Origin: Micromonospora cathayae
GTDB taxonomy: Bacteria > Actinomycetota > Actinomycetes > Mycobacteriales > Micromonosporaceae
DNA length: 64,000 bases
Direction: 5' to 3'
Assembly (NCBI RefSeq): GCF_028993575.1
Contig: NZ_CP118615.1
Span: 7,132,443-7,196,442, forward strand
Part shown: positions 1 to 64,000 of the stretch, in pieces
Numbering within the stretch: the first letter of the stretch is position 1
Layout: each line of letters opens with the position of its first letter
Translations under genes and position numbers: made by a program
The notes under the pieces: model-generated
What the model saw: the letters and a program-made list of their open reading frames with translations, nothing else
Databases searched by the model: none
What the model was told of the DNA's origin: nothing

Positions 1-333
1 GTCGGTGCGGAACTCACCGTTGACCACGAAGGGCAGGGTCCGCCCGTCGGCCGGCCAGGTGCGCGCCAGGGCGGGTTCGAGGTAGAGCCCGTCGAAGCAG
101 GGTGAGCTGGGCATCCCGGCGTGGATCTCCGCGAGCCGGGCCAGGTCGTCGCCGGTGGCGGGACGCGAGGTCAGGATCACGGTGTCGACGTCGCTGACGC
201 CGGGCTGCCAGGCGCCCAGGGCGGCGGACCCGACGAGGTAGAGGCCTCGCACGTAGTCGGGAAGGGCCGCGTCGACGGCCCGGAGGTATCTCGCGGTCAG
301 CTCGTCGACGGCAGGATCGAGCGTGGTGGTCAC
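1..333 (-). CDS. Nucleotidyltransferase, aminoglycoside adenylyltransferase-like (3' part cut by window edge)
   Basis: Reading the minus strand from a GTG at 333 gives an open frame of 111 codons that runs off the window. It contains the nucleotidyltransferase signature GSAALGAWQPGVSDVD at about residues 34-49 (glycine-serine loop followed by the metal-binding D-x-D pair), as in AadA/ANT(3'')-type and MNT-fold enzymes. Such enzymes transfer AMP from ATP to a hydroxyl of a small molecule, often an aminoglycoside, but the substrate cannot be told from this fragment. The GTG overlaps the stop of the upstream lipoprotein gene by 4 bp (GTGA), so the two genes are probably translationally coupled. 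Confidence 0.7.
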   Translation of the reverse strand, partial: MTTTLDPAVDELTARYLRAVDAALPDYVRGLYLVGSAALGAWQPGVSDVDTVILTSRPATGDDLARLAEIHAGMPSSPCFDGLYLEPALARTWPADGRTLPFVVNGEFRTD

Positions 334-974
334 CGGGTCACGGTGAGGGTTCGCTTGGCGAGTTCGTAGGCGGGCAGCATCTCGGTGTGTTCCTCGCTGT
401 CGGCGCTGTCGAGGGAGACCGCGACGATGCCCCGCGCGGTCTGCACGGCGAACGCCCGCTCCGGCTTCATCCCGTCGTCGAGCGCGCTCTTCGTCTGGTA
501 GGTGACCTCCACGGCGGGACGGTCGCCGATGCGCAGCTCGGTGTAGGCCGGCTCGCGGGCCTCAGTACCGAGGAAGGCTTCCAGACTGGCCCGCGCCTGA
601 CCCCCGTCGCCGGTCCACACCCGCAGGAAGCCGATGTTGCCGGCGGGCTTGGCGTCGATCTCGCACACCATGGTCAGCGGCCCGCGCCGGGCCAGCTCGG
701 CCAGCGGGTCGTCCGGTGCCATCGGGGCCACGGCCTCGGCCTGCCAGGACTCCGCGAGCCCGAAGGTGACCGGCAGCTCGCAGCCGCTGCCGGCGGCCCC
801 GATCCGCGCGGCCTCCGCCGCCCCGGCCTGCGTCGACGCGCCCGCTGAGGGGTCCTGCGGCGGGGCGGCCACCTCGGCCCCGCCGCAGGCCGTCAGGGCG
901 AGCGTCGCGGCGGCCAGGACGGTGGCGGAGAGGGCACGGTACGGCGACCGGCCGGCGAGCGTTTCGGTTCTCAC
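330..974 (-). CDS. Putative lipoprotein
   Basis: A 214-residue protein with an N-terminal hydrophobic segment ending in the lipobox LTAC (followed by GG), so it should be lipidated and anchored outside the membrane. The mature part starts with an Ala/Gln/Pro-rich linker, then an uncharacterised globular domain with Cys in SGCELP and in TMVCEI. I chose the GTG at 974 because the signal peptide begins there; the open frame runs further up but would cross into the divergent gene's promoter. There is no Shine-Dalgarno; TACACT lies 9 nt upstream (984-989, minus strand), suggesting leaderless expression. Function unknown. Confidence 0.7.
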   Translation of the reverse strand: MRTETLAGRSPYRALSATVLAAATLALTACGGAEVAAPPQDPSAGASTQAGAAEAARIGAAGSGCELPVTFGLAESWQAEAVAPMAPDDPLAELARRGPLTMVCEIDAKPAGNIGFLRVWTGDGGQARASLEAFLGTEAREPAYTELRIGDRPAVEVTYQTKSALDDGMKPERAFAVQTARGIVAVSLDSADSEEHTEMLPAYELAKRTLTVTR

Positions 975-1051
975 GAGCCCAGGAGTGTACGGGTCGTACG
1001 CTGGCGAATCGGGGTTGGTCGAGACGGCCGGGTCCGCTAGCGTGCCCGCTC
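975..1051. promoter_or_regulatory. Divergent promoter region of two lipoprotein genes, both apparently leaderless
   Basis: On the plus strand TTGGTC (1015-1020), a 17-bp spacer and TAGCGT (1038-1043) lie 8 nt before the GTG at 1052. On the minus strand TACACT (984-989) lies 9 nt before the GTG at 974. Neither gene has a Shine-Dalgarno. Confidence 0.55.
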
Positions 1052-1567
1052 GTGAATCTTGCACGCGTCGCACGCGTCACCTCAGCGGTCGTCCTGTCCG
1101 CCGCGCTGTCCACTCTCGCCGCCTGCGGTGGCGAGGACACCACCGACTCGGCCGGGTCCGGGTCCACGACGTCTTCCGTTCCCTCCGCGACGGCCGGCAC
1201 CGCGTCCTCGGCGCCGTCCGCCTCGACGGCGGCACCGGGTGCCAGCGACAGGGATCTCTGCGAGTCGGTGAAGAAGGCCGGCGACGAGATGAGGGCCGAG
1301 TTGGTCAAGGCCATGACCGCCGGCGGCGAGCCGACGGCGGCCACGTTCCGGGAGATCCTGACCGGCTTGGAGAAGAAGGTCACCGACGTGGCGGCCACCG
1401 GGGGCGACGGAGCGGTGGCCGCCGCCCTCAAGCAGTTCGGCGCGGAGGCCGCCAAGGCGGCGGCGGCCACGGACCCGGCGGCCGCCGCCGACAACCCGGC
1501 GTTCGAGAAGGCCGGGGCGGACATCACCGCCGCCTGCAAGGCGGCCGGGGTGGACGTCAACTTCTGA
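1052..1567 (+). CDS. Small Ala-rich lipoprotein
   Basis: A 171-residue protein with a signal peptide ending in the lipobox LAAC (then GGED), followed by a Ser/Thr/Ala linker to about residue 68. The mature domain (70-171) is predicted mostly helical and very Ala-rich, with Cys near its start (DLCESV) and end (TAACKAA) that could form a disulfide. It is divergent from another lipoprotein gene and shares its intergenic promoter. I recognise no family. Translation probably starts at a leaderless GTG. Confidence 0.72.
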   Translation: MNLARVARVTSAVVLSAALSTLAACGGEDTTDSAGSGSTTSSVPSATAGTASSAPSASTAAPGASDRDLCESVKKAGDEMRAELVKAMTAGGEPTAATFREILTGLEKKVTDVAATGGDGAVAAALKQFGAEAAKAAAATDPAAAADNPAFEKAGADITAACKAAGVDVNF

Positions 1568-1669
1568 CGTGACCGTCGGCCGTCGACCTGACGGTCCGAA
1601 CGGTGCCGGCGCCGCCGGTCGGCGGCACCGGCGTCGGGTTGGCCGGTCCCGGGGTACGGCGGGTGGGCC

Positions 1670-2209
1670 TCACCGGGCCGGGTCGGTCGTCCCGGCGGCG
1701 CGTACCAGCCGGAGCTGGCCGATCTCGGCGACGTTCTTCATCAGCTCGGCGTTGACCCAGCCGACCAGGTGGGCGACGGTGTGTTCGGGGTCGTCCGGCC
1801 AGGGGAAGGGCGCGGTGCGGTCGAGGTCGGCGTCGGTGAGACGGTCGAGGATCTCCCGCCATTCGGTACGCAGCTCCCGCAGCCACTCGACCGTCGGCGC
1901 GCCCGCGCCGGGCCACTCGACGTCGGTGCGCTGGCGTGGGGGCCGCCCCTGGAGGTGGTCCGTGGCCACCGTCCACCACCAGCCGAGGTGCCAGGTCAGC
2001 CAGGCGATCGTCGGCACCGGGACCGGGTCGGGTTCGTGGTCGGCCCAGTCGGGCGTCCAGGTGCCGTCCGGGCCGGGGCGCACCGACCAGCACAGCGGGG
2101 CGGGTTCCCAGTGGAAGTCGGCCGGTTCCAGCCGGTCCAGGTGGTACTCGAACAGCGACCAGGTCAGGTCGAACTGCCAGCGCAGGATGCTGCGCACCGG
2201 TACGGGCAT
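1670..2209 (-). CDS. DinB-like (DinB_2) domain protein
   Basis: A 179-residue protein starting at the ATG at 2209. The sequence has the DinB/DfsB four-helix layout: an N-terminal helix with LRWQFDLTWSLFEYHL, a central IAWLTWHLGWWW with the first metal-ligand histidine, and a C-terminal HTVAHLVGWVNAEL with another histidine. Proteins of this superfamily bind a divalent metal and in actinobacteria several are mycothiol-dependent S-transferases; a specific reaction cannot be assigned. The open frame extends 19 codons upstream, but ATG 2209 fits the family N terminus better. No clear ribosome-binding site is visible. Confidence 0.7.
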   Translation of the reverse strand: MPVPVRSILRWQFDLTWSLFEYHLDRLEPADFHWEPAPLCWSVRPGPDGTWTPDWADHEPDPVPVPTIAWLTWHLGWWWTVATDHLQGRPPRQRTDVEWPGAGAPTVEWLRELRTEWREILDRLTDADLDRTAPFPWPDDPEHTVAHLVGWVNAELMKNVAEIGQLRLVRAAGTTDPAR

Positions 2210-2576
2210 CCGGGCATTGTGTCGCGGGAGGCGCGTCGGGTCGACGGACTTTCCCGGCGACGGCACCGGGTGGCCGGCAGGCCGACGCGGGGCCGCTCCG
2301 GCGGCCAGCGGGCCGAGCGGGGCCGCTCCGGCGCACAGCGGGCCGCCGGACGGTAGCCCAGAGAGGTGGGGCCCGGCGACGAACCTTCGTTTTTAACCTG
2401 CCGGCCACCTGCCGGGCAACTTCGACGTTTTCATACTCGCCAATATCATCCTCATATCGCGAACATCAAAAACATCCAGGGATGTAAATATCGAGGCTAG
2501 GATTCTCCCATCGTCCAGCGCCTCTCGCGTGGGTCACGAGCTGCATGAGAGGCCACCACAGTAGGAGGACCGGGAG
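2210..2576. other. Intergenic region with an AT-rich tract upstream of the subtilase pair
   Basis: No gene is supported here. Positions about 2390-2500 are clearly richer in A/T than the surroundings and probably hold the promoter of the gene at 2577. A Shine-Dalgarno (AGGAGGA) lies just before that start. Confidence 0.5.
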
Positions 2577-3812
<1,236 letters not shown>

Positions 3813-3829
3813 TCACACACCGTCGTTCC

Positions 3830-3864
3830 ACCGGCCCCGAGGCGATCCACGCCCCGGGGCCGGT
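3830..3864 (+). terminator. Hairpin between the two subtilase genes
   Basis: Perfect 9-bp stem ACCGGCCCC (3830-3838) / GGGGCCGGT (3856-3864) followed by a pyrimidine-rich stretch. It could terminate or attenuate transcription before the second subtilase. Confidence 0.5.
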
Positions 3865-3889
3865 CCCTTCTGGCGAGGAGACCAAACAG

Positions 3890-5140
3890 ATGACCAGATC
3901 ACGCGTCCGGGGCCGGGGAGTCGCCCTCGCCCTGGCGACCACCCTGGCGACCGCGCTGACCGCCGCGCTGCTGCCGGTCGGCCAGGCCACCGCCGCCACC
4001 GGGACCGCCGTCGAGGGAACCATCCGGCACGCCGGCGTGGCCGACGCCGTACCGGGCAGCTACCTGGTCGTGCTCCGCGACGACCGGGTCGAGGCGGCCC
4101 CCGGCACGAACGCCACCGCCGAGGTCACCCGGCTCGCCGACCGGCTGCGGGCCCGCTACGGCGGAACCGTCGGCCACGTCTACGGCAGCGCGCTGACCGG
4201 ATTCGAGGTACGCCTCACCGAGCGGGCGGCCCGCCGGCTCGCCGCCGACCCGGCGGTGGCGTACGTGGAACAGAACCGGGTCACCCCGCTGGTCGGCCCC
4301 GGCGTGCAGATCAACCCGCCGTCCTGGGGGCTGGACCGGATCGACCAGCGCAATCTGCCGCTGGACGGCCGGTACGCCTACCCGAACACGGCGCACAACG
4401 TGCACGTGTACGTCGTCGACACCGGGATCCGGGCCACCCACGTCGACTTCGGCGGCCGGGTCACCGGCGGCGTGGACCTGGTCGACGGGGCGCTGCCGGC
4501 GGACGACTGCAACGGCCACGGCACCCACCTGGCCGGCACCATCGGCGGTAGAAGCTACGGCGTCGCCAAGGAGACCCAGCTGCACCCGGTCCGGGTGCTG
4601 AACTGCCAGGGCAGCGGTACCTTCGCCACGGTGATCGCCGGCATCGACTGGATCACCGCGAACGCCGCCCGGCCGGCCGTGGTCGAGCTGGCCATCGGCG
4701 GATCGGCGAACACCACCCTGGACGCGGCGGTGACCAACTCGATCAACTCCGGCATCACCTACGTGACCACCGGTGGCAGCTCGAACGGGAGCGCCTGCAA
4801 CTACTCGCCGGGTCGGGTGCCGGCCGCGCTGACCGTCGTCGGCACCTCGGCCACCGACGCCCGGCTGTCGAGCGGCAACTACGGCAGCTGCATCGACCTG
4901 TACGCGCCGGGGGCGAACATCGCGTCCACCTGGAACACCAGCGACACGGCGGTCGCCACGATCAGCGGCGGCTCGGCGGCATCGGCGCACGTGGCGGGCT
5001 GTGCCGCGCTCGCCCTGTCGGCGAACCCGACCTGGTCGCCGGCCCAGGTGTCGAGCTACCTGACCAGCCGGGCCACCACCAACATCGTCTCCGGGGTGCC
5101 CGCCGGCACCCCGAACCGGCTGCTGTACTGCGGCCCGTGA
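3890..5140 (+). CDS. Secreted subtilase paralogue with altered active-site motifs
   Basis: A 416-residue protein with signal peptide, I9-like propeptide ([10 protein letters not shown] to VAYVEQNR) and S8 domain, colinear with the preceding protease and ending in the same PNRLLY motif. The triad residues remain: Asp177, His210 and Ser362. However the nucleophile motif, normally GTSMA-S/T-P, reads [11 protein letters not shown]; the position of the oxyanion-hole Asn (Asn290 in the neighbour) is Ser297; and the substrate-binding strand MSLGG reads LAIGG. Activity may be weak, altered or lost. ATG 3890 has GAGGAG upstream; the open frame extends further up only as an overlap with the first gene. 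It probably arose by tandem duplication. Confidence 0.88.
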
Positions 5141-5386
5141 GCAAGGTGCGGCGGGGCCGGCGACCGACCCGCCCCCGCCGCACCCCACTCGGCCGACGTG
5201 CCACGCCGCCCCGCAAGGACCCGACAGGCCACGCCGCGCCCCCGATGTGGCCGGCAGCCACGCCGCACCTCGCGCAGCCGACCGGCCGCCGCTGGACCCA
5301 CCCGGCCGGCCGGCCCCGCCGCCGCCTCCACGAGCGGCCGGCACACGCTGCACCGGCACCCGACGGCCACTCCCGCACGTCGGGCG

Positions 5387-5415
5387 TTGCTCCGGGCGGC
5401 CGGGCCGACTACCGT
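5387..5415 (+). promoter_or_regulatory. Probable leaderless promoter of the FAD oxidoreductase gene
   Basis: TTGCTC (5387-5392), 17-bp spacer, TACCGT (5410-5415), then 8 nt to the GTG at 5424; no Shine-Dalgarno is present. Confidence 0.5.
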
Positions 5416-5423
5416 CCCATCCA

Positions 5424-6542
5424 GTGACGATTGACTATATGGTCGTCGGCGGGGGAATCGCCGGTGCCAGTGCCGGTTACCACCTCGCCCGGTACGGCCG
5501 GGTGCTGCTGGTCGAGATGGAACAGGTCCCCGGGCACCACTCCACCGGCCGATCCGCGGCGCTGTTCTCCGAGTACTACGGCGGACCGGTGGTACGCGCG
5601 CTGACCCGGGCCAGCCGGGCGTTCCTGCTCGACCCGCCGCCCGGCTTCGCCGCACACCCGCTGCTCACCCCACGCGGGGTGCTGGCCCTCTGCCCACCCG
5701 GCGCCGAGGAACTGTTCGACAGCGAACTGCGGGCCGGGGCCGAGGTCGACCCGCCGGCCCGGGAGATCGACCTCGCCGAGGTACCCGGCCGGTGTCCGGT
5801 CGTCCGATCGGGGTGGGCCCGCCGGGCGATGGTCAAGCCGGCCGCCCGGGACATCGACGTGGCCGCGCTGCACCAGGGCTACCTGCGGGGGATCCGGGCC
5901 GCCGGGGGCACCGTCGCCCGGTTGACCCGGGTACGGTCGCTCCGCCGGGAACGGGACCGCTGGCGGGTCCACACCGACGCCGGGGACCTCACCGCCCGTA
6001 CGGTGGTGAACGCCGCCGGGGCGTGGGCCGACGAGGTCGCCGTCTCGGCCGGCGTACGGCCGGTGGGGTTGACGCCGCTGCGGCGGACCGCCTTCCTGGT
6101 GGACGCGCCGCCGGGCGTCGACGTGGCCCGCTGGCCGATGGTCGCCGACGTGGCCGGCACCTTCTACGTCAAGCCGGAGTCCGGAGGGCTGCTGGTCTCC
6201 CCGGTCGACGCCACGCCGGTGCCGGCCGGTGACGTCCGCCCCGACGACCTCGATGTGGCGCTCGGGGTGGCCCGGCTGGAGGAGGCCACCACGCTGACCG
6301 TCCGCCGGGTCCGGCACGCCTGGGCCGGGCTGCGGACGGCCGCGCCGGACGACGTACCGGTGATCGGCCCGGCCCCGGACGCGCCCGGTTTCCTCTGGCT
6401 GGCCGGCCTGAGCGGGTACGGGGTGCAGACCGCCCCCGCCGCCGGCGCCCTGCTCGCCACCCTAGCCACCGGCCACCCCCTCCACCCCCACACCCCCGAC
6501 CCCACCCCCTGCTCCCCCGCCCGGTTCTTCGGTCGATCATGA
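5424..6542 (+). CDS. FAD-dependent oxidoreductase (DAO family)
   Basis: A 372-residue flavoenzyme. The N terminus VTIDYMVVGGGIAGASAGYH is the Rossmann dinucleotide-binding motif (GxGxxG-type, residues 9-14). A central VVNAAGAWAD and the C-terminal VIGPAPDAPGFLWLAGLSG are typical of the D-amino-acid oxidase/glycine oxidase/sarcosine oxidase family, which oxidise amines or hydroxy acids with FAD. The substrate is unknown. GTG 5424 is preferred over upstream starts because the Rossmann motif begins there. The gene converges on the MFS gene of the shell-protein operon; their stop codons both lie inside one palindromic element. Whether it belongs to that pathway is inference. Confidence 0.85.
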   Translation: MTIDYMVVGGGIAGASAGYHLARYGRVLLVEMEQVPGHHSTGRSAALFSEYYGGPVVRALTRASRAFLLDPPPGFAAHPLLTPRGVLALCPPGAEELFDSELRAGAEVDPPAREIDLAEVPGRCPVVRSGWARRAMVKPAARDIDVAALHQGYLRGIRAAGGTVARLTRVRSLRRERDRWRVHTDAGDLTARTVVNAAGAWADEVAVSAGVRPVGLTPLRRTAFLVDAPPGVDVARWPMVADVAGTFYVKPESGGLLVSPVDATPVPAGDVRPDDLDVALGVARLEEATTLTVRRVRHAWAGLRTAAPDDVPVIGPAPDAPGFLWLAGLSGYGVQTAPAAGALLATLATGHPLHPHTPDPTPCSPARFFGRS

Positions 6543-6589
6543 AGTTGTTGTCACCTCACCCGGCGTGTCGGGTCGGTAACTTCATGATC
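6535..6589. repeat. Palindromic interspersed element, copy 1
   Basis: Perfect 12-bp inverted repeat GATCATGAAGTT (6535-6546) / AACTTCATGATC (6578-6589), with an inner stem ACCCG (6558-6562) / CGGGT (6569-6573) around the loop GCGTGT. The stop codons of both convergent genes (plus TGA at 6540-6542, minus TGA at 6590-6588) lie in or at its arms. It is flanked by a C-rich tract (about 6474-6523) and a G-rich tract (about 6594-6660). A second copy is at 48155-48209. Confidence 0.85.
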
Positions 6590-7790
6590 AACGGGGTGGC
6601 GGGGCGGGCGGGGTGGCGGCGGGGGGTGGGGTGGGTGGGGTGGGGGTGGGGGGTGTGAGGGCGGAGAGGGTGGCGGAGGCGAGGGCGGCCAGCAGGGTGA
6701 CCCAGAAGACGGCGGGGTAGCCGGCGGCGCTGGCCACCAGACCGGCCAGCGGGCTGCCGACCACCAGGCCCAGGTCCCAGAACGAGGTGAACGCGCCGAG
6801 CGCCGCGCCCTGGTGCGCCGGATCGGTCCGGTTGATCACCAGCAGGGCCAGCGCCGGGAACAGCAACGACAGGCCGGCCCCGACGACCAGGCCACCGAGG
6901 ATGGCGACCCACAGGTTCGTCGCCACCGCCACCAGCAGCAGCCCGACCGCCTCCACCAGCGCCGACCAGAGCGCCACCCGGCGGGCCCCGAGCCGGTCCG
7001 GCAGCCCGCCGACGAACAGGCGTACCCCGACGTAGGTGAAGCCGAAGGCGTTGAACGCGGCGATACCGTTCGCCACCCCCCGGTCGGCCAGGTGCAGCGC
7101 GGCGAACGCGGCGAGGCCGGCGTACCCGAAACCGGCCAGCGTCAGCGCGATCCCCGGCGCGACCGCGCTGCGCGGCAGGAGCCCGGCCCGGCCGGCGGCC
7201 GGGGCCTGCTCCGGGCGGGGCCGGGTGGCGACCAGCGCCGCCCCGAGCGCCGCCGTGACCACCGCGAAGATCCACACCGGCGGGTAGCCGTCGGCGGCCC
7301 GGAACAGCACCGTACCGAGCAGCGCGCCCAGGGTGAGCCCCAGCCACATGTGGATGCCGTACAGGCCGACGATCCGGCCGCGCCGTTCGACCGGGGCGAG
7401 CGCCACCAGCCAGGCCGCCCCGGCGGTGTAGACCGCGCCCTCCCCGGCACCGTGCACCAACCGGACCACCAGCAGGGCCGGCACGTTCCCGGCGACCAGG
7501 TAGCCGGCCCCGGCCAGGGCGCAGAGTCCCGCCCCGGCCAGCATCACCGTCCGGTAGCCGTGCCGGTCCCCGATCCGGCCGGCGATCGGCCGGCCGATCA
7601 CCGCGGCCACCGCGAGGGCGGCGATCACCGCGCCCACCTCGATCCGGCTGCCGTCCAGCTCGTCGAGGACCAGGAACGGCAGCACGGCCAGCGACGCCCC
7701 GGCCCCCAGCAGGGACAGCAGGATCGCCCCGAACAGCGGCAGGTACGGCCGGTAGAAGGTCAGGCGTCCGCCGATCGTGGTCGCGGTCAT
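6588..7790 (-). CDS. MFS transporter, probable exporter of the shell-protein cluster
   Basis: A 400-residue membrane protein of the major facilitator superfamily with about 12 hydrophobic segments. After the second helix it has the loop IGRPIAGRIGDRHGYRTVM, matching the MFS motif A (G-x-x-x-D-R-x-G-x-R). It resembles DHA1-type drug and metabolite exporters. The start ATG 7790 has GGGGAGAG upstream. It is the last gene of the minus-strand operon with the shell protein, 73 bp after that gene's stop, so export of the cluster's product is a reasonable guess. The Pro/Thr-rich C-terminal tail is encoded by the C/G-biased tract beside the palindromic element. Confidence 0.85.
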   Translation of the reverse strand: MTATTIGGRLTFYRPYLPLFGAILLSLLGAGASLAVLPFLVLDELDGSRIEVGAVIAALAVAAVIGRPIAGRIGDRHGYRTVMLAGAGLCALAGAGYLVAGNVPALLVVRLVHGAGEGAVYTAGAAWLVALAPVERRGRIVGLYGIHMWLGLTLGALLGTVLFRAADGYPPVWIFAVVTAALGAALVATRPRPEQAPAAGRAGLLPRSAVAPGIALTLAGFGYAGLAAFAALHLADRGVANGIAAFNAFGFTYVGVRLFVGGLPDRLGARRVALWSALVEAVGLLLVAVATNLWVAILGGLVVGAGLSLLFPALALLVINRTDPAHQGAALGAFTSFWDLGLVVGSPLAGLVASAAGYPAVFWVTLLAALASATLSALTPPTPTPPTPPPAATPPAPPPR

Positions 7791-7863
7791 GGCTGGCTCT
7801 CCCCTGGGCGGGCGGTCATCGGCGGCTCTTCCTGGGCATGGTCGTGGATCCTGACCGGCCCGG

Positions 7864-8769
7864 TCAGGCCGGTACGACGTGGAAGAAGTGGGTCGGCAGG
7901 TGGATGGCGAGTCCTTCGTGGATCTCCGCGCAGACGGCCGGGCCGTCGGTGGCGAAGGTCCCCGGCGGCGGTACGGCGACCCGGATCGCCGAGCGTCCCG
8001 CGTCGAGCAGGCGCGCGGCCATCGCGAAGTCCCCGACCACCGCCTCGCCCGGGGCGACCATCCGGGTCCGGCTGATCTGTACCCCGTTGCGGGTCAGGTC
8101 GGCCAGCAGGCTGCCCCGGCCGAGCAGGTGGGTGTAGTAGTCCCGGGGATTGACGATCATCGCATGCGGGGTGGCCCCGGTCTGTTCGATCTCGTCGCAG
8201 GCGGCCAGCAGTCCGGTCAGCCAGTCGTGCCGGTACGGCAGCTTCGCGATCTCCGGGTGCCGCAGCAGCCCGTGTTCGCCGATGGTCAGCGCCTGGTTCT
8301 CGGCGGTGGCGAGCCGGACCAGCAGCCGGTAGTCGACGAAGACCGCCAGGCCCTCCGGGTCCTCGGCGAGTTCGGCGGGAAGCTGCACCCAGGCCCGGAC
8401 CGGGTGCACCCCGGCCTGGGCCATGCCGAACCGGAACGCGGCCTCCCGGCGCAGCTGCACCTCGTGCACGGTGGCCGCCTCGGCGGCGTCCGGCCGGCGC
8501 TCGCACCAGAACCGGACCGGGTCCAGGTCGACCATCCGCTTCCGGAACAGGTTGCGGACGGTCACCCGGGGGCGTTCCTTGGTGGGCTGGAAGGCGTCGG
8601 TGATGGTGAAGTCGAAGCGGACCTCGGCGGTGGCCGGGTCGGCGAGGTACGCGGCGGCGAACTCCTCCCCGGGCGAGCGGGTGACGGGCGACCCGCTGAC
8701 GGGAGATCCGGTGACGGGTGGTCCGCTCGCGGGCGACTGGCTGGCGGGCGGCGCGCTGGCGGTGGTCAT
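7864..8769 (-). CDS. HK97-fold encapsulin-like shell protein (family 3 type)
   Basis: A 301-residue protein that I read as a nanocompartment shell protein. After a disordered N-terminal arm (residues 1-35, six Pro-ending pentapeptides) come the features of HK97-type major capsid proteins. WVQLPAELAEDPEGL and the helix with LVRLATAENQAL match the P-domain 'E-l-x-E-D ... r-l...EN-x-a-l' region. ATPHAMIVNPRDYYTHLL and MVAPGEAVVGDF match the conserved A-domain 'p-x-a-i-v-v-n-P-x-d' and 'G-x-a-l-v-G-d-f' strands. No phage portal, protease, terminase or tail gene is near, so this is not a prophage. Its operon (NRPS, AKR, sulfotransferase) matches the published description of natural-product encapsulins. 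The ATG overlaps the sulfotransferase stop (ATGA) with GAGGAG upstream. Cargo is unknown. Confidence 0.82.
   Translation of the reverse strand: MTTASAPPASQSPASGPPVTGSPVSGSPVTRSPGEEFAAAYLADPATAEVRFDFTITDAFQPTKERPRVTVRNLFRKRMVDLDPVRFWCERRPDAAEAATVHEVQLRREAAFRFGMAQAGVHPVRAWVQLPAELAEDPEGLAVFVDYRLLVRLATAENQALTIGEHGLLRHPEIAKLPYRHDWLTGLLAACDEIEQTGATPHAMIVNPRDYYTHLLGRGSLLADLTRNGVQISRTRMVAPGEAVVGDFAMAARLLDAGRSAIRVAVPPPGTFATDGPAVCAEIHEGLAIHLPTHFFHVVPA
8682..8756 (-). repeat. 15-bp in-frame minisatellite encoding the shell protein's N-terminal arm
   Basis: Five tandem 15-bp units (consensus TGACGGGNGNNCCGC on the plus strand) at 8682-8756. Read on the minus strand, with flanking degenerate copies, they give six pentapeptides of the form [AV]-[ST]-x-[SP]-P at residues 4-33. 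Confidence 0.85.
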
Positions 8770-9503
8770 GACGGCTCCTCGACCGGGATGGCGTGCTGGA
8801 TGAGGCGCTGGTAGAACGGCAGGTGGTACGCGTGGTAGGCGCGCAGGGTCGGGTCGTTGTCGACGGTCACCGCGAAGTCCTTGTCGACCGGGCGGAATCC
8901 GGCGGTGCGTTCCACGTCGAGGTGCCAGATCCGGGTCCGCCGCCACTCGGCGCGCTCCCCGGGATCCCAGGTCAGTGCCTCCGGCCGGTACGGCAGCCCG
9001 ACCGCCGCGCACCAGGCCGCCACCACCCGTTCCGGAGCCCGCAGCAGCGCCTCGGCGGAGAGCACCACCGGTGGTCGGTGGGCGGTGGCGCGGACCAGTT
9101 CGAACAGCTCCCACTGGTGCTCGTAGCCGATCTCGTGGCACTGCACGGTCGGCTTGATGGCGTGGTGCGAGCTGATCGTCCGGGCCGGGTCGCGGACCAG
9201 GAAGGTGTGCGTGGCGTCGGCGATCCGCTCCGGGGCGGCGAACAGGTGCGCGTACCGGTACTCCAGGGTGTCCTTGACGAACACCGGGCGGTCCCGGCCC
9301 AGCGCGACCAGGTGCGCGGTGACCTCGTCGGGGCTGGTCACGGTGACGGTGCCGCCGTCGGCGGCGGGCAGGTCGACCCGGCCGGTGTCCACCAGGGTGA
9401 CCAACGGCTCGTGCACCACCGTGACGTCGCCCCGGGCGATCATCATGCGCAGGAAGGCGGTGGAGACGGCGCGCGGGTGCGCCCACATGGCGATCAGCGC
9501 CAT
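8766..9503 (-). CDS. Sulfotransferase
   Basis: A 245-residue PAPS-dependent sulfotransferase-like protein. The N terminus MALIAMWAHPRAVSTAFLR holds the 5'-phosphosulfate-binding loop (residues 7-17, HPRAVST for the usual PRSGST). FLVRDPARTISSH (102-113) is the 3'-phosphate-binding motif with Arg104 and Ser112. His31-Glu32 lies in the VVHEP segment typical of this single-domain group. It would transfer a sulfo group from PAPS to a hydroxyl or amine of a small molecule. I chose ATG 9503, which has a G-rich stretch upstream; a longer frame up to 9659 would add a disordered extension. Its stop overlaps the shell gene's start by 4 bp, so the two are probably coupled. Confidence 0.85.
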   Translation of the reverse strand: MALIAMWAHPRAVSTAFLRMMIARGDVTVVHEPLVTLVDTGRVDLPAADGGTVTVTSPDEVTAHLVALGRDRPVFVKDTLEYRYAHLFAAPERIADATHTFLVRDPARTISSHHAIKPTVQCHEIGYEHQWELFELVRATAHRPPVVLSAEALLRAPERVVAAWCAAVGLPYRPEALTWDPGERAEWRRTRIWHLDVERTAGFRPVDKDFAVTVDNDPTLRAYHAYHLPFYQRLIQHAIPVEEPS

Positions 9504-9555
9504 GCCGCCCCCGCCGCTCGTCCCCGCCGGCCGGGCCGGGTGGGTGGTGCGGGCG

Positions 9556-9579
9556 GGACCGGGCGACGCGGCCCGGTCC
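9556..9579. other. Intra-operon hairpin between the aldo-keto reductase and sulfotransferase genes
   Basis: Perfect 9-bp stem GGACCGGGC (9556-9564) / GCCCGGTCC (9571-9579) with a 6-nt loop, in the only sizeable gap (112 bp) between the NRPS and the shell gene. It could attenuate readthrough or be an RNA-processing site that sets shell versus enzyme levels. Confidence 0.6.
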
Positions 9580-9615
9580 GGACGATGGAACCGGGCACCG
9601 GCACACAGGCGGGGG

Positions 9616-10599
9616 TCACTGGGACCATCCGGTCGGTTGGCGGTCCCAGCGGTGGGCACGCAGCCGGGCCAGCAGGTCCGGGTCGAGGGGCTGCCCGTCG
9701 CTGACCGCCAGGTTGGCCCGGACGTGCTCGGGCCGGCGCATGCCGGGGATCACCGTGCCCACCGCCGGGTGGTGCAGGATGAACCGCAGCGCCAGCTCCG
9801 GCATGGTCATCCCGGGTGGTACGTCGACGGCGAGCTTCTCGGCGCGGGCCACGCTGGGGCCGAGGTTCTCCGGGCCGAAGTACGTGCTGCGCCAGTCCTC
9901 CGGCGGCCAGTTGCTGTCGGCGGTCAGTGTGCCGGTCAGCGTCCCCTCGTCGAACGGGACCCGGGCGATGATCCCGATGTCGTCGCGGAGCGCCCGGCCG
10001 AACAGTTCGTCCTCGGGGGCCTGGTCGAAGATGTTGTAGATGACCTGGACGACGTCGATCAGACCGGTGTCCAGGGCGGCCAGGCAGTTCGTCGGCTCCC
10101 AGCGGTTCACGCTGATCCCGACGCCGTCGACCAGGCCCTGCCGTTTCAGGTCGGCGATGGTCTCCTGCCAGCGGCCGTCGGTGGCCCAGCGGTCCTCCCA
10201 GACGTGGAACTGCATCAGGTCGATCCGCTCCACGCCCAGGTTCTCCAGGCTGTACCGGGTGTACTCGCGGATGTGCTCGGCCGGGAACACGTCGTCGAGG
10301 GTGTCGCCCGGTCGGGGCGGCCACTCCCGGTTCTTCGGCGGGATCTTGGTGGCCACGTACAGTCGCCGGTCCGGGTGGCGGCGCAGCAGGTCACCGAGGA
10401 GGCGTTCGCTGACGCCCCGCCCGTACACCCAGGCGGTGTCGAAGAAGTTGCAGCCCCGCTCCACCGCCTCGTCCAGGCAGCGCGGGGCGACGTCGTAGTC
10501 CCAGCCGGTGAACCCGCCGGGACCGCCGCCGATCCCCCACATCCCGTACCCGACCTCGCTGACCTTCCAGCCGAGGCGACCCAACCTGCGATAGCGCAT
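9616..10599 (-). CDS. Aldo-keto reductase
   Basis: A 327-residue (alpha/beta)8 NADPH-dependent oxidoreductase. The catalytic tetrad of the AKR superfamily is visible: Asp54 and Tyr59 in FFDTAWVYG, Lys85 in VATKIPP, His132 in LMQFHVWED. The C-terminal cofactor-binding part contains AVGTVIPGMRRPEHV, a typical AKR ending. It would reduce an aldehyde or ketone. The NRPS 17 bp upstream ends in a reductase domain that would release an aldehyde, so this enzyme is a candidate to reduce that aldehyde to an alcohol (inference). ATG 10599 has a purine-rich GGGAAGAG site upstream. Confidence 0.9.
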   Translation of the reverse strand: MRYRRLGRLGWKVSEVGYGMWGIGGGPGGFTGWDYDVAPRCLDEAVERGCNFFDTAWVYGRGVSERLLGDLLRRHPDRRLYVATKIPPKNREWPPRPGDTLDDVFPAEHIREYTRYSLENLGVERIDLMQFHVWEDRWATDGRWQETIADLKRQGLVDGVGISVNRWEPTNCLAALDTGLIDVVQVIYNIFDQAPEDELFGRALRDDIGIIARVPFDEGTLTGTLTADSNWPPEDWRSTYFGPENLGPSVARAEKLAVDVPPGMTMPELALRFILHHPAVGTVIPGMRRPEHVRANLAVSDGQPLDPDLLARLRAHRWDRQPTGWSQ

Positions 10600-10616
10600 C
10601 CACTCTTCCCTTCGGT

Positions 10617-13600
10617 TCACCCGGTCGGCGGCGACGTCGGTCCGCCGCCGTGCCGTTCCCGCCCGGTCAGCCAGCGGCGGTAGGCGTCGATCGACGGGGT
10701 CAGCTCCCCGTCGGTGAGGCCACGCCGTCGTTCCAGCCGCGCGCACCCGTCCCGCCGGAACAGCCGGGGGTTGTCGGTGAGCAGCGCGCCGAACACCACC
10801 CGCAGCTGCTCCTCGTCCGCGCCGAGGCGGGTCGGGAAGAGCGCCAGCAGCGCGGCGGCGTCCCGGTCGCCGTCGGTGACGGCGTCGCGGAGCGCGGCCA
10901 GGAACTGGGCGCAACTGACCCGGGGTACGTGGTCACCGGGCAGTTCGGTGAAGTCCACGCTGGCCGGGTGCAGCAGGTGCAGCGGCCGGCCCCAGGCGGC
11001 CCGGTCGACGACGGCGGCGACGATCCGGCGGGCGGCGTAGTCGACGGGCGTCCAGTCGGAGCGGACGGTGGCGTCGGGGCGCATGCCGAGCCGGTGGCAG
11101 GCGGCCAGCAGCAGGTGGGTGAGGGCGTGCCGGTTCGGTGTGCCGTTGTCGGCCGCCGGCATCACCTCGCCGAGCCGCAGCACGGTGACCGTGGCGCCCC
11201 GCCGGCGGGCGGCGGTCAGGTACCGCTCGGCCACCCACTTGGACCGGCTGTACCCGCTGCGCGGCGGCACCGCGACCGCCGGGTCGTACGTCTCGGGCAG
11301 CGGCCGGGTGTGCCTTGCCGCCTCGGTGTCGAGGACGCCGAGGGTGGAGACGTGGTGCAGCGGCTTGGGCCGGTCGGTCAGCGCCAGCCGGAGCAGTTCG
11401 CCGGCACCGAGCACGTTGGCCGGCCGGTGGGCCCGGTAGTCGAAGAGGAAGTTGACCAGCGCCCCCGCGTTGAGCAGCAGGTCACAGTCGCCGGCCAGGT
11501 GTGCCCAGGTGCGCGCGTCCAGGCCGAGCGCGGGCCGGGCCAGGTCGCCGGCGTACCCGGTGAGCCGGTCGGCGAGGTGGTCCGCCCACAGTCCCCGGTC
11601 GGCCAGGGCCCGGACCACCCGGGCGGTGGCCGCGGTGTCGTCGGCGGCCCGGGTCAGGCAGTGCACCCGTACGTCGGTGGTGGTGAGCAGTTCGTGGACC
11701 AGGCGGCTGCCGACGAACCCGGTGGCCCCGGTGACCAGTACGGTGCGGACCTCGCGGTGCGGGTCGGCGGCCCGGACCGGCAGGTCGGCCGGGAGCCGGA
11801 CGTCCCGGGCGACCAGGTCCGCCTCCGGTTCGGCGGGTACGTGCCGGCGGCGGGCCAGCAGGTCGGCCAGCCGGGCCGGGGTGCGCTGCTCGAACAGGTC
11901 CTGGACGCCGACGGTGACGCCGTGTTCGCCGGCGAGCGCGGTGGTGACCGCGACGGCCTGGAGGGAGTCGCCGCCGACGGCCAGGAAGTCGGTGTCCACG
12001 GTCAGGTCGGGGTCGCCGAGGACGGCCCGGAACACCGCGAGCACCGTCCCGGGCAGGGTGGCCGGCGCGGCGGTGCCGGCCAGCCGGGTGGCCCGGTCGT
12101 GGCGGACCCGGTCCAGGTGGCTCTGGAGGGCCCGCCGGTCCACCTTGCCGTTGCGGGTCAGCGGCAGCGCGTCGAGGACGACCAGGTGCCGGGGCACGCT
12201 GGTGCGGGGCAGCAGCCGGCGCAGATGCTCGCGCAGCACCGGTTCGGGTACCGCCCGGTCGGCGGCGACGAACAGGGCGAGGGACCGGCCGCCGCCGTCC
12301 CGGGCGACGATCACCTTGGCCTGGTGCACGCCGGCCAGCCGGGTCGCCGCGGTCTCGATCTCGCCGGCCTCGATCCGGACGCCGTTGACCTTGAGTTGGA
12401 AGTCCCGCCGGCCGACGAAGTGCAGCCGACCGTCGGCGTCGAGACGGCCCAGGTCGCCGGTGCGGTACAAGCGTCGGCCGGGGATCTCCGGCAGCGGGTT
12501 GGGGACGAACACCTCGGCGGTGCGGGCGGGTGCGCCCAGGTAGCCGGCACCGAGGCAGGTGCCACCGATGACGATCTCACCGACCGCGCCGGGTGGCAGC
12601 GGACGCAGCTGGGCGTCGACCACGGTGGCGTAGCAGTTGTCGATCGGCCGGCCGATCGGGACGGTGTCGCCGTCGGCCGGGGTGACCCGGTGGAAGACCA
12701 TGCCGATGGACGCCTCGGTCGGGCCGTACCCGTTGGTGACCTCGATCCCGGGCAGCAGTTCGCCGAGGCGGTGCACGGTGGACGGGTCGATCTCCTCGCC
12801 GCCGACGATCAGGTGGCGCAGGGTGCCGACCGCCCGGCGGGCCGCCGGGTCGCGGTCCACCAGTGCCACCAGCAGTCCGAGGATGCTGGGTACGAAGTCG
12901 GTCACGGTGATCCGCTCGGCGGCGATGGTCCGGACGGTACGGGCCACGTCGAGGAAGCCGCCCTGCACCGGCACCACCACCCGGCCGCCGGTGGTGAGCG
13001 GCCAGAACAGCTGCCACACCGAGGAGTCGAAGGTGTGCCGGCTGTTCTGGAGCACCACCTCGTCCCCGGTGGCCCGGAACCAGCGGGTCATGAACCGGAA
13101 CCGGTTGGCGAGTCCGTCGTGCCGGTTCATCGCGCAGCGGGGGGTGCCGGTGGTGCCCGAGGTGAAGATCCCGTAGATCAGGTCGGCCGGGCCGATCGGC
13201 ACGCCCGGCCGCTCGTCGGTCGGCGTGATCCGGTCCAGCAGCACCGGCACCGTCGCCACCGCGCCGGCCCCGGCGCCGTTGCCGCCGGCGGCAACGGGCC
13301 GGAGCAGGTCGTCGGGCAGCGTGCCGGTCGGGCCGACCACCACCAGCCGGGGGGCGAGCACCGCCAGGGTGGCGCGGGTCCGGTCGTCCGGCCAGCCCGG
13401 ATCCAGCGGTACGAACGCCGCGCCGAGCTTCATCGCCGCCAGGTACGCCACCGGAAGTTCGAGACCGTCGGCGAGCAGCACCGGCAGCACGTCGCCGTGG
13501 CGCACGCCGCGGGCGGTGAGCGTGGCGGCGAAGCCGTTCGCCAGCCCGTCGAGTTGCCGGTAGGTGAGGCGGCGGTCACGGAAGGAGACGGCGACCCGGT

Positions 13601-14318
13601 CGGGGTGGCGGTCGACGCACTGCTCGATCATCGTCGGGATCGCCGTGAACGGCTCGTCCGGTACGCGTCGCCCGGCCAGCCGGCCGAGGGCCAGCGCACG
13701 GTGGACCGGGCCGACGGCCGGGGCCCGGCCGGACGGCAGCAGCGGGTCGGCCAACAGCGCGGCGAACACCTCGGCGAACACCTCGGCCACCGCCGGCACG
13801 CTCACCGACCACGGGTCGGCCGGGGCGCAGCGCACCACGACGGCGACGCCGTCCGGGCTGACCGTCGCGCGGACCAGCACCGGTACGGCCTCTAACGCCC
13901 GGTGCGGCTCCCCGTCCAGCAGCACGACGAGCGGACCGGCCGGCCCGACGGAGCCGAGCGGGCCGACCGAGCCCAGGGAGTCGAGGGAGTCGAGGGGACC
14001 GGGCGGGTCGGGCGGGCTGGAGGGGCCGGGCGGAGCGGTCGCGCTGGCGGCCAGGGCGCGGACGGCGGCCCGGGCCCGGTCGCCGGGCAGCTGGTGCAGG
14101 TCCGCCGGCCAGTCCGGCAGGTCCAGGGCGGTGGCACCGGCCAGCACCCGGACGGGCAGGTCCCGGCCGAGCCGGTCGGCCAGTTCGACGGCGGCGAGTC
14201 CGGCGACGGCGATCCGGTCGTCGGCACCGCCGGCCACCGGTCGGGCCACGGTGTACCGGTAGGTGGGGCCGGCGGCGACGGAGACCGGTACCGCGGAGCC
14301 CGTGTCACCGGATCTCAT
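10617..14318 (-). CDS. Single-module NRPS: adenylation - thiolation - thioester reductase, with an unusual N-terminal domain
   Basis: A 1233-residue megasynthase. Residues 1-215 form an N-terminal domain I cannot assign; it lacks the condensation HHxxxDG motif and contains a Pro/Gly/Ser linker (about 92-130). The adenylation domain (about 225-725) has FTSGTTGTP (385-393), FDSSVW (430-435), YGPTEAS (531-537), YRTGDLGR (618-625) and the catalytic Lys725 in LTRNGKVD. A carrier domain follows with the phosphopantetheine Ser785 in GGDSLQA. The C-terminal reductase has VTGATGFVG (862-870) and YSRSK (1023-1027). It should activate one acid, hold it as a thioester and release it reductively as an aldehyde. 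The Lys usual in the adenylation P-loop is Thr here (GTTGTP). It is the first gene of the shell operon. Confidence 0.9.
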   Translation of the reverse strand: MRSGDTGSAVPVSVAAGPTYRYTVARPVAGGADDRIAVAGLAAVELADRLGRDLPVRVLAGATALDLPDWPADLHQLPGDRARAAVRALAASATAPPGPSSPPDPPGPLDSLDSLGSVGPLGSVGPAGPLVVLLDGEPHRALEAVPVLVRATVSPDGVAVVVRCAPADPWSVSVPAVAEVFAEVFAALLADPLLPSGRAPAVGPVHRALALGRLAGRRVPDEPFTAIPTMIEQCVDRHPDRVAVSFRDRRLTYRQLDGLANGFAATLTARGVRHGDVLPVLLADGLELPVAYLAAMKLGAAFVPLDPGWPDDRTRATLAVLAPRLVVVGPTGTLPDDLLRPVAAGGNGAGAGAVATVPVLLDRITPTDERPGVPIGPADLIYGIFTSGTTGTPRCAMNRHDGLANRFRFMTRWFRATGDEVVLQNSRHTFDSSVWQLFWPLTTGGRVVVPVQGGFLDVARTVRTIAAERITVTDFVPSILGLLVALVDRDPAARRAVGTLRHLIVGGEEIDPSTVHRLGELLPGIEVTNGYGPTEASIGMVFHRVTPADGDTVPIGRPIDNCYATVVDAQLRPLPPGAVGEIVIGGTCLGAGYLGAPARTAEVFVPNPLPEIPGRRLYRTGDLGRLDADGRLHFVGRRDFQLKVNGVRIEAGEIETAATRLAGVHQAKVIVARDGGGRSLALFVAADRAVPEPVLREHLRRLLPRTSVPRHLVVLDALPLTRNGKVDRRALQSHLDRVRHDRATRLAGTAAPATLPGTVLAVFRAVLGDPDLTVDTDFLAVGGDSLQAVAVTTALAGEHGVTVGVQDLFEQRTPARLADLLARRRHVPAEPEADLVARDVRLPADLPVRAADPHREVRTVLVTGATGFVGSRLVHELLTTTDVRVHCLTRAADDTAATARVVRALADRGLWADHLADRLTGYAGDLARPALGLDARTWAHLAGDCDLLLNAGALVNFLFDYRAHRPANVLGAGELLRLALTDRPKPLHHVSTLGVLDTEAARHTRPLPETYDPAVAVPPRSGYSRSKWVAERYLTAARRRGATVTVLRLGEVMPAADNGTPNRHALTHLLLAACHRLGMRPDATVRSDWTPVDYAARRIVAAVVDRAAWGRPLHLLHPASVDFTELPGDHVPRVSCAQFLAALRDAVTDGDRDAAALLALFPTRLGADEEQLRVVFGALLTDNPRLFRRDGCARLERRRGLTDGELTPSIDAYRRWLTGRERHGGGPTSPPTG

Positions 14319-14375
14319 GCCGTCCCCCCACGTCCCACCGTCCGTGCCCGACGGCGCACCCGATGCCGATCACAC

Positions 14376-14434
14376 GTGACCGACGTCACCCACCGCTGGG
14401 GACGGACACTAGAACAGCGATCGACACATGGGAA
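14376..14434 (-). promoter_or_regulatory. Putative promoter and operator of the NRPS-shell operon
   Basis: On the minus strand TTCCCA (14434-14429), a 17-bp spacer and TAGTGT (14411-14406) would start a transcript with a leader of about 80 nt. The inverted repeat GTGAC-CGAC-GTCAC (14376-14389) lies in that leader and could be an operator or a 5' hairpin. Confidence 0.4.
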
Positions 14435-14512
14435 TATGTAACTTTCAGTGATGGGACTGTCGACAATGGAACTGCTGCTCAGCGCGGTTCGCCCCACCGA
14501 CACGACCACGCC

Positions 14513-14552
14513 GACGGCCCGGCCGGTGGGAGTTCCCACCGACCGGGCCGTC
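14513..14552 (-). terminator. Strong hairpin insulating the shell operon from the protease gene
   Basis: A 19-bp stem with one mismatch (14513-14531 / 14534-14552) and a 2-nt loop, in the 366-bp region 14319-14684. It lies after the minus-strand trypsin gene and before the NRPS promoter. Tandem GGGTCGGTCAG-containing repeats follow at about 14549-14598. No gene is supported in this region. Confidence 0.7.
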
Positions 14553-14684
14553 GGTCGGTCAGCGCCGCGCCGGGTCGGTCAGCGCCGGGTCGGTCAGGGC
14601 CGCGCCCGGCCGGGCCCGCTCCGGTCCGGTGGACCGGAGCCGGGACCCGTCGCGGACGGTCGCGACCCGTTCCGGTCGGGTCGG

Positions 14685-15566
<882 letters not shown>

Positions 15567-15721
15567 TTAGCAATGGACGGACGCCATTTCGGATTCGTCA
15601 TACCGCCCACCGGCAGCAAGCCCGGCAGATGGTGAGCGAACTTTGGTTACGCATTGATGTCGATCTTTGCAGAGTGTGTGCTGACGGGTGACCTGCCGGC
15701 AACCTTCACCCCGGAGGCCCC

Positions 15722-17746
15722 ATGCGTCCGCGACGCCCCCGTCCGCTGCTCCGGCCCGCCCTCCTGGCCCTGCTGCTCGCCGTCCCGACCGCCGCCGTGC
15801 CCGCCCCCGCCACCGCCGCGCCGTCCGGCAGCAGCCTGGCCGCCGGCTGCGACCCGGTCGACCCGGCCGCCTGCCTGCTGCCCTTCCCCAGCGACCTGTA
15901 CACCGTCGCCGACCCGACCACCGACACCGGAATCCGGGTCCACATCGAGCGCTCCGCCATGCCGGAGAACATTTTCGGCAGCAACGTCGACCCCACCGAA
16001 TGGAACCGCAACGACGGATTCTCCCCCGGGTCGATGCTGCTCACCCGGGTACCCGGACTGGACCCGGTGGCGTCCGGGATCGCCCCGGCCACCGACATCG
16101 GCCGCTCGCTCGCCCCGGACGCCCCGATCGTGCTGGTCGACACCCGCACCGGCGAACGCCACCCGTACTGGGCCGAACTCGACGCGAACGCCGCCGACGA
16201 CCCCGACCGGCAGGCGCTGATCATCCGGCCGGCCCGCAACCTGAAGGAGAACACCCGGTACGCGGTGGGCCTGCGTGACCTGCGGACCGCCACCGGTACG
16301 CCGATCCCCGCCCCGGAGGTGTTCGACACGCTCCGGGCCGGCACGCCACCGGCCGACCCGGCCCTGCACCGCCGCTGGGAGTACGCGCAACGCGCGGTCA
16401 ACTCGCTGGCCGAAGCCGGTGTCGACCCGGCCGGGCTCTACCTGGCCTGGGACTTCACCGTCGCCAGCGAGCGCGGCCTGACCGAGCGGATCCGGCACCT
16501 GCGGGACGAGGCGTTCGGCCGGCTCGGCGCCCTCGCCCCGGTGGTCACCATCGACAAGGTCACCGACTACCCCACCGACCAGGACCCGGACATCCGCCGG
16601 CAGGTGGAGGGGAGCGTCCTGGTGCCCAGCTACCTCGACACCCCGCTCGGCCCGCCCGGCTCCCGCCTGCACTACGGCCCGGACGGGCTGCCCGAACAGC
16701 GCGACCTGAACACGCAGGTGGCGAAGTTCTACTGCAACATCCCCCGCTCGGCGACCGCCACCGCACCGGCCCGGCCCGCCCTGTACGGCCACGGCCTGCT
16801 CGGCTCACCCACCGAGATCGACTCCCGCAAACTCAAGCAGTACGCCCACGAGTCGAACACCATGCTCTGCGCCACCCCGTGGATCGGCATGGCCACCGGG
16901 GACATTCCGAACGTGGTGTACTCCCTCGGCGACTTCTCCCAGTTCGGCTCGATTCCCGACCGTACCCAGCAGGGCTTCCTGAACGTCCTCTACCTCGGCC
17001 GGGCGATGATCCACGTACGCAACGGTCTGACCACCCGCAGCGCCTTCCGGGACTCCGCCGGCAAGCCGCTGTCCCGGTCCGGCAGCGGACAGCTCGCGTA
17101 CCTCGGCAACAGCCAGGGCGGCATCCTCGGCGGAGCCCTCTGCGCGGTCGCCACCGACCTCACCCGCTGCTCGCTCGGCGTACCGGCGGCGAACTACTCC
17201 ACCCTGCTGGACCGCAGCGTGGACTTCGACCAGTTCCACCCGGTGTTCCACAACGCGTACCCGGACCCGATCGACCGGCAGCTCTGCCTGGCGCTGGCCC
17301 AGATGCTCTGGGACCGGGGCGAGGCCAACGGCTACCTGCACCACCTCACCAGCGACCCGCTGCCCGGCACCCCCGCCAAGCGGGTGATCATGATCGAGGC
17401 GTTCGGCGACCACCAGGTGGCGAACGTCGCCACCGAGGTACAGGCCCGCACCATCGGGGCACGGCTGCGTACCCCCGCCCTCGCCGCCGGACGGAGCCCG
17501 GACGTCGTACCGTTCTGGGACATTCCCCCGGTGCCGGCCCGGCCGTACGCCGGCAGCGTGCTGGTCCCGGTGGACAGCGGGTCACCCGCGCCCCCGGCCG
17601 GGAACACCCCGCCCCGCGACGGCCTCGACCCGCACGGGCATCCGGCCAACTCGCCACAGATCCGGGCGATGATCGCGCGGTTCCTGGACACCGGCGAACT
17701 GGTCGACACCTGCGCCGGGTCGCCCTGCACCGCCCCCACCGGCTGA
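15722..17746 (+). CDS. Large secreted putative alpha/beta hydrolase
   Basis: A 674-residue exported protein with a signal peptide (about 1-33, ATAAPSG). An N-terminal domain of about 230 residues includes a conserved-looking FPSDLYTVAD stretch. The C-terminal half contains YGHGLLGS (an HG oxyanion-type segment) and YLGNSQGGILG, a nucleophile elbow with Ser464. The later MIEAFGDHQV could provide acid and histidine. This suggests an alpha/beta-hydrolase-fold esterase or lipase, but the substrate is unknown. Paired Cys suit an extracellular protein. ATG 15722 has GGAGG 6 nt upstream. The gene is divergent from the trypsin gene across an AT-richer 239-bp region. Confidence 0.75.
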   Translation: MRPRRPRPLLRPALLALLLAVPTAAVPAPATAAPSGSSLAAGCDPVDPAACLLPFPSDLYTVADPTTDTGIRVHIERSAMPENIFGSNVDPTEWNRNDGFSPGSMLLTRVPGLDPVASGIAPATDIGRSLAPDAPIVLVDTRTGERHPYWAELDANAADDPDRQALIIRPARNLKENTRYAVGLRDLRTATGTPIPAPEVFDTLRAGTPPADPALHRRWEYAQRAVNSLAEAGVDPAGLYLAWDFTVASERGLTERIRHLRDEAFGRLGALAPVVTIDKVTDYPTDQDPDIRRQVEGSVLVPSYLDTPLGPPGSRLHYGPDGLPEQRDLNTQVAKFYCNIPRSATATAPARPALYGHGLLGSPTEIDSRKLKQYAHESNTMLCATPWIGMATGDIPNVVYSLGDFSQFGSIPDRTQQGFLNVLYLGRAMIHVRNGLTTRSAFRDSAGKPLSRSGSGQLAYLGNSQGGILGGALCAVATDLTRCSLGVPAANYSTLLDRSVDFDQFHPVFHNAYPDPIDRQLCLALAQMLWDRGEANGYLHHLTSDPLPGTPAKRVIMIEAFGDHQVANVATEVQARTIGARLRTPALAAGRSPDVVPFWDIPPVPARPYAGSVLVPVDSGSPAPPAGNTPPRDGLDPHGHPANSPQIRAMIARFLDTGELVDTCAGSPCTAPTG

Positions 17747-17863
17747 CCACCCGGGCGGTGTCCGACCCGTCACCCGGTGTCGAGGACCCGGCCGCGCGGG
17801 TCGCCTCGCCCCGGGCGGACGCCGAGGGGCACGGCGGCACACACTGATCCCGCCACCACCGGG

Positions 17864-17897
17864 CCCGGCCGGCTGGGATGAACCGGAGCCGGCCGGG
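17864..17897. terminator. Hairpin between convergent genes
   Basis: Perfect 11-bp stem CCCGGCCGGCT (17864-17874) / AGCCGGCCGGG (17887-17897) between the plus-strand hydrolase and the minus-strand membrane protein. An 18-bp palindrome GTCGCGGTCGACCGCGAC lies nearby at 17931-17948. Confidence 0.65.
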
Positions 17898-18017
17898 TAA
17901 GCCCGGTCGACCTGGTGGAGGAGGACCGCTGTCGCGGTCGACCGCGACACCGACGCCCGGGCGGGCGGCCCACGGCCGACCCTCCCGGGCGTCACGCTGC
18001 GCGGGCGGGCCCGCCGG

Positions 18018-18575
18018 TCAGCCTCCGGTGATCCAGTTCCAGGCGGAGACCACCCACTCGGTCTGCTGGAGGTAGGCGATCCCGACCCCGATCAGGAAGA
18101 TCGCGGTCACCGCGTGGGCACCCCGGGCGCTGCGCCGTACCCGGCCGAGCTGACGCTCCCACACCAGCCGACCGAGCAGCCGGGACAACGCGAACAGACC
18201 AACCGCGACCAGCATGGTCAACAGGTAGGTGACCACCGGGGAGGTGAGGTCGCCCCGCGCGGAGATCGCCCAGATCCCCCAGCAGACGAAGGCGAACAGG
18301 ACACCGGCGCCGCTCCACTCGGCCCCGTTGCGCCACTGGGCGAGGTACCAGCTCAGGGGGCGGCTCGGACCGGAGGAGAACCAGCCGGTCGGTTCGTGCC
18401 CGTGCAGGTGCTCGTCGTGCTCGACCGCCGGGAACGACTCGGTCCGGGGCGGGCGGGACCGGCCCACCGACGCGACACCCCGCTGGAAGCCGTCCCGCGG
18501 GGAGGGCACCGCCGGGTCGGCGTCCTTGGGCACCTCGACGGTCCGCTCCGCCCACGGCTGTGTCTGGTCTGACAT
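18018..18575 (-). CDS. Hypothetical membrane protein, three TM segments
   Basis: A 185-residue protein. Residues 1-75 are hydrophilic and probably cytoplasmic. Three hydrophobic segments follow: around VLFAFVCWGIWAIS, VVTYLLTMLVAVGLFALS and AVTAIFLIGVGIAYL. The second and third are joined by a basic, Arg-rich loop (RQLGRVRRSARGAH). The start ATG 18575 has an excellent GGGAGGAAACGAG upstream. I recognise no family. Confidence 0.75.
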   Translation of the reverse strand: MSDQTQPWAERTVEVPKDADPAVPSPRDGFQRGVASVGRSRPPRTESFPAVEHDEHLHGHEPTGWFSSGPSRPLSWYLAQWRNGAEWSGAGVLFAFVCWGIWAISARGDLTSPVVTYLLTMLVAVGLFALSRLLGRLVWERQLGRVRRSARGAHAVTAIFLIGVGIAYLQQTEWVVSAWNWITGG

Positions 18576-18722
18576 CTCGTTTCCTCCCCTGACGCCGGCC
18601 CCCCGGATCGGTCTGTCCCTTCCGAGGGTAGCCAGCCGCCACATCACCCGACCGCGCGCACTCACCCGACCGCGCGCACCCAGGGACGCAGCGGCACCGT
18701 CGCGCGTACCGGCCCCGCACGG

Positions 18723-18728
18723 TACCGT
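18723..18728 (+). promoter_or_regulatory. -10-like element of a leaderless gene
   Basis: TACCGT ends 6 nt before the ATG at 18735; there is no Shine-Dalgarno. Confidence 0.4.
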
Positions 18729-18734
18729 CGGCTG

Positions 18735-19064
18735 ATGGCGGAGACCGAGCGACGGCGACGGCGACTGCGGCATCCCACCTCCGGGCCGGACCGGGAACGC
18801 GCGGCCGGCTCGGCGGCGACCGCCGGGGTGCACGACGGTACGCCCACCCCGCCCCGGCGCGGCGGGCCGGAGGAACGCGACGGTGACCGTGGCCTACGCG
18901 GGCTGGTCGGCTCCGGCAACTCCCAGGTCACCGTGGCCGCCGCGCTCCGGGCCCGGGACGCGAGCCGGCCGACCGAGGACGATCTCGCCGAGGCCGCGAC
19001 CCGGCTGGTGCTGGTCCGCCGTAACTGGGTGCCCCGCGAGGAGCTGCCCCGACCGGGCCGGTGA
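18735..19064 (+). CDS. Small hypothetical protein
   Basis: A 109-residue protein. The first half is charged, low-complexity and probably disordered (Arg-rich start RRRRRLRH). The second half has a plausible fold (SQVTVAAALRARD, DLAEAATRLVLVRRNWVPREEL). The leaderless-type start and the ordered C-terminal half suggest a real gene, but I know no family. Confidence 0.5.
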   Translation: MAETERRRRRLRHPTSGPDRERAAGSAATAGVHDGTPTPPRRGGPEERDGDRGLRGLVGSGNSQVTVAAALRARDASRPTEDDLAEAATRLVLVRRNWVPREELPRPGR

Positions 19065-19151
19065 CCCCCGGGCCCTGGCGCGGGGGTCGCCGCGCGCCCG
19101 CTCACGAGGGCGAAGAGGGCGACGCCCCGGCCGGTAGAGCGACAGCCGGGG

Positions 19152-19178
19152 GCGGGACGGCGGCGGACGCCGCCCCGC
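19152..19178. terminator. Hairpin between convergent genes
   Basis: 11-bp stem with one mismatch, GCGGGACGGCG (19152-19162) / CGCCGCCCCGC (19168-19178), between the plus-strand small gene and minus-strand rpiB. Confidence 0.55.
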
Positions 19179-19192
19179 CGGGCCGGTCACCG

Positions 19193-19660
19193 TCAGGGCA
19201 GCTCGGGCAGCTTCCCCGAGGTCTCGTACGCGGCGACCTGGGCGATCCGGCGGGCGTGCCGCTCGTTGCCGGAGAAGCTCGTACCGAGGAACGCCTCGAC
19301 GATCGCGGTCGCCTCGTCCAGGGTGTGCTGCCGGGCACCGACGGCCACCACGTTGGCGTCGTTGTGCTGCCGGGCGAGCTGGGCGGTGTCCACGTTCCAG
19401 GCCAGCGCGGCGCGTACCCCGGGAACCTTGTTGGCGGCGATCTGCTCGCCGTTGCCCGAGCCGCCGATGACGATGCCGAGGCTGCCCGGGTCCTTCACCA
19501 CCCGGTCCCCGGTGTGCAGGCAGAACGCGGGGTAGTCGTCGTCAGGGTCGAAGGCGTGCGGACCGACGTCGACCAGCTCGTACCCCTGCTTGGTGAGGTA
19601 GCTGGCGAGGTGCACCTTCAACTCGAAACCGGCGTGATCGGATCCCAGGTAGACGCGCAT
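19193..19660 (-). CDS. rpiB: Ribose-5-phosphate isomerase B
   Basis: A 155-residue LacAB/RpiB family protein. MRVYLGSDHAGFELK is the phosphate- and sugar-binding N terminus, and GGSGNGEQIAANK holds the catalytic-loop Glu typical of actinobacterial RpiB (other bacteria use Cys here). NVDTAQLARQHNDANV and the C-terminal RHARRI are also family-typical. It interconverts ribose 5-phosphate and ribulose 5-phosphate in the non-oxidative pentose phosphate pathway. No Shine-Dalgarno is seen; CAGACT lies 7 nt before the ATG. Confidence 0.95.
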   Translation of the reverse strand: MRVYLGSDHAGFELKVHLASYLTKQGYELVDVGPHAFDPDDDYPAFCLHTGDRVVKDPGSLGIVIGGSGNGEQIAANKVPGVRAALAWNVDTAQLARQHNDANVVAVGARQHTLDEATAIVEAFLGTSFSGNERHARRIAQVAAYETSGKLPELP

Positions 19661-19736
19661 ACCGCGCAGTCTGTCAGGCCGGTCTCCGCGGCTTCGCCCA
19701 GGGCGGCACCGCGGAGCCGGTACGTCACACCCCGCC

Positions 19737-20939
19737 TCAGCGGGACAGCTCCGCCACCACCAGCCCGCCCCGGGCCTTCGGGGTGAACCAGGTGCTCTTG
19801 CGGGGCATCTTCTCCCGGGCCAGGTTGACCGCCACGAAGTCGTCCACGGTCACCGGGGCGATCAGGATCGCCAGTTCGGCCCGGCCCGCGTCCACCTCGC
19901 CGGTCAGCCAGCTCGCCGGGTAGTCCCCACCGACGTAGGTGATCCGCTTGTCACCCGGGTCGAGGCCGAGCGCCTCCCGCAGCAGCAGCCGCTCCACCAG
20001 CGCGTGGTCGAGGTTCTCCAGCCGGTCCGCGCCGGCGTCGTGCGGCAGGGTGACCGCGTACCCCCGGCCGGCGAGCCGGAGGTGGACGGTGCCGCCGGTC
20101 GCCGGCACCTCGACCGGGCCGTCGATCGCGGTGATCCCGGCACCGGCCGCGCGGAGCCGGTCCAGCAGCTCCTCGGGGGTGCTGGTCAGCTCGCTGACCA
20201 GCCGGTTGTAGGGCTGGATCGCCACCGAACGCGGGGTGGTGACCACGGCCAGGAAGCGCGGCAGGCCGCCGGTCTGGGCGGCCAGGCTGCGGTGGTTGCC
20301 GTCCGCCACCACCAGCTCGCCGCCCCCGGCCAGCGCGGCCAGCTCGTCCTGCTCCGGACCGGGGCCGAGCAGCCAGATCGCGTGGGTACGCCCGGCCTGG
20401 TCGGTGTCGGTGGCGGCCGGCGCGCCGGCGGACTCGGTCGCCGCGGCCAGCCGGGTGTGCAGCTCCTCACCCCGGCCGGTCTGCAGCAGCAGCACCGGCG
20501 AGAGGAGATGGCCGAGGGTCTCGGCGAGCGCGACCCGCTCCCGCACCTTGGCGATGAAGACGTCCTCGTTCCGGATCACCAGGCCCGGTTCGTCCCGGCT
20601 GGTGGAGATCTGGTCGGTGTCGACCATCGCGAAGATCCCGTACGCCGGCTCCTCCCCCGGTGCGCTGATCCGGTAGAGGACGATCACCTGCTCGGCGGGG
20701 GTGTAGCTGCCGTCCGCCTTCGCCTCGGCGAGCCGGGCCGCCGCGTCCGGCAGCGCGTCCAGGAACGACTTCCCCAGGCTCTCCGGCGCCCGGTGCGGCA
20801 TCTCGATGCCGAGAGCGCTGTGCGGATTCGCCTCGATGATCGCGGTGATCTCCGCGTCGTCGGCGAACTCGTCGTAGTTCTGCGCGCCGGTGCCGCCAGT
20901 GGTGATCCAGGCCCGGGCGATCGGATGCACGACCGTCAT
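19737..20939 (-). CDS. DUF1015 family protein
   Basis: A 400-residue cytosolic protein. ALGIEMPHRAPE, the YRI...YGIFAMVD strand, VADGNHRS (about residue 219) and the C-terminal REKMPRKSTWFTPKARGGLV match the DUF1015/HTH-like family found widely in bacteria, sometimes beside serine-biosynthesis genes. Biochemical function is not established. I chose ATG 20939; TAGCGT lies 8 nt upstream and no ribosome-binding site is seen, so it is probably leaderless. Confidence 0.85.
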   Translation of the reverse strand: MTVVHPIARAWITTGGTGAQNYDEFADDAEITAIIEANPHSALGIEMPHRAPESLGKSFLDALPDAAARLAEAKADGSYTPAEQVIVLYRISAPGEEPAYGIFAMVDTDQISTSRDEPGLVIRNEDVFIAKVRERVALAETLGHLLSPVLLLQTGRGEELHTRLAAATESAGAPAATDTDQAGRTHAIWLLGPGPEQDELAALAGGGELVVADGNHRSLAAQTGGLPRFLAVVTTPRSVAIQPYNRLVSELTSTPEELLDRLRAAGAGITAIDGPVEVPATGGTVHLRLAGRGYAVTLPHDAGADRLENLDHALVERLLLREALGLDPGDKRITYVGGDYPASWLTGEVDAGRAELAILIAPVTVDDFVAVNLAREKMPRKSTWFTPKARGGLVVAELSR

Positions 20940-20947
20940 GTCCGCTG

Positions 20948-20953
20948 ACGCTA
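20948..20953 (-). promoter_or_regulatory. -10-like element of a leaderless gene
   Basis: TAGCGT on the minus strand ends 8 nt before the ATG at 20939. Confidence 0.45.
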
Positions 20954-21031
20954 CCCGGTCCATCAGGTGAAAGGACGGACCCCCGGTTGACGCCCGGTGG
21001 AGCGGGCGGGTCCCCGCTCGACACCCACGGC

Positions 21032-21301
21032 TTACCGCCCGGCCGTCGCCACGGCCCGGCCGGGCACCCGCGCGACCCCCACCACGATCGGCGGGGCCAG
21101 CAGGTCGCCCAGGTGCGCGGGCAGGCCCGGCCGGACCGCCGACCAGCCGCACCCGTCCACCGACCAGTACGACTCCCCGGGCTGGTCGACGTACCCCCGG
21201 GGCCGGACCGGACCGGTGGACGGCTCGGCGAACGCGGGCCCGGTGGACCCCCGGCCGGGCGTACCGGGGTCACGACGGGACGTACGGCGGTGCTTCGCCA
21301 T
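21032..21301 (-). CDS. Small hypothetical protein
   Basis: An 89-residue basic protein starting MAKHRRTSRRDPG at ATG 21301, which has a good GGAGG 7 nt upstream. The N-terminal 45 residues look disordered; the C-terminal part (SYWSVDGCGWSAVRPGLPAH) may fold. No family recognised. The clear ribosome-binding site is the main support. Confidence 0.55.
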   Translation of the reverse strand: MAKHRRTSRRDPGTPGRGSTGPAFAEPSTGPVRPRGYVDQPGESYWSVDGCGWSAVRPGLPAHLGDLLAPPIVVGVARVPGRAVATAGR

Positions 21302-21458
21302 CAGGATGCCTCCGGCAACGGACGCGGCCGGCGTACCGGCGACGGGAGCGACACCGGGTGAAACGACCACGCCCACGCCCGGTGACGAGGGGGCGGCGGA
21401 CGGAAAGCCGCCCGCCGCCCCCTGGCTCTTGCACCCGCTCCCGGTCGACGCCGGAAGC

Positions 21459-22079
21459 TCAGTCGAAGCTGGGCTCGACGTCGCGGGACCGCTTCAGCTC
21501 GAAGAAGCCGGGGGTGCCGGCGACCAGCAGCACGCCGTCCCAGAGCCGGCCGGCCGCCTCGCCCTTCGGGGCCGGGGTCACCACCGGGCCGAAGAAGGCG
21601 ACCTTCCCGCCGTCCGGCCCGGGGGCGTGCACGACCGGGGTGCCGACGTCGTAGCCGACCGGGTCCATCCCGGCGTGGTGGCTGGCCTTCAGCGCGGTGT
21701 CGTACTCGGTGCCGGTCGCCACCTCGGCGAGCGCCGGGTCCAGCCCGGCCTCGGTCAGCGCGGCGGCGATGGTGCCCGGCTCGCGTTCCTGACCGAGGTG
21801 GAACCGGTTACCCAACGCGGTGTAGAGCTTCCGGAGCGCCTCCTGGCCGTACTTCTGCTCGGCGGCGACGCACACCCGCACCGGCCCCCAGGCGGTCCGC
21901 ATGGCCTCCCGGTACTGCTCGGGCAGTTCCCGTCCCTCGTTGAGCACGGCGAGGCTCATCACGTGGAAGCGGACGTCCACCGGGCGGACCTGCTCGACCT
22001 CCAGCAGCCACCGGGAGGTGATCCACGCCCACGGACAGATCGGGTCGAACCACATGTCAACGGCGACACGCTCGGCCAC
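21459..22079 (-). CDS. DsbA-fold thiol oxidoreductase, mycothiol-dependent nitroreductase Rv2466c-like, single active-site Cys
   Basis: A 206-residue thioredoxin-fold protein. The start VAERVAVDMWFDPICPWAW, then FHVMSLAVLNEGRELPEQYR, AWGPVRV and SHHAGMDPVGYDVGTPVV, match Mycobacterium tuberculosis Rv2466c along its length. That family uses mycothiol to reduce nitro compounds or mixed disulfides. Rv2466c has a CPWC active site, whereas here it is Cys15-Pro-Trp-Ala18, so only the nucleophilic Cys remains. GTG 22079 is preceded by AAGGGA. The gene is divergent from pepN. Confidence 0.88.
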   Translation of the reverse strand: MAERVAVDMWFDPICPWAWITSRWLLEVEQVRPVDVRFHVMSLAVLNEGRELPEQYREAMRTAWGPVRVCVAAEQKYGQEALRKLYTALGNRFHLGQEREPGTIAAALTEAGLDPALAEVATGTEYDTALKASHHAGMDPVGYDVGTPVVHAPGPDGGKVAFFGPVVTPAPKGEAAGRLWDGVLLVAGTPGFFELKRSRDVEPSFD

Positions 22080-22281
22080 GGTGATTCCCTTCGAGACCCG
22101 GCCGCGCCGGCAGCACGGCACCTCCCCCGATCCTTGCCTTCTTCGCCCCGCCCGGCACCAGTAATCCACGTGACCTCGACCACCGGGATCGGGCGCTGCA
22201 TGGAACACTCGAAACCGCTGTCGGTCCCCGCCCGGGACGGGCAAGCTGGCAAGGACGCCGTCAGAGAGTGGGAGACACACA

Positions 22282-24840
22282 GTGCCGGGAGTGCGTAACC
22301 TGACGCAGGTCGAGGCGACCGAACGGGCCCGACTGCTCGACGTGACCGGGTACGACATCAGGCTCGACCTGTCGTCGGCGACCCAGCCGGCCGACGGTCA
22401 CACGTACAACTCGGTGACCGAGGTCCGGTTCCGGTGCGCCGAGCCGGGTGCGAGTACGTTCATCGAGGTGGCAGCCGAGCGCGTCCGGTCGGCGACGCTC
22501 AACGGCACGCCGCTGGACCTCAGCGACTGGTCCGCTGAGAAGGGACTGACGGTCCCCGGGCTGGCCGCCGAGAACACGCTGGTGGTGGACGCCGATTTCG
22601 CCTACTCCAACAGCGGGCAGGGGCTGCACCGCACGGTCGACCCGGTCGACGGCGAGACCTACCTGTACAGCCAGTTCGAGACGGCGGACGCGCAGAAGAC
22701 GTACGCCTGCTTCGACCAGCCCGACCTGAAGAGCGTCTACACCTGGCACGCCACCGTGCCGGCGCACTGGCGGGTGGTGTCCAACATGCCGGTCGAGCGG
22801 GAGGAGCCCGCCGGCGAGGGCTGCAAGACCGTCCACTTCACCGAGTCGGTCCGGATGAGCACCTACGTCACCGCGCTCTGCGCCGGGCCGTACCACGAGG
22901 TGCGGGACAGCCACGACGGCATCGACCTGGGCGTCTTCGTCCGGGCGTCGATGGCCCGGTACCTCGACGCGGACGAGCTGTTCCTCGTCACCAAGCAGGG
23001 CTTCGACTTCTTCCACGAGCAGTTCGGCGTCCGCTACCCGCTGCCCAAGTACGACCAGCTGTGGGTGCCCGACTTCAACGCCGGCGCGATGGAGAACTTC
23101 GGCTGCGTCACGCACGCCGAGGCGCACTACATCTTCCGCTCGCAGGTCACCGACTACGAGTACGAGCAGCGTGCCAACACGATCCTGCACGAGATGGCGC
23201 ACATGTGGTTCGGTGACCTGGTCACCATGCGCTGGTGGAACGACCTGTGGCTGAACGAGTCGTTCGCCGAGTGGGCCAGCCACTGGTGCAACACCCACGC
23301 CACCCGGTTCACCGACGCCTGGACGACCTTCCTCGCCGTCCGGAAGAACTGGGGCTACCGGCAGGACCAGCTCTCCTCCACCCACCCGGTCTACACCGAG
23401 ATGCCGGACCTGGAGGCGGTCGAGGTCAACTTCGACGGCATCACGTACGCCAAGGGCGCCAGCGTGCTCAAGCAGCTGGTCGCGTACGTCGGGCTGGAGC
23501 CGTTCCTGGCCGGGCTGCGGGCCTACTTCGGCAAGCACGCCTGGGGCAACGCCACCTTCGACGACCTGCTGTCCGAGCTGGAGGCGGCGTCGGGTCGGGA
23601 GCTGCGCAAGTTCGCCGCCCAGTGGCTGGAGACCGCCCAGGTGAACACGCTGCGCCCGGAGGTGACCGTCGGCACCGACGGCACGTACCAGCGGGTGGTG
23701 GTGACCCAGGAGGCCCCGGCGGAGCACCCGACGCTGCGTACCCACCGGATCGGGGTGGGCCTCTACGACCTCACCGACGGCAAGCTGGTGCGCCGGGACC
23801 GGATCGAGGTCGACGTGGCCGGCGAGCGCACCGAGCTGACCGAACTGGTCGGCGTGCGCGCCGCCGACGTGCTGCTGCTCAACGACGACGACCTCAGCTA
23901 CACGAAGCTGCGGCTCGACCCGGCCTCCATGGCGACGGTGGTGCAGCACATCGCCGGGTTCGAGTCGTCCCTGGCCCGGGCGCTGTGCTGGACCGCCGCC
24001 TGGGACATGGTCCGGGACGCCGAACTGTCCACCCGGGACTACCTGGCGCTGGCGCTGGCCGGGCTGCCCGCCGAGACCGACGTCAACCTGGTCACCCCGA
24101 CGCTGCGGCAGGCGGCGAGCGCGCTGTCGTTCTACGCCGACCCGGACTGGGCCCCGACCGGCTGGGCCGACCTGGCCCGGACGGCGAAGGCGGCGGTCCG
24201 CAGCGCCGAGCCGGGCAGTGGCCTCCAGTTGGCCTGGGCGCGGGCGTACGCGTCGGCGGCCCGCTCGGCGGAGGACCTGGCGACGGTACGCGGCTGGCTG
24301 GACGGCTCGACCGTGCCGGACGGCCTCACCATCGACACCGAGCTGCGCTGGATGCTGCTCCAGTCGCTGGTCGCGAACGGGCGGGCCGGGGCCGCCGAGA
24401 TCGAGGCCGAGCTGGCCCGGGACAAGACGGCCAGCGGCGAGCGGGAGGCCGCGTACGCGCACGCGCTGGTGCCGACGCCGGAGAACAAGGCGGCGGTCTG
24501 GGCGCAGCTCACCGGGGCCGAGGCGCTGCCGAACTGGCGGGCCCGGGCGCTGGTGCAGGGCTTCTCGCACCCGGCCCAGGTGGAGCTGACCGCCCCCTAC
24601 CGGGACCGGTACTTCGCCACCGTGGCGCAGCTGTGGGCCACCCGGGACAGCGAGCCGGCGCAGGAGTTCACCCAGCTCGCCTACCCGGCGTACCTGGTGT
24701 CCGAGGACACCGTGGCGGCGACCGACGCCTGGCTGGCCGGTGAGGGGCATCCGGCCCCGCTGCGCCGGCTGGTGGCCGAGGGCCGCGACGGGGTGGTCCG
24801 GGCGCTGAAGGCCCGCGCGAAGGACAGCCAGAGCGCCTGA
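22282..24840 (+). CDS. pepN: Aminopeptidase N (M1 metallopeptidase)
   Basis: An 852-residue zinc aminopeptidase. The N-terminal beta domain is followed by GAMENF (268-273), which binds the substrate amino terminus. The zinc site HEMAH (303-307) is followed by NESFAEW with the third ligand Glu326. The C-terminal ERAP1-like helical domain ends at KDSQSA. It removes N-terminal residues from peptides in the cytosol; length and motifs fit actinobacterial PepN. GTG 22282 has GGGAGA upstream. A strong hairpin follows the stop. Confidence 0.96.
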   Translation: MPGVRNLTQVEATERARLLDVTGYDIRLDLSSATQPADGHTYNSVTEVRFRCAEPGASTFIEVAAERVRSATLNGTPLDLSDWSAEKGLTVPGLAAENTLVVDADFAYSNSGQGLHRTVDPVDGETYLYSQFETADAQKTYACFDQPDLKSVYTWHATVPAHWRVVSNMPVEREEPAGEGCKTVHFTESVRMSTYVTALCAGPYHEVRDSHDGIDLGVFVRASMARYLDADELFLVTKQGFDFFHEQFGVRYPLPKYDQLWVPDFNAGAMENFGCVTHAEAHYIFRSQVTDYEYEQRANTILHEMAHMWFGDLVTMRWWNDLWLNESFAEWASHWCNTHATRFTDAWTTFLAVRKNWGYRQDQLSSTHPVYTEMPDLEAVEVNFDGITYAKGASVLKQLVAYVGLEPFLAGLRAYFGKHAWGNATFDDLLSELEAASGRELRKFAAQWLETAQVNTLRPEVTVGTDGTYQRVVVTQEAPAEHPTLRTHRIGVGLYDLTDGKLVRRDRIEVDVAGERTELTELVGVRAADVLLLNDDDLSYTKLRLDPASMATVVQHIAGFESSLARALCWTAAWDMVRDAELSTRDYLALALAGLPAETDVNLVTPTLRQAASALSFYADPDWAPTGWADLARTAKAAVRSAEPGSGLQLAWARAYASAARSAEDLATVRGWLDGSTVPDGLTIDTELRWMLLQSLVANGRAGAAEIEAELARDKTASGEREAAYAHALVPTPENKAAVWAQLTGAEALPNWRARALVQGFSHPAQVELTAPYRDRYFATVAQLWATRDSEPAQEFTQLAYPAYLVSEDTVAATDAWLAGEGHPAPLRRLVAEGRDGVVRALKARAKDSQSA

Positions 24841-24856
24841 CGGTTTCGGCGGACCC

Positions 24857-24890
24857 GGGGCCGGCGTGGGTGGTGACCCGCGCCGGCCCC
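24857..24890 (+). terminator. Terminator hairpin after pepN
   Basis: GGGGCCGGCG (24857-24866) pairs with CGCCGGCCCC (24881-24890), and the inner GGGT/ACCC extends the stem to about 15 bp around a GGTG loop. Confidence 0.8.
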
Positions 24891-24923
24891 GCTCGTTACG
24901 GTTACGCCACGGAGGTGGACCAG

Positions 24924-24983
24924 ATGGCACAGCCGACCGAGCCGTGGCCGATGGCCCTCGACCCCGCCGCCTGGCCGCGCTGA
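24924..24983 (+). CDS. Small ORF, 19 residues, with a strong ribosome-binding site
   Basis: ATG 24924 is preceded by GGAGGTGG at near-ideal spacing and encodes MAQPTEPWPMALDPAAWPR before TGA. Two Trp and four Pro in 19 residues are unusual. It could be a real small protein, a leader peptide, or the 5' remnant of a longer gene; no coding sequence continues in another frame that I can recognise. Confidence 0.35.
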   Translation: MAQPTEPWPMALDPAAWPR

Positions 24984-25092
24984 CCGGTCCGCCAGCCGTC
25001 CCCGGCGGCCTGGCCGGTGCGGACCGCGCCAGCCGATCCGTCCTCGCCCGGCCGGGTTCCGGCTGCCGGCTCGGCTGGGCCGGATGACATGG

Positions 25093-25129
25093 CGACGCCC
25101 GGCCCCGCGTACGGCGGAACCGGGCGTCG
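25093..25129 (-). terminator. Hairpin after the DUF5130-type gene
   Basis: Perfect 10-bp stem CGACGCCCGG (25093-25102) / CCGGGCGTCG (25120-25129), just past the minus-strand stop at 25153. Confidence 0.65.
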
Positions 25130-25152
25130 GCGTACGGAAGGCGTACGGAGGG

Positions 25153-25560
25153 TCAGCCCTTGCCGGCGTGGGTGGCGAGCTGGTCGAGACCGTGGATGAT
25201 CCCGCCGGCCAGGTCGCCGCCGCCGAACGCCGCGACCATGGAGAGCGCGGCGAGCTTGGCGTACGTGTCCGGGATGCGCTTGCGGGCCTGCCGGCCGGTG
25301 ACGATCTCCAGCCGGCGCTGGTTGGGCGACACGGCGATCAGGACCGAGCGGTCCGGCTCGGCGAGCTGGCGGTGCAGCCGCTCGGCGTGCTCACGGGTCG
25401 GCTCGTCCAGGCCACCGACGAAGACCGAGAAGACCAGGCCGGTGCCCTGGTCGGCCAGGCGCAGCGCCTCGTCGATACGCAGGAGCTGCCGGGTGGAGAA
25501 GGGGCCGTCCAGCACCTCCGGCGGGTTGCCCGCCTCGGTCTGCTGCTCACCAACGGTCAC
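25153..25560 (-). CDS. DUF5130/TPM-like domain protein
   Basis: A 135-residue protein. FSTRQLLRIDEALRLADQGTGLVFSVFVGGL and the later DRSVLIAVSPNQRRLEIVTG give an alternating strand-helix pattern like the TPM (TLP18.3/Psb32/MOLO-1) fold; I believe this is the actinobacterial DUF5130 family. There is no signal peptide. It overlaps the upstream ctaJ-like gene by 14 bp and is probably cotranscribed with it, which suggests a membrane or respiration-linked role (inference). Confidence 0.65.
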   Translation of the reverse strand: MTVGEQQTEAGNPPEVLDGPFSTRQLLRIDEALRLADQGTGLVFSVFVGGLDEPTREHAERLHRQLAEPDRSVLIAVSPNQRRLEIVTGRQARKRIPDTYAKLAALSMVAAFGGGDLAGGIIHGLDQLATHAGKG

Positions 25561-25858
25561 TTGCGCCTCCGGTTCCCCCGGCCGGCGCCTCGATGCCGGC
25601 CTGCTCCTGCTTGCGGCTGGTCAGCGCCGGGGCCTGCGCGCCCGCGGCCAGGGCGGTGCCGGCCGAGTCGGCCAGCTCCTCCGGGCGGGCGAGGAACCAG
25701 ACCGGCGTGAAGTCGAACGGCCGGCCCGGCCGGTAGCGCTTCGCGCCACCATGCCCGCTGCGACCACCACTGGCGAGCGCCAACCCGGCGATCACCAGCG
25801 TCGCCACCGCCGGGATGCCGACGAAGACCAGCAACGTCTCGGTAACAGACAATCCCAA
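25547..25858 (-). CDS. ctaJ: Small membrane protein, probable aa3-type cytochrome oxidase subunit CtaJ
   Basis: A 103-residue protein with one N-terminal transmembrane helix (TETLLVFVGIPAVATLVIAGLAL) and a soluble tail with the motif KRYRPGRPFDFTPVWF. This pattern (LVFVGIP, then RYRPG-x-P/W-x-F/Y-x-P-V-W) is that of actinobacterial proteins called CtaJ, an accessory subunit of the bc1-aa3 supercomplex. The likely start is a rare TTG at 25858 (or the TTG two codons later) after a GGGGGCG. Assignment is from memory of the family motif. Confidence 0.6.
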   Translation of the reverse strand: MGLSVTETLLVFVGIPAVATLVIAGLALASGGRSGHGGAKRYRPGRPFDFTPVWFLARPEELADSAGTALAAGAQAPALTSRKQEQAGIEAPAGGTGGASDRW

Positions 25859-26063
25859 CGCCCCCAGGCGGAAAGAGAGACCGGACCAACCGGGCCGCTC
25901 GGACGTGGTGTCGCCCGCCGACCCCTTTGCTGTTCACGTTAGCGGAGGCCACGGCCCGGCATATCGCGGGGTGGCGATGATCGCACCCGCCGCCGGGCGG
26001 GGACGCGCACGTCACATGGCCGCGCGGACGCCTGACGTGGCGGACGCGAGCCTGCCGCGTGGC

Positions 26064-26138
26064 CGTGCGGGCGCGTCACAGGGCCGTGCGGCCACGCGGC
26101 GGTGCGAACACCTCACACGGTCGTGCGGGCGCGTCACA
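26064..26138. repeat. Direct repeats at the 3' end of kynA
   Basis: CGTGCGGGCGCGTCACA occurs at 26064-26080 and 26122-26138, with a weaker relative near 26003. The second copy overlaps the kynA stop codon. No gene is supported between 25859 and 26133. Confidence 0.6.
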
Positions 26139-27036
26139 TGGCGGTGCGGGCCGACCAGAGTTCGGGGAAGACCACCCGATCCATGCTTCGGCGCAGCCAG
26201 GAGAGCCCGGCCGAGCCGCCACTGCCCACCTTCGCACCCATGGTCCGCTGCACGGCCTTGAGGTGCTGGTACCGCCAGTCGCCGAACTCCTCGGCCACCG
26301 TGGTGAGCGCCTCGCCGAGCAGCCGGAGGTGGTTGTCCGGCCCGGGGTCGGCGTAGATCTCCACCCAGGCCGCCTCGACCAGGGGGTGCGACTCGTGTTC
26401 CACGCTGACGTCCCGGTCGAGCAGGTCGGCGGGCAGGTCGACGCCCCGGCGGGCGAGCAGCGCGATCACGTCGTCCCACAGGCTCGGCGCGTCCAGGGTG
26501 GCGCGCAGCTGCGCGTACACCTCGGTCTGCCGGCGGAAGGGACGGATCAACGCCGGGTCGCGGAGCCCGAGCAGGAACTCCAGGTGCCGGTACATCGCGG
26601 ACTGGAAGCCGGAGCCCTCGCCGAGCAGGTCGCGGAACCGGTTGAAGTCGGCCGGGGTCATCCAGCGCAGCCCGTGCCAGGCCGCGTTGAGCCCTTCCAG
26701 GTGCAGCGCGGTACGCCGCAGCGGGGCCAGCGCGTCCCACACCCGGTCGGCGCGCAGCAGCCGCTGGGCCTCCCGCAGCTCGTGGCAGGTGAGCCCGAAG
26801 TACAGCTCCATGATCTGACTGACCATCAGGAAGGACATCTCACCCGGGTCGCCGCTGAGCGGCTGTTGCAGGGTGTGCAGCGTGCTGGCGTGCACGTACG
26901 TGTCGTACGGCACCCGCTCGGTGAACTCCAGCGTCGGACGACCACCGTTGCGTGCCGCGCGCGCCGTGCGCTGCCGTGGGGTCGCCGGGCGCACCGTCGC
27001 GGTCAGGGTGGGCACCCGCAGGTCCGTCTGCTCCAC
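26134..27036 (-). CDS. kynA: Tryptophan 2,3-dioxygenase
   Basis: A 300-residue heme dioxygenase. FTERVPYDTYVHASTLHTLQ, SFLMVSQIMELYFGLTCHEL and the conserved MTPADFNRFRDLLGEGSGFQS (read as two adjoining stretches) are diagnostic of TDO. It opens the indole ring of L-tryptophan to N-formylkynurenine, the first step of the kynurenine pathway. GTG 27036 is preceded by GGAGGGAG. The divergent Lrp/AsnC-type regulator gene and an operator-like palindrome lie immediately upstream, suggesting amino-acid-responsive control. Confidence 0.95.
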   Translation of the reverse strand: MEQTDLRVPTLTATVRPATPRQRTARAARNGGRPTLEFTERVPYDTYVHASTLHTLQQPLSGDPGEMSFLMVSQIMELYFGLTCHELREAQRLLRADRVWDALAPLRRTALHLEGLNAAWHGLRWMTPADFNRFRDLLGEGSGFQSAMYRHLEFLLGLRDPALIRPFRRQTEVYAQLRATLDAPSLWDDVIALLARRGVDLPADLLDRDVSVEHESHPLVEAAWVEIYADPGPDNHLRLLGEALTTVAEEFGDWRYQHLKAVQRTMGAKVGSGGSAGLSWLRRSMDRVVFPELWSARTAM

Positions 27037-27149
27037 CTGTGTCTCCCTCCATGAGCCGGATGTCCTCGTGATCTGGACCGGGCCACCTCATGATCTCGCG
27101 GCCGGATCGTCGAACGGAATGCCGGACCGATGGTCCTCCCTACCAGTAC

Positions 27150-27164
27150 CCGTCAGAATGACGG
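27150..27164. promoter_or_regulatory. Operator-like palindrome between kynA and the lrp-type gene
   Basis: CCGTCA-GAA-TGACGG is a perfect 6-3-6 inverted repeat at 27150-27164, in the 166-bp divergent region. Its 15-bp size and symmetry fit Lrp/AsnC-family binding sites. Confidence 0.55.
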
Positions 27165-27202
27165 TCGAACTCCGGATTCACTTCACGAAGGGAAGGTCAG
27201 GC

Positions 27203-27673
27203 GTGGACGACATGGACTGGGCGTTGCTGCGCGAACTGCAGGCCGATGCGCGGCTGTCGTTCAGCGAGCTGTCCCGACGGGTGCACCTGTCGCCGCCGGC
27301 CGTCGCCGAGCGGGTACGCCGGCTGGAGGAGTCCCGGGTGATCACCGGCTACCACGCCCACGTGGACCTGGCCCGCGCCGGCCGGAGCGTACTCGCCCTG
27401 ATCAGGATGTCCTGCTACGGCAGCCGGTGCATCCTGCACGACCCGGCGGTCCCCGACTGGCCGGAGATCCTGGAGATCCACCGGATCACCGGCGACGCGT
27501 GCAGCATGCTCAAGGTGGCCGCCGGCTCGATGGGCGCGTTCGAGGCGGTGATCGACCGGCTCGCCCCGTACGGCCAGCCGTCCAGCACCATGGTCCTCTC
27601 CACCCCGCTGGACTGGCAGCCGGTCACCCCGGCCGCCCCCGTCACCCCCGACCCGCCCGCCCCGCGACGCTGA
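27203..27673 (+). CDS. Lrp/AsnC family transcriptional regulator
   Basis: A 156-residue regulator. The N-terminal helix-turn-helix (DWALLRELQADARLSFSELS, then RRVHLSPPAVAERVRRLEES) is followed by the RAM/effector domain, including ITGDACSMLKVAAGSM at the ligand-binding region. These proteins form octamers that sense amino acids. It is divergent from kynA, so tryptophan or a catabolite is the likely effector (inference). GTG 27203 follows AAGGGAAGG. The C-terminal 20 residues are Pro/Val-rich and probably disordered. Confidence 0.9.
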   Translation: MDDMDWALLRELQADARLSFSELSRRVHLSPPAVAERVRRLEESRVITGYHAHVDLARAGRSVLALIRMSCYGSRCILHDPAVPDWPEILEIHRITGDACSMLKVAAGSMGAFEAVIDRLAPYGQPSSTMVLSTPLDWQPVTPAAPVTPDPPAPRR

Positions 27674-27844
27674 CCCGCCCGCCTACCGTCCCCGCGACGC
27701 CGACCCGCCCGCCGCCCGCGCCGGGACGCCGACCCGCCCGCCGGTCGCACCCGGGCCGCCGGCCGCTGCGGGGTTTGCCGCCCGGACAGCGGGAACCCAG
27801 GGCCCGTCGCCCAGCACAGCACGGGTGCCGGGAAGGGGAGGATC

Positions 27845-28420
27845 ATGCGGGGTCACCGACCCGGCCACGCCGCTTCGGCGGCGCTGGTCATGCTCACGCT
27901 GCTCGGGATGCTCGTCCTCACCGCGGGGACGCCCGCCCGCGCCGGGGAGAACGTCTTCGTCGAGGTCAATCCGAGTACGGTCCAGGCCGGCAACCGGGTG
28001 AACCTGCGGGCCAGTTGCGACAACCGGAACGACCAGCAGGCGGAGGTCACCTCGGACGCCTTCGGCCGGGTGGTGCTGCGCCCGAACAACGGCGGCTCCG
28101 GCACCGGGCGGGACAACGACAATGGTGGCACCAGCCGGGCCGACAGCGGCTTCCTCACCGGCGCGGTGACCGTGCCGGGCAGCACCGCACCGGGTGACTA
28201 TCCGGTCGACCTGCGCTGTGCCAACGGCAACCGGGCGACCACCACGTTGACCGTGCTGAACATGACCCAGCCGAGCAAGGGTCCGGCCACCGGGGGCGGG
28301 GGCACCGCGGGTGGCCGGGGTGCCGGTTCGCTGCTGCTGGTCGGTGGTCTCGTGGTGGCCGCCGTCGCGGCCGGGCTGGGCGTCCTCGGCAGCCGCCCCC
28401 GGCGGCCCGGGAGTCCCTGA
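27845..28420 (+). CDS. Secreted, C-terminally anchored protein; possible sortase substrate
   Basis: A 191-residue protein with a signal peptide (to about residue 36, TPARAGE). An Ig-like extracellular domain follows (VEVNPSTVQAGNRVNLRASC to YPVDLRCANGNRATTTLTV), with Cys in LRASC and LRC likely forming a disulfide. After a Gly-rich linker come a hydrophobic helix (SLLLVGGLVVAAVAAGLGVL) and the basic tail SRPRRPGSP. This is a sorting-signal layout; GPATG stands where LPxTG would be. The sortase gene starts 12 bp downstream, so the two probably work together. ATG 27845 follows GGGAAGGGGAGG. Confidence 0.75.
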   Translation: MRGHRPGHAASAALVMLTLLGMLVLTAGTPARAGENVFVEVNPSTVQAGNRVNLRASCDNRNDQQAEVTSDAFGRVVLRPNNGGSGTGRDNDNGGTSRADSGFLTGAVTVPGSTAPGDYPVDLRCANGNRATTTLTVLNMTQPSKGPATGGGGTAGGRGAGSLLLVGGLVVAAVAAGLGVLGSRPRRPGSP

Positions 28421-28432
28421 CCGGGGTACGCC

Positions 28433-29482
28433 ATGACCGGCTCACCCCAGCACGACGGTCCGCGCCGGTCGTCGGCCCGCCCCGGCGTCGCCCGGCGGTC
28501 CGCGACCGGCCGGCCCGAACGCGGAACCCGGCTCCGGCGCGGCCCGGTCCCGCTGGGCCACGGGCTGGTGCTGCTCCGGCGCGGACTGTGGTACGTCCTG
28601 GCGTCGCTCGGCCGGGTGTCGTGGCTCGGCGTACGGCTGCTCTGGCGCGGCCTCGGCGGAGGCGCGAAGCTGCTCTGGCGCGGGCTCGGCGAGGACGCGC
28701 GACTGCTCTGGCGGGGGTTGGTCCTGTTCCGGGGGGTTGCGGCCGAGGCCAGCCGGCTCGGGGGGCACCTGGCCGCTCCCGCCGCGCCGGGCACACCACG
28801 ACAACCGGGCACCGGGGCCGCCCGGGCCCCGGCGACCCCCCGGGGGCCGGCCCGGCGGCTGGCCCGCACCGGACCGGGCGCGCCGGTGCTGGTGGTCGCC
28901 ACGCTGATGGTGCTGATCATGACGATGCTCGGGGTCGAGCAGGTCACCGGCATGAGCCTGCTGCCGGACCGGCTCACCGCCGGTCTGCGTCCCCCGCCGC
29001 GCGCGTTCCCGGTGCTGCCCGCCAGTCCGCCGGTGGAACTCGACATCCAGGCGGTCGACGTGCACGCCCCGGTCCACCGGGTGGGTCTGGCCGCGGACGG
29101 CACGATCGGGGTACCGGACGAGAAGCGCTCCCACGAAGCCGCCTGGTACGACCAGGGCCCGACCCCGGGTCAGTACGGCCCGGCGGTGATCGTCGGACAC
29201 GTCGACAGCTCGACCGGGCCGGCGGTCTTCCACGATCTGAAGCGGCTACGGGCCGGCGACCGGATCGAGGTCGACCGGGCCGACCGGTCGGTGGCGATCT
29301 TCGAGGTGAACGCGGTGGAACGGTTCGACAAGGAGCGTCTGCCGGTGGACGAGGTGTTCGGCGACTTCAGCCGACCGAACCTGCGTCTGATCACCTGCGG
29401 TGGCCGGTGGGTGGGAGGCCCGACCGGGTACGCGGACAACGTCGTGGTCTTCGCCTCGCTGGTGAAGGCCCGGCGACCGTGA
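28433..29482 (+). CDS. Sortase (class E/F-like) with a repeated amphipathic N-terminal region
   Basis: A 349-residue protein. The catalytic domain (about 190-349) has His in VIVGHVDSSTGP, the catalytic Cys in LRLITCGGR, and the downstream YADNVVVFASLV strand typical of actinobacterial class E/F sortases. One transmembrane helix (VLVVATLMVLIMTMLGV) precedes it. The N-terminal cytoplasmic region (about 1-135) is unusual: Arg-rich, with three tandem 11-residue repeats starting LLWRGL. The enzyme would cleave a sorting signal and attach the protein to peptidoglycan or another amine. The neighbouring anchored protein is its likely substrate. Confidence 0.85.
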   Translation: MTGSPQHDGPRRSSARPGVARRSATGRPERGTRLRRGPVPLGHGLVLLRRGLWYVLASLGRVSWLGVRLLWRGLGGGAKLLWRGLGEDARLLWRGLVLFRGVAAEASRLGGHLAAPAAPGTPRQPGTGAARAPATPRGPARRLARTGPGAPVLVVATLMVLIMTMLGVEQVTGMSLLPDRLTAGLRPPPRAFPVLPASPPVELDIQAVDVHAPVHRVGLAADGTIGVPDEKRSHEAAWYDQGPTPGQYGPAVIVGHVDSSTGPAVFHDLKRLRAGDRIEVDRADRSVAIFEVNAVERFDKERLPVDEVFGDFSRPNLRLITCGGRWVGGPTGYADNVVVFASLVKARRP

Positions 29483-29515
29483 GCGCGGACGCCTGGACGT
29501 CGGACCGCCGCAGCG

Positions 29516-29663
29516 GACCGTGGTCAGACCGCCGGGTCGGGAGACCGGGTCCGGACCGTCGCGGTCAGGCCGCCGGCCGTCAAGCCGCCTGGGTCGGGAG
29601 GCCGGGGTCGGGAGACCCGGCCCAGGCCGCTGGGTCAGGACGCCGGGCGTCGGGCCGCCGGGG
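29516..29663. repeat. Degenerate GGGTCGGGAG-type repeats
   Basis: Several imperfect copies of a GGGTCGGGAGRCCGG-like unit between the sortase and HNH genes (convergent). No gene is supported in this 181-bp gap. Confidence 0.5.
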
Positions 29664-30200
29664 TCAGGCCGCCGCCTCGGCCTCCCGCAGGTCGAGCCAG
29701 TCCGCCCAGCGAGGGTCGGGGGCTCGGTGGCCGAGCACCCGCCACGCCGTGCCCTTCGGGGCGGCCGGCATCGAGTGCAGCCGCCAGCCCAGCTCGGCCG
29801 GGGTCTTGTCACCTTTGGTGTGGTTGCACCGGGCGCATGCGGCGACGACGTTCTCCCAGGCGTGCCGGCCACCCCGGCTGCGCGGGAAGACATGGTCGAT
29901 GGTCTCGGCCGGGCCCCGGCAGTACGCGCACCGCCCGCCGTCCCGGGCGAAGATCGCCCGGCGGGAGAGCCCGACGTGGGTGCGATAGGGCACCCGGACG
30001 AACCGGGTCAACCGGACCACCGAGGGGACGGGCAGGGCGTCGAAGGCGCTGTGCAGAACGCCGTCACCGTCGGCCACACAGACCGCCTTGGCGGTGAGCA
30101 CCAGGATCGCGGCCCGACGCACCGACACGACACACAACGGCTCGTAGGTGGCGTTGAGGACCAACGCGCCGGAGCCCATTGCGGGTCGTATGTCAGGCAT
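29664..30200 (-). CDS. HNH endonuclease family protein
   Basis: A 178-residue protein. The C-terminal half contains the zinc-bound HNH nuclease core: CAYCRGPAETIDHVFPRSRGG (two adjacent pieces), then NVVAACARCNHTKGDKTPAE, with CxxC pairs and the DH/N/H catalytic pattern. The N-terminal half (LVLNATYEPLCVVSVRRAAILVL) is the conserved leader of a widespread actinobacterial HNH family of unknown role. ATG 30200 has GGGAGGG upstream. It is divergent from the MscS gene. Confidence 0.88.
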   Translation of the reverse strand: MPDIRPAMGSGALVLNATYEPLCVVSVRRAAILVLTAKAVCVADGDGVLHSAFDALPVPSVVRLTRFVRVPYRTHVGLSRRAIFARDGGRCAYCRGPAETIDHVFPRSRGGRHAWENVVAACARCNHTKGDKTPAELGWRLHSMPAAPKGTAWRVLGHRAPDPRWADWLDLREAEAAA

Positions 30201-30323
30201 CGTGCTCACCCTCCCGGTCCAGCCGCTTCGCGCCCTTCGCGGTCGACCGTGGGCGACGCAGGGTCGACCGCGGCCGGCATCCGGAAGGATCACCGACGTT
30301 CCGTGCGCCAATCGTCCCTGATC

Positions 30324-30356
30324 GGACCCCGGATTGCACGTACTAATCCGGGGTCC
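30324..30356. other. Perfect 12-bp inverted repeat between divergent genes
   Basis: GGACCCCGGATT (30324-30335) / AATCCGGGGTCC (30345-30356), 9-nt loop, followed on the plus strand by GAAGCTTTTT. It lies in the divergent region between the HNH gene and mscS, so it is not an obvious terminator of either; it could be an operator, the 3' end of a small RNA, or a structured 5' leader. Confidence 0.75.
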
Positions 30357-30492
30357 CTCGTGAAGCTTTTTCGCCTGTGCAAAGATGACCGGTTTCGGAC
30401 TTGTTGATCAAGGGTGAACCGGAGCCCGGCGCGGACCGTGGACGGGTGGGTCGGGCGTCACCGCCAGCCGCCGGTGCGGTACGAAAGCAGAC

Positions 30493-31665
30493 GTGACAGT
30501 CGCCGATCCGACGCCGCCCGCTCCGCCGGTCACCGGGAGCCTGACGCCCGCCCTGCCGGGCGGGGAACGCCTGATGCTCGCCCTGCCGGCCGAGGAGAGC
30601 CCGAAGACGGACCAGCTCAGCCCGGACTGCCTCTCCGACGCGCTCTGCAAGAACGTCTACGAGGTGACCGGCTCGACCTGGTTCGCCGAGGGAAGCTACT
30701 GGATTCTGCTCAAGCCGCTGCGGATCGTGCTGATCCTGCTGCTGGCGGTGGCCGCCCGGTTCCTGCTCAGCCGGATGATCAACCGGCTGGTCCGGACCAC
30801 CACCGACGGGGCGGTGCCGACCCTGCTCAAACCGCTGCGGGAGCGGATCCCCACCGCCGCTACCCAGCCGGGCGAGTTCGTACCGGAACGCCGACGCCAG
30901 CGCGCCGAGGCGATCGGTTCGGTGCTGCGCAGCCTGGTCACCGCGTTCGTCTTCGGCATCGCCCTGCTGATGATCCTGCGCGAGTTCAGCTTCGATCTGG
31001 CTCCGCTGCTGGCCAGCGCCGGAATCGTCGGCGTGGCCCTGGGCTTCGGGGCGCAGAGCCTGGTCAAGGATCTGATCGCCGGGCTGTTCATGCTGCTGGA
31101 GGACCAGTACGGCGTGGGTGACACGGTGGATCTCGGCGAGGCGACCGGGGTGGTCGAGTCGGTCGGACTGCGGGTCACCACGGTCCGCGACGGCCGGGGC
31201 GTGCTCTGGTACATCCGCAACGGCGAGATCGTCCGGGTCGGCAACAAGAGCCAGGGGTGGGCGCTGGTCGTGGTCGACCTGCCGATCGGTTTCGCCAGTA
31301 CCGAGGAGGCGACCGCGGTGCTGCGTACCGCGGCGGCGTCGGTGGCGCTCGACCCGGACCTGGCCCCGGAGATCGTGGAACCGCCGGAGGTGCTCGGCGT
31401 CGAGCAGGTGACCATCGACGGCGCGCTGATCCGTACCGTGGTGAAGACCAGTGCCGAGGGGCAGTTCGCGATCGGCCGGGAGCTGCGCCGCCGGTTGGCC
31501 GAGGCCCTGGAGAACTCGGGCATCACCGCGAAGATCGCGTTGGCCCGCTTCTATCCGGGCGTGCCGGGTGGCCCGGGCGGCCCGCTACCGGGCGGTCCGG
31601 CACCGGGCGGTCCGGCCGGAGGGCCGACCACCACCCCCGCCGCCGGGCCGGGCACCCCCGCCTGA
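30493..31665 (+). CDS. Mechanosensitive channel, MscS family
   Basis: A 390-residue membrane protein. Two hydrophobic segments (PLRIVLILLLAVAARFLL and LVTAFVFGIALLMIL) precede the pore helix TM3: LLASAGIVGVALGFGAQSLV, KDLIAGLFMLLEDQYGVGD. The Ala/Gly-packed TM3 and QYGVGD are MscS hallmarks. The cytoplasmic beta domain (VRDGRGVLWYIRNGEIVRVGN) follows. It opens under membrane tension to release solutes. The C terminus is a Pro/Gly repeat tail (GGP units, about 360-390). GTG 30493 has only a weak GAAAG upstream. Confidence 0.9.
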   Translation: MTVADPTPPAPPVTGSLTPALPGGERLMLALPAEESPKTDQLSPDCLSDALCKNVYEVTGSTWFAEGSYWILLKPLRIVLILLLAVAARFLLSRMINRLVRTTTDGAVPTLLKPLRERIPTAATQPGEFVPERRRQRAEAIGSVLRSLVTAFVFGIALLMILREFSFDLAPLLASAGIVGVALGFGAQSLVKDLIAGLFMLLEDQYGVGDTVDLGEATGVVESVGLRVTTVRDGRGVLWYIRNGEIVRVGNKSQGWALVVVDLPIGFASTEEATAVLRTAAASVALDPDLAPEIVEPPEVLGVEQVTIDGALIRTVVKTSAEGQFAIGRELRRRLAEALENSGITAKIALARFYPGVPGGPGGPLPGGPAPGGPAGGPTTTPAAGPGTPA

Positions 31666-31714
31666 GCTGCGACTTCAGCGGTTCCATTCGGCCGCTCGAG
31701 CTGCCCGACCAACA

Positions 31715-31739
31715 AGGGGTCGCGATCCGCGCGGCCCCT
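31715..31739 (+). terminator. Possible hairpin downstream of the MscS gene
   Basis: Imperfect inverted repeat with AGGGG and CCCCT at its ends and CGCG inner arms, 50 bp after the stop. Confidence 0.35.
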
Positions 31740-31934
31740 CGGGTATCGTCCGTTCGTTCAGTCGGAGATGCGACGATCTATCCGTTCACCCTAGCCAGCC
31801 TTCAGACGATCGGGCAGAATCCGGGAACGAGCTCCTCCGGAGCGTGATCACGTCCTCGCTGCTCCGTAGATCTGACGACGATTCCCGGCCGTGCCACCAC
31901 GAGTGGCCGCCCGTCGGGAACGATGGAGGCCACG

Positions 31935-33314
31935 GTGTCCGACGAGCGACCCCTCCACGAAGGTCCGGCCACCTTCGGTGAAGTGTTCGCCCAGACCGAG
32001 TACCGGGCCGTTCTGACGGCCACCACCCTGTCCTGGATCGGCGACTACATCGCCAAGGCCGCGGTGACCGTCCTGGTCTACCGGGAGACCGAGTCGGTGG
32101 CGCTCTCGGCGGCGGCGTTCGCGGTGAGCTACCTGCCCTGGCTGATCGGGGGGCCGCTGCTCTCCACGGTGGCGGACCGCTGCCGGTACCGGTCGGTCAT
32201 GGTCAACTCGGACCTGTTCCGGATGGTGCTGGTCGCCCTGGTCGCCGTGCCGAACCTCCCGGTCTGGGCGATCCTCGGTCTGCTCTTCGCCACCACCCTG
32301 GCCAACCCACCGAGCCAGGCCGCACGGTCGGCGCTGATGCCGGTGATCCTGACCGGTGACCGGCTGGTGGTCGGCCTCTCGCTGAACAGCAGCGTGGGGC
32401 AGGCCGCGCAGGTCACCGGTTACCTGGTCGGCGCGGCCATCGCCACCGCGAACCCCACGGTGGCCCTGCTGGTCAACGCGGCCAGCTTCGGCGCGTCCGC
32501 GTTGATCGTCCGGCTCGGTGTCGGCGACCATCCCCGGGTGCTGACCGGTGAGGTACGCGCCTCGCTGCTGCGGGAGACGGCAGCCGGATTCCGCATCGTC
32601 TTCGGTACCCCGGTGCTGAGGGCGATCGCGGTGCTGGTGTTCAGCTCGATGCTCTTCTCCATCGTCCCGGAGGGGCTGGCCGGCGCCTGGGCGGGTGAGC
32701 GCGCGGGCGGCGGGGTGGACGCGGCCACCACCCAGGCGATGATCATGGCTGCCGCCCCGGTGGGCTTCATCCTGGGCGGCCTGATCATCGGACGGGCGGT
32801 ACGACCGGCGCGCCGGGTGACCCTGATCCGCCCGTTCGCCGTCCTGGCCCCGCTGGTGCTGGTGCCCGCCCTGTTCGACCCGCCACCGGCCGTGGTGGCG
32901 GTGCTCGTGGCGGTCTGCGGCTTCGCGGTGGCCGGCCTGCTGCCGGTCGCGAACGGGCTCTTCGTCCGGGCCCTGCCGGACGGCTACCGGGCCCGCGCCT
33001 TCGGCGTGATGGCGACCGGCATGCAGGTGATCCAGGGCTTCGCCGTGATCGTCACCGGGTTGCTCGCCGAACGCTTCTCCATCCCCACCGTGGTCGGCCT
33101 GTGGAGTGCGGCCGGGGTGCTGCTGATGCTCGTGGTGGCCGCCCGCTGGCCGAACCCCGGCACCTTCGAGGCCGCCATCGCCGCGGCGAAGACCGGCCCG
33201 GCTGGCCCGACGTCCAACCCGCCGGCCGGGGCGGCACGCACCGGACCGGAGCCCCGCGGCGACGGCCCGCTGGCCGGCCGGCGGGCTGCCGCCGGCGGTA
33301 CCGCCACGCTGTGA
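31935..33314 (+). CDS. MFS transporter
   Basis: A 459-residue membrane protein with about 12 hydrophobic segments, beginning FAQTEYRAVLTATTLSWIGDYIAK and including the loop LLSTVADRCRYRSVMV (motif A-like D-R-x-x-x-R). It resembles the MFS_3/enterobactin-exporter-like group of actinobacteria. Substrate unknown. I chose GTG 31935, with GGAGG 5 nt upstream; an in-frame ATG at 31923 overlaps that site. The C-terminal 45 residues are disordered and Pro/Arg-rich. Confidence 0.85.
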   Translation: MSDERPLHEGPATFGEVFAQTEYRAVLTATTLSWIGDYIAKAAVTVLVYRETESVALSAAAFAVSYLPWLIGGPLLSTVADRCRYRSVMVNSDLFRMVLVALVAVPNLPVWAILGLLFATTLANPPSQAARSALMPVILTGDRLVVGLSLNSSVGQAAQVTGYLVGAAIATANPTVALLVNAASFGASALIVRLGVGDHPRVLTGEVRASLLRETAAGFRIVFGTPVLRAIAVLVFSSMLFSIVPEGLAGAWAGERAGGGVDAATTQAMIMAAAPVGFILGGLIIGRAVRPARRVTLIRPFAVLAPLVLVPALFDPPPAVVAVLVAVCGFAVAGLLPVANGLFVRALPDGYRARAFGVMATGMQVIQGFAVIVTGLLAERFSIPTVVGLWSAAGVLLMLVVAARWPNPGTFEAAIAAAKTGPAGPTSNPPAGAARTGPEPRGDGPLAGRRAAAGGTATL

Positions 33315-33381
33315 CCGAGCCCGCACCGCGCCAGCCACGGACGGCCCCGACAGCGGCGTGGGCACCTGGCAGGATGGAACG

Positions 33382-33801
33382 GTGACTTCCCCAGCCGACG
33401 CCGACCGGACGCAACCGACCTTCTTCGAGGCGGTCGGGGGTGAGCCCACCTTCCGGCGGCTGGTCGCCGAGTTCTACGCCGGGATCGCCGCCGATCCGCT
33501 GCTGCGCCCGATGTACCCCGAGGAGGATCTCGGCCCGGCGACGGAGCGGATGACCCTGTTCCTGATGCAGTACTGGGGCGGCCCGAACACCTACTCCGCC
33601 CAGCGGGGTCATCCGCGCCTGCGGATGCGGCACGCGCCGTTCCGGATCGGGCCGGCCGAGCGGGACGCCTGGCTGCGGAACATGCGTCGGGCGGTCGACA
33701 CCCTGGACCTGCCGCCGGACCTCGACACGACGCTGTGGGACTACCTCGAGCGGGCCGCGTACTTCATGGTCAACGTGATGGAGGATCCGGCCGTCCACTG
33801 A
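33382..33801 (+). CDS. glbO: Truncated hemoglobin, group II (trHbO)
   Basis: A 139-residue globin. EFYAGIAADPLLRPMYPEEDL carries the B10-region Tyr (two adjoining stretches), FLMQYWGGPNTYSAQRGHPRLRMRHAPF includes the proximal F8 His, and RDAWLRNM the G8 Trp characteristic of trHbO. These proteins bind O2 and related diatomics and are associated with respiratory membranes or redox protection in actinobacteria. The GTG at 33382 fits the family; CAGGAT lies 6 nt upstream, so it may be leaderless. Confidence 0.93.
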   Translation: MTSPADADRTQPTFFEAVGGEPTFRRLVAEFYAGIAADPLLRPMYPEEDLGPATERMTLFLMQYWGGPNTYSAQRGHPRLRMRHAPFRIGPAERDAWLRNMRRAVDTLDLPPDLDTTLWDYLERAAYFMVNVMEDPAVH

Positions 33802-34184
33802 CCGCCCCGGCCCACCCGTGGCCCCCGGCGACGCTCCGGCCCTGACGGCCACGGACGCCGGCCCGGACAGGGATGCCGGCCCGGACACCGCCCGGCTGCC
33901 AGCCCGGAACCGCTGGCCCACCCGCCCCCGCTGATCCAACCCGGACAGAGTCGGGCCGTCGGGAGGGCCGTCCGGGACAGGTGGTGACCGGCCCGGTGAA
34001 CGGCGGCGGCCGGTCGGACCGCTCCGACCGGCATCACCGACGACCGTCGTCCCGTCGCGGAACCCGTGCCGCCCGCAGGGCGCACGCCAGCTCGGAGCAG
34101 GGTCACGCATGCCCTGAGCAGGGCGCTCGGAGCAGGGTCACGCATGCCCTGGGCAGAGTGCCCCCCGGCGCAGGGCACGGATGC
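33802..34184. other. Gene-free region between glbO and the YbjN gene
   Basis: No gene is supported. The right part holds 35-bp direct repeats (listed separately); the rest is high-GC sequence without a convincing start or motif. Confidence 0.5.
34091..34151. repeat. 35-bp direct repeat, two near-perfect copies plus a degenerate third
   Basis: CTCGGAGCAGGGTCACGCAT, continuing GCCCTG, occurs at 34091-34116 and again at 34126-34151 (period 35). A degenerate copy with GAGCAGGGCAC runs into the 3' end of the YbjN gene near 34187-34199. Confidence 0.8.
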
Positions 34185-34613
34185 TCAGAGCAGGGCACCC
34201 TCGTCGTGCAACCAGTCCACGAAGTTCGTCGCGACCGCCGCACCGCAGTCGAGCATCTCGACCAGCAGGGCGTCGTGGGTTCCCGCCCCCAGCGGCACCT
34301 GCAGCTCGGCATAGATCGGCAGTTGCCCGCGCTCGGTCGGGTCACCGATGTACGCCTTGCAGAACCGGCGGGTGTGGTTCCACTCGTTGACCACCCGGTA
34401 GGCCCGGTCGGCCCAGTCCGGTGGCACGGTCGCGTGTGGACGGGCCCGCATCACCAGGATCTCGTCCTCCGGGCCCTCGAGGGTGACCAGCACCGCGTGC
34501 CGCTCCCACATGGCCAGCAGGTTGCCGTCGCCGTCCGCGAGGTAGCGGACGTCGAGCAGGTCGAGCGCCTCGCAGACCCGGGCGAGGGTGACCGGGGCGA
34601 CGACGACGGACAT
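34185..34613 (-). CDS. YbjN domain protein
   Basis: A 142-residue protein. The order CEALDLLDVRYLADGDGNLL, AVLVTLEGPEDEILVMRA, AYRVVNEWNHTRRFCKAYIG, IYAELQVPLGAG matches the YbjN/type III chaperone-like fold found across actinobacteria. The molecular role is not settled. I chose ATG 34613; its upstream site is weak and a GTG four codons upstream is possible. Confidence 0.82.
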   Translation of the reverse strand: MSVVVAPVTLARVCEALDLLDVRYLADGDGNLLAMWERHAVLVTLEGPEDEILVMRARPHATVPPDWADRAYRVVNEWNHTRRFCKAYIGDPTERGQLPIYAELQVPLGAGTHDALLVEMLDCGAAVATNFVDWLHDEGALL

Positions 34614-34903
34614 TTCCGGGCGCACCGGCCGCTCGGCGGCGGAGAGACAGTCGTCTCCCGGCTCACGTGGTGCCGGTGGTCCGACCCGGACGGTGCCTTC
34701 CACTGTGATCCCACTTCGACTTTCCGGTTCGCCACCACCGGCGTGACCGGGGCGCCATGACCACCACGGCATCGCTCGCGCACCTCACTCCCCAGCGGAT
34801 CCACACGCCTACGGTGCGTTGGACCCGAGGATGGACGGTACCCGGACAGCCGGCGTGAAGCATCCCCCCAACGCCAGCCCCGGGACAGAAGAAGGACTAC
34901 GGG

Positions 34904-35635
34904 TCATCCGTTCGGATGATCACTCGATGGCTTTACGACGAGATCTGCTACCTTTTGCGACCATACGGCTCCGTACGGTGCGACCAGTCCCACCCACCGG
35001 TTCGTCAGCCGCACCTGGACCGCCTCGGGGCCACCCCCGGCCACTCCGAGGAAACCCATCCGGACGATCCCCTGGACCAGTCGCTGGGTCACCTCGACCC
35101 GCTCCCCGCTCTCCGCGGTGACGACCACGGCGACGTGGTCGAGCAGCGCGTCGCGTACCGCCCGCTGACCCACCGCCCGTCCCGCCACCCCGTGCGCGGC
35201 GGCGGCCCGCAGCGTACCGGCGGCGGCGTCGGCGACCCGGCGCAGTTCGGCACCGGGGATCGTCTCGACCATCCACCCCGGCACGGCCGGCAGCGGCCAG
35301 CGCCACTGCGCGTCCCGCCGCGCCGGCAGGGCCGTCCCGGCCCGGTCCAACTCGGCGAGCAGGTCGGCGGCGGCCACCGTCGCGTCCCCGGGGCCGGGAC
35401 CGGCCACCGTCCGGGACACCAGCACCGACCAGGGCAACCGGCCCCACAGGGTGGTCCGGCCGGAGGTGCCCGACGAGCGGAGCCGGACCAGCGCCGCCGG
35501 GTCGAACCGGACCAGCCGGGCCAGGAACGCACCGCTGTCGGTCACTCCGGTCAGCCCGTGCCCGGCCGCCCCGACGACGCCGTCCACGCCGGACCCGACC
35601 GGGCCGGGCCGGCCGTGCAGCTCGGCGCCGGTCAC
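34904..35635 (-). CDS. Hypothetical protein coupled to the thioesterase gene
   Basis: A 243-residue protein starting at GTG 35635, which overlaps the thioesterase stop by 4 bp (GTGA). It contains FLARLVRFDPAALVRLRSSG, LWGRLPWSVLVSRTVAGPGP, WRWPLPAVPGWMVETIPGAEL and a helical Ala-rich stretch. No signal peptide or transmembrane helix is evident. The coding pattern and coupling make it a real gene; I do not recognise the family. Confidence 0.75.
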   Translation of the reverse strand: MTGAELHGRPGPVGSGVDGVVGAAGHGLTGVTDSGAFLARLVRFDPAALVRLRSSGTSGRTTLWGRLPWSVLVSRTVAGPGPGDATVAAADLLAELDRAGTALPARRDAQWRWPLPAVPGWMVETIPGAELRRVADAAAGTLRAAAAHGVAGRAVGQRAVRDALLDHVAVVVTAESGERVEVTQRLVQGIVRMGFLGVAGGGPEAVQVRLTNRWVGLVAPYGAVWSQKVADLVVKPSSDHPNG

Positions 35636-36090
35636 CCGGCCTCCCCGGCCGCCGGGGCGGGCAGGGCGTACGTCGACAGGAAGGTGCGTTCCTCCGGGGT
35701 GATCCGGCGCAGCCGCTTCTCCGCCAGGTCGTACGGGACCAGCACCGAACGGGCCCGACTGGCCAGCACCTCGCCGTCGTACAGCTCGTAGCCGATGGTG
35801 AAGGAGGCGGTACGGATCTCCTCCACCCACAACTCGATCCGGACGGTCGGGGCGGCGTCGGCGGTGGCCCGGCCCAGCGCGTAGTCCACCGGACGCAGGT
35901 AGTCGATCTCGTGCCGGGCGATCACCACGCCCTCGGCGAACGAGCCGACCCCCCACGCCCGGCCACCGGCGAACATCAACGCCACCCGCGCCTCCTCGTA
36001 GAGGGTGAGGAAACGCGAGTTGTTGACGTGCCCGTACGCGTCCAGGTCGGACCAGCGCAGCGTGCAGTGGTAGACGAACCGGTCGCTCAT
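35632..36090 (-). CDS. Acyl-CoA thioesterase, hotdog fold (4HBT/YbgC-like)
   Basis: A 152-residue protein. LRWSDLDAYGHVNNSRFLTLYEEAR is the YbgC-type active-site region (two adjoining stretches) with the catalytic Asp and the HVNN motif. FTIGYELYDGEVLASRARSVLV forms the last hotdog strands. It would hydrolyse short acyl-CoA thioesters in the cytosol. It lies 10 bp downstream of ettA in the same direction and overlaps the next gene. Confidence 0.9.
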   Translation of the reverse strand: MSDRFVYHCTLRWSDLDAYGHVNNSRFLTLYEEARVALMFAGGRAWGVGSFAEGVVIARHEIDYLRPVDYALGRATADAAPTVRIELWVEEIRTASFTIGYELYDGEVLASRARSVLVPYDLAEKRLRRITPEERTFLSTYALPAPAAGEAG

Positions 36091-36100
36091 GCCGCCCCGA

Positions 36101-37777
<1,677 letters not shown>

Positions 37778-38072
37778 GGTGCGGGCTACCTCCGTACGTT
37801 GCGATTGGGAGCCGGCGAGCGAAGGGGCGGACCGGTCCACCCGCGTGCCGCCGGCCGCCGGCCGGGCGCACGCACGCCATCCTCAATCCTGACAGGTACG
37901 GCCGGCTGCGCCCACATCACCCCGCCCGGCCGGGCCGCCGACGTCATCCAGATCACGCTGAGGTTCGCCAACCGGTGATCAGGGAAGTAACAGCCGCACG
38001 GGGCCGCATACACCGCAGCTACCCTCAGTACGCTCGTGCGGAGGACCCGTCGTTTACCGGAGGTGGCCGATC

Positions 38073-39469
<1,397 letters not shown>

Positions 39470-39473
<4 letters not shown>

Positions 39474-42070
39474 ACACCGCCGTCTCCGAGAACGCACCGG
39501 CCGAGGTGATGGACCCCGAACTGCGGGCGGCCATCGGCCGGATCGCCCGGGTCCCCCAACTCCTGGTCGCCTGCGACTACGATGGCACGCTCGCCCCGAT
39601 CGTCGAGGACCCCAGCAAGGCGGTGCCGCTGCACGAGTCGGTGGCCGCCGTCCGGGCGCTCGCCGCACTGCCGCAGACCAGCGTCGCGGTGGTCTCCGGG
39701 CGGGCGCTACGGGACCTGGCCGCGCTGTCCCGGCTGCCCAGCGAGGTGCACCTGGTCGGCAGCCACGGCTCCGAGTTCGACATCGGCTTCGTCGAGCGGC
39801 TCAGCCCCGAGCTGATCTCGGTACGCACCCGGCTGCGCAACGAGCTGCGCGAGATCGCCGCCGCCCACCCGGGCGTCCGGCTGGAACGCAAGCCGGCCAG
39901 CGTCGCCGTACACACCCGCGGGGTGCCGCCGCAGATCGCCGCGCAGGCCGTCGAGGCGGTCCGCAACGGGCCGGCCACCTGGGACGGGGTAACCGTCACC
40001 CAGGGCAAGGAGGTCATCGAGCTGTCGGTGGTCGCCACCCACAAGGGCACCGCCGTGGACCAGCTCCGCACCCAGCTCGCCGCCAGCGCGGTGCTCTTCA
40101 TCGGCGACGACGTCACCGACGAGAACGCCTTCGGCAACCTGCACGGCCCGGACGTCGGCATCAAGATCGGCCCGGGTGAGACGAAGGCGCACTACCGGGT
40201 GGCCGAGCCGATCGAGGCGGCCCGCGCGCTCGGTCTGCTGCTGGAGACCCGGCGGCACTGGCTGTTCGGTGAGCGGGCGGTGCCGATCGAACGGCACTCG
40301 ATGCTCGCCAACGGCCGGACGGTCGCCCTGCTCACCCCCGAGGCCAAGGTCACCTGGCTCTGCCACCCCAAGCCGGACTCGTCGGCGATCTTCGCCGACC
40401 TGGTCGGCGGCAGCCCGGCCGGGCACTTCAGTGTCGCCCCGGAGCGGGAGGGCATCCCGCTGGGGCAGCGGTACCGCAGCGGCACGATGACGGTGGAGAC
40501 CCGGTGGTCCGGGCTGACCGTCACCGACTGGCTGGACCGCCCGTCCCGCGACGACGTCCCCAGCGGCTCCACGGTGATCTCCGGTGACTCGACCCTGATC
40601 CGGGTGCTGACCGGCACCGGCCGGGTCCGGCTGGAGTTCGCCCCCCGGCCGGAGTTCGGCCAGGTCGCCGTGCAGCTCCAGCCGCTCGGTGACGGGCTGC
40701 TGGTGCTCGGCTCCAACGAGCCGGTGGCGCTCTACTCCCCCGGCGTGCAGTGGCAGGTCACCAACGACGGCGGGTACGAGACCGCCAAGGCGGTCGTCGA
40801 CCTTTCCGCCGCCGGTGGGCAGATCACCTGCGAACTGCGCTTCGGCACGCACAGTTTGGAGCACCACCGGGTGCCGGTGCACGAGCGGCAGGCCATCGCC
40901 GAGCAGCCGTGGAAGGACTGGGTGGCCTCGCTGCGGCTGCCGCAGACCGCCCGCGACCTGGTCGCCCGGAGCGCGCTCACGCTACGCGGGCTCTGCCACG
41001 AGGCGACCGGCTCGATCCTGGCTGCCGCCACCACCTCGCTCCCCGAGGAGCTGGGCGGGGTCCGCAACTGGGACTACCGGTACTGCTGGCTCCGGGACGC
41101 GGCGATGACCGCGCGGGTCCTGGTCGACCTCGGCTCCATCGAGGAGGCCGAGGGGCTGCTGCGCTGGGTGGACGGCTGCGTCGAGCGCACCGGCGGGCAC
41201 CCGGAGCGGCTGCACCCGCTCTACACCGTCGACGGGTACGAACTGGGCGCCGAAGCGGTCATCGACACCCTGCCCGGCTACGCCGGCTCCCGGCCGGTCC
41301 GGGTCGGCAACCTCGCCAACCACCAGCTCCAGCTGGACGTGTTCGGCCCGATCGCCGACCTGATCGCCGCGGTCGCCGACGCCCGCGGTTCGGTCCGCGA
41401 GACCGAGTGGCGGGTGCTGGAGAACATGGTCGAGGCGGTCCGCCGCCGCTGGCACGAGCCCGACCACGGCATCTGGGAGGCCCGCCTGCCACCCCGGCAC
41501 CACATCTTCTCGAAGGTGATGTGCTGGATGACCGTGGACCGGGCGCTGCACGTGATCCGGCAGCACGGCGACGGTGACCGGCCGGAGTGGGTCGAGCTGC
41601 GCGACCGGATCGGCGCGAACGTCCTGGAACACGGCTGGCACGACGGTGTCGAGGCGTACAGCGTCGCCTACGGCGACGAGGACATGGACGCCTCGTCGCT
41701 GTGGATCGGCCTGTCCGGGCTGCTGGCCGGGGACGACCCGCGTTTCCTCTCCACCGTGCTGAAGATCGAGGCGGACCTGCGCAGCGGACCGGTCGTGTAC
41801 CGGTACCACTGGGACGACGGTCTGCCCGGCCGGGAGGGCGGCTTCCACATCTGCACGGCCTGGCTGATCGAGGCGTACCTGCGCACCGGCCGGCGGACCG
41901 ACGCGGAGGAGCTGTTCGCCCAGATGATCGACACGGCCGGCCCGACCGGGCTGCTCCCCGAGCAGTACGACCCGCTGGCCGAGCGCGGACTGGGCAACCA
42001 CCCGCAGGCGTACAGCCACCTCGGGCTGATTCGCTGCGCCCTGCTGCTGGACAACATGCTCAAGGTCTGA
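39470..42070 (+). CDS. otsB: Fusion: trehalose-6-phosphate phosphatase and GH15 glycoside hydrolase
   Basis: An 866-residue two-domain protein. Residues about 25-260 are a HAD-type trehalose phosphatase: [10 protein letters not shown] (nucleophile DxD), VVSGR, and [12 protein letters not shown]. Residues about 275-866 are a GH15 domain: [44 protein letters not shown] and GLLPEQYDP near the catalytic region. In mycobacteria a GH15 enzyme of this type is a trehalase. The protein could therefore both make trehalose from its phosphate and hydrolyse trehalose or a related glucoside. GTG start overlaps otsA by 4 bp. Confidence 0.93.
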
Positions 42071-42084
42071 GTACGTACCACGGT

Positions 42085-42117
42085 CGGTGGCGGGGACCTC
42101 CAGGTCCCCCGCCACCG
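42085..42117. terminator. Bidirectional terminator hairpin
   Basis: CGGTGGCGGGGACCT (42085-42099) pairs with AGGTCCCC and GCCACCG (42102-42117, one bulged C), between the convergent trehalose operon and cobalamin operon. Confidence 0.8.
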
Positions 42118-42205
42118 CCGTCTCTCTGCCCTGTCCCCGCCGTTTCGCCGGCCGTCCCCCGCCGTTTCGCCGCAGCCGCTCCCAGCCCGACCGGCCGCCG
42201 GGTGG

Positions 42206-43459
42206 TCAGCCGGACGGCGGATCGAGGGCGGTGACCGCGTCCCCGACCACCACGATGGCGGGCGGGCGCATCCCGGCGGCCGTCACGTCCGCCGCCACCG
42301 CGTGCAGCGTCGACCGAAGGCTCCGCTGGCCGCTGGTCGTCCCCTCCTGCACCACCGCCGCCGGGGTCGCCGGATCCCGGCCGTACGCGATCAGCGTCGC
42401 GGTGATCGCCGACAGGTTCTTCAGGCCCATCAGGATCACCAGGGTGCCCCGCAGCGCCGCCAACGCCGGCCAGCTCACCAGGGAGTCCGGGTGGTCCGGG
42501 GCGAGATGCCCGGAGACCACGGTGAACTCGTGCGCGACCCCCCGGTGGGTGACCGGGACCCCGGCCACCGCAGGAGCGGCGATGGAGCTGGTCACCCCGG
42601 GCACCACGGTCACCGGCACCCCGGCCGCCGCACAGGCGAGCAGCTCCTCGCCGCCCCGGCCGAACACGTACGGGTCACCGCCCTTGAGCCGGACCACGAA
42701 CGCGCCGGCCAGCGCCCGGTCGACCAGGATCCGGTTGATCTCCTCCTGCGTGCGCGACGGCCCGTACGGGATCTTCGAGGCGTCCACCAGCTCGACGTCG
42801 GAGCGCAGTTCGTCGAGGAGCAGCCCGGGGACCAGCCGGTCGGCGACCACCACGTCCGCCTCGGTGAGCAGCCGCCAGCCCTTGACGGTGATCAGCTCCG
42901 GGTCGCCCGGCCCGGCCCCGACCAGCGCCACCCGGCCAGGCCGGGCGTCCACCGGGGCACCCGGCGGCGGGGACAGCGGCTGCGGGCTGCCCTGCCGCGC
43001 GTCCAGCAGGGTACGGATGGCATCACGGGTGGCCTTGGCCCGGTGCGGGTCGCCGCCGCCGAGCACGGCGACGGTGACCGGCCCGTGCCGGGTCACGGCG
43101 GGGGTCCACGCGGTGGCGGCGGTCCGGTCATCGGCGCGTACGCAGAAGATCCGGCGCTCGGTCGCGGCGGCGCTGACCGCCGCGGCGGCGGCCCGGTCGT
43201 CCACCGCCACCTGGACCAGCCAGGCCCCGTCCAGGTCGGCGGGGACGAACCGGCGCGGCTCCCAGTGCAGTCGACCGGCGTCCACGTGCGCCCGCAGGGC
43301 GGGGGTGAGTTCCGGGGCGACCAGCAGCACGTCCGCGCCGGCATCCAGCAGCGCCGGCACCCGGCGGGTGGCGACCGCGCCGCCACCCACCACGACCACC
43401 CGCCGAACGGCCAACCGGAGGCCGAGCGGGTACGGGCTCGGGTTTCCTGGTGCGGTCAC
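42206..43459 (-). CDS. cobA: Siroheme synthase-type fusion: precorrin-2 dehydrogenase domain plus uroporphyrinogen-III C-methyltransferase
   Basis: A 417-residue CysG-like protein. The N-terminal domain (PLGLRLAVRRVVVVGGGAVATRR, NAD-binding GGG motif) is the precorrin-2 dehydrogenase/ferrochelatase part. The C-terminal SUMT domain (about 170-417) has VALVGAGPGDPELITVKG, VVADRLV, VRLKGGDPYVFGRGGEE and VPGVTSS. It methylates uroporphyrinogen III with SAM to precorrin-2, the branch to siroheme and cobalamin. GTG 43459 overlaps the cobT stop by 4 bp. Confidence 0.92.
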   Translation of the reverse strand: MTAPGNPSPYPLGLRLAVRRVVVVGGGAVATRRVPALLDAGADVLLVAPELTPALRAHVDAGRLHWEPRRFVPADLDGAWLVQVAVDDRAAAAAVSAAATERRIFCVRADDRTAATAWTPAVTRHGPVTVAVLGGGDPHRAKATRDAIRTLLDARQGSPQPLSPPPGAPVDARPGRVALVGAGPGDPELITVKGWRLLTEADVVVADRLVPGLLLDELRSDVELVDASKIPYGPSRTQEEINRILVDRALAGAFVVRLKGGDPYVFGRGGEELLACAAAGVPVTVVPGVTSSIAAPAVAGVPVTHRGVAHEFTVVSGHLAPDHPDSLVSWPALAALRGTLVILMGLKNLSAITATLIAYGRDPATPAAVVQEGTTSGQRSLRSTLHAVAADVTAAGMRPPAIVVVGDAVTALDPPSG

Positions 43460-44658
43460 TTCTCGGCCACCCCCGCCGCGTCGAAGGTGGACACCTCGTG
43501 CAGGACGCGCGCCGCACCCGTGACCACCGGCAGGGCGAGCAGCGCGCCGGTACCCTCGCCCAGCCGCAGCCCCAGGTCGATCAGCGGGTCGAGCCCGAGG
43601 TGGCGCAACGCCACGGTGGCGCCTGGCTCGGCGGAGCGGTGCCCGGCGACCATCGCGCCCACCGCGTCCGGGGCGAACGCGGCGGAGACCAACGCGGCGG
43701 AGACCGCGATCACGCCGTCCAGCAGCACCGGGATCCGGTGGGCGGCGGCGGCCAGGATCAGCCCGGCCAGCGCGGCGTGCTCCAGACCACCGACGGCGGC
43801 GAGCACCCCCAGCGGGTCCGCCGGGTCGGGCCGGTGCCGGTCCAGCGCCCGTCGCACCACCGCCACCTTCCGCCGGTACGTCTCGTCGTCCACGCCGGTG
43901 CCCCGCCCGGTCACCGCGTCCGGGTCGGCCCCGGTGAACGCGGCGACCAGGGCGGCCGACGGGGTGGTGTTGCCGATGCCCATATCCCCGGTGAGCAGGA
44001 TGCCCGCGCCGGCGGCGATCAGCTCCTCGGCGACCCGGATGCCGGTCTCCACAGCGGCGCGGGCCTCGTCCCGGGTGAGCGCGGCGGTGACGGTCAGGTC
44101 CCGGGTGCCCGGACGGACCCGGGCCTCGACCAGCCGGGGTGCGCCGGGAGCGGGTCCCGATGTGTGTGCGGTGTCCGGATCGCCGGTACGGGGACCGGGT
44201 CCCGATGTGTCCGGCGTGTCCGGGTCGCCGGTGCGGGGACCGGGGACCGGGACCGGGGCCAGTGTGTCCGGGTCGCCGGTCGGTGGGACGGGACCGGGCA
44301 GTGGGGTGGCGACGCCCACGTCGACCACGGTGACCGACGCGCCGGCCTGCCGGGCGAAGGCGTTCACCACCGCCCCGCCGGCCAGGAAGTTGCCGATCAT
44401 CTGCGCGGTGACCTCCTGCGGCCACGGGGTCACGCCCTGGGCGTGCACACCGTGGTCACCGGCGAAGATCGCCACGGCGGCCGGCTCGGGCAGCGGCGGC
44501 GGGCAGGTCCCGGCCAGGCCGGCGAGGCGTACCGAAAGGTCCTCCAGGGCACCGAGGGAACCGGCGGGCTTGGTCAACCGCGCCTGGAGTTCCCGGGCGG
44601 CGCTCATCGCCGATCCGTCGAGCGGCCGAATCGCCGCGATCGTGTTCTCCAGCATCAC
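43456..44658 (-). CDS. cobT: Nicotinate-nucleotide--dimethylbenzimidazole phosphoribosyltransferase with a repeat insertion
   Basis: A 400-residue CobT, about 50 residues longer than usual. Family motifs are KPAGSLGALEDL, FAGDHGVHAQGVTPWPQEVT, LTGDMGIGNTTPSAAL, TGRGTGVDDE and the C-terminal LGLRLGEGTGALLALPV with the catalytic Glu. It forms alpha-ribazole 5'-phosphate for the lower ligand of cobalamin. Residues about 121-174 are a Pro/Gly/Thr-rich insertion of repeated TGDPDT units between VVDVGVATPL and RLVEARVRPG, where other CobT proteins have only a short loop. The start GTG 44658 (or ATG 44655) overlaps the cobC stop. Confidence 0.93.
   Translation of the reverse strand: MMLENTIAAIRPLDGSAMSAARELQARLTKPAGSLGALEDLSVRLAGLAGTCPPPLPEPAAVAIFAGDHGVHAQGVTPWPQEVTAQMIGNFLAGGAVVNAFARQAGASVTVVDVGVATPLPGPVPPTGDPDTLAPVPVPGPRTGDPDTPDTSGPGPRTGDPDTAHTSGPAPGAPRLVEARVRPGTRDLTVTAALTRDEARAAVETGIRVAEELIAAGAGILLTGDMGIGNTTPSAALVAAFTGADPDAVTGRGTGVDDETYRRKVAVVRRALDRHRPDPADPLGVLAAVGGLEHAALAGLILAAAAHRIPVLLDGVIAVSAALVSAAFAPDAVGAMVAGHRSAEPGATVALRHLGLDPLIDLGLRLGEGTGALLALPVVTGAARVLHEVSTFDAAGVAEK
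44140..44300 (-). repeat. 45-bp minisatellite inside cobT
   Basis: GTCCGG[AG]TCGCCGGT recurs at 44173, 44218 and 44266 (spacing 45 and 48). All units are in frame and encode TGDPDT-containing repeats. Confidence 0.8.
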
Positions 44659-45830
44659 GCCTCCAGGATCTCCGCCAGTGTCGCCACGAACGCGTCGGTG
44701 GTGCGCGGGTCGCGGACCGCCACCCGCAGCCAGTCCGGGCCGAGCCCGGGAAAGGTGTCGCCCCGGCGTACCGCCCAGCCGCGCTCACGCAGGACGAGCC
44801 GGATCCGGTCCGCGCCGGGGATCTGCAGCAGCACGAACGCGCTGGCCGGGCGGCCTGCCACCCGTACCCCGGGCAGGGCCGACAGGCGGCGGAGCAGGTG
44901 GTCGCGGTCGGCGGCCAGGTCGGCGGCGATGGCGCGCTCGGCGGCGACAGCCTGCGGCGTCGCACACGCGGTCGCGGCGGCCAGGGCCGGGGTGGAGACC
45001 GCCCAGAGCGGCTGGACCCGGGCGAGGCGGTCCAGCAGCCCGGCCGCGCCGAGCAGGTAGCCGATCCGCAGCCCGGCCAGCCCCCAGGTCTTGGTCAGGC
45101 TGCGCACCACGAGCAGGCCGGGCAGGTCGCGCCGGTCGGCCAGCGACTCCGGCTCACCCGGTACGCCGGGCGCGGTGGTGGTGTCGGCGAACGCCTCGTC
45201 CACCACCAGGATCCGGCCGGGACGGGCCAGCCCGGCGATGCTGGCGGCGGGGTGCAGTACCGAGGTCGGATTGGTGGGGTTGCCGACCATGACCAGGTCG
45301 GCGTCGGCGGGTATCCGGGCCGGGTCGAGCCGGAACCCGTCGGCCGGGTCGAGGAGCACCCGCTCCACCCGGTGTCCGGCGGCGGCGAGGGCGGCCTCCG
45401 GCTCGGTGAACTGCGGGTGCACCACCACCGGGCGGCGTACCCCGCGCAGTGCCTGCGCGATCAGCACGAAGCCCTCGGCGGCCCCGGCGGTGAGCAGCAC
45501 CTCCCCCGGTGGCCGACGGTGCCGGGCGGCGACCGCCGCGCGGGCCGGGGCCGGGTCCGGGTAGGCGGCGAGGTCGGTCAGCGAGGCGGCCAACGGCCCG
45601 GCCAGCCAGGGCGGCGGGGCGGCCCGGCGGACGTTGACCGCGAGGTCGACCAGCCCGGGAGCCACCTCGACGTCACCGTGGTGGCCCAGGTCCGGCCCGG
45701 CCCCGACGCTCTCAGTGTCACCGCGGCGGCCGGTCTCCGACCCACTCCCAGCACCCTCGGCGTCACCGTGGGGGCGGAGGTCCGGTCCGGGTTCGGCATC
45801 CAGGAACGCTCCGCTCGGCTGACCACGCAT
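44655..45830 (-). CDS. cobC: PLP-dependent aminotransferase-fold protein, threonine-phosphate decarboxylase CobC-like
   Basis: A 391-residue class I/II aminotransferase-fold enzyme. GAAEGFVLIAQAL, VGNPTNPTSVLHP, VVDEAFAD and the PLP lysine in SLTKTWGLAGLRIGY are visible. Its place in an operon with cobT and the SUMT gene supports a CobC/CobD-type role: making the aminopropanol linker for cobalamin. The N-terminal 50 residues are not part of the fold; they consist of three 15-residue repeats ending at VEVAPG. ATG 45830 follows AGGATCG; a start at 45872 is possible. Confidence 0.85.
   Translation of the reverse strand: MRGQPSGAFLDAEPGPDLRPHGDAEGAGSGSETGRRGDTESVGAGPDLGHHGDVEVAPGLVDLAVNVRRAAPPPWLAGPLAASLTDLAAYPDPAPARAAVAARHRRPPGEVLLTAGAAEGFVLIAQALRGVRRPVVVHPQFTEPEAALAAAGHRVERVLLDPADGFRLDPARIPADADLVMVGNPTNPTSVLHPAASIAGLARPGRILVVDEAFADTTTAPGVPGEPESLADRRDLPGLLVVRSLTKTWGLAGLRIGYLLGAAGLLDRLARVQPLWAVSTPALAAATACATPQAVAAERAIAADLAADRDHLLRRLSALPGVRVAGRPASAFVLLQIPGADRIRLVLRERGWAVRRGDTFPGLGPDWLRVAVRDPRTTDAFVATLAEILEA
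45668..45802 (-). repeat. 45-bp minisatellite at the 5' end of cobC
   Basis: [CT]GTCACCG[TC]G recurs at 45671, 45716 and 45761, exactly 45 bp apart, encoding three in-frame 15-residue units with a central HGD/RGD. Confidence 0.85.
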
Positions 45831-45950
45831 GTCCGCGATCCTGCCGGGAAGGTGGCGTACGGGACAGCGCATCGGGGCGTGGGGCGCGTCACGGCGCGGA
45901 TTCCATCGTAAGACTGATGAATATGAACCACCCTTAAACGGGATATGTCA

Positions 45951-45956
45951 TAGCTT
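45951..45956 (+). promoter_or_regulatory. -10-like element of a leaderless gene
   Basis: TAGCTT ends 6 nt before the GTG at 45963, in an AT-richer stretch (45910-45960); no Shine-Dalgarno. Confidence 0.45.
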
Positions 45957-45962
45957 GACGGC

Positions 45963-48092
45963 GTGAGCTTCCGACCCCTTGCCTCCGCCCACCGCTGTGT
46001 CCCTCTCCTACGCGCCGGTCTGATCGCCGGCATCATCGTGGCCGCCGTCGCGTACCCGATCGTCGCCGCCGCCGGCATCGGCGCCCAGAGCGGCGCCGAG
46101 TTCTCCAAGCACAAGGCCGACCTGCTGCGCACCTCGATGCCCGCCGAGACCTCGTACGTCTACGCCGCCGACGGCACCCTGCTGACGATGTTCTACGAGG
46201 AGTACCGGCAGTACACGAAGCTGTCCCAGATCGCGCCGAGCATGCAGCAGGCGATGGTGGCGGCCGAGGACAACCGCTTCTACCAGCACCGGGGGGTGGA
46301 CCCGAAGGGCGTGGCGCGGGCGTTCGTCGCCAACTCCACCTCCGGCGGGGTCTCCCAGGGCGCGTCGACGATCACCATGCAGTACGTCCGGATGGCCCTG
46401 CGGGACAGCGCCACCACCCCGCAGGAGGTACAGGACGCGACCGCCCAGACCAGCCTCCGCAAGATCCGGGAGATGCGGCTGGCGCTGGACGTGGAGAAGG
46501 AGATGTCGAAGGAGGACATCCTCGAGCGGTACCTCAACTCGGCGTACTTCGGGCACCGGGCGTACGGCATCTACGCCGCCGCGCAGATCTTCTTCTCCAA
46601 GAAGCCCAAGGAACTGACCCCGGTCGAGTCGGCCACCCTCGCCGGCCTGGTCAAGTCCCCCTCCGAGTACGACCCGGTCACCTCCGACCAGAAGGACGCC
46701 GTCGGGCGGCGCAACTACGTGCTGGAGCGGATGGGCCAGCTCGGCTACCTGTCGCCCGACGAGGCCACCCGCCTGCGCACCGAGCCGCTCCGGATCGACC
46801 AGAGCGACCCGCGCAACGACTGCGCCTCGATCCCCGACAAGTACAACACCCTCGGCTTCGCCTGCGACTACCTGAAGAACTGGTGGAGTTCCCAGCCCGC
46901 GTTCGGGGAGAACCGGCTGGAACGGATCGACAAGCTGCGCCGGGGCGGCTACCGGATCGTGCTCAGCATCGACCCGAAGATCCAGGAGGCGGCGGAAAAG
47001 AACGTGGGGGCCAAGGACGGCACCGGCAGCCCGTTCGCCAACGGGGTGGTCGTCTCCGAGCCGGGCACCGGACGGGTGAAGGCGATGGCGGTCAACCGGA
47101 AGTACTCCCTGGACACCGACGACAACCCGTCGACCTCCAACCCCGAGGCCGACCCGAAGATGAAGGCCAACTACCCGAACACGGTCGCGCCGCTGCTCGG
47201 CGGCGGCAGCCTGGCCGGCTACCAGGCCGGGTCGACGTTCAAGATGTTCCCCATGCTGGCCGCGCTGGACGCCGGCATGCCGCTGTCCACCTCGTTCAAC
47301 GCCCCGCACAAGTACCGGTCCGAGGTCTACGACGGCTGGTCGCCGTCGAACGCCAGCGGGGCGATGAGCGGTACGCAGACCATGTGGTCCGGGTTCGGCA
47401 AGTCGGTCAACACGTACTTCGTGTGGCTGGAGGAGAAGGTCGGCGCAGACCGGGCGGTCCGGCTGGCCGAGCAGCTCGGGCTGCGCTGGCGCACCGACGT
47501 GGACCGGGCGCAGGCGTCACCGGAGAAGGCGAAGAAGTGGGGCGCGTTCACCCTCGGCGTCTCCGACGCGACGCCGCTGGAGCTGGCGAACGCGTACGCG
47601 GCGATCGCCGCCGACGGCCGGTACTGCGAGGCGATCCCGGTGTTGTCGATCACCACGCGGGACGGTACCCCGGCCACCTACCGGACCCCGTCCGGCCTGG
47701 AACGGGAGGTCGCCAAGCCGCGCTGCCGGCAGGTGGTCAGCGCCGACGCGGCCCGGGCGGCCACCGACGCGGCCCGCTGCCCGACCGGCGACACCCCGGC
47801 ACGCGGCAGTTGCGGCGGCTGGTCGACCGCCGACAGCGTCCGCGGCACGGTCGGCCGCCCGGTGGCCGGCAAGACGGGTACCACCGACAGCACCCGGGCG
47901 GCCTGGTTCGTCGGGTACACCCCGGAGCTGGCGGCGGCGAGCTTCATCGCCGACCCGGACAATCCGTTCAACGCGGTCGGTGACGGTCAGTCCCAGACCC
48001 CGATCGCCGCAGTCGCGAACACCCTCAAGGACGCCCTCAAGGACGCCCCGAAACGCGACTTCACCCCACCCTCCGACCACCTGGTCGGCTAA
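45963..48092 (+). CDS. Class A penicillin-binding protein (transglycosylase/transpeptidase)
   Basis: A 709-residue membrane-anchored enzyme. An N-terminal transmembrane helix (AGLIAGIIVAAVAYPIVAAA) is followed by a GT51 glycosyltransferase domain with MVAAEDNRFYQHRGVD and GASTITMQYVR. The transpeptidase domain has AGSTFKMF (SxxK), GKSVNTYF (SxN) and VAGKTGTTD (KTG). It polymerises and cross-links peptidoglycan outside the membrane. The GTG start is probably leaderless. Its 3' side faces a GNAT gene across the second palindromic element. Confidence 0.94.
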   Translation: MSFRPLASAHRCVPLLRAGLIAGIIVAAVAYPIVAAAGIGAQSGAEFSKHKADLLRTSMPAETSYVYAADGTLLTMFYEEYRQYTKLSQIAPSMQQAMVAAEDNRFYQHRGVDPKGVARAFVANSTSGGVSQGASTITMQYVRMALRDSATTPQEVQDATAQTSLRKIREMRLALDVEKEMSKEDILERYLNSAYFGHRAYGIYAAAQIFFSKKPKELTPVESATLAGLVKSPSEYDPVTSDQKDAVGRRNYVLERMGQLGYLSPDEATRLRTEPLRIDQSDPRNDCASIPDKYNTLGFACDYLKNWWSSQPAFGENRLERIDKLRRGGYRIVLSIDPKIQEAAEKNVGAKDGTGSPFANGVVVSEPGTGRVKAMAVNRKYSLDTDDNPSTSNPEADPKMKANYPNTVAPLLGGGSLAGYQAGSTFKMFPMLAALDAGMPLSTSFNAPHKYRSEVYDGWSPSNASGAMSGTQTMWSGFGKSVNTYFVWLEEKVGADRAVRLAEQLGLRWRTDVDRAQASPEKAKKWGAFTLGVSDATPLELANAYAAIAADGRYCEAIPVLSITTRDGTPATYRTPSGLEREVAKPRCRQVVSADAARAATDAARCPTGDTPARGSCGGWSTADSVRGTVGRPVAGKTGTTDSTRAAWFVGYTPELAAASFIADPDNPFNAVGDGQSQTPIAAVANTLKDALKDAPKRDFTPPSDHLVG

Positions 48093-48154
48093 CCCCACCC
48101 GGTGCCGCCCGGCCCCACCCGGCCCGCCCCGCCCCGCCCCGCCCCGCCCGAGTT

Positions 48155-48209
48155 GACCATGAAGTTATTGCCACCTGTACGGCGTGTCGCAGGCAACAAC
48201 TTCATGATC
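48155..48209. repeat. Palindromic interspersed element, copy 2
   Basis: 18-bp inverted repeat with two mismatches: GACCATGAAGTTATTGCC (48155-48172) / GGCAACAACTTCATGATC (48192-48209), an inner CCTG/CAGG stem and loop GGCGTGTCG identical in copy 1. The right flank TTCATGATCAACG is also identical. It lies between convergent genes, with C-rich DNA on the left (48092-48152) and G-rich DNA on the right (48218-48258). Confidence 0.88.
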
Positions 48210-48255
48210 AACGCATCGGGTGGGTGGGGAGGGGGCAGGGGGTGGGGGGCAGGGG

Positions 48256-48825
48256 TCAGTGGAGGTCGGCGGCTACGAAAGACCAGAGTTCCAGGTCGGT
48301 ACGGTTGCCCCGGACGTAACCGGCGTTGCGGAGCAGACCCTCGTAGCTGAAACCGGCCTTCTCGGCCACCCGTCGGGACGCCACGTTGCCCGGGGCCACC
48401 CGCAGCTCGACCCGCTGGAACCCGTGCTCCATGATCAGCACGATCGCCAGGGCGAGAACCGACTCGGCGGCCAGCCCGAACCCGCGCGCCTCCGGTGCCA
48501 GCGCGTACGAGACCTCGGTGAGCCGGGCACCCCAGTCGGTCCGTTTCGTCCAGAGGCAGCCGACCACCCGGGCGTCCTCCCGGCGCACCACCGCGAAGTG
48601 GTCGCCGTCTCCGCTGTCGCGTCGCTGCCGGGCCAGGTCGGTGCACCAGGCCAGCCCGTCGATCTGCCCCGAGTCGTCAGCCAGCGGAAGCCAACGCTGG
48701 GTCAACCGGTCACCGAAGATCACCGAGACCGCCTCGGCGTCCGGCGGGGCGTGCCGGCGTACCTCGGTGCGCGGGGTGGAGACGGTCAGCTCCGGGAAGC
48801 GGCGTACCGCCACCTGACCGATCAC
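48256..48825 (-). CDS. GNAT family N-acetyltransferase (RimJ/RimL-like)
   Basis: A 189-residue protein. TEVRRHAPPDAEAV begins the fold; TEVSYALAPEARGFGLAAESV is the acetyl-CoA-binding motif A, followed by RVELRVAPGNVASRRVAEKAGFSYEGLLR, the typical RimJ-like C-terminal half. It would acetylate an amine of a protein N terminus or small molecule. The ATG overlaps the stop of the CobB-like gene by 4 bp (ATGA). Confidence 0.9.
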   Translation of the reverse strand: MIGQVAVRRFPELTVSTPRTEVRRHAPPDAEAVSVIFGDRLTQRWLPLADDSGQIDGLAWCTDLARQRRDSGDGDHFAVVRREDARVVGCLWTKRTDWGARLTEVSYALAPEARGFGLAAESVLALAIVLIMEHGFQRVELRVAPGNVASRRVAEKAGFSYEGLLRNAGYVRGNRTDLELWSFVAADLH

Positions 48826-50549
48826 GCCGGAACCTCCGGTCCGAGGTCGGAGCGGGCCGCCCCGCCGGTCCCCGGACCGGCCGGTGCCGGAACAGCGATG
48901 GCCGCCGGACCTGCCACAGCCGGAGCAGAACCGGCCGCCTCGGCCGGGCCCGCCGACACCTCCGGCCCGACCGGACCCGGATCAGCCGACACAGCCTGAC
49001 CCGGACCGTTCGGAGTGGCCGGGACCGGAGTAGCCGGAGCCGGGGGTGGCGATGCCGGCGCAGCCGTACCGGCCGCTGCCGGGCCGGCGGAGGCGGAGGC
49101 GGGAGCGACGAACCCAGGAGCGGCAGCGGACCGAGGAGCGGAAGCGGAGGCAGAGGCGGCGGGAGCAGCGGGAGCGGAGGCAGGGGCGGCGGGAGCGGCG
49201 GGGAGGGCGGCGGCGCGGACCAGGCGGGCGGCGATCTCCGGTACGCCGGCCCAGTGCAGGGTGAGCTGGGAGGCGTACCCGCCCCGCCAGACGAAGCCCT
49301 CGGGCGCGCCGCCCGGCCAGCGCCACGCCGGCTGTTCGCCGGCCCGGGGCGTGAGGACCGCGCTGTGGTGTTTGTAGCCGATCCGGACCGCGCCCCGGGG
49401 TGCCACCGGACTGTCCGTGCAGGCGGTCGCCTCCCGGTAGCCGATCACCACCCCGTCCCGGCGTACCCCGGTCGCGTCGAGCACCCCGCACATCGGCAGG
49501 CCGTCCAGCTCCCGGGCCAGCCAGAGCAGGCCACTCCCCTCGGCCACCACCGGACGGCCCGCGCGGACCAGCTCCGCGACCGCGTCGCGGAGCCGCCGGT
49601 TGGCGGAGAGCTGCTCCGCGTACGCCTCGGGCAGCCCGCCCCCGACGACCAGCGCGACCGTTCCCGCCGGCAGGGCCTCGTCGCGCAGCGGGTCGACGTG
49701 TACCACCTCGGCCCCGGCGGCGACGAGCAGCTCGCCGGTCTCCGGGTACCCGTAGCTGCCGACCGTGGTGCCGGCGAGCGCGACCACCGGACGGCCGGCG
49801 ACGGTCCCCCCAGCCGGCCGGGGTGTCCACGGCTCGACGGTCATCGGTGGCGCGGTACGGGCCAGCCGGAGCAGCGCGTCGAGGTCGACCGCGCCGGCCA
49901 CCCCCTCGGCGAGCCGCCGGACCGCGCGGCCCACCTCCGGGTCGCCGGTCAGCGCCGGCACCGCCCCGTACCGGCGGGACGGGAACATCGGCGGCAGGTC
50001 CCGACGGCGCAGCGACCCGAAGACCGGTACGCCGATGTCGTCCAGTGCCTCCCGCAGCAACTCCTCGTGCCGGGGCGAGGCGACCCGGTTCAGGATCACC
50101 CCGCCCAGCCAGAGCAACTCGTCGTACGAGCGGAAGCCGTGCACCAGGGCGGCCACCGACTGCCCCATCGCCGAGACGTCCACCACCAGCACCACCGGGC
50201 TGCGCAGCGCGGTGGCGACCGCAGCCGTGGACTCGACCTCGGACGGGCCGGCGACGCTGTCGTACAGCCCCATGGTGCCCTGTACCAGGGAGAGCCCCGC
50301 GCCGGCGGCCCCGTACGCGAACAGCGGCGCGATCCGTTCCGGCCCGACCAGCCGGGGATCCAGGTTGCGTCCGGGACGCCCGGCCGCAGCCGCCCCGAGG
50401 TACGCGGCGTCGACCTGGTCCGGGCCGACCTTGAAGCCGGCGACGTCCAGGCCCCGCTCGCGGAACGCGGCCAGCAGGCCGATCGAGACGGCGTTCTTGC
50501 CGTGTCCGGACGAGGGCGCGGCGACCACGAGACGCGGTAAGGCGCTCAT
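48822..50549 (-). CDS. CobB-like (cobyrinate a,c-diamide synthase family) protein lacking key catalytic residues, with a long Ala/Pro tail
   Basis: A 575-residue protein whose first 445 residues align in order with CobB/CbiA: P-loop region, KVGPD, GRPGRNLDP, VILNRVASPRHEELLREAL, GGGLPEAYAEQLSANRRL, YREATACTDSP. Several functional positions differ. The P-loop is GHGKN (Asn19 for Thr/Ser after Lys18), KVGPDYIDP reads KVGPDQVDA, the VEG motif reads VQG (Gln90), and the amidotransferase motif AECGG reads AEGSG, so the catalytic Cys is Gly338. Residues 450-575 are an Ala/Pro/Ser-rich disordered tail absent from CobB. It may be inactive, ammonia-dependent or repurposed. I preferred ATG 50549 after GAGGAG. 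Confidence 0.85.
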   Translation of the reverse strand: MSALPRLVVAAPSSGHGKNAVSIGLLAAFRERGLDVAGFKVGPDQVDAAYLGAAAAGRPGRNLDPRLVGPERIAPLFAYGAAGAGLSLVQGTMGLYDSVAGPSEVESTAAVATALRSPVVLVVDVSAMGQSVAALVHGFRSYDELLWLGGVILNRVASPRHEELLREALDDIGVPVFGSLRRRDLPPMFPSRRYGAVPALTGDPEVGRAVRRLAEGVAGAVDLDALLRLARTAPPMTVEPWTPRPAGGTVAGRPVVALAGTTVGSYGYPETGELLVAAGAEVVHVDPLRDEALPAGTVALVVGGGLPEAYAEQLSANRRLRDAVAELVRAGRPVVAEGSGLLWLARELDGLPMCGVLDATGVRRDGVVIGYREATACTDSPVAPRGAVRIGYKHHSAVLTPRAGEQPAWRWPGGAPEGFVWRGGYASQLTLHWAGVPEIAARLVRAAALPAAPAAPASAPAAPAASASASAPRSAAAPGFVAPASASAGPAAAGTAAPASPPPAPATPVPATPNGPGQAVSADPGPVGPEVSAGPAEAAGSAPAVAGPAAIAVPAPAGPGTGGAARSDLGPEVPA

Positions 50550-50990
50550 CATCGACTCCTCGGTAGCGGCGGGGGGCGCGGCGGCGGCGAGCGCACCGGG
50601 CAGGTGCGGACGCGGACCCGGCGGGTCGTCCGCGTGACGATACCCAACGGGCCGCCCGAATCGCGGTAACCGACCCGCCACGCACCGACAGTGATTCGGC
50701 CCGGCGGCGATCACCCCCGGGCGCGGCCCCGGGCCGCCGACCCGGCCGCCCGCCCTCGCCGCCACGACGACCGGCATCCCGGCCTCCGCCCCGGCCGCCG
50801 GCCCGGCCGTCACGACGACCGCCAGCATGACCGCCGACCCGGCCGTCACGTCGACCGCCAGCACGACCGCCGCCTTCAGCCGCCACGACGACCGGCGATG
50901 CGGCATGTCGGGGATGCCGGGGCCTACCGGAAGGCGCCGGTCACCGACGGTCCGGGGCAGTGGCGTCGGTCATACGAGTAGCCTCGGGGC
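50550..50990. other. Gene-free region with a 36-bp tandem repeat
   Basis: No gene is supported between the CobB-like gene and the divergent SURF1 gene. It contains two copies of a 36-bp unit starting CCCGGCCGTCACG at 50802-50837 and 50838-50873. Confidence 0.6.
50979..50984 (+). promoter_or_regulatory. -10-like element of a leaderless gene
   Basis: TAGCCT ends 6 nt before the GTG at 50991; no Shine-Dalgarno. Confidence 0.5.
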
Positions 50991-51866
50991 GTGTACCGGT
51001 TCCTCCTGACGCCACGCTGGCTGGGCTATCTCGTCCTGGCGCTGGTCGCCGCCGCGGTGATGGTGCAGCTCGGCAACTGGCAGCTAGACCGCTACCGGGG
51101 GCGTTCGGCGATCAACGAGCGCATCGACGCCACCGCCCGGATGACGCCGGTGCCGCTGCGGGACACCCTCGCCGCTCCGACCGGCGCGGCCGGGACGACG
51201 GGGACCGCCCCGGCGGACGGGACCGTCTGGACCCGGGTCACCGTCACCGGCCGGTACGATGCGGCGAACTCGATCTGGATCCGGGGCCGCGCGGTCGACC
51301 GTCAGGTCGGGTTCGAGCTGGTCACCCCGTTGCTCCTCACCGACGGCACGGCGATCCTGGTGGACCGGGGCTGGGTGCCGCCGGTGGCCTCCGGGGACGC
51401 GACCGTCCGGCCGGAGTTGCCGCCCACGCCTGCCGGCGAGGTCACCGTGGTCGGCCGGGTACGGCTGAGCGAGAGCGGCGCGGTCGCCCCGGACCGCCGG
51501 GACGGCCGGCTGGAGATGCGCCGCATCGGCGTACCGCAGCTCGCCCGGGAGCTGCCCTACCCGCTGTACGGGGCGTACCTGTTGCTGGACGAGCAGAACC
51601 CGGCCGCCGATCCGGTCTTCCAGTCGGTGCCGGTGCGGCACGAGAACAACTGGCAGAACTTCGGCTACGTGGTGCAGTGGTGGATCTTCGCGGGGATGAC
51701 GCTGGTCGCGTACGGCTGGGTGGCCCGGCGGGAGGCGCACCGGCTCGCCGGCATCCGTCGTCCGTCCGGTGACCGGGCCGACACCGACGACCAGCCGGGC
51801 ACCGACGGGGACGGACCGGGCGGCGGTGACCGGGCCGGGGTGCCGGCCGGGAGTACGCCGGTCTGA
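50991..51866 (+). CDS. SURF1 family cytochrome oxidase assembly protein
   Basis: A 291-residue membrane protein with the SURF1 topology: an N-terminal transmembrane helix (WLGYLVLALVAAAVMVQLGNWQLDRY, the GxWQxxR-like SURF1 start in two parts) and a C-terminal helix (NFGYVVQWWIFAGMTLVAYG). Between them lie V-x-x-G-RYD, IWIRGRAVDRQVGFELVTPL and ILVDRGWVPP, all family motifs. SURF1 helps insert heme a into aa3-type oxidase. The C-terminal 40 residues are disordered. Probably leaderless. Confidence 0.92.
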   Translation: MYRFLLTPRWLGYLVLALVAAAVMVQLGNWQLDRYRGRSAINERIDATARMTPVPLRDTLAAPTGAAGTTGTAPADGTVWTRVTVTGRYDAANSIWIRGRAVDRQVGFELVTPLLLTDGTAILVDRGWVPPVASGDATVRPELPPTPAGEVTVVGRVRLSESGAVAPDRRDGRLEMRRIGVPQLARELPYPLYGAYLLLDEQNPAADPVFQSVPVRHENNWQNFGYVVQWWIFAGMTLVAYGWVARREAHRLAGIRRPSGDRADTDDQPGTDGDGPGGGDRAGVPAGSTPV

Positions 51867-51878
51867 GCCGGCCCCCGG

Positions 51879-53462
51879 TCAGCCGGGAGCGTACCCGGGG
51901 TGCAGGGCCCGGACGGCGTCGATGGTGTCCGCCTCGGCGGCGCTCTTGTCGTCGCGGTAACGCAGCACCCGGGCGAACCGCAGCGCCACCCCGCCCGGGT
52001 AGCGCGGACTCGTCTGCACCCCGTCGAAGGCGATCTCCACGACCTGCTCGGGACGGACCCGCACCACGTGCTCGCCCCGCTCCACGGCCAGCGAGAGGAA
52101 CCGTTCGGTCTGCCAGCGCAGCAGCTCGTCGGTCAGCCCCTTGAACGTCTTGCCGAGCATCACGAACCCGCCGGTTGCCGGGTCGCGGGCACCGAGATGC
52201 AGGTTGGACAGCCAGCCCCGGCGACGGCCACTGCCCCACTCGGCGGCCAGCACGACCAGGTCGAGGGTGTGCCGGGGCTTCACCTTCACCCAGGCCGCAC
52301 CGCGCCGGCCGGCGTCGTACGTCGCGTCCGGCGCCTTCACCACCACGCCCTCCTGGCCGGCGGCAAGCGCGGCGGTGAACGCCTCGGTCGCCGCGTCGGG
52401 GTCCTCGACCTCCACCCGGCCGACCAGCAGGCCGGCGTCGACCGTACCGGCGAGCGCGGCCCAGCGTTCCCGGCCGGGCGCGTCGATCAGATCCTCCCCG
52501 TCGAGGTGCAGCAGGTCGAAGAAGTACGGGGTCAGCACGGTCGCGCTGGTCGACGCGGCGGCGGCCAGCACGGCCGGGGCGACCGTGGAGCGGCCGGTGG
52601 TGCCCGCCGTGGCACGTCGGGCGGCCCGGCTCGACGTCTCCTGGAAGGGCAACGGCCGGCCGGTGGCGTCCAGGCCGATCGCCTCTCCGTCGAGGACCAG
52701 CTCGCGGGCGGGCAGGGCGCGCACGGCGGCCACCACCTCGGGCACCCGGGCGGTGATGTCGTCGAGGCTGCGGGTGAACACGGCGATGTCGGAGCCGGAA
52801 CGGTGCACCTGGATGCGGATGCCGTCGAGTTTGACGTCGACGACGGCGGGGGTGCCGGTGGCGACGAGCGCCTCGCCCACCGTCGGCGCGCTCTGGGCCA
52901 GCATCGGGGCGAGCGGACGCCCCACCCGCAGCCCGAACCCGGCCAGCGCGGCGGCTCCCCCGTCGAGCGCCGCGACCGCCACCGCACGCAGGTCACCGGC
53001 GACCAGCAGGGCCCGGCGGACGGCGGACAGCGGCACGTCGGCCGCCCGGGCGACCGCGTCGGCCAGCAACCCGGCCTGGGCGCCCTGCCGCAGTTCGCCG
53101 CTGAACAGCCCGACCAGCATGCGCTGCTCGGCGGCGGTGGCTGCGGCGAACAGCGCGCCGACCAGCGCCCGGCGGCGGGCCTGGGAGCCCGGACCGTGCA
53201 CGGCGGCGATCTCGTCGATGGCCGCGTCGACGCCGGCCACGGTCAGCGTCGGCTCGGCCGCCGGTGGTGGCAGCTCGCGCAGGCTGGCCCAGCCGACACC
53301 GGTCTGCCGCTGACGCAGCTCACCGGCGAGCCAGCCCGCACCGGCGGGCACCTCGACCGGGTCGAGCGCGCGTAACGCCTCCGCGAGCAGCTCCACCTTG
53401 GCCCGCCGGCCGCTGGTGGCGCTGACCGCGGCGGAGGTGGCCGCCAGGTCGAGGAACCGCAC
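51879..53462 (-). CDS. ATP-dependent DNA ligase (LigB-type)
   Basis: A 527-residue ligase. An N-terminal alpha-helical DNA-binding domain (1-200) precedes the nucleotidyltransferase core with the adenylated Lys211 in [14 protein letters not shown] (motif I KxDG). Motif III ([10 protein letters not shown]), motif IV ([12 protein letters not shown]) and motif V (AAWVKVKP) follow, then the OB domain. It resembles the actinobacterial LigB group that complements NAD-dependent LigA in repair. I chose GTG 53462; CAGGAT lies 6 nt upstream, so it may be leaderless. Confidence 0.93.
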
Positions 53463-53548
53463 GTCTTCATCCTGCCAGCCACCTCCGACAACGTCGGTGC
53501 TCCCGACGAGAACCGGAGCCGGCGAGCCGGCGCACGCCGTAGCCGGGA

Positions 53549-53660
53549 CACCGGAGACGGAGACCCCGACCGACGCACACCACAGCCGGCGCACACCGGA
53601 GACGGACGCTCCAACCGACGCACACCGGAGAAGGCGGACACCACAGCCGACGCAGGCCGC
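53549..53660. repeat. Degenerate tandem repeat upstream of the ligase gene
   Basis: CACCGGAGACGGA and ACCGACGCACACC recur within 53549-53660, in the 221-bp gap between the ligase and the small gene. No gene is supported there. Confidence 0.6.
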
Positions 53661-53683
53661 AGCCGGCGTAGGCGGGCAGCGGC

Positions 53684-53890
53684 TCAGGCCGAGACCGGCT
53701 CCTCGATGCGCAGGCCCCGGTCGCGGACCTGGGCGGCGACCCGGGCCAGCGACGCGTCGAGAGCGACCAGGGCGGTGGAGAGTTCACCGAGCCGCTCGCG
53801 CAGCGTCTCCTCGGGCCAGGCGGAGACGTCGACGTCCCCCAGCGCGCTGACGGCGGCTGTCAGCCGCACCATCACCTCGTTCGTACTCAT
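53684..53890 (-). CDS. Small helical protein
   Basis: A 68-residue protein, [20 protein letters not shown] at the start, then an amphipathic helix ([20 protein letters not shown]) and a short tail. The sequence resembles the N-terminal helical region of actinobacterial DUF222/13E12 proteins but without their nuclease domain. TAGCCT lies 7 nt before the ATG and no ribosome-binding site is seen. An SOS-box-like sequence overlaps the start. Confidence 0.65.
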
Positions 53891-53896
53891 GTTCGA
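53881..53896. promoter_or_regulatory. SOS-box-like (LexA) sequence overlapping a start codon
   Basis: TCGTACTCATGTTCGA (53881-53896) reads on the minus strand as TCGAAC-N4-GTACGA, matching the actinobacterial consensus TCGAAC-N4-GTTCGA at 11 of 12 positions. Confidence 0.45.
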
Positions 53897-53985
53897 AAGG
53901 CTAGCGTACGACCTACCCTGACGTGCGGTGATCCCGGAAATCGGGCGGCGTGTCCGGTCGGGGTCGGGACTCGCCGCCCGACCGG

Positions 53986-55350
53986 TCAGTGTCCGGTGCC
54001 CGCCTCGGCCACCCGGGCCAGCAGCAACGTCTCGGCCAGGCAGACCCGGGCGAACTCGCCGAGGTGCAGGCTCTCGTTCGGCCCGTGGGCCCGCGCGTGC
54101 GGGTCCTCGACCCCGGTCACCAGGATCACCGCCTGCGGGAACATCTCCTGGAAGGTGGCGATGAACGGGATCGAGCCGCCGACGCCGATCTCCACCGGCT
54201 CGGTGCCGTCCCAGGCGGTACGGAAGGCCGAACGTGCCGCGTCGACCAACGGCCCGGACAGGTCGATCACGCAGGGGTCGCCGTCGTGCTCGAAGGTGAC
54301 GGACACCTGCGCGCCCCAGGGGGCGTGCCGCTCCAGGTGCGCCTGAACGGCGGCGTACGCGCGCTTGCGGTCGTCGCCCGGCGCCAGCCGTACGCTGATC
54401 TTGGCCTTGGCTGCCGGGACCAGCGCGTTCGGGGCCTCGGCGGTGGCCGGGGCGTCGATGCCGAGCACCGCCAGGGCGGGCTTGCGCCAGAGCCGGTCGG
54501 TGATCTGGCCGGTGCCGAGCAACGACACCCCGTCGAGCAGGCCGGCCTCGGCGCGGAACCGGTCCTGCGGATACTCGACGGCGGCCGGGCCGGCGTCGGT
54601 GAGCCCGTCGACCGCGACGTTCCCCGCGTCGTCGTGCAGGGTGGACAGCAGCCGGGCCAGGGTGGTCAGCGCGTCCGGCACGGGACCGCCGAACATGCCG
54701 CTGTGGATGGCGTGGTCCAGGGTGCGGACCTCGACGAAGAAGTTGACGACGCCGCGCAGCGAGGTGGTCAGCGCCGGCACGCCGATGTCCCAGTTGACCG
54801 AGTCGGCGATGACGATAACGTCGGCGGCGAGGGCGTCCCGGTGCTCGGCGAGCAGCCGTTCCAGGGAGTCGGAGCCGTACTCCTCCTCGCCCTCGACGAA
54901 GATGACCACGCCGACCGGCAGCGCGTCGCCGAAGGCACGCAGCGCCGCCACGTGCGCCATGATGCCGGCCTTGTCGTCGGCCGCGCCGCGACCGTAGAGC
55001 CGGCCGTCCCGTTCGACCGCCTCGAACGGCTCGGACTCCCACAGCGACCGGTCGCCGACCGGCTGCACGTCATGGTGGGCGTAGAGCAGGACGGTGGGCG
55101 CGCCGGGTGGGGCCGGTCTGGTCCCGATCACCGCGGGCTGACCGCCGGACCGCACGATCCGCACGTCCAGCGAGCAGCCGCGCAGCAGTTCGGCCACCGC
55201 CTCGGCGGACCGCTCGACCTGCGTGTGGTCGAAGCCCTCGAACGCGATCCCGGGGATACGGACGAGGCGTTCCAGGTCGGCACGGACGCCGGGCAGTTCC
55301 CGCGCGACGGCCGCCCGCAGCTCGGACTCGGTGATGGTCGGAGAGGTCAT
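53986..55350 (-). CDS. M20 family dipeptidase
   Basis: A 454-residue zinc peptidase. VLLYAHHDVQPVG supplies the first metal His and catalytic Asp, RGAADDKAG the bridging Asp, and FVEGEEEYGS the catalytic Glu pair. The dimerisation domain starts near TTSLRGVVNFFVEV, and GGSIPFIATFQEMFP with the later NESLH complete the family pattern. It would hydrolyse dipeptides in the cytosol. ATG 55350 has TACGAT 7 nt upstream and no Shine-Dalgarno. Confidence 0.93.
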   Translation of the reverse strand: MTSPTITESELRAAVARELPGVRADLERLVRIPGIAFEGFDHTQVERSAEAVAELLRGCSLDVRIVRSGGQPAVIGTRPAPPGAPTVLLYAHHDVQPVGDRSLWESEPFEAVERDGRLYGRGAADDKAGIMAHVAALRAFGDALPVGVVIFVEGEEEYGSDSLERLLAEHRDALAADVIVIADSVNWDIGVPALTTSLRGVVNFFVEVRTLDHAIHSGMFGGPVPDALTTLARLLSTLHDDAGNVAVDGLTDAGPAAVEYPQDRFRAEAGLLDGVSLLGTGQITDRLWRKPALAVLGIDAPATAEAPNALVPAAKAKISVRLAPGDDRKRAYAAVQAHLERHAPWGAQVSVTFEHDGDPCVIDLSGPLVDAARSAFRTAWDGTEPVEIGVGGSIPFIATFQEMFPQAVILVTGVEDPHARAHGPNESLHLGEFARVCLAETLLLARVAEAGTGH

Positions 55351-55357
55351 GACCGGC

Positions 55358-55363
55358 ATCGTA
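55358..55363 (-). promoter_or_regulatory. -10-like element of a leaderless gene
   Basis: TACGAT on the minus strand ends 7 nt before the ATG at 55350. Confidence 0.45.
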
Positions 55364-55462
55364 TGCCGCCCTCGGCCGTCCCCGGTCGGCGGACGAGGCC
55401 GACCGTGGTCACGGGACGAGGGCGGGCACTGCGGCCGAGGCACGCCGGCGGCCCGGTCCGGA

Positions 55463-55560
55463 GGGCCGGCGGGGAAGGCGGACCGGCGGGAAGGCGGACC
55501 GACAGGCCGGCGGGGAAGGCGGGCCGATGGAAGTGCGGGAAGGTGGGAGGGTGGGAAGGC
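55463..55560. repeat. Purine-rich GGCGGGGAAGGCGG repeats
   Basis: CGGG(G)AAGGCGG(A/G)CC recurs three times within 55463-55525, followed by a GGGAAGGTGGGAGGGTGGG run. It lies between the M20 and uridine kinase genes and could form G-quadruplexes on the plus strand. Confidence 0.6.
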
Positions 55561-55579
55561 GCGGCCCGGGGGGACGGGG

Positions 55580-56206
55580 TCAGGCCGGGCGGCGGACGTA
55601 GTACCGGGCGGCGTCGTGCGGCAGCGTCGGTGCGCCGTCCACCACCAGGTCGACGCCGGCCGCCGTGTCGTCGGCGGCGAAGTGCGACCGCTCCCCGGCG
55701 TGCCAGCGGCGCAGCTCGGGCAGGATCGCCAGGCCGTCCCGGGCCACCGCGCGGGCGGTCCGCAGTTCGGTCGGCGCGGTGACCAGCACGGTCAGGGTCG
55801 ACTCGGGCCGGATCACGCGGCGGGCCGCGCTCACCCCCTCCACGATCAGCACCGGCGTCACCGGCACCGGCACCGTCCGGGGCAGGAACTCCCGCCGCAC
55901 CCAGCTGTACCGCCGGTAGCCGCCCGGCCGCCCGGCCCGTACCGGCGTCAGCACCTGCTCCTCCAGCCGCGGCCAGAACGTGAGCTGGTCGGCCCACCCG
56001 TCGAGCAGGTCGTCGGTGTGCACCACCGGTGGTCGCCCGCCGTCGGACCGCACGGCCAGGGCGTCCGCGAGGCGGTCGGCGAAAAGGCTCTTCCCCGCGC
56101 CGCTCGGTCCGTCGACCGCCACCAGTCGGGTACGCCCCAGCCGCGCCGGCCGGTCCAGCACCCGGCGGGCCAGTTCCGCGTACGCCTCGACGACCGCCAC
56201 CACCAC
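55580..56206 (-). CDS. Uridine kinase-like P-loop NTPase
   Basis: A 208-residue protein. LVAVDGPSGAGKSLFADRLA is the Walker A loop; VVHTDDLLDGW holds the acidic substrate-binding residues, and PVLIVEGVSAARR the Walker B-like strand, as in uridine kinase/phosphoribulokinase-type enzymes. It probably phosphorylates a nucleoside or similar alcohol. I chose GTG 56206, the first of three consecutive GTG codons; TAGCGT lies 8 nt upstream (56215-56220). Confidence 0.8.
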   Translation of the reverse strand: MVVAVVEAYAELARRVLDRPARLGRTRLVAVDGPSGAGKSLFADRLADALAVRSDGGRPPVVHTDDLLDGWADQLTFWPRLEEQVLTPVRAGRPGGYRRYSWVRREFLPRTVPVPVTPVLIVEGVSAARRVIRPESTLTVLVTAPTELRTARAVARDGLAILPELRRWHAGERSHFAADDTAAGVDLVVDGAPTLPHDAARYYVRRPA

Positions 56207-56214
56207 GAACGCCG

Positions 56215-56220
56215 ACGCTA
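56215..56220 (-). promoter_or_regulatory. -10-like element of a leaderless gene
   Basis: TAGCGT on the minus strand ends 8 nt before the GTG at 56206. Confidence 0.45.
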
Positions 56221-56432
56221 CCGGGCCCGGAACGGCACCTCCGACACCGCACCGACGTGCACCCGGGCGGGAGCGCACAGCAGGTTCCGGCCCGGACCGG
56301 TGGTGACCATGGTGCGGGGCGTCCGAGCCTCCCGGGCCCGGGTGCTGGCCACGACGAGCCGCGCGCCACCGATCGGGTGGCGGGACCCGGTTCACCGGGT
56401 ACGCCACCCCAGTTCACCGGCATGATCGGGCC

Positions 56433-56849
56433 GTGTCCCATTCCGTGATGAGTCCCGGTGTCGACGCCCTGCTCGAACAGGCGCGGGCCGGAGTGCGTCG
56501 GTTGACCCCGCACGAGACGGTCCAGGCCGCCGGTCGTGGTGCGCTCGTCGTCGACACCCGTACCGCTGAGCAACGGCGGGAGCAGGGCGAACTACCCGGC
56601 GTCGTGGTGATCGACCGGACCGTGCTGGAGTGGCGGCTGGACCCGGCCAGCGCCTGGTGCGTACCCGAGGCCACCGGGTACGACCTGGAGGTGGTCGTGG
56701 TGTGCCGGCAGGGCTACGCGTCCAGCCTGGCGGCGGCGAGCCTACGGGCGCTGGGGCTGCACCGGGCGACGGACATGGTCGGCGGGGTCGAGGGGTGGCT
56801 GGCGGCGGGGCTGCCGTTGTCCGACCGCCCCGCCGACGTCCGCCACTGA
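56433..56849 (+). CDS. Rhodanese-like sulfurtransferase
   Basis: A 138-residue single rhodanese domain. LVVDTRTAEQRREQGELPG is the CH2A-like start and VVVVCRQGYASSLAA the active-site loop with Cys91 and the R-x-G-x-x-S pattern; DMVGGVEGWLAAGLP is the typical end. It would transfer sulfane sulfur from thiosulfate or a persulfide. CATGAT lies 6 nt before the GTG, suggesting leaderless translation. Confidence 0.9.
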   Translation: MSHSVMSPGVDALLEQARAGVRRLTPHETVQAAGRGALVVDTRTAEQRREQGELPGVVVIDRTVLEWRLDPASAWCVPEATGYDLEVVVVCRQGYASSLAAASLRALGLHRATDMVGGVEGWLAAGLPLSDRPADVRH

Positions 56850-56853
56850 CCGC

Positions 56854-57435
56854 TCAGCTCCCCATCAGGTGCAGGGTCTCGCGCGCGTAGGCGACCAGGA
56901 GGGCCTCGGTGTCGGCGTCGGACAGCAGCTTCCTGGCGTGGTTGGTCCACTGCACCCTGATCCGCGCGGTCCCCTCGACGACGGTCAGTGTGCAGATCCG
57001 GGAACTCGTCGGGCCCTCGATGACGGGCGAGTCGAGGTCGGCGGTCAGGGCGGGCGGCAGTTCGATCTGGGCGTGGTCGCCGACGCCGGAAATCTCGCGG
57101 TGGTGCGAGTACAGCCTGGGTTCGCCGGTCGGTGGCTCACCGATCTCGGTGTCGACCTGGAGCATGGACACCCCGGTCGACGGCGACCCGGTCGACAGCG
57201 CGCACCTCGAGGTGTGTCCCGTCCGGCCGGGCACCGTCCTGGTCTTCACCGGGGTGCCGCCACTCGCGGCGGACAACCGTTCGTGGTCGAGCTGGTCACA
57301 GAGGTTCTCGACCAGGTGGAACTCTCGGGCGGGCCGCTCCCCGACCGATGCCCGGCCGGGCCGGTCGGCACAGCCGGCGACAGCGAACGGCAGCATGATC
57401 GCGATGATGACCCACCGGACGGTCCGAATCGTCAC
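56854..57435 (-). CDS. Lipoprotein (DUF3558-like)
   Basis: A 193-residue protein. The signal peptide ends in the lipobox VAGC at about residues 19-22. The mature part has NLCDQLDHERLSAASG with Cys, SRCALSTGS with Cys, and a late RICTLTV, a pattern like the DUF3558 lipoproteins of actinobacteria. Function unknown. GTG 57435 has CACACT 6 nt upstream and no ribosome-binding site. Confidence 0.72.
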   Translation of the reverse strand: MTIRTVRWVIIAIMLPFAVAGCADRPGRASVGERPAREFHLVENLCDQLDHERLSAASGGTPVKTRTVPGRTGHTSRCALSTGSPSTGVSMLQVDTEIGEPPTGEPRLYSHHREISGVGDHAQIELPPALTADLDSPVIEGPTSSRICTLTVVEGTARIRVQWTNHARKLLSDADTEALLVAYARETLHLMGS

Positions 57436-57627
57436 CAGCGGAGTGTGCCAGCACCATCCTCAGTGGACAGCGGCAGGCCCGATGGCGACGAACGCCCGGA
57501 CGCCAGGTTTGCCCCTGCCGCACGATGACCCGGCCCGGCCCGGCCCGGCCCGACCCGGGCAGGCGGGCGGGACGCACCCTGACGAGCACCGATCGACTCC
57601 GGGCGGTGGTCAGCCGCTCGGCCGCCC

Positions 57628-59169
57628 TCAGGCGGCGGGGGCACCGGGTGGGACGAAGGGCAGGCCGGGTGGCGGGCCGGTCTCGATCAGTCGCCACAGG
57701 GCATCGGTGTCCAGGTGCTCCTCGACCAGATCGCCGAGTACGTCCAGGGTGCGTTCCCGGGCGGCGGCGAACGAGGTGTCCGGGGCGACCCGGAAGCCGG
57801 ACCGGCCGGCCTGTCGGGCCGCCTCGGTCAGGAAGCGACGGCGGAAGTCGTCGGACTCGAACGTCCCGTGCCAGTGGGTGCCGTACACCGCGCCGAGCCG
57901 GGCCCCCTCGCCCCGACCGTCGGCGTGGGTGAGCAGCGGCGGCAGGTCGGGGTCGGCCGTCGACACGTACCCGTGGTGGATCTCGTAGCCGCGTACCTCG
58001 GCCCCGCCGGGCCCGGTGCCGACCGACTGGCGGACGGTCTTGCGCGGGTCGAACGTGATCTCGATCGGCAGCAGCCCGAGGCCGGGCACGCTGCCCTGCC
58101 GGCTCTCCACGTCGTCGTGCACGGCCCGGCCGAGCATCTGGAAGCCCCCGCAGATGCCCAGCAGCGGCTTTCCTCCCGCCACGTGGGTCGCGACCGCGTC
58201 GGCCAGCCCGGTCTGCCGCAGCCAGGCCAGGTCGGCCACGGTGGACTTCGAGCCGGGCAGCACGACCAGGTCGGCGGCGGCGAGTTCGGCCGGCTCCACG
58301 GTGAGGCGTACCCGTACGCCGGGTTCGGTGGCGAGGGCCTCGACGTCGGTGGCGTTGGAGATCCGGGGCAGCCGGACCACGGCCACGTCCAGCCAGTCGT
58401 CGCCGTGGGGGGCGGCGGGCCGACCGAGCACCCGACCGTAGGCGAGCGAGTCCTCGGCGTCCAGCCACAGGTCGAGCCGCCAGGGCAGCACCCCGTACGT
58501 GGGACGACCGGTGACCCGGTGGAGCATGTCCAGCCCCGGCCGGAGCAGCCCGAGGTCACCCCGGAACTTGTTGACCACGAAGCCGGCGACGAGCGCCTGG
58601 TCGGCCGGTTCCAGCAGGGCGACGGTGCCGAACATCGAGGCGAACACCCCGCCCCGGTCGATGTCCCCCACCACGATCACCGGCAGCCCGGCGTGCCGGG
58701 CCAGCCCCATGTTCACGTAGTCGCCGGCCCGCAGGTTGATCTCGGCCGGGCTGCCGGCACCCTCGCAGATCACCACGTCGTACTCGGTACGCAGTTCCGC
58801 GAGGGCGGCGTACGCGGTCGCCGCGAGCCGGGGACGCAGGCTGCGGAAGTTGCCGGCGGTGACCGTGTCGACTGCCTCGCCGAGGAGCACCACCTGACTG
58901 GCCAGGTCGCTGCCGGGCTTCAGCAGCACCGGGTTGAACCGCAGGTCCGGGGCCAGTCCGCAGGCGGCGGCCTGCATCGCCTGGGCCCGTCCCAACTCGC
59001 CGCCCCGACCGTCCGGGCCGACCACCACCGCCGAGTTGTTGGACATGTTCTGTGCCTTGAACGGCGCGACCTTCGCCCCGCGCCGGTGCAGCCAGCGGCA
59101 GATCCCGGCGGTCAGCACGCTCTTGCCGGCATCGGACGTGGTCCCGGCGACCAGCAGCCCGCCACTCAC
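57628..59169 (-). CDS. cobQ: Cobyric acid synthase
   Basis: A 513-residue enzyme. The dethiobiotin-synthetase-like ATP domain starts [18 protein letters not shown] and has [12 protein letters not shown] and [14 protein letters not shown]. The glutamine amidotransferase domain has the catalytic Cys in [12 protein letters not shown] and a C-terminal GTHWHGTFE with the catalytic His. It amidates four carboxylates of adenosylcobyrinate a,c-diamide. GTG 59169 overlaps the cobD stop by 4 bp; upstream in-frame sequence is the cobD repeat tail read in another frame. Confidence 0.95.
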
Positions 59170-60326
59170 CGAGCTGCCCACCGCCCCGCGACCCACCGGC
59201 CCGTAGCCGACCTGGCCACCACCGACCGGGCCGCCATCCACCGGCCCCCAGCTGTGCGGTCCACCACCGAACGGGCCACCATCCACCGGCCCGTGACCGA
59301 CCGGCCCGTGACCGACCGGGCTGTCGCCGACCGGCTCGTAGCCGACCGGGCCGCCACCCGCCGGGCCGTCGAGGCGACCAGGCCGGCCCGGCCCGACGCG
59401 AGGACGACGGCCACACCGAGCGCGGACAGGCCGACCGCGCCGGAGATCCGGGCGGCCCGCTTGAGGTGATGGAACTCCGGTTGCGGCCCGTCGCCGAGGA
59501 AGGGCCGCACCTCGGAGCGTCCGAAGTAGACGTTCTGCCCGCCGAGCCGTACCCCGAGCGCCCCGGCCATAGCCGACTCGCACTGTCCCGCGTTGGGGCT
59601 GGGGTGGTCGTGCCGGTCACGTCGCCACACCTGCCAGGCCCGCGCCCGCTCACCCCGGGCCACCGGGGCGACCGCGACGGTGAGCAGGCCGGTCAGCCGG
59701 GCCGGGATCAGGTTGAGCAGGTCGTCCAGGCGCGCGGCGGGCGTACCGAAGCGGGCGTAGCGGGGCGAGCGGTGGCCGACCATGGCGTCCAGGGTGTTCG
59801 CCGCACGGTAGCCGAGCAGACCGGGCAGCCCGGCGACCGCGCCCCAGAACAGCGGCGCGACCACCGCGTCCGAGGTGTTCTCCGCGACCGATTCGACGGT
59901 GGCACGGGCCAGTTCCGACTCGTCCAGCGTCGACGGGTCCCGGCCGCAGAGGTGGTTCAGTCGACGGCGGGCGGCCGGCAGGTCGGCCGCCCGGAGTGTC
60001 CGGCCCATGAGTTCCGCCTCGTGGCGCAGGGTGCGACCGCCGAGCACCGTCCACGTGCCGGCGGCCACCAGCGCCGCGCGGGCCACCGGTCGCCGCCGGG
60101 TCGCCCGGACGGCCGCCGCGCCGAGCAGCACCGGCATCCCCACCGCGAGCGCGGTGAACGCCGCCCCGGAGGCCCGGTCGGGCCGGTACAGTCGCCGCTC
60201 CAGGGCACCGGCGGCCCGGCCGAAGCCGGCGACCGGATGCCACCGTCGGGGGTCGCCGAGGAGCGCGTCCAACGCGTAGCCGGCCACCAGCCCTGCCGCG
60301 TCGGCCACGGTGCCTATCTGCCGCAC
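59166..60326 (-). CDS. cobD: Adenosylcobinamide-phosphate synthase with a pentapeptide-repeat C-terminal tail
   Basis: A 386-residue membrane protein of the CbiB/CobD family. [56 protein letters not shown] and [21 protein letters not shown] are diagnostic. It attaches aminopropanol phosphate to adenosylcobyric acid. The normal domain ends near residue 320; the last 60 residues are about 12 tandem pentapeptides of the form R-[SW]-x-x-x. I prefer GTG 60326 (CGGAGG at good spacing); GTG 60335 overlaps the Shine-Dalgarno. Confidence 0.93.
59169..59348 (-). repeat. 15-bp in-frame minisatellite in the cobD 3' end
   Basis: About 12 units of a 15-bp repeat (plus-strand core GACCGGCCCGTGACC-like) cover 59169-59348 and end at the cobD stop/cobQ start overlap. 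Confidence 0.85.
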
Positions 60327-60469
60327 CCGTACCACCTCCGGGCGGTCAGCCTAGTCCGCGCTGGCACCTTCCCAGCCCGGGTGTCGTGGACCTACCAGAT
60401 CCCGGGCCGGTGACGCTCCGAAGTACGCCCACGGCCCGGTGGAACGACCCGAATCTCCGCCTTCCCGCC

Positions 60470-60612
60470 GGCTCCGCCCGGATGACACCTCATGACCCTG
60501 GCTCCGCCCCGATGACGCTCATGGCCGTGGCTCCGCCCGGATGGCACGCTCACGACCCTGGCTCCGCCCCGGTGACACCCTCACGACCCGGGCTTCGGCC
60601 GATGACACCGCC
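60470..60612. repeat. Tandem repeat of about 30 bp, five copies
   Basis: GGCTCCGCCC...GATGAC units begin at 60470, 60500, 60529, 60560 and (degenerate) 60591. Confidence 0.8.
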
Positions 60613-60635
60613 TCGGCCCACCCCCAGGCCCGTTC

Positions 60636-60672
60636 GCCGTGGCACCGCCGGGGACGGCGGCGGTGCCACGGC
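60636..60672 (-). terminator. Perfect 15-bp-stem hairpin downstream of ssb
   Basis: GCCGTGGCACCGCCG (60636-60650) / CGGCGGTGCCACGGC (60658-60672), 7-nt loop, 137 bp past the minus-strand ssb stop. Confidence 0.8.
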
Positions 60673-60808
60673 TTGTCCCCGGCGGGACGGAGAACGGGCT
60701 GTCATGCGGGGTGTCGGACCAGGCCGAGTGGGCCCGCCTCCACACCCCGCACGGTCAGGCGGTGAGGTCAGATCCAGACCCGGGTGAGGCCACCCCTGAT
60801 CCGCAGGG

Positions 60809-61798
60809 TCAGGCGGGCACCGGCTGCCGGCCACGCCCGCGCCGACCGCGCGGGGCGGGGTTCGTCCCTGTCGGCTCCGTCGGCGGCACCGGCCCCTCGG
60901 CGGGTCCGGGCCCCGGGACCTGCCGACCGACCGACGGGAGGCGGTCGTCGTCGTCCGGCTCGGGCAACGGGTCGAGTTCACCGACCGGGGCGGCGACGCC
61001 CCCGCCCGGTCCGCCGCCGACCAGCACCACCAGGTCGCCGCCGGTCAGGTCGCCGCCGGTCAGGTCGCCAGCGTTCGGGTCACCGCCGGTTGTCCCACTG
61101 CCCGTCACTCCGCTGCCCGTCACCGCGCCACGCGGCACCATGTCGTCAGGCATGTGCCCGTCAGGCGTGTCCCCATCACGCATGTCGCCGTCACGCATGT
61201 CGCCGTCAGGCCCGTCGTCCGGCTCCTCGTCGAACGGGTCCGGGCCGAGGTCGGCCACGCTGCCCGGGAAGCCGGGCAGGTGACGCGGTACGCCGAGGGC
61301 GGGCAGCTCGAAGTCGTCGTCCAGGGCACGGTCGTCGTGGGTCGGTGCCTGTTGCCCCGGTACCCGTTCGGTCGGTTCGCCGTGTACGCGGCTCTCCGCC
61401 TCGGCGTCCTCGACGGTGCTGGTCGCCATGGTCGGGCGGTTCCGTAGGAAGCGGCCCCGGCCCCGGGCCAGGTCGTGCCCGACGGTGACCGCCTCCAGCT
61501 CGTACAGGGTGCGGTGGTTGCCGGCGTCGTCGATCCAGTCCCGCGTGTAGAGCCGACCGGCCACCACCACCGGGTCACCCACCATGACCGACGAGGCCAC
61601 CCCCTCGGCAAGCTTGCGCCAGCAGTTGACGCGCACCCGGAGGCTGTTGCCGTCCACCCAGCGACCGCTGTCCCGGTCGAGGCGGCGGGCGGTCGAGGCG
61701 ACCTTGAAGTTGGCGACCAGGGTGTTGGTCTGCGTGGTACGCCGCCACTCCGGGGCGGTGAGAACGTTTCCGACAATTGTTACGTAGGTGTCGTACAT
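60809..61798 (-). CDS. ssb: Single-stranded DNA-binding protein paralogue with a long repeat-containing tail
   Basis: A 329-residue protein. Residues 1-120 are a typical SSB OB-fold: MYDTYVTIVGNVLTAPEWRR, SLRVRVNCWRKLAEGVASSV and DPVVVAGRLYTRDW. The remaining 210 residues are low-complexity: an acidic stretch (158-220) with RDGDM pentapeptides (202-211), then TGSGV and TGGDL pentapeptides (227-256). It ends in a basic GRRGRGRQPVPA rather than the acidic DDDxPF tip used by housekeeping SSBs to recruit partners. ATG 61798 has GGAGGG upstream. It is probably an accessory SSB; the housekeeping copy should lie elsewhere. Confidence 0.88.
   Translation of the reverse strand: MYDTYVTIVGNVLTAPEWRRTTQTNTLVANFKVASTARRLDRDSGRWVDGNSLRVRVNCWRKLAEGVASSVMVGDPVVVAGRLYTRDWIDDAGNHRTLYELEAVTVGHDLARGRGRFLRNRPTMATSTVEDAEAESRVHGEPTERVPGQQAPTHDDRALDDDFELPALGVPRHLPGFPGSVADLGPDPFDEEPDDGPDGDMRDGDMRDGDTPDGHMPDDMVPRGAVTGSGVTGSGTTGGDPNAGDLTGGDLTGGDLVVLVGGGPGGGVAAPVGELDPLPEPDDDDRLPSVGRQVPGPGPAEGPVPPTEPTGTNPAPRGRRGRGRQPVPA
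61032..61070 (-). repeat. 15-bp in-frame repeats in the ssb tail
   Basis: GGTCAGGTCGCCGCC-type units encoding TGGDL; a second set of 15-bp units (CATGTCGCCGTCACG) encoding RDGDM lies at about 61160-61215. Confidence 0.8.
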
Positions 61799-61844
61799 TG
61801 ACCCTCCAGACGGAGATCCAGATTGCCGTGGGCGAGTCGACTCA

Positions 61845-61890
61845 GGTGCCGAGCGTGGCCCCGGAACAGCCGCAGGGGCCACCCGGCACC
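61845..61890. other. Nested inverted repeat upstream of ssb
   Basis: Outer arms GGTGCC (61845-61850) / GGCACC (61885-61890) enclose inner arms GTGGCCCC (61855-61862) / GGGGCCAC (61875-61882). It lies between the ssb start and the DnaA boxes. Confidence 0.7.
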
Positions 61891-61897
61891 GCCGTCC

Positions 61898-61925
61898 TGT
61901 GGACAACCGGAGCGCCTGTGGACAA
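61898..61925. promoter_or_regulatory. Two DnaA boxes
   Basis: TGTGGACAA at 61898-61906 and 61917-61925 are two exact copies of the high-GC actinobacterial DnaA box (TTGTCCACA on the minus strand), in the same orientation and 19 bp apart, about two helical turns. Confidence 0.65.
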
Positions 61926-62097
61926 CAACCTGATCAAGGTCCCGGTGTGCTAGGACCACCGGCCCTGGGCCGGATACCGCACGGACGGCGACGATCGGTT
62001 CAGCCCGGAGTCGCCAGCGCGGTTTCCGGGGGTGGGTCCGCTGGGTATGGACTTGATCACCCCGGCAAGACCCGGCGTACAGAAGGAGGGGGCGGAC

Positions 62098-62223
62098 GTG
62101 ACCGCGGACCGGAACCACCCGCGCGCGACCGCACCGCGTCGTCCAACGGAAAGGTCAACGACCATGTCGAGAACGTCCGGTACCACGGCCAGCGTCCGCG
62201 CCCAGGGCGAGGTGCGGCGATGA
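62098..62223 (+). CDS. Small ORF translationally coupled to the HPF-like gene
   Basis: GTG 62098 follows a strong AAGGAGGGGGCGG and opens a 41-residue basic ORF whose TGA (62221-62223) overlaps the ATG of the next gene (ATGA). An internal ATG at 62164 would give a 19-residue version. The peptide (VTADRNHPRATAPRR..., ending RAQGEVRR) has no recognisable domain. It may be a real small protein or a leader that couples ribosomes to the downstream start. Confidence 0.5.
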   Translation: MTADRNHPRATAPRRPTERSTTMSRTSGTTASVRAQGEVRR

Positions 62224-62654
62224 GCGCGGTCGCGAACCCCGCCACCGTCGCCGAGTGCCTGCGCGTCGGGGCCGGCTTCTCCCAGGGGGACCGGAACTGG
62301 ATCGCCGAGCAGTTCGCGACGCTGGACTCCCGACTGGCCGGATTCCACGCAGACGCCACCGAACTCGAGGTGTCGGTGAAGGACCGGGAGGCCCGGGGGC
62401 AGAAGGTCACCCTGGAGTGCTGGATCGCCGGCCGGCAGAAGATCGTCACCACCTCCGCCGAGGAGGACCTGCACGCGGCCCTCAACGACGTCCGTGACGA
62501 CCTGCGGCGGCGACTCAACGACGCCAAGACCCGGCAGGAGCCCCGCCACAACAAGCACCTGCGGGAGACCGTCCAGCCCATCGACCCGGAGCAGCCGGTC
62601 GACGCCGAGCGGGACCACCCGGCCGACGTCCGCGCCGACGCCGAGACCGCCTGA
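62220..62654 (+). CDS. HPF/RaiA-like (sigma-54 modulation family) protein
   Basis: A 144-residue protein. ELEVSVKDREARGQKVTLEC and the helix TTSAEEDLHAALNDVRDDLRRRLNDAK give the beta-alpha-beta-alpha pattern of the ribosome hibernation/Y-protein N-terminal domain. The long C-terminal dimerisation domain of actinobacterial HPF is absent, replaced by an acidic tail. It may bind ribosomes under stress; this is inferred from fold only. ATG 62220 has GGCGAGGTG upstream and overlaps the preceding small ORF. Confidence 0.7.
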   Translation: MSAVANPATVAECLRVGAGFSQGDRNWIAEQFATLDSRLAGFHADATELEVSVKDREARGQKVTLECWIAGRQKIVTTSAEEDLHAALNDVRDDLRRRLNDAKTRQEPRHNKHLRETVQPIDPEQPVDAERDHPADVRADAETA

Positions 62655-62677
62655 CCACTCGACCCGACCGACGTCCG

Positions 62678-62712
62678 TCGCCCCGCCCACCGCCGACCGG
62701 CGGGCGGGGCGA
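62678..62712 (+). terminator. Terminator hairpin after the HPF-like gene
   Basis: TCGCCCCGCCC (62678-62688) / GGGCGGGGCGA (62702-62712), perfect 11-bp outer stem. Confidence 0.7.
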
Positions 62713-62851
62713 CCCCTTGTCAGCACCGGCGCGCACCTCGCCGACGGAAGCGGCACCCACGGACGACGCGGCACCGCCGGGGACAGGGGGGCCGCGTCGG
62801 GAACCGGACCGGTGCCACCCACAGGGGCTACCGCCGGGTAGCGTGCGGGCG

Positions 62852-62857
62852 TAGCGT
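62852..62857 (+). promoter_or_regulatory. -10-like element of a leaderless gene
   Basis: TAGCGT ends 7 nt before the GTG at 62865; a second TAGCGT lies 13 nt further upstream. Confidence 0.5.
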
Positions 62858-62864
62858 CAGGGGC

Positions 62865-63875
62865 GTGGAACCGGACGTGCTGGGGCCGCCCTACGAGCGG
62901 TACACGATCGACCTGGGCTCCGACGACGAGGGCCCGGTCGTGGCGACGCTGGTCCGCCGCCGCGCGGACCGCCCGAGCCGGCGGGCGGTGCTCTACGTGC
63001 ACGGCTTCGTCGACTACTTCTTCCAGACCCACCTGGCCGACTTCTGCACCGACCGGGGCTGGGACTTCTACGCCCTGGACCTGCGCAAGTACGGTCGCAG
63101 CCTGCTGCCGCACCAGACGCCGAACTTCTGCCGCGACCTCGGCGACTACTTCCCGGAGCTGGACACCGCCGCCCGCATGATCCGGGACGAGGACGGCCAT
63201 GACGCGCTGCTGGTGATGGGCCACTCCACCGGCGGCCTGCTCGCCGCGATCTGGGCACACGCCCGGCGCGACGCCGGCCTCGTCGACGGCCTCTTCCTCA
63301 ACAGCCCGTTCTTCGACCTCAACGCCCCCTGGCTGGTCCGTCGACCCCTCGCGGCGGCCGTGGCCAGGCTCGGCCGTAACGCGCCGCACCGCATCCTCCC
63401 CTTCGGCCTCAGCACCGTGTACGGCGAGTGCCTGCACGCCGACCACCGGGGCGAGTGGAGCTACGACCTGACCTGGAAGCCGCTTGCCGGATTCCCGGTC
63501 AGAGTCGGCTGGCTGAACGCGATCCGCACCGCCCAGCGGCAGTTGCGCGCCGGGCTCGCCATCGACGCGCCGGTGCTGGTGGCCTGCTCCACCCGGAGTT
63601 TCCGGGGCAAGCGCTGGCACGAGTCGGCGATGCTCGCCGACGCGGTCCTGGACGTGGAGCACATGGTCCGCTGGGCTCCCCGGCTCGGGCCGCACGTCAC
63701 CCTGGCCCGGTTCGACGGCGGCGTGCACGACCTGACGCTTTCCGGCCCCGCCGTACGCGAGAAGGTCTTCGCCGAGCTGGCCCGCTGGGTCGACGCCTTC
63801 CTGCCCGCCCCGGACCCGTCCCCGCCCGCGGGGACGGAAACCGGGTGCCCGGCCGCCGAGCCGCTGGCAAGGTAG
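62865..63875 (+). CDS. Alpha/beta hydrolase (lysophospholipase-like)
   Basis: A 336-residue cytosolic hydrolase. AVLYVHGFVDYFFQTHLADF carries the oxyanion HG, FYALDLRKYGRSL is the typical second strand, and VMGHSTGGLLAAIW the nucleophile elbow with Ser121. The acid lies around LDVEHMVRW and the histidine in FDGGVHDLTLSG. It resembles Serine_hydrolase_4/PldB-type lysophospholipases; substrate unknown. No Shine-Dalgarno. Confidence 0.88.
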   Translation: MEPDVLGPPYERYTIDLGSDDEGPVVATLVRRRADRPSRRAVLYVHGFVDYFFQTHLADFCTDRGWDFYALDLRKYGRSLLPHQTPNFCRDLGDYFPELDTAARMIRDEDGHDALLVMGHSTGGLLAAIWAHARRDAGLVDGLFLNSPFFDLNAPWLVRRPLAAAVARLGRNAPHRILPFGLSTVYGECLHADHRGEWSYDLTWKPLAGFPVRVGWLNAIRTAQRQLRAGLAIDAPVLVACSTRSFRGKRWHESAMLADAVLDVEHMVRWAPRLGPHVTLARFDGGVHDLTLSGPAVREKVFAELARWVDAFLPAPDPSPPAGTETGCPAAEPLAR

Positions 63876-63971
63876 GCGGCGGCACGCCCCCGTACCACCG
63901 CGACACCCCCGGTCAGCGGTACCCTCTTGGCGCACCACCCGCACGCCGACCCCACCGGGCCGGCCAGCCAT

Positions 63972-64000
63972 GCGCCTGTAGCTCAGCGGATAGAGCAGGG
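63972..64000 (+). tRNA. 5' end of a tRNA gene, probably tRNA-Arg
   Basis: GCGCCTG (acceptor 5' strand), TA, then GCTCAGCGGATAGAGC (D arm) match a tRNA 5' half. The anticodon is beyond the window; the GCGCC...GCTCAGCGGATAGAGCA start is typical of actinobacterial tRNA-Arg. Confidence 0.8.

Follow-up and report, generated by a model that had tools for sequence, protein, structure and literature searches.

The DNA stretch examined here, referred to as the window, covers 64,000 nucleotides of the Micromonospora cathayae genome. It contains a run of five genes on the minus strand, all of which were found and identified as the first-pass annotation had listed them: an NRPS with an A-T-R organization (10617 to 14318), matched by the AMP-binding, PP-binding, and NAD_binding_4/thioester reductase families; an aldo-keto reductase (AKR; 9616 to 10599); a sulfotransferase (ST; 8766 to 9503); a shell protein (7864 to 8769); and an MFS transporter (6588 to 7790). 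The sixth member of the set, absent from that earlier list, is the gene of a DauA-like FAD oxidoreductase (DAO), a predicted amino acid dehydrogenase, on the plus strand (5424 to 6542), with a GTG start at 5424. It is convergent with the MFS gene in the window and is found upstream or downstream in other loci. The window gave no matches to Rfam families and no tRNA genes.

Conservation of the gene set

The gene set was compared across 25 class I locus records, 24 of them distinct since L034 and L075 are apparently one contig. AKR and ST genes were present in all 25, the NRPS in 24, the DAO in 23, and an MFS homologue in 19. The only record without the NRPS was L079, whose contig begins at the AKR gene, and the two without the DAO are contigs of just 5.1 and 6.7 kb. 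The MFS gene was missing from the Nonomuraea locus and from four Streptomyces loci (5 of the 24 loci of sufficient length). The set recurs in two phyla, Actinomycetota and Pseudomonadota, and its co-occurrence is far beyond chance. The expected synteny thus holds, with the AKR in 25/25 and the NRPS in 24/25 records. The stop of the ST gene and the start of the shell gene overlap by 4 bases (ATGA, 8766 to 8769, minus strand), as they also do in the Micromonospora relatives L032, L033, and L071. The 4-bp coupling noted earlier therefore stands for these loci but not as a general feature, because many other loci have a short gap between both genes, and a conserved coupling was rejected.

The shell protein, a Family 3 encapsulin by profile and predicted fold

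The 301-residue shell protein matched the NCBIfam model for Family 3 encapsulins (NF041188) over its entire length (profile positions 1 to 266 of 266), with 363.6 bits against an equivalog cutoff of 180. Its identity as a Family 3 encapsulin, suggested previously, is thus borne out by the profile search. An AlphaFold model agreed with the HK97 fold, matching both HK97 capsids and encapsulins among the matches listed by VIA-align. Residues 1 to 27 had low confidence in the model and are likely disordered. When the protein was compared with solved chains, the top matches were phage capsids, with a best E value of 1e-5. In an alignment of 60 sequences, 58 positions were invariant, and the other 59 proteins were 60 to 93% identical to that of the window.

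A phage origin was also weighed. No phage morphogenesis gene was found near the shell gene among the operon genes and the flanking genes matching a Pfam family, several flanking ORFs having no match at all; in the homologous loci, the check covered selected genes. A PHROG search with the shell protein returned zero matches up to an E value of 1, a search of 50,697 phage records gave one weak match (22.7% identity), and plasmid records gave none. On this basis, a prophage remnant or phage capsid was rejected. The NRPS, AKR, and ST genes adjoin the shell gene both in the window and in homologous loci, confirming its biosynthetic context. A fold unrelated to HK97, neighboring phage genes, and unconserved neighbors had been named beforehand as grounds for abandoning the annotation; none of the three was found.

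The core NRPS-AKR-ST set was also found without a nearby shell gene, in L094, L122, L123, and L126, and the core genes thus do not require a shell. Their relationships were read from an NRPS tree that combined 19 shelled with 7 shell-free rows (26 in total); the shelled rows L036, L038, L073 to L075, L079, L083, L085, and L095 were not part of it, being duplicates, incomplete, or left out. The NRPS tree was used in place of an AKR tree that included distant paralogues, in which 17 of 33 inner branches stayed open and resolution was poor. L120, which has no shell gene, was nested among the shelled members, and by its position in the tree it apparently lost the gene. The shell would therefore be dispensable at least in L120. 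Such shell-free clusters, L120 included, would fit a capsid-like gene that is a domesticated phage relic riding along with the cluster and playing no part in the pathway. We consider this very unlikely, given the strong conservation of the shell protein, its position next to an AKR-ST pair that is shared by both phyla, and the scarcity of phage signals described above.

The NRPS and the DauA-like flavoenzyme

The NRPS comprises an adenylation domain (residues 232 to 594), a carrier domain (759 to 821), and a thioester reductase domain (862 to 1098). The carrier Ser and the reductase Tyr-x-x-x-Lys motif are intact. No condensation domain was recognized with Pfam. About 220 N-terminal residues matched no Pfam family and are missing from the Nonomuraea, Streptomyces, and L080 proteins examined, as well as from L071 and L120; we suspect that this stretch is a decayed condensation domain. 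The best NCBIfam match was the model of the myxochelin NRPS MxcG (NF038078), but the score of 531.9 bits was far below the cutoff of 2300, and the window NRPS differs from MxcG in that no condensation domain was recognized. The adenylation pocket code, DSWDIGGIGK, was near-identical in all 23 readable rows. Because it varies at two conservative positions only, the same amino acid is probably loaded in all members.

Position 278 of the pocket was acidic in 23/23 readable rows, which would suit an arginine-like or guanidine-bearing amino acid, with the flavoenzyme acting as a true D-arginine dehydrogenase that feeds or clears it. Shell-free relatives L122, L124, and L126 also carry argininosuccinate-synthase-like genes, and among solved structures, the flavoenzyme is closest to the D-arginine dehydrogenase DauA (335 bits; 3nyc and 6p9d). 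To our knowledge, however, no arginine code matches the whole pocket code. The substrate-binding residues of the flavoenzyme also argue against this reading. DauA contacts the guanidinium group through two glutamates, E87 and E246 (PMC11193025, in the passages drawn on here). The position of E87 was never acidic among 23 flavoenzymes (Val in 21, Thr in 1, and Ala in 1), and that of E246 was acidic in 16 of 23, with Gly in the window protein. In contrast, the carboxylate-binding residues R222 and R305 were kept in 23/23. The flavoenzyme thus shares with DauA its enzyme family and carboxylate-binding arginines, whereas one guanidinium contact is lost and the other is variable. The loss of E87 weakens arginine as a substrate, and we regard an arginine-like substrate as distinctly unlikely.

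Sulfotransferase, AKR, and the candidate cargo

The ST (245 residues) matched Sulfotransfer_5 (PF19798) with 54.3 bits (cutoff, 23.2). It contains a WAHPRxxST motif, which we take to be 5'-PSB-like, and an RDP motif, presumably 3'-PB-like. The fold matches of its model included PAP-bound sulfotransferases and the ST domains of CurM and olefin synthase (4gbm and 4gox). These domains are integrated into PKSs, in contrast to the ST of the window, and the sulfate serves there as a leaving group in alkene formation. By family match and modeled fold, the protein qualifies as a predicted PAPS-dependent sulfotransferase. PAPS-making genes adjoin the operon in Betaproteobacteria, which supports real sulfation and makes the step credible; none were found beside any of the 23 actinobacterial class I rows.

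The ST ends in HAI. The His-Ala pair of this C terminus tracked the presence of a shell, on few independent cases: the complete aligned pair was found in 0/5 shell-free rows, four of which fall within one diverged clade. Retention was partial in these proteins, with His in L123 and L126, Ala in L120, and HAL two residues earlier in L122. On this weak correlation, the C-terminal HAI is a candidate shell-docking signal. The ST would be the likeliest cargo.

The AKR gene most probably starts at the ATG at 10599, behind GGGAAG, giving a protein of 327 residues, the length found in most of the closest homologues among the matches listed. The Asp-Tyr-Lys-His tetrad is intact. The C-terminal tail, HRWDRxPxxWS, hardly varied in the shelled members and was not found in three AKR paralogues of the same genome. 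It was, however, kept in 9/9 AKRs whose loci have no shell gene (L094 and eight others), once with Ser for Asp. Since it is retained there, the tail alone is not a shell tag, and it was rejected as an encapsulation signal. These data bear on whether the AKR, perhaps together with the NRPS reductase domain, is the cargo instead, so that the amino aldehyde would be trapped and sulfation would take place outside the shell, the chemistry being unchanged. In favor of this, the AKR was present in 25/25 class I rows with a strikingly conserved tail, and aldehyde sequestration has already been proposed for Family 3 (PMC8346489, in the part on this family). The tail in shell-free loci weighs against it, although docking by another surface is still conceivable, and we hold this reading to be doubtful but not far-fetched.

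The sulfate itself could be a leaving group: ring closure of a 2-amino-alcohol O-sulfate to an aziridine, or attack on it in some other way, would yield an alkylating unit, and the shell would contain the formation of the electrophile. The A-T-R, AKR, and ST set does predict a vicinal amino alcohol sulfate, but none of the genes recognized in the operon is one for the displacement step, for which AziU2/U3 is the known enzyme; moreover, the amino group may be blocked, and the pathway may end with a stable sulfate. Another Family 3 class contains a LysW-like carrier protein, a LysX-like ligase, a kinase/peptidase fusion, a semialdehyde dehydrogenase, transketolase halves, an ST, and an SDR; genes of these types make up the azinomycin/vazabitide DADH route. 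In the passages of PMC9570651 drawn on here, a neighboring amine displaces sulfate in that route to form an aziridine. The likeness to the azabicycle pathway lies in the sulfation of an alcohol that neighbors an amine and in its carrier-protein and transketolase gene types, which recur in the other class. The pathway differs in using an amino-group carrier protein, whereas the window operon has an A-T-R protein and no recognized aziridine-forming enzyme. Overall, a leaving-group role appears unlikely.

Discussion

The reading we prefer, with a probability of about 0.45, is that the six-gene set makes a 2-amino-alcohol O-sulfate from one alpha-amino acid and that the predicted HK97-fold shell likely encloses the ST. 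It builds on which genes are present and conserved, on their catalytic residues and predicted folds, and on how shelled and shell-free loci are distributed; from these we infer all chemical steps, the cargo, and the purpose of the shell. The adenylation domain would load one unusual alpha-amino acid, identical in every member, and the reductase domain would release it as an alpha-amino aldehyde. The AKR would reduce the aldehyde to the amino alcohol, and the ST would transfer sulfate onto it from PAPS. The shell would enclose the ST, possibly via the C-terminal His-Ala motif, and shield the cytoplasm from a reactive intermediate or product. The MFS protein would export the product, and the flavoenzyme would oxidize an amino acid whose carboxylate is free, for supply or cleanup. 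The order acid, aldehyde, alcohol, and sulfate, already put forward in the first-pass annotation, agrees with the domain content, the intact catalytic motifs, and the PAPS genes of Betaproteobacteria; the chemistry itself is a prediction.

The locus had also been presented as a leading candidate for an undescribed system. This is not supported: the kind of system has been known since 2021, when Family 3 encapsulins were described under the name "natural product encapsulins". In the part of their paper on this family, Andreas and Giessen described Family 3 shells with ST, reductase, and NRPS genes and proposed the sequestration of reactive aldehydes; as of 2021, the role was unknown and no structures had been solved (PMC8346489). 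The class studied here may be one of their six. It shares the shell family, the cluster setting, the ST and reductase theme, and the aldehyde-sequestration hypothesis. The reductases named in the main text of that paper are SDRs, whereas the term "aldo-keto" occurs 0 times, and its section 9 does not contain the six-gene composition, the DauA-like gene, PAPS-supply genes, the pocket code, or shell-free relatives. The same part of the paper gives the chloromyxamide cluster of Myxococcus as the sole Family 3 cluster with an experimental study as of 2021. It likewise has a Family 3 shell within a peptide natural-product cluster but differs in its product, a chlorinated methoxypipecolate peptide. 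A search of titles and abstract openings, with subscription journals mostly uncovered, found no work after 2021 on Family 3 function. What is new here is the sixth gene, the recurrence in two phyla with a near-identical pocket code, the PAPS neighbors, the shell-free relatives, and the comparison of AKR and ST tails.

A bolder view of the family, which we would call quite improbable, is that Family 3 encapsulins are vessels for electrophilic natural products made via sulfate activation. In the present class, the product made on or in the shell would be a vicinal amino-alcohol sulfate, from which an aziridine-type alkylator would directly arise; the shell would have been fitted to an older shell-free NRPS-AKR-ST pathway, would dock the ST by its C terminus, and could be lost again.

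Returning to the preferred reading, the gene set is compact, its pocket code is near-identical across loci, and the comparison adds one apparent shell loss and a candidate docking motif. The shell-free relatives provide a natural comparison for asking what the shell does. If the shell indeed surrounds the ST, this would be a new use of an encapsulin, the containment of a sulfated intermediate, and it would give a handle on the product of the cluster.

Classification and distribution of the shell

The operon had been put forward as the strongest candidate for an undescribed system in the first-pass annotation, but its shell belongs to Family 3 of the encapsulins, which Andreas and Giessen had already described, with 132 systems in six classes, according to sections of PMC8346489. 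In those sections, Family 3 includes sulfotransferase-SDR pairs and clusters with NRPS and carrier-protein genes, has no solved structure, and has a role given as unknown, with aldehyde sequestration hypothesized. The main text never uses the term "aldo-keto". No later work on Family 3 function was found in the literature searched, judged by titles and the beginnings of abstracts, and the encapsulin in excerpts of PMC8776678 is of the linocin M18/Dyp peroxidase type. We therefore count the window shell as a known kind.

A Family 3 shell above the cutoff was found in 41 of 300 Micromonosporaceae genomes, at 42 places, 40 of which were retrieved for comparison (the two in genome G086 were left out). 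Ten of these 40 loci belonged to the class of the window locus, with NRPS, aldo-keto reductase (AKR), sulfotransferase (ST), and shell (class I); the other 30 shells had 44-47% or 34-37% identity to the window shell over the aligned part. A scan of named genomes, using patterns drawn from close relatives of the window shell, gave 17 loci, all class I. Their hosts were the actinobacteria Micromonospora, Nonomuraea, Catellatospora, Allonocardiopsis, Actinoallomurus, and Streptomyces and the betaproteobacteria Paracidovorax, Ramlibacter, and Trinickia. In a class-wide genome sample, 9 of 394 had a shell above the cutoff. In a tree of 19 shelled and 7 shell-free NRPS rows, both betaproteobacterial NRPSs included fell among actinobacterial ones (support, 83/81), which suggests that the cluster may have been transferred horizontally between the two groups.

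A sixth gene and the flanking proteases

The five genes first assigned to the set were retained, and a gene left outside it was added. This gene (5424-6542, plus strand), 45 bases from the MFS gene, encodes a DAO-family flavoenzyme whose best solved relative is the D-arginine dehydrogenase DauA. Homologues were found in 23 of 25 class I locus records, the two others being short contigs. The place and orientation of the gene vary: it is convergent and follows the MFS gene in Micromonospora, lies upstream of the NRPS gene in many other loci, and is downstream in Betaproteobacteria. Its retention despite this changing place argues for a functional tie to the gene set. In DauA, the carboxylate is held by R222 and R305 and the guanidinium by E87 and E246, according to part of PMC11193025. 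The equivalents of R222, Y249, and R305 were conserved in all 23 flavoenzyme rows, and the E246 position was acidic in 16. The E87 position was Val in 21 of the 23 rows and acidic in none. From these residues, the flavoenzyme likely oxidizes an amino acid without DauA's mode of holding arginine.

On either side of the operon lie a trypsin-like protease (14685-15560) and a subtilase (2577-3812). In a comparison of 22 loci, the protease recurred only in the Micromonospora relatives L032, L033, and L071 and the subtilase only in L032 and L033. Because of this limited recurrence, both are likely neighbors by descent rather than pathway parts.

Predicted chemistry

Pocket residues of the adenylation domain were located by motif at the standard ten positions. 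The code DSWD[IV]G[GA]IGK was found in 23 of 23 readable class I rows, with one locus counted twice and L083, which has no A domain, left out. Asp at the first position and Lys at the last are as expected for alpha-amino acids; the code as a whole is not known to match any other. The fourth residue, being acidic, points tentatively to a loaded amino acid with a basic side chain. In the NRPS, the serine of the carrier domain and the Tyr-x-x-x-Lys motif of the reductase domain were intact, and the AKR catalytic tetrad was intact in 24 of 25 rows, the exception being L047 (genome G031), with a frame problem. In that locus, the AKR start region looks frameshifted, as does the shell N terminus (two frames), possibly through sequencing errors. 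Residues 1 to 220 of the window NRPS (10617-14318) have no Pfam match, are absent from several relatives, and are possibly a decayed condensation domain.

A sequence comparison of the ST with solved structures gave no meaningful match. Its predicted model (pLDDT, 90) matched sulfotransferase structures, many of them PAP bound, including the curacin and olefin synthase sulfotransferases. In Betaproteobacteria, the class I operon includes genes for PAPS supply. Paracidovorax has CysD together with a CysN-CysC fusion, whereas Trinickia and Ramlibacter each have CysC; Ramlibacter also has a CysQ-like member of the inositol-phosphatase family. No such gene was seen next to any of the 23 actinobacterial class I rows. 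CysD/CysN lie close to other-class Family 3 shells in L040, L041, L045, and L099. The simplest reading of the pocket code, intact motifs, ST fold, and PAPS-supply genes is a chain in which an alpha-amino acid would be converted to an amino aldehyde, then to an amino alcohol, and then to an O-sulfate.

Shell-free relatives

The AKR subfamily, defined by E values up to 1e-100, occurred in 18 of the 300 family genomes, 10 with shelled class I loci and 8 with others (L120 to L127). No shell match was found in these eight regions by tblastn to an E value of 1e-4. NRPS, AKR, and ST were present in L122, L123, and L126; in L121 and L124, NRPS and AKR were found but ST gave no match; in L125, AKR alone was seen, and L127 had AKR and a weak partial NRPS match. 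Of the eight genomes, six lacked any Family 3 match, and G002 and G037 had one each, of another class and elsewhere in the genome. A ninth shell-free case, L094 from another family, had NRPS, AKR, ST, CysD, and CysN, and the sole shell match in its genome was of another class, on a different contig. An argininosuccinate-synthase-like gene adjoins the AKR gene in L122, L124, and L126 (by Pfam) and in L094 and L123 (recognized by eye only), which suggests that these clusters may make a guanidine or ureido-type product. The pocket code was DSWDLGTIGK in these five loci and DSWDVGGIGK in L120 and L121.

Gene order in L120 follows that of Nonomuraea, running from ATP-grasp and adenylation enzyme through DAO, NRPS, and AKR to ST; a luciferase-like gene then occupies the expected shell position, in a stretch containing no N. 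Its NRPS grouped with shelled Nonomuraea/Streptomyces members (support, 98/99), and a single clade of all shelled members was rejected (p-AU, 0.0023) in a test that leans on the L120 row alone; the AKR tree left the branching of shelled and shell-free members unresolved. L120 has apparently lost its shell gene. The genome is a draft (810 contigs, 94% complete), and one of its other contigs carries an other-class shell, which could act as a substitute in trans.

Candidate cargo

The AKR tail HRWDRxPxxWS was retained in all nine AKRs from shell-free loci (with Ser for Asp in L127) and is therefore not by itself a shell tag. Of the 28 shelled rows (25 distinct), 27 have an ST with HA[ILFS] at its end or a few residues before it; the exception, L039, has HFI. 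None of the five shell-free rows has the complete aligned His-Ala pair; at its place are Tyr-Ala (L120), His-Arg (L123 and L126), Leu-Arg (L122, with HAL two residues earlier), and Ala-Lys (L094). The pair appears to track shell presence, a lead rather than proof because four of these five rows belong to a single diverged clade of the NRPS tree. The terminus pattern and the position of the ST gene directly ahead of the shell gene make ST the most probable cargo, slightly ahead of AKR.

Other Family 3 classes

Six other-class loci of the Micromonosporaceae (L040 to L043, L045, and L046) encode a LysW-like carrier protein, and most add a LysX-like ligase, an amino-acid kinase/peptidase fusion, a split transketolase, an SDR, and a PF13469-type sulfotransferase; L041 has a semialdehyde dehydrogenase. 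These types of gene, among them the carrier, split transketolase, and sulfotransferase, are those of the azabicycle route to azinomycin and vazabitide, in which, according to passages of PMC9570651, DADH is sulfated and the sulfate is then displaced by the neighboring amine to give an aziridine. By this analogy, Family 3 shells may possibly be linked to aziridine chemistry. Another group has a DegT aminotransferase, a methyltransferase, an SDR, an MFS transporter, and a DAO-family gene, with a sulfotransferase called in some.

Class I members from Nonomuraea and Streptomyces share two enzymes, an ATP-grasp ligase and a standalone adenylation enzyme, with L042, L043, L050, L069, and L070 (57-70% identity to the Nonomuraea copies), as if a single conjugation module served several scaffolds across Family 3 classes. 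The loci noted with this pair are L042, L043, L050, L069, L070, L072, L084 to L087, L095, and the shell-free L120.

An SDR family was called in 18 of 30 other-class loci and an ST family in 10 of 30, with a gene caller that misses genes. Judged from gene content, the recurring Family 3 theme is a carbonyl reductase, a sulfotransferase, and a shell, with changing enzyme families. To this family, the present analysis adds a six-gene definition, PAPS genes, shell-free relatives, and a comparison of termini.
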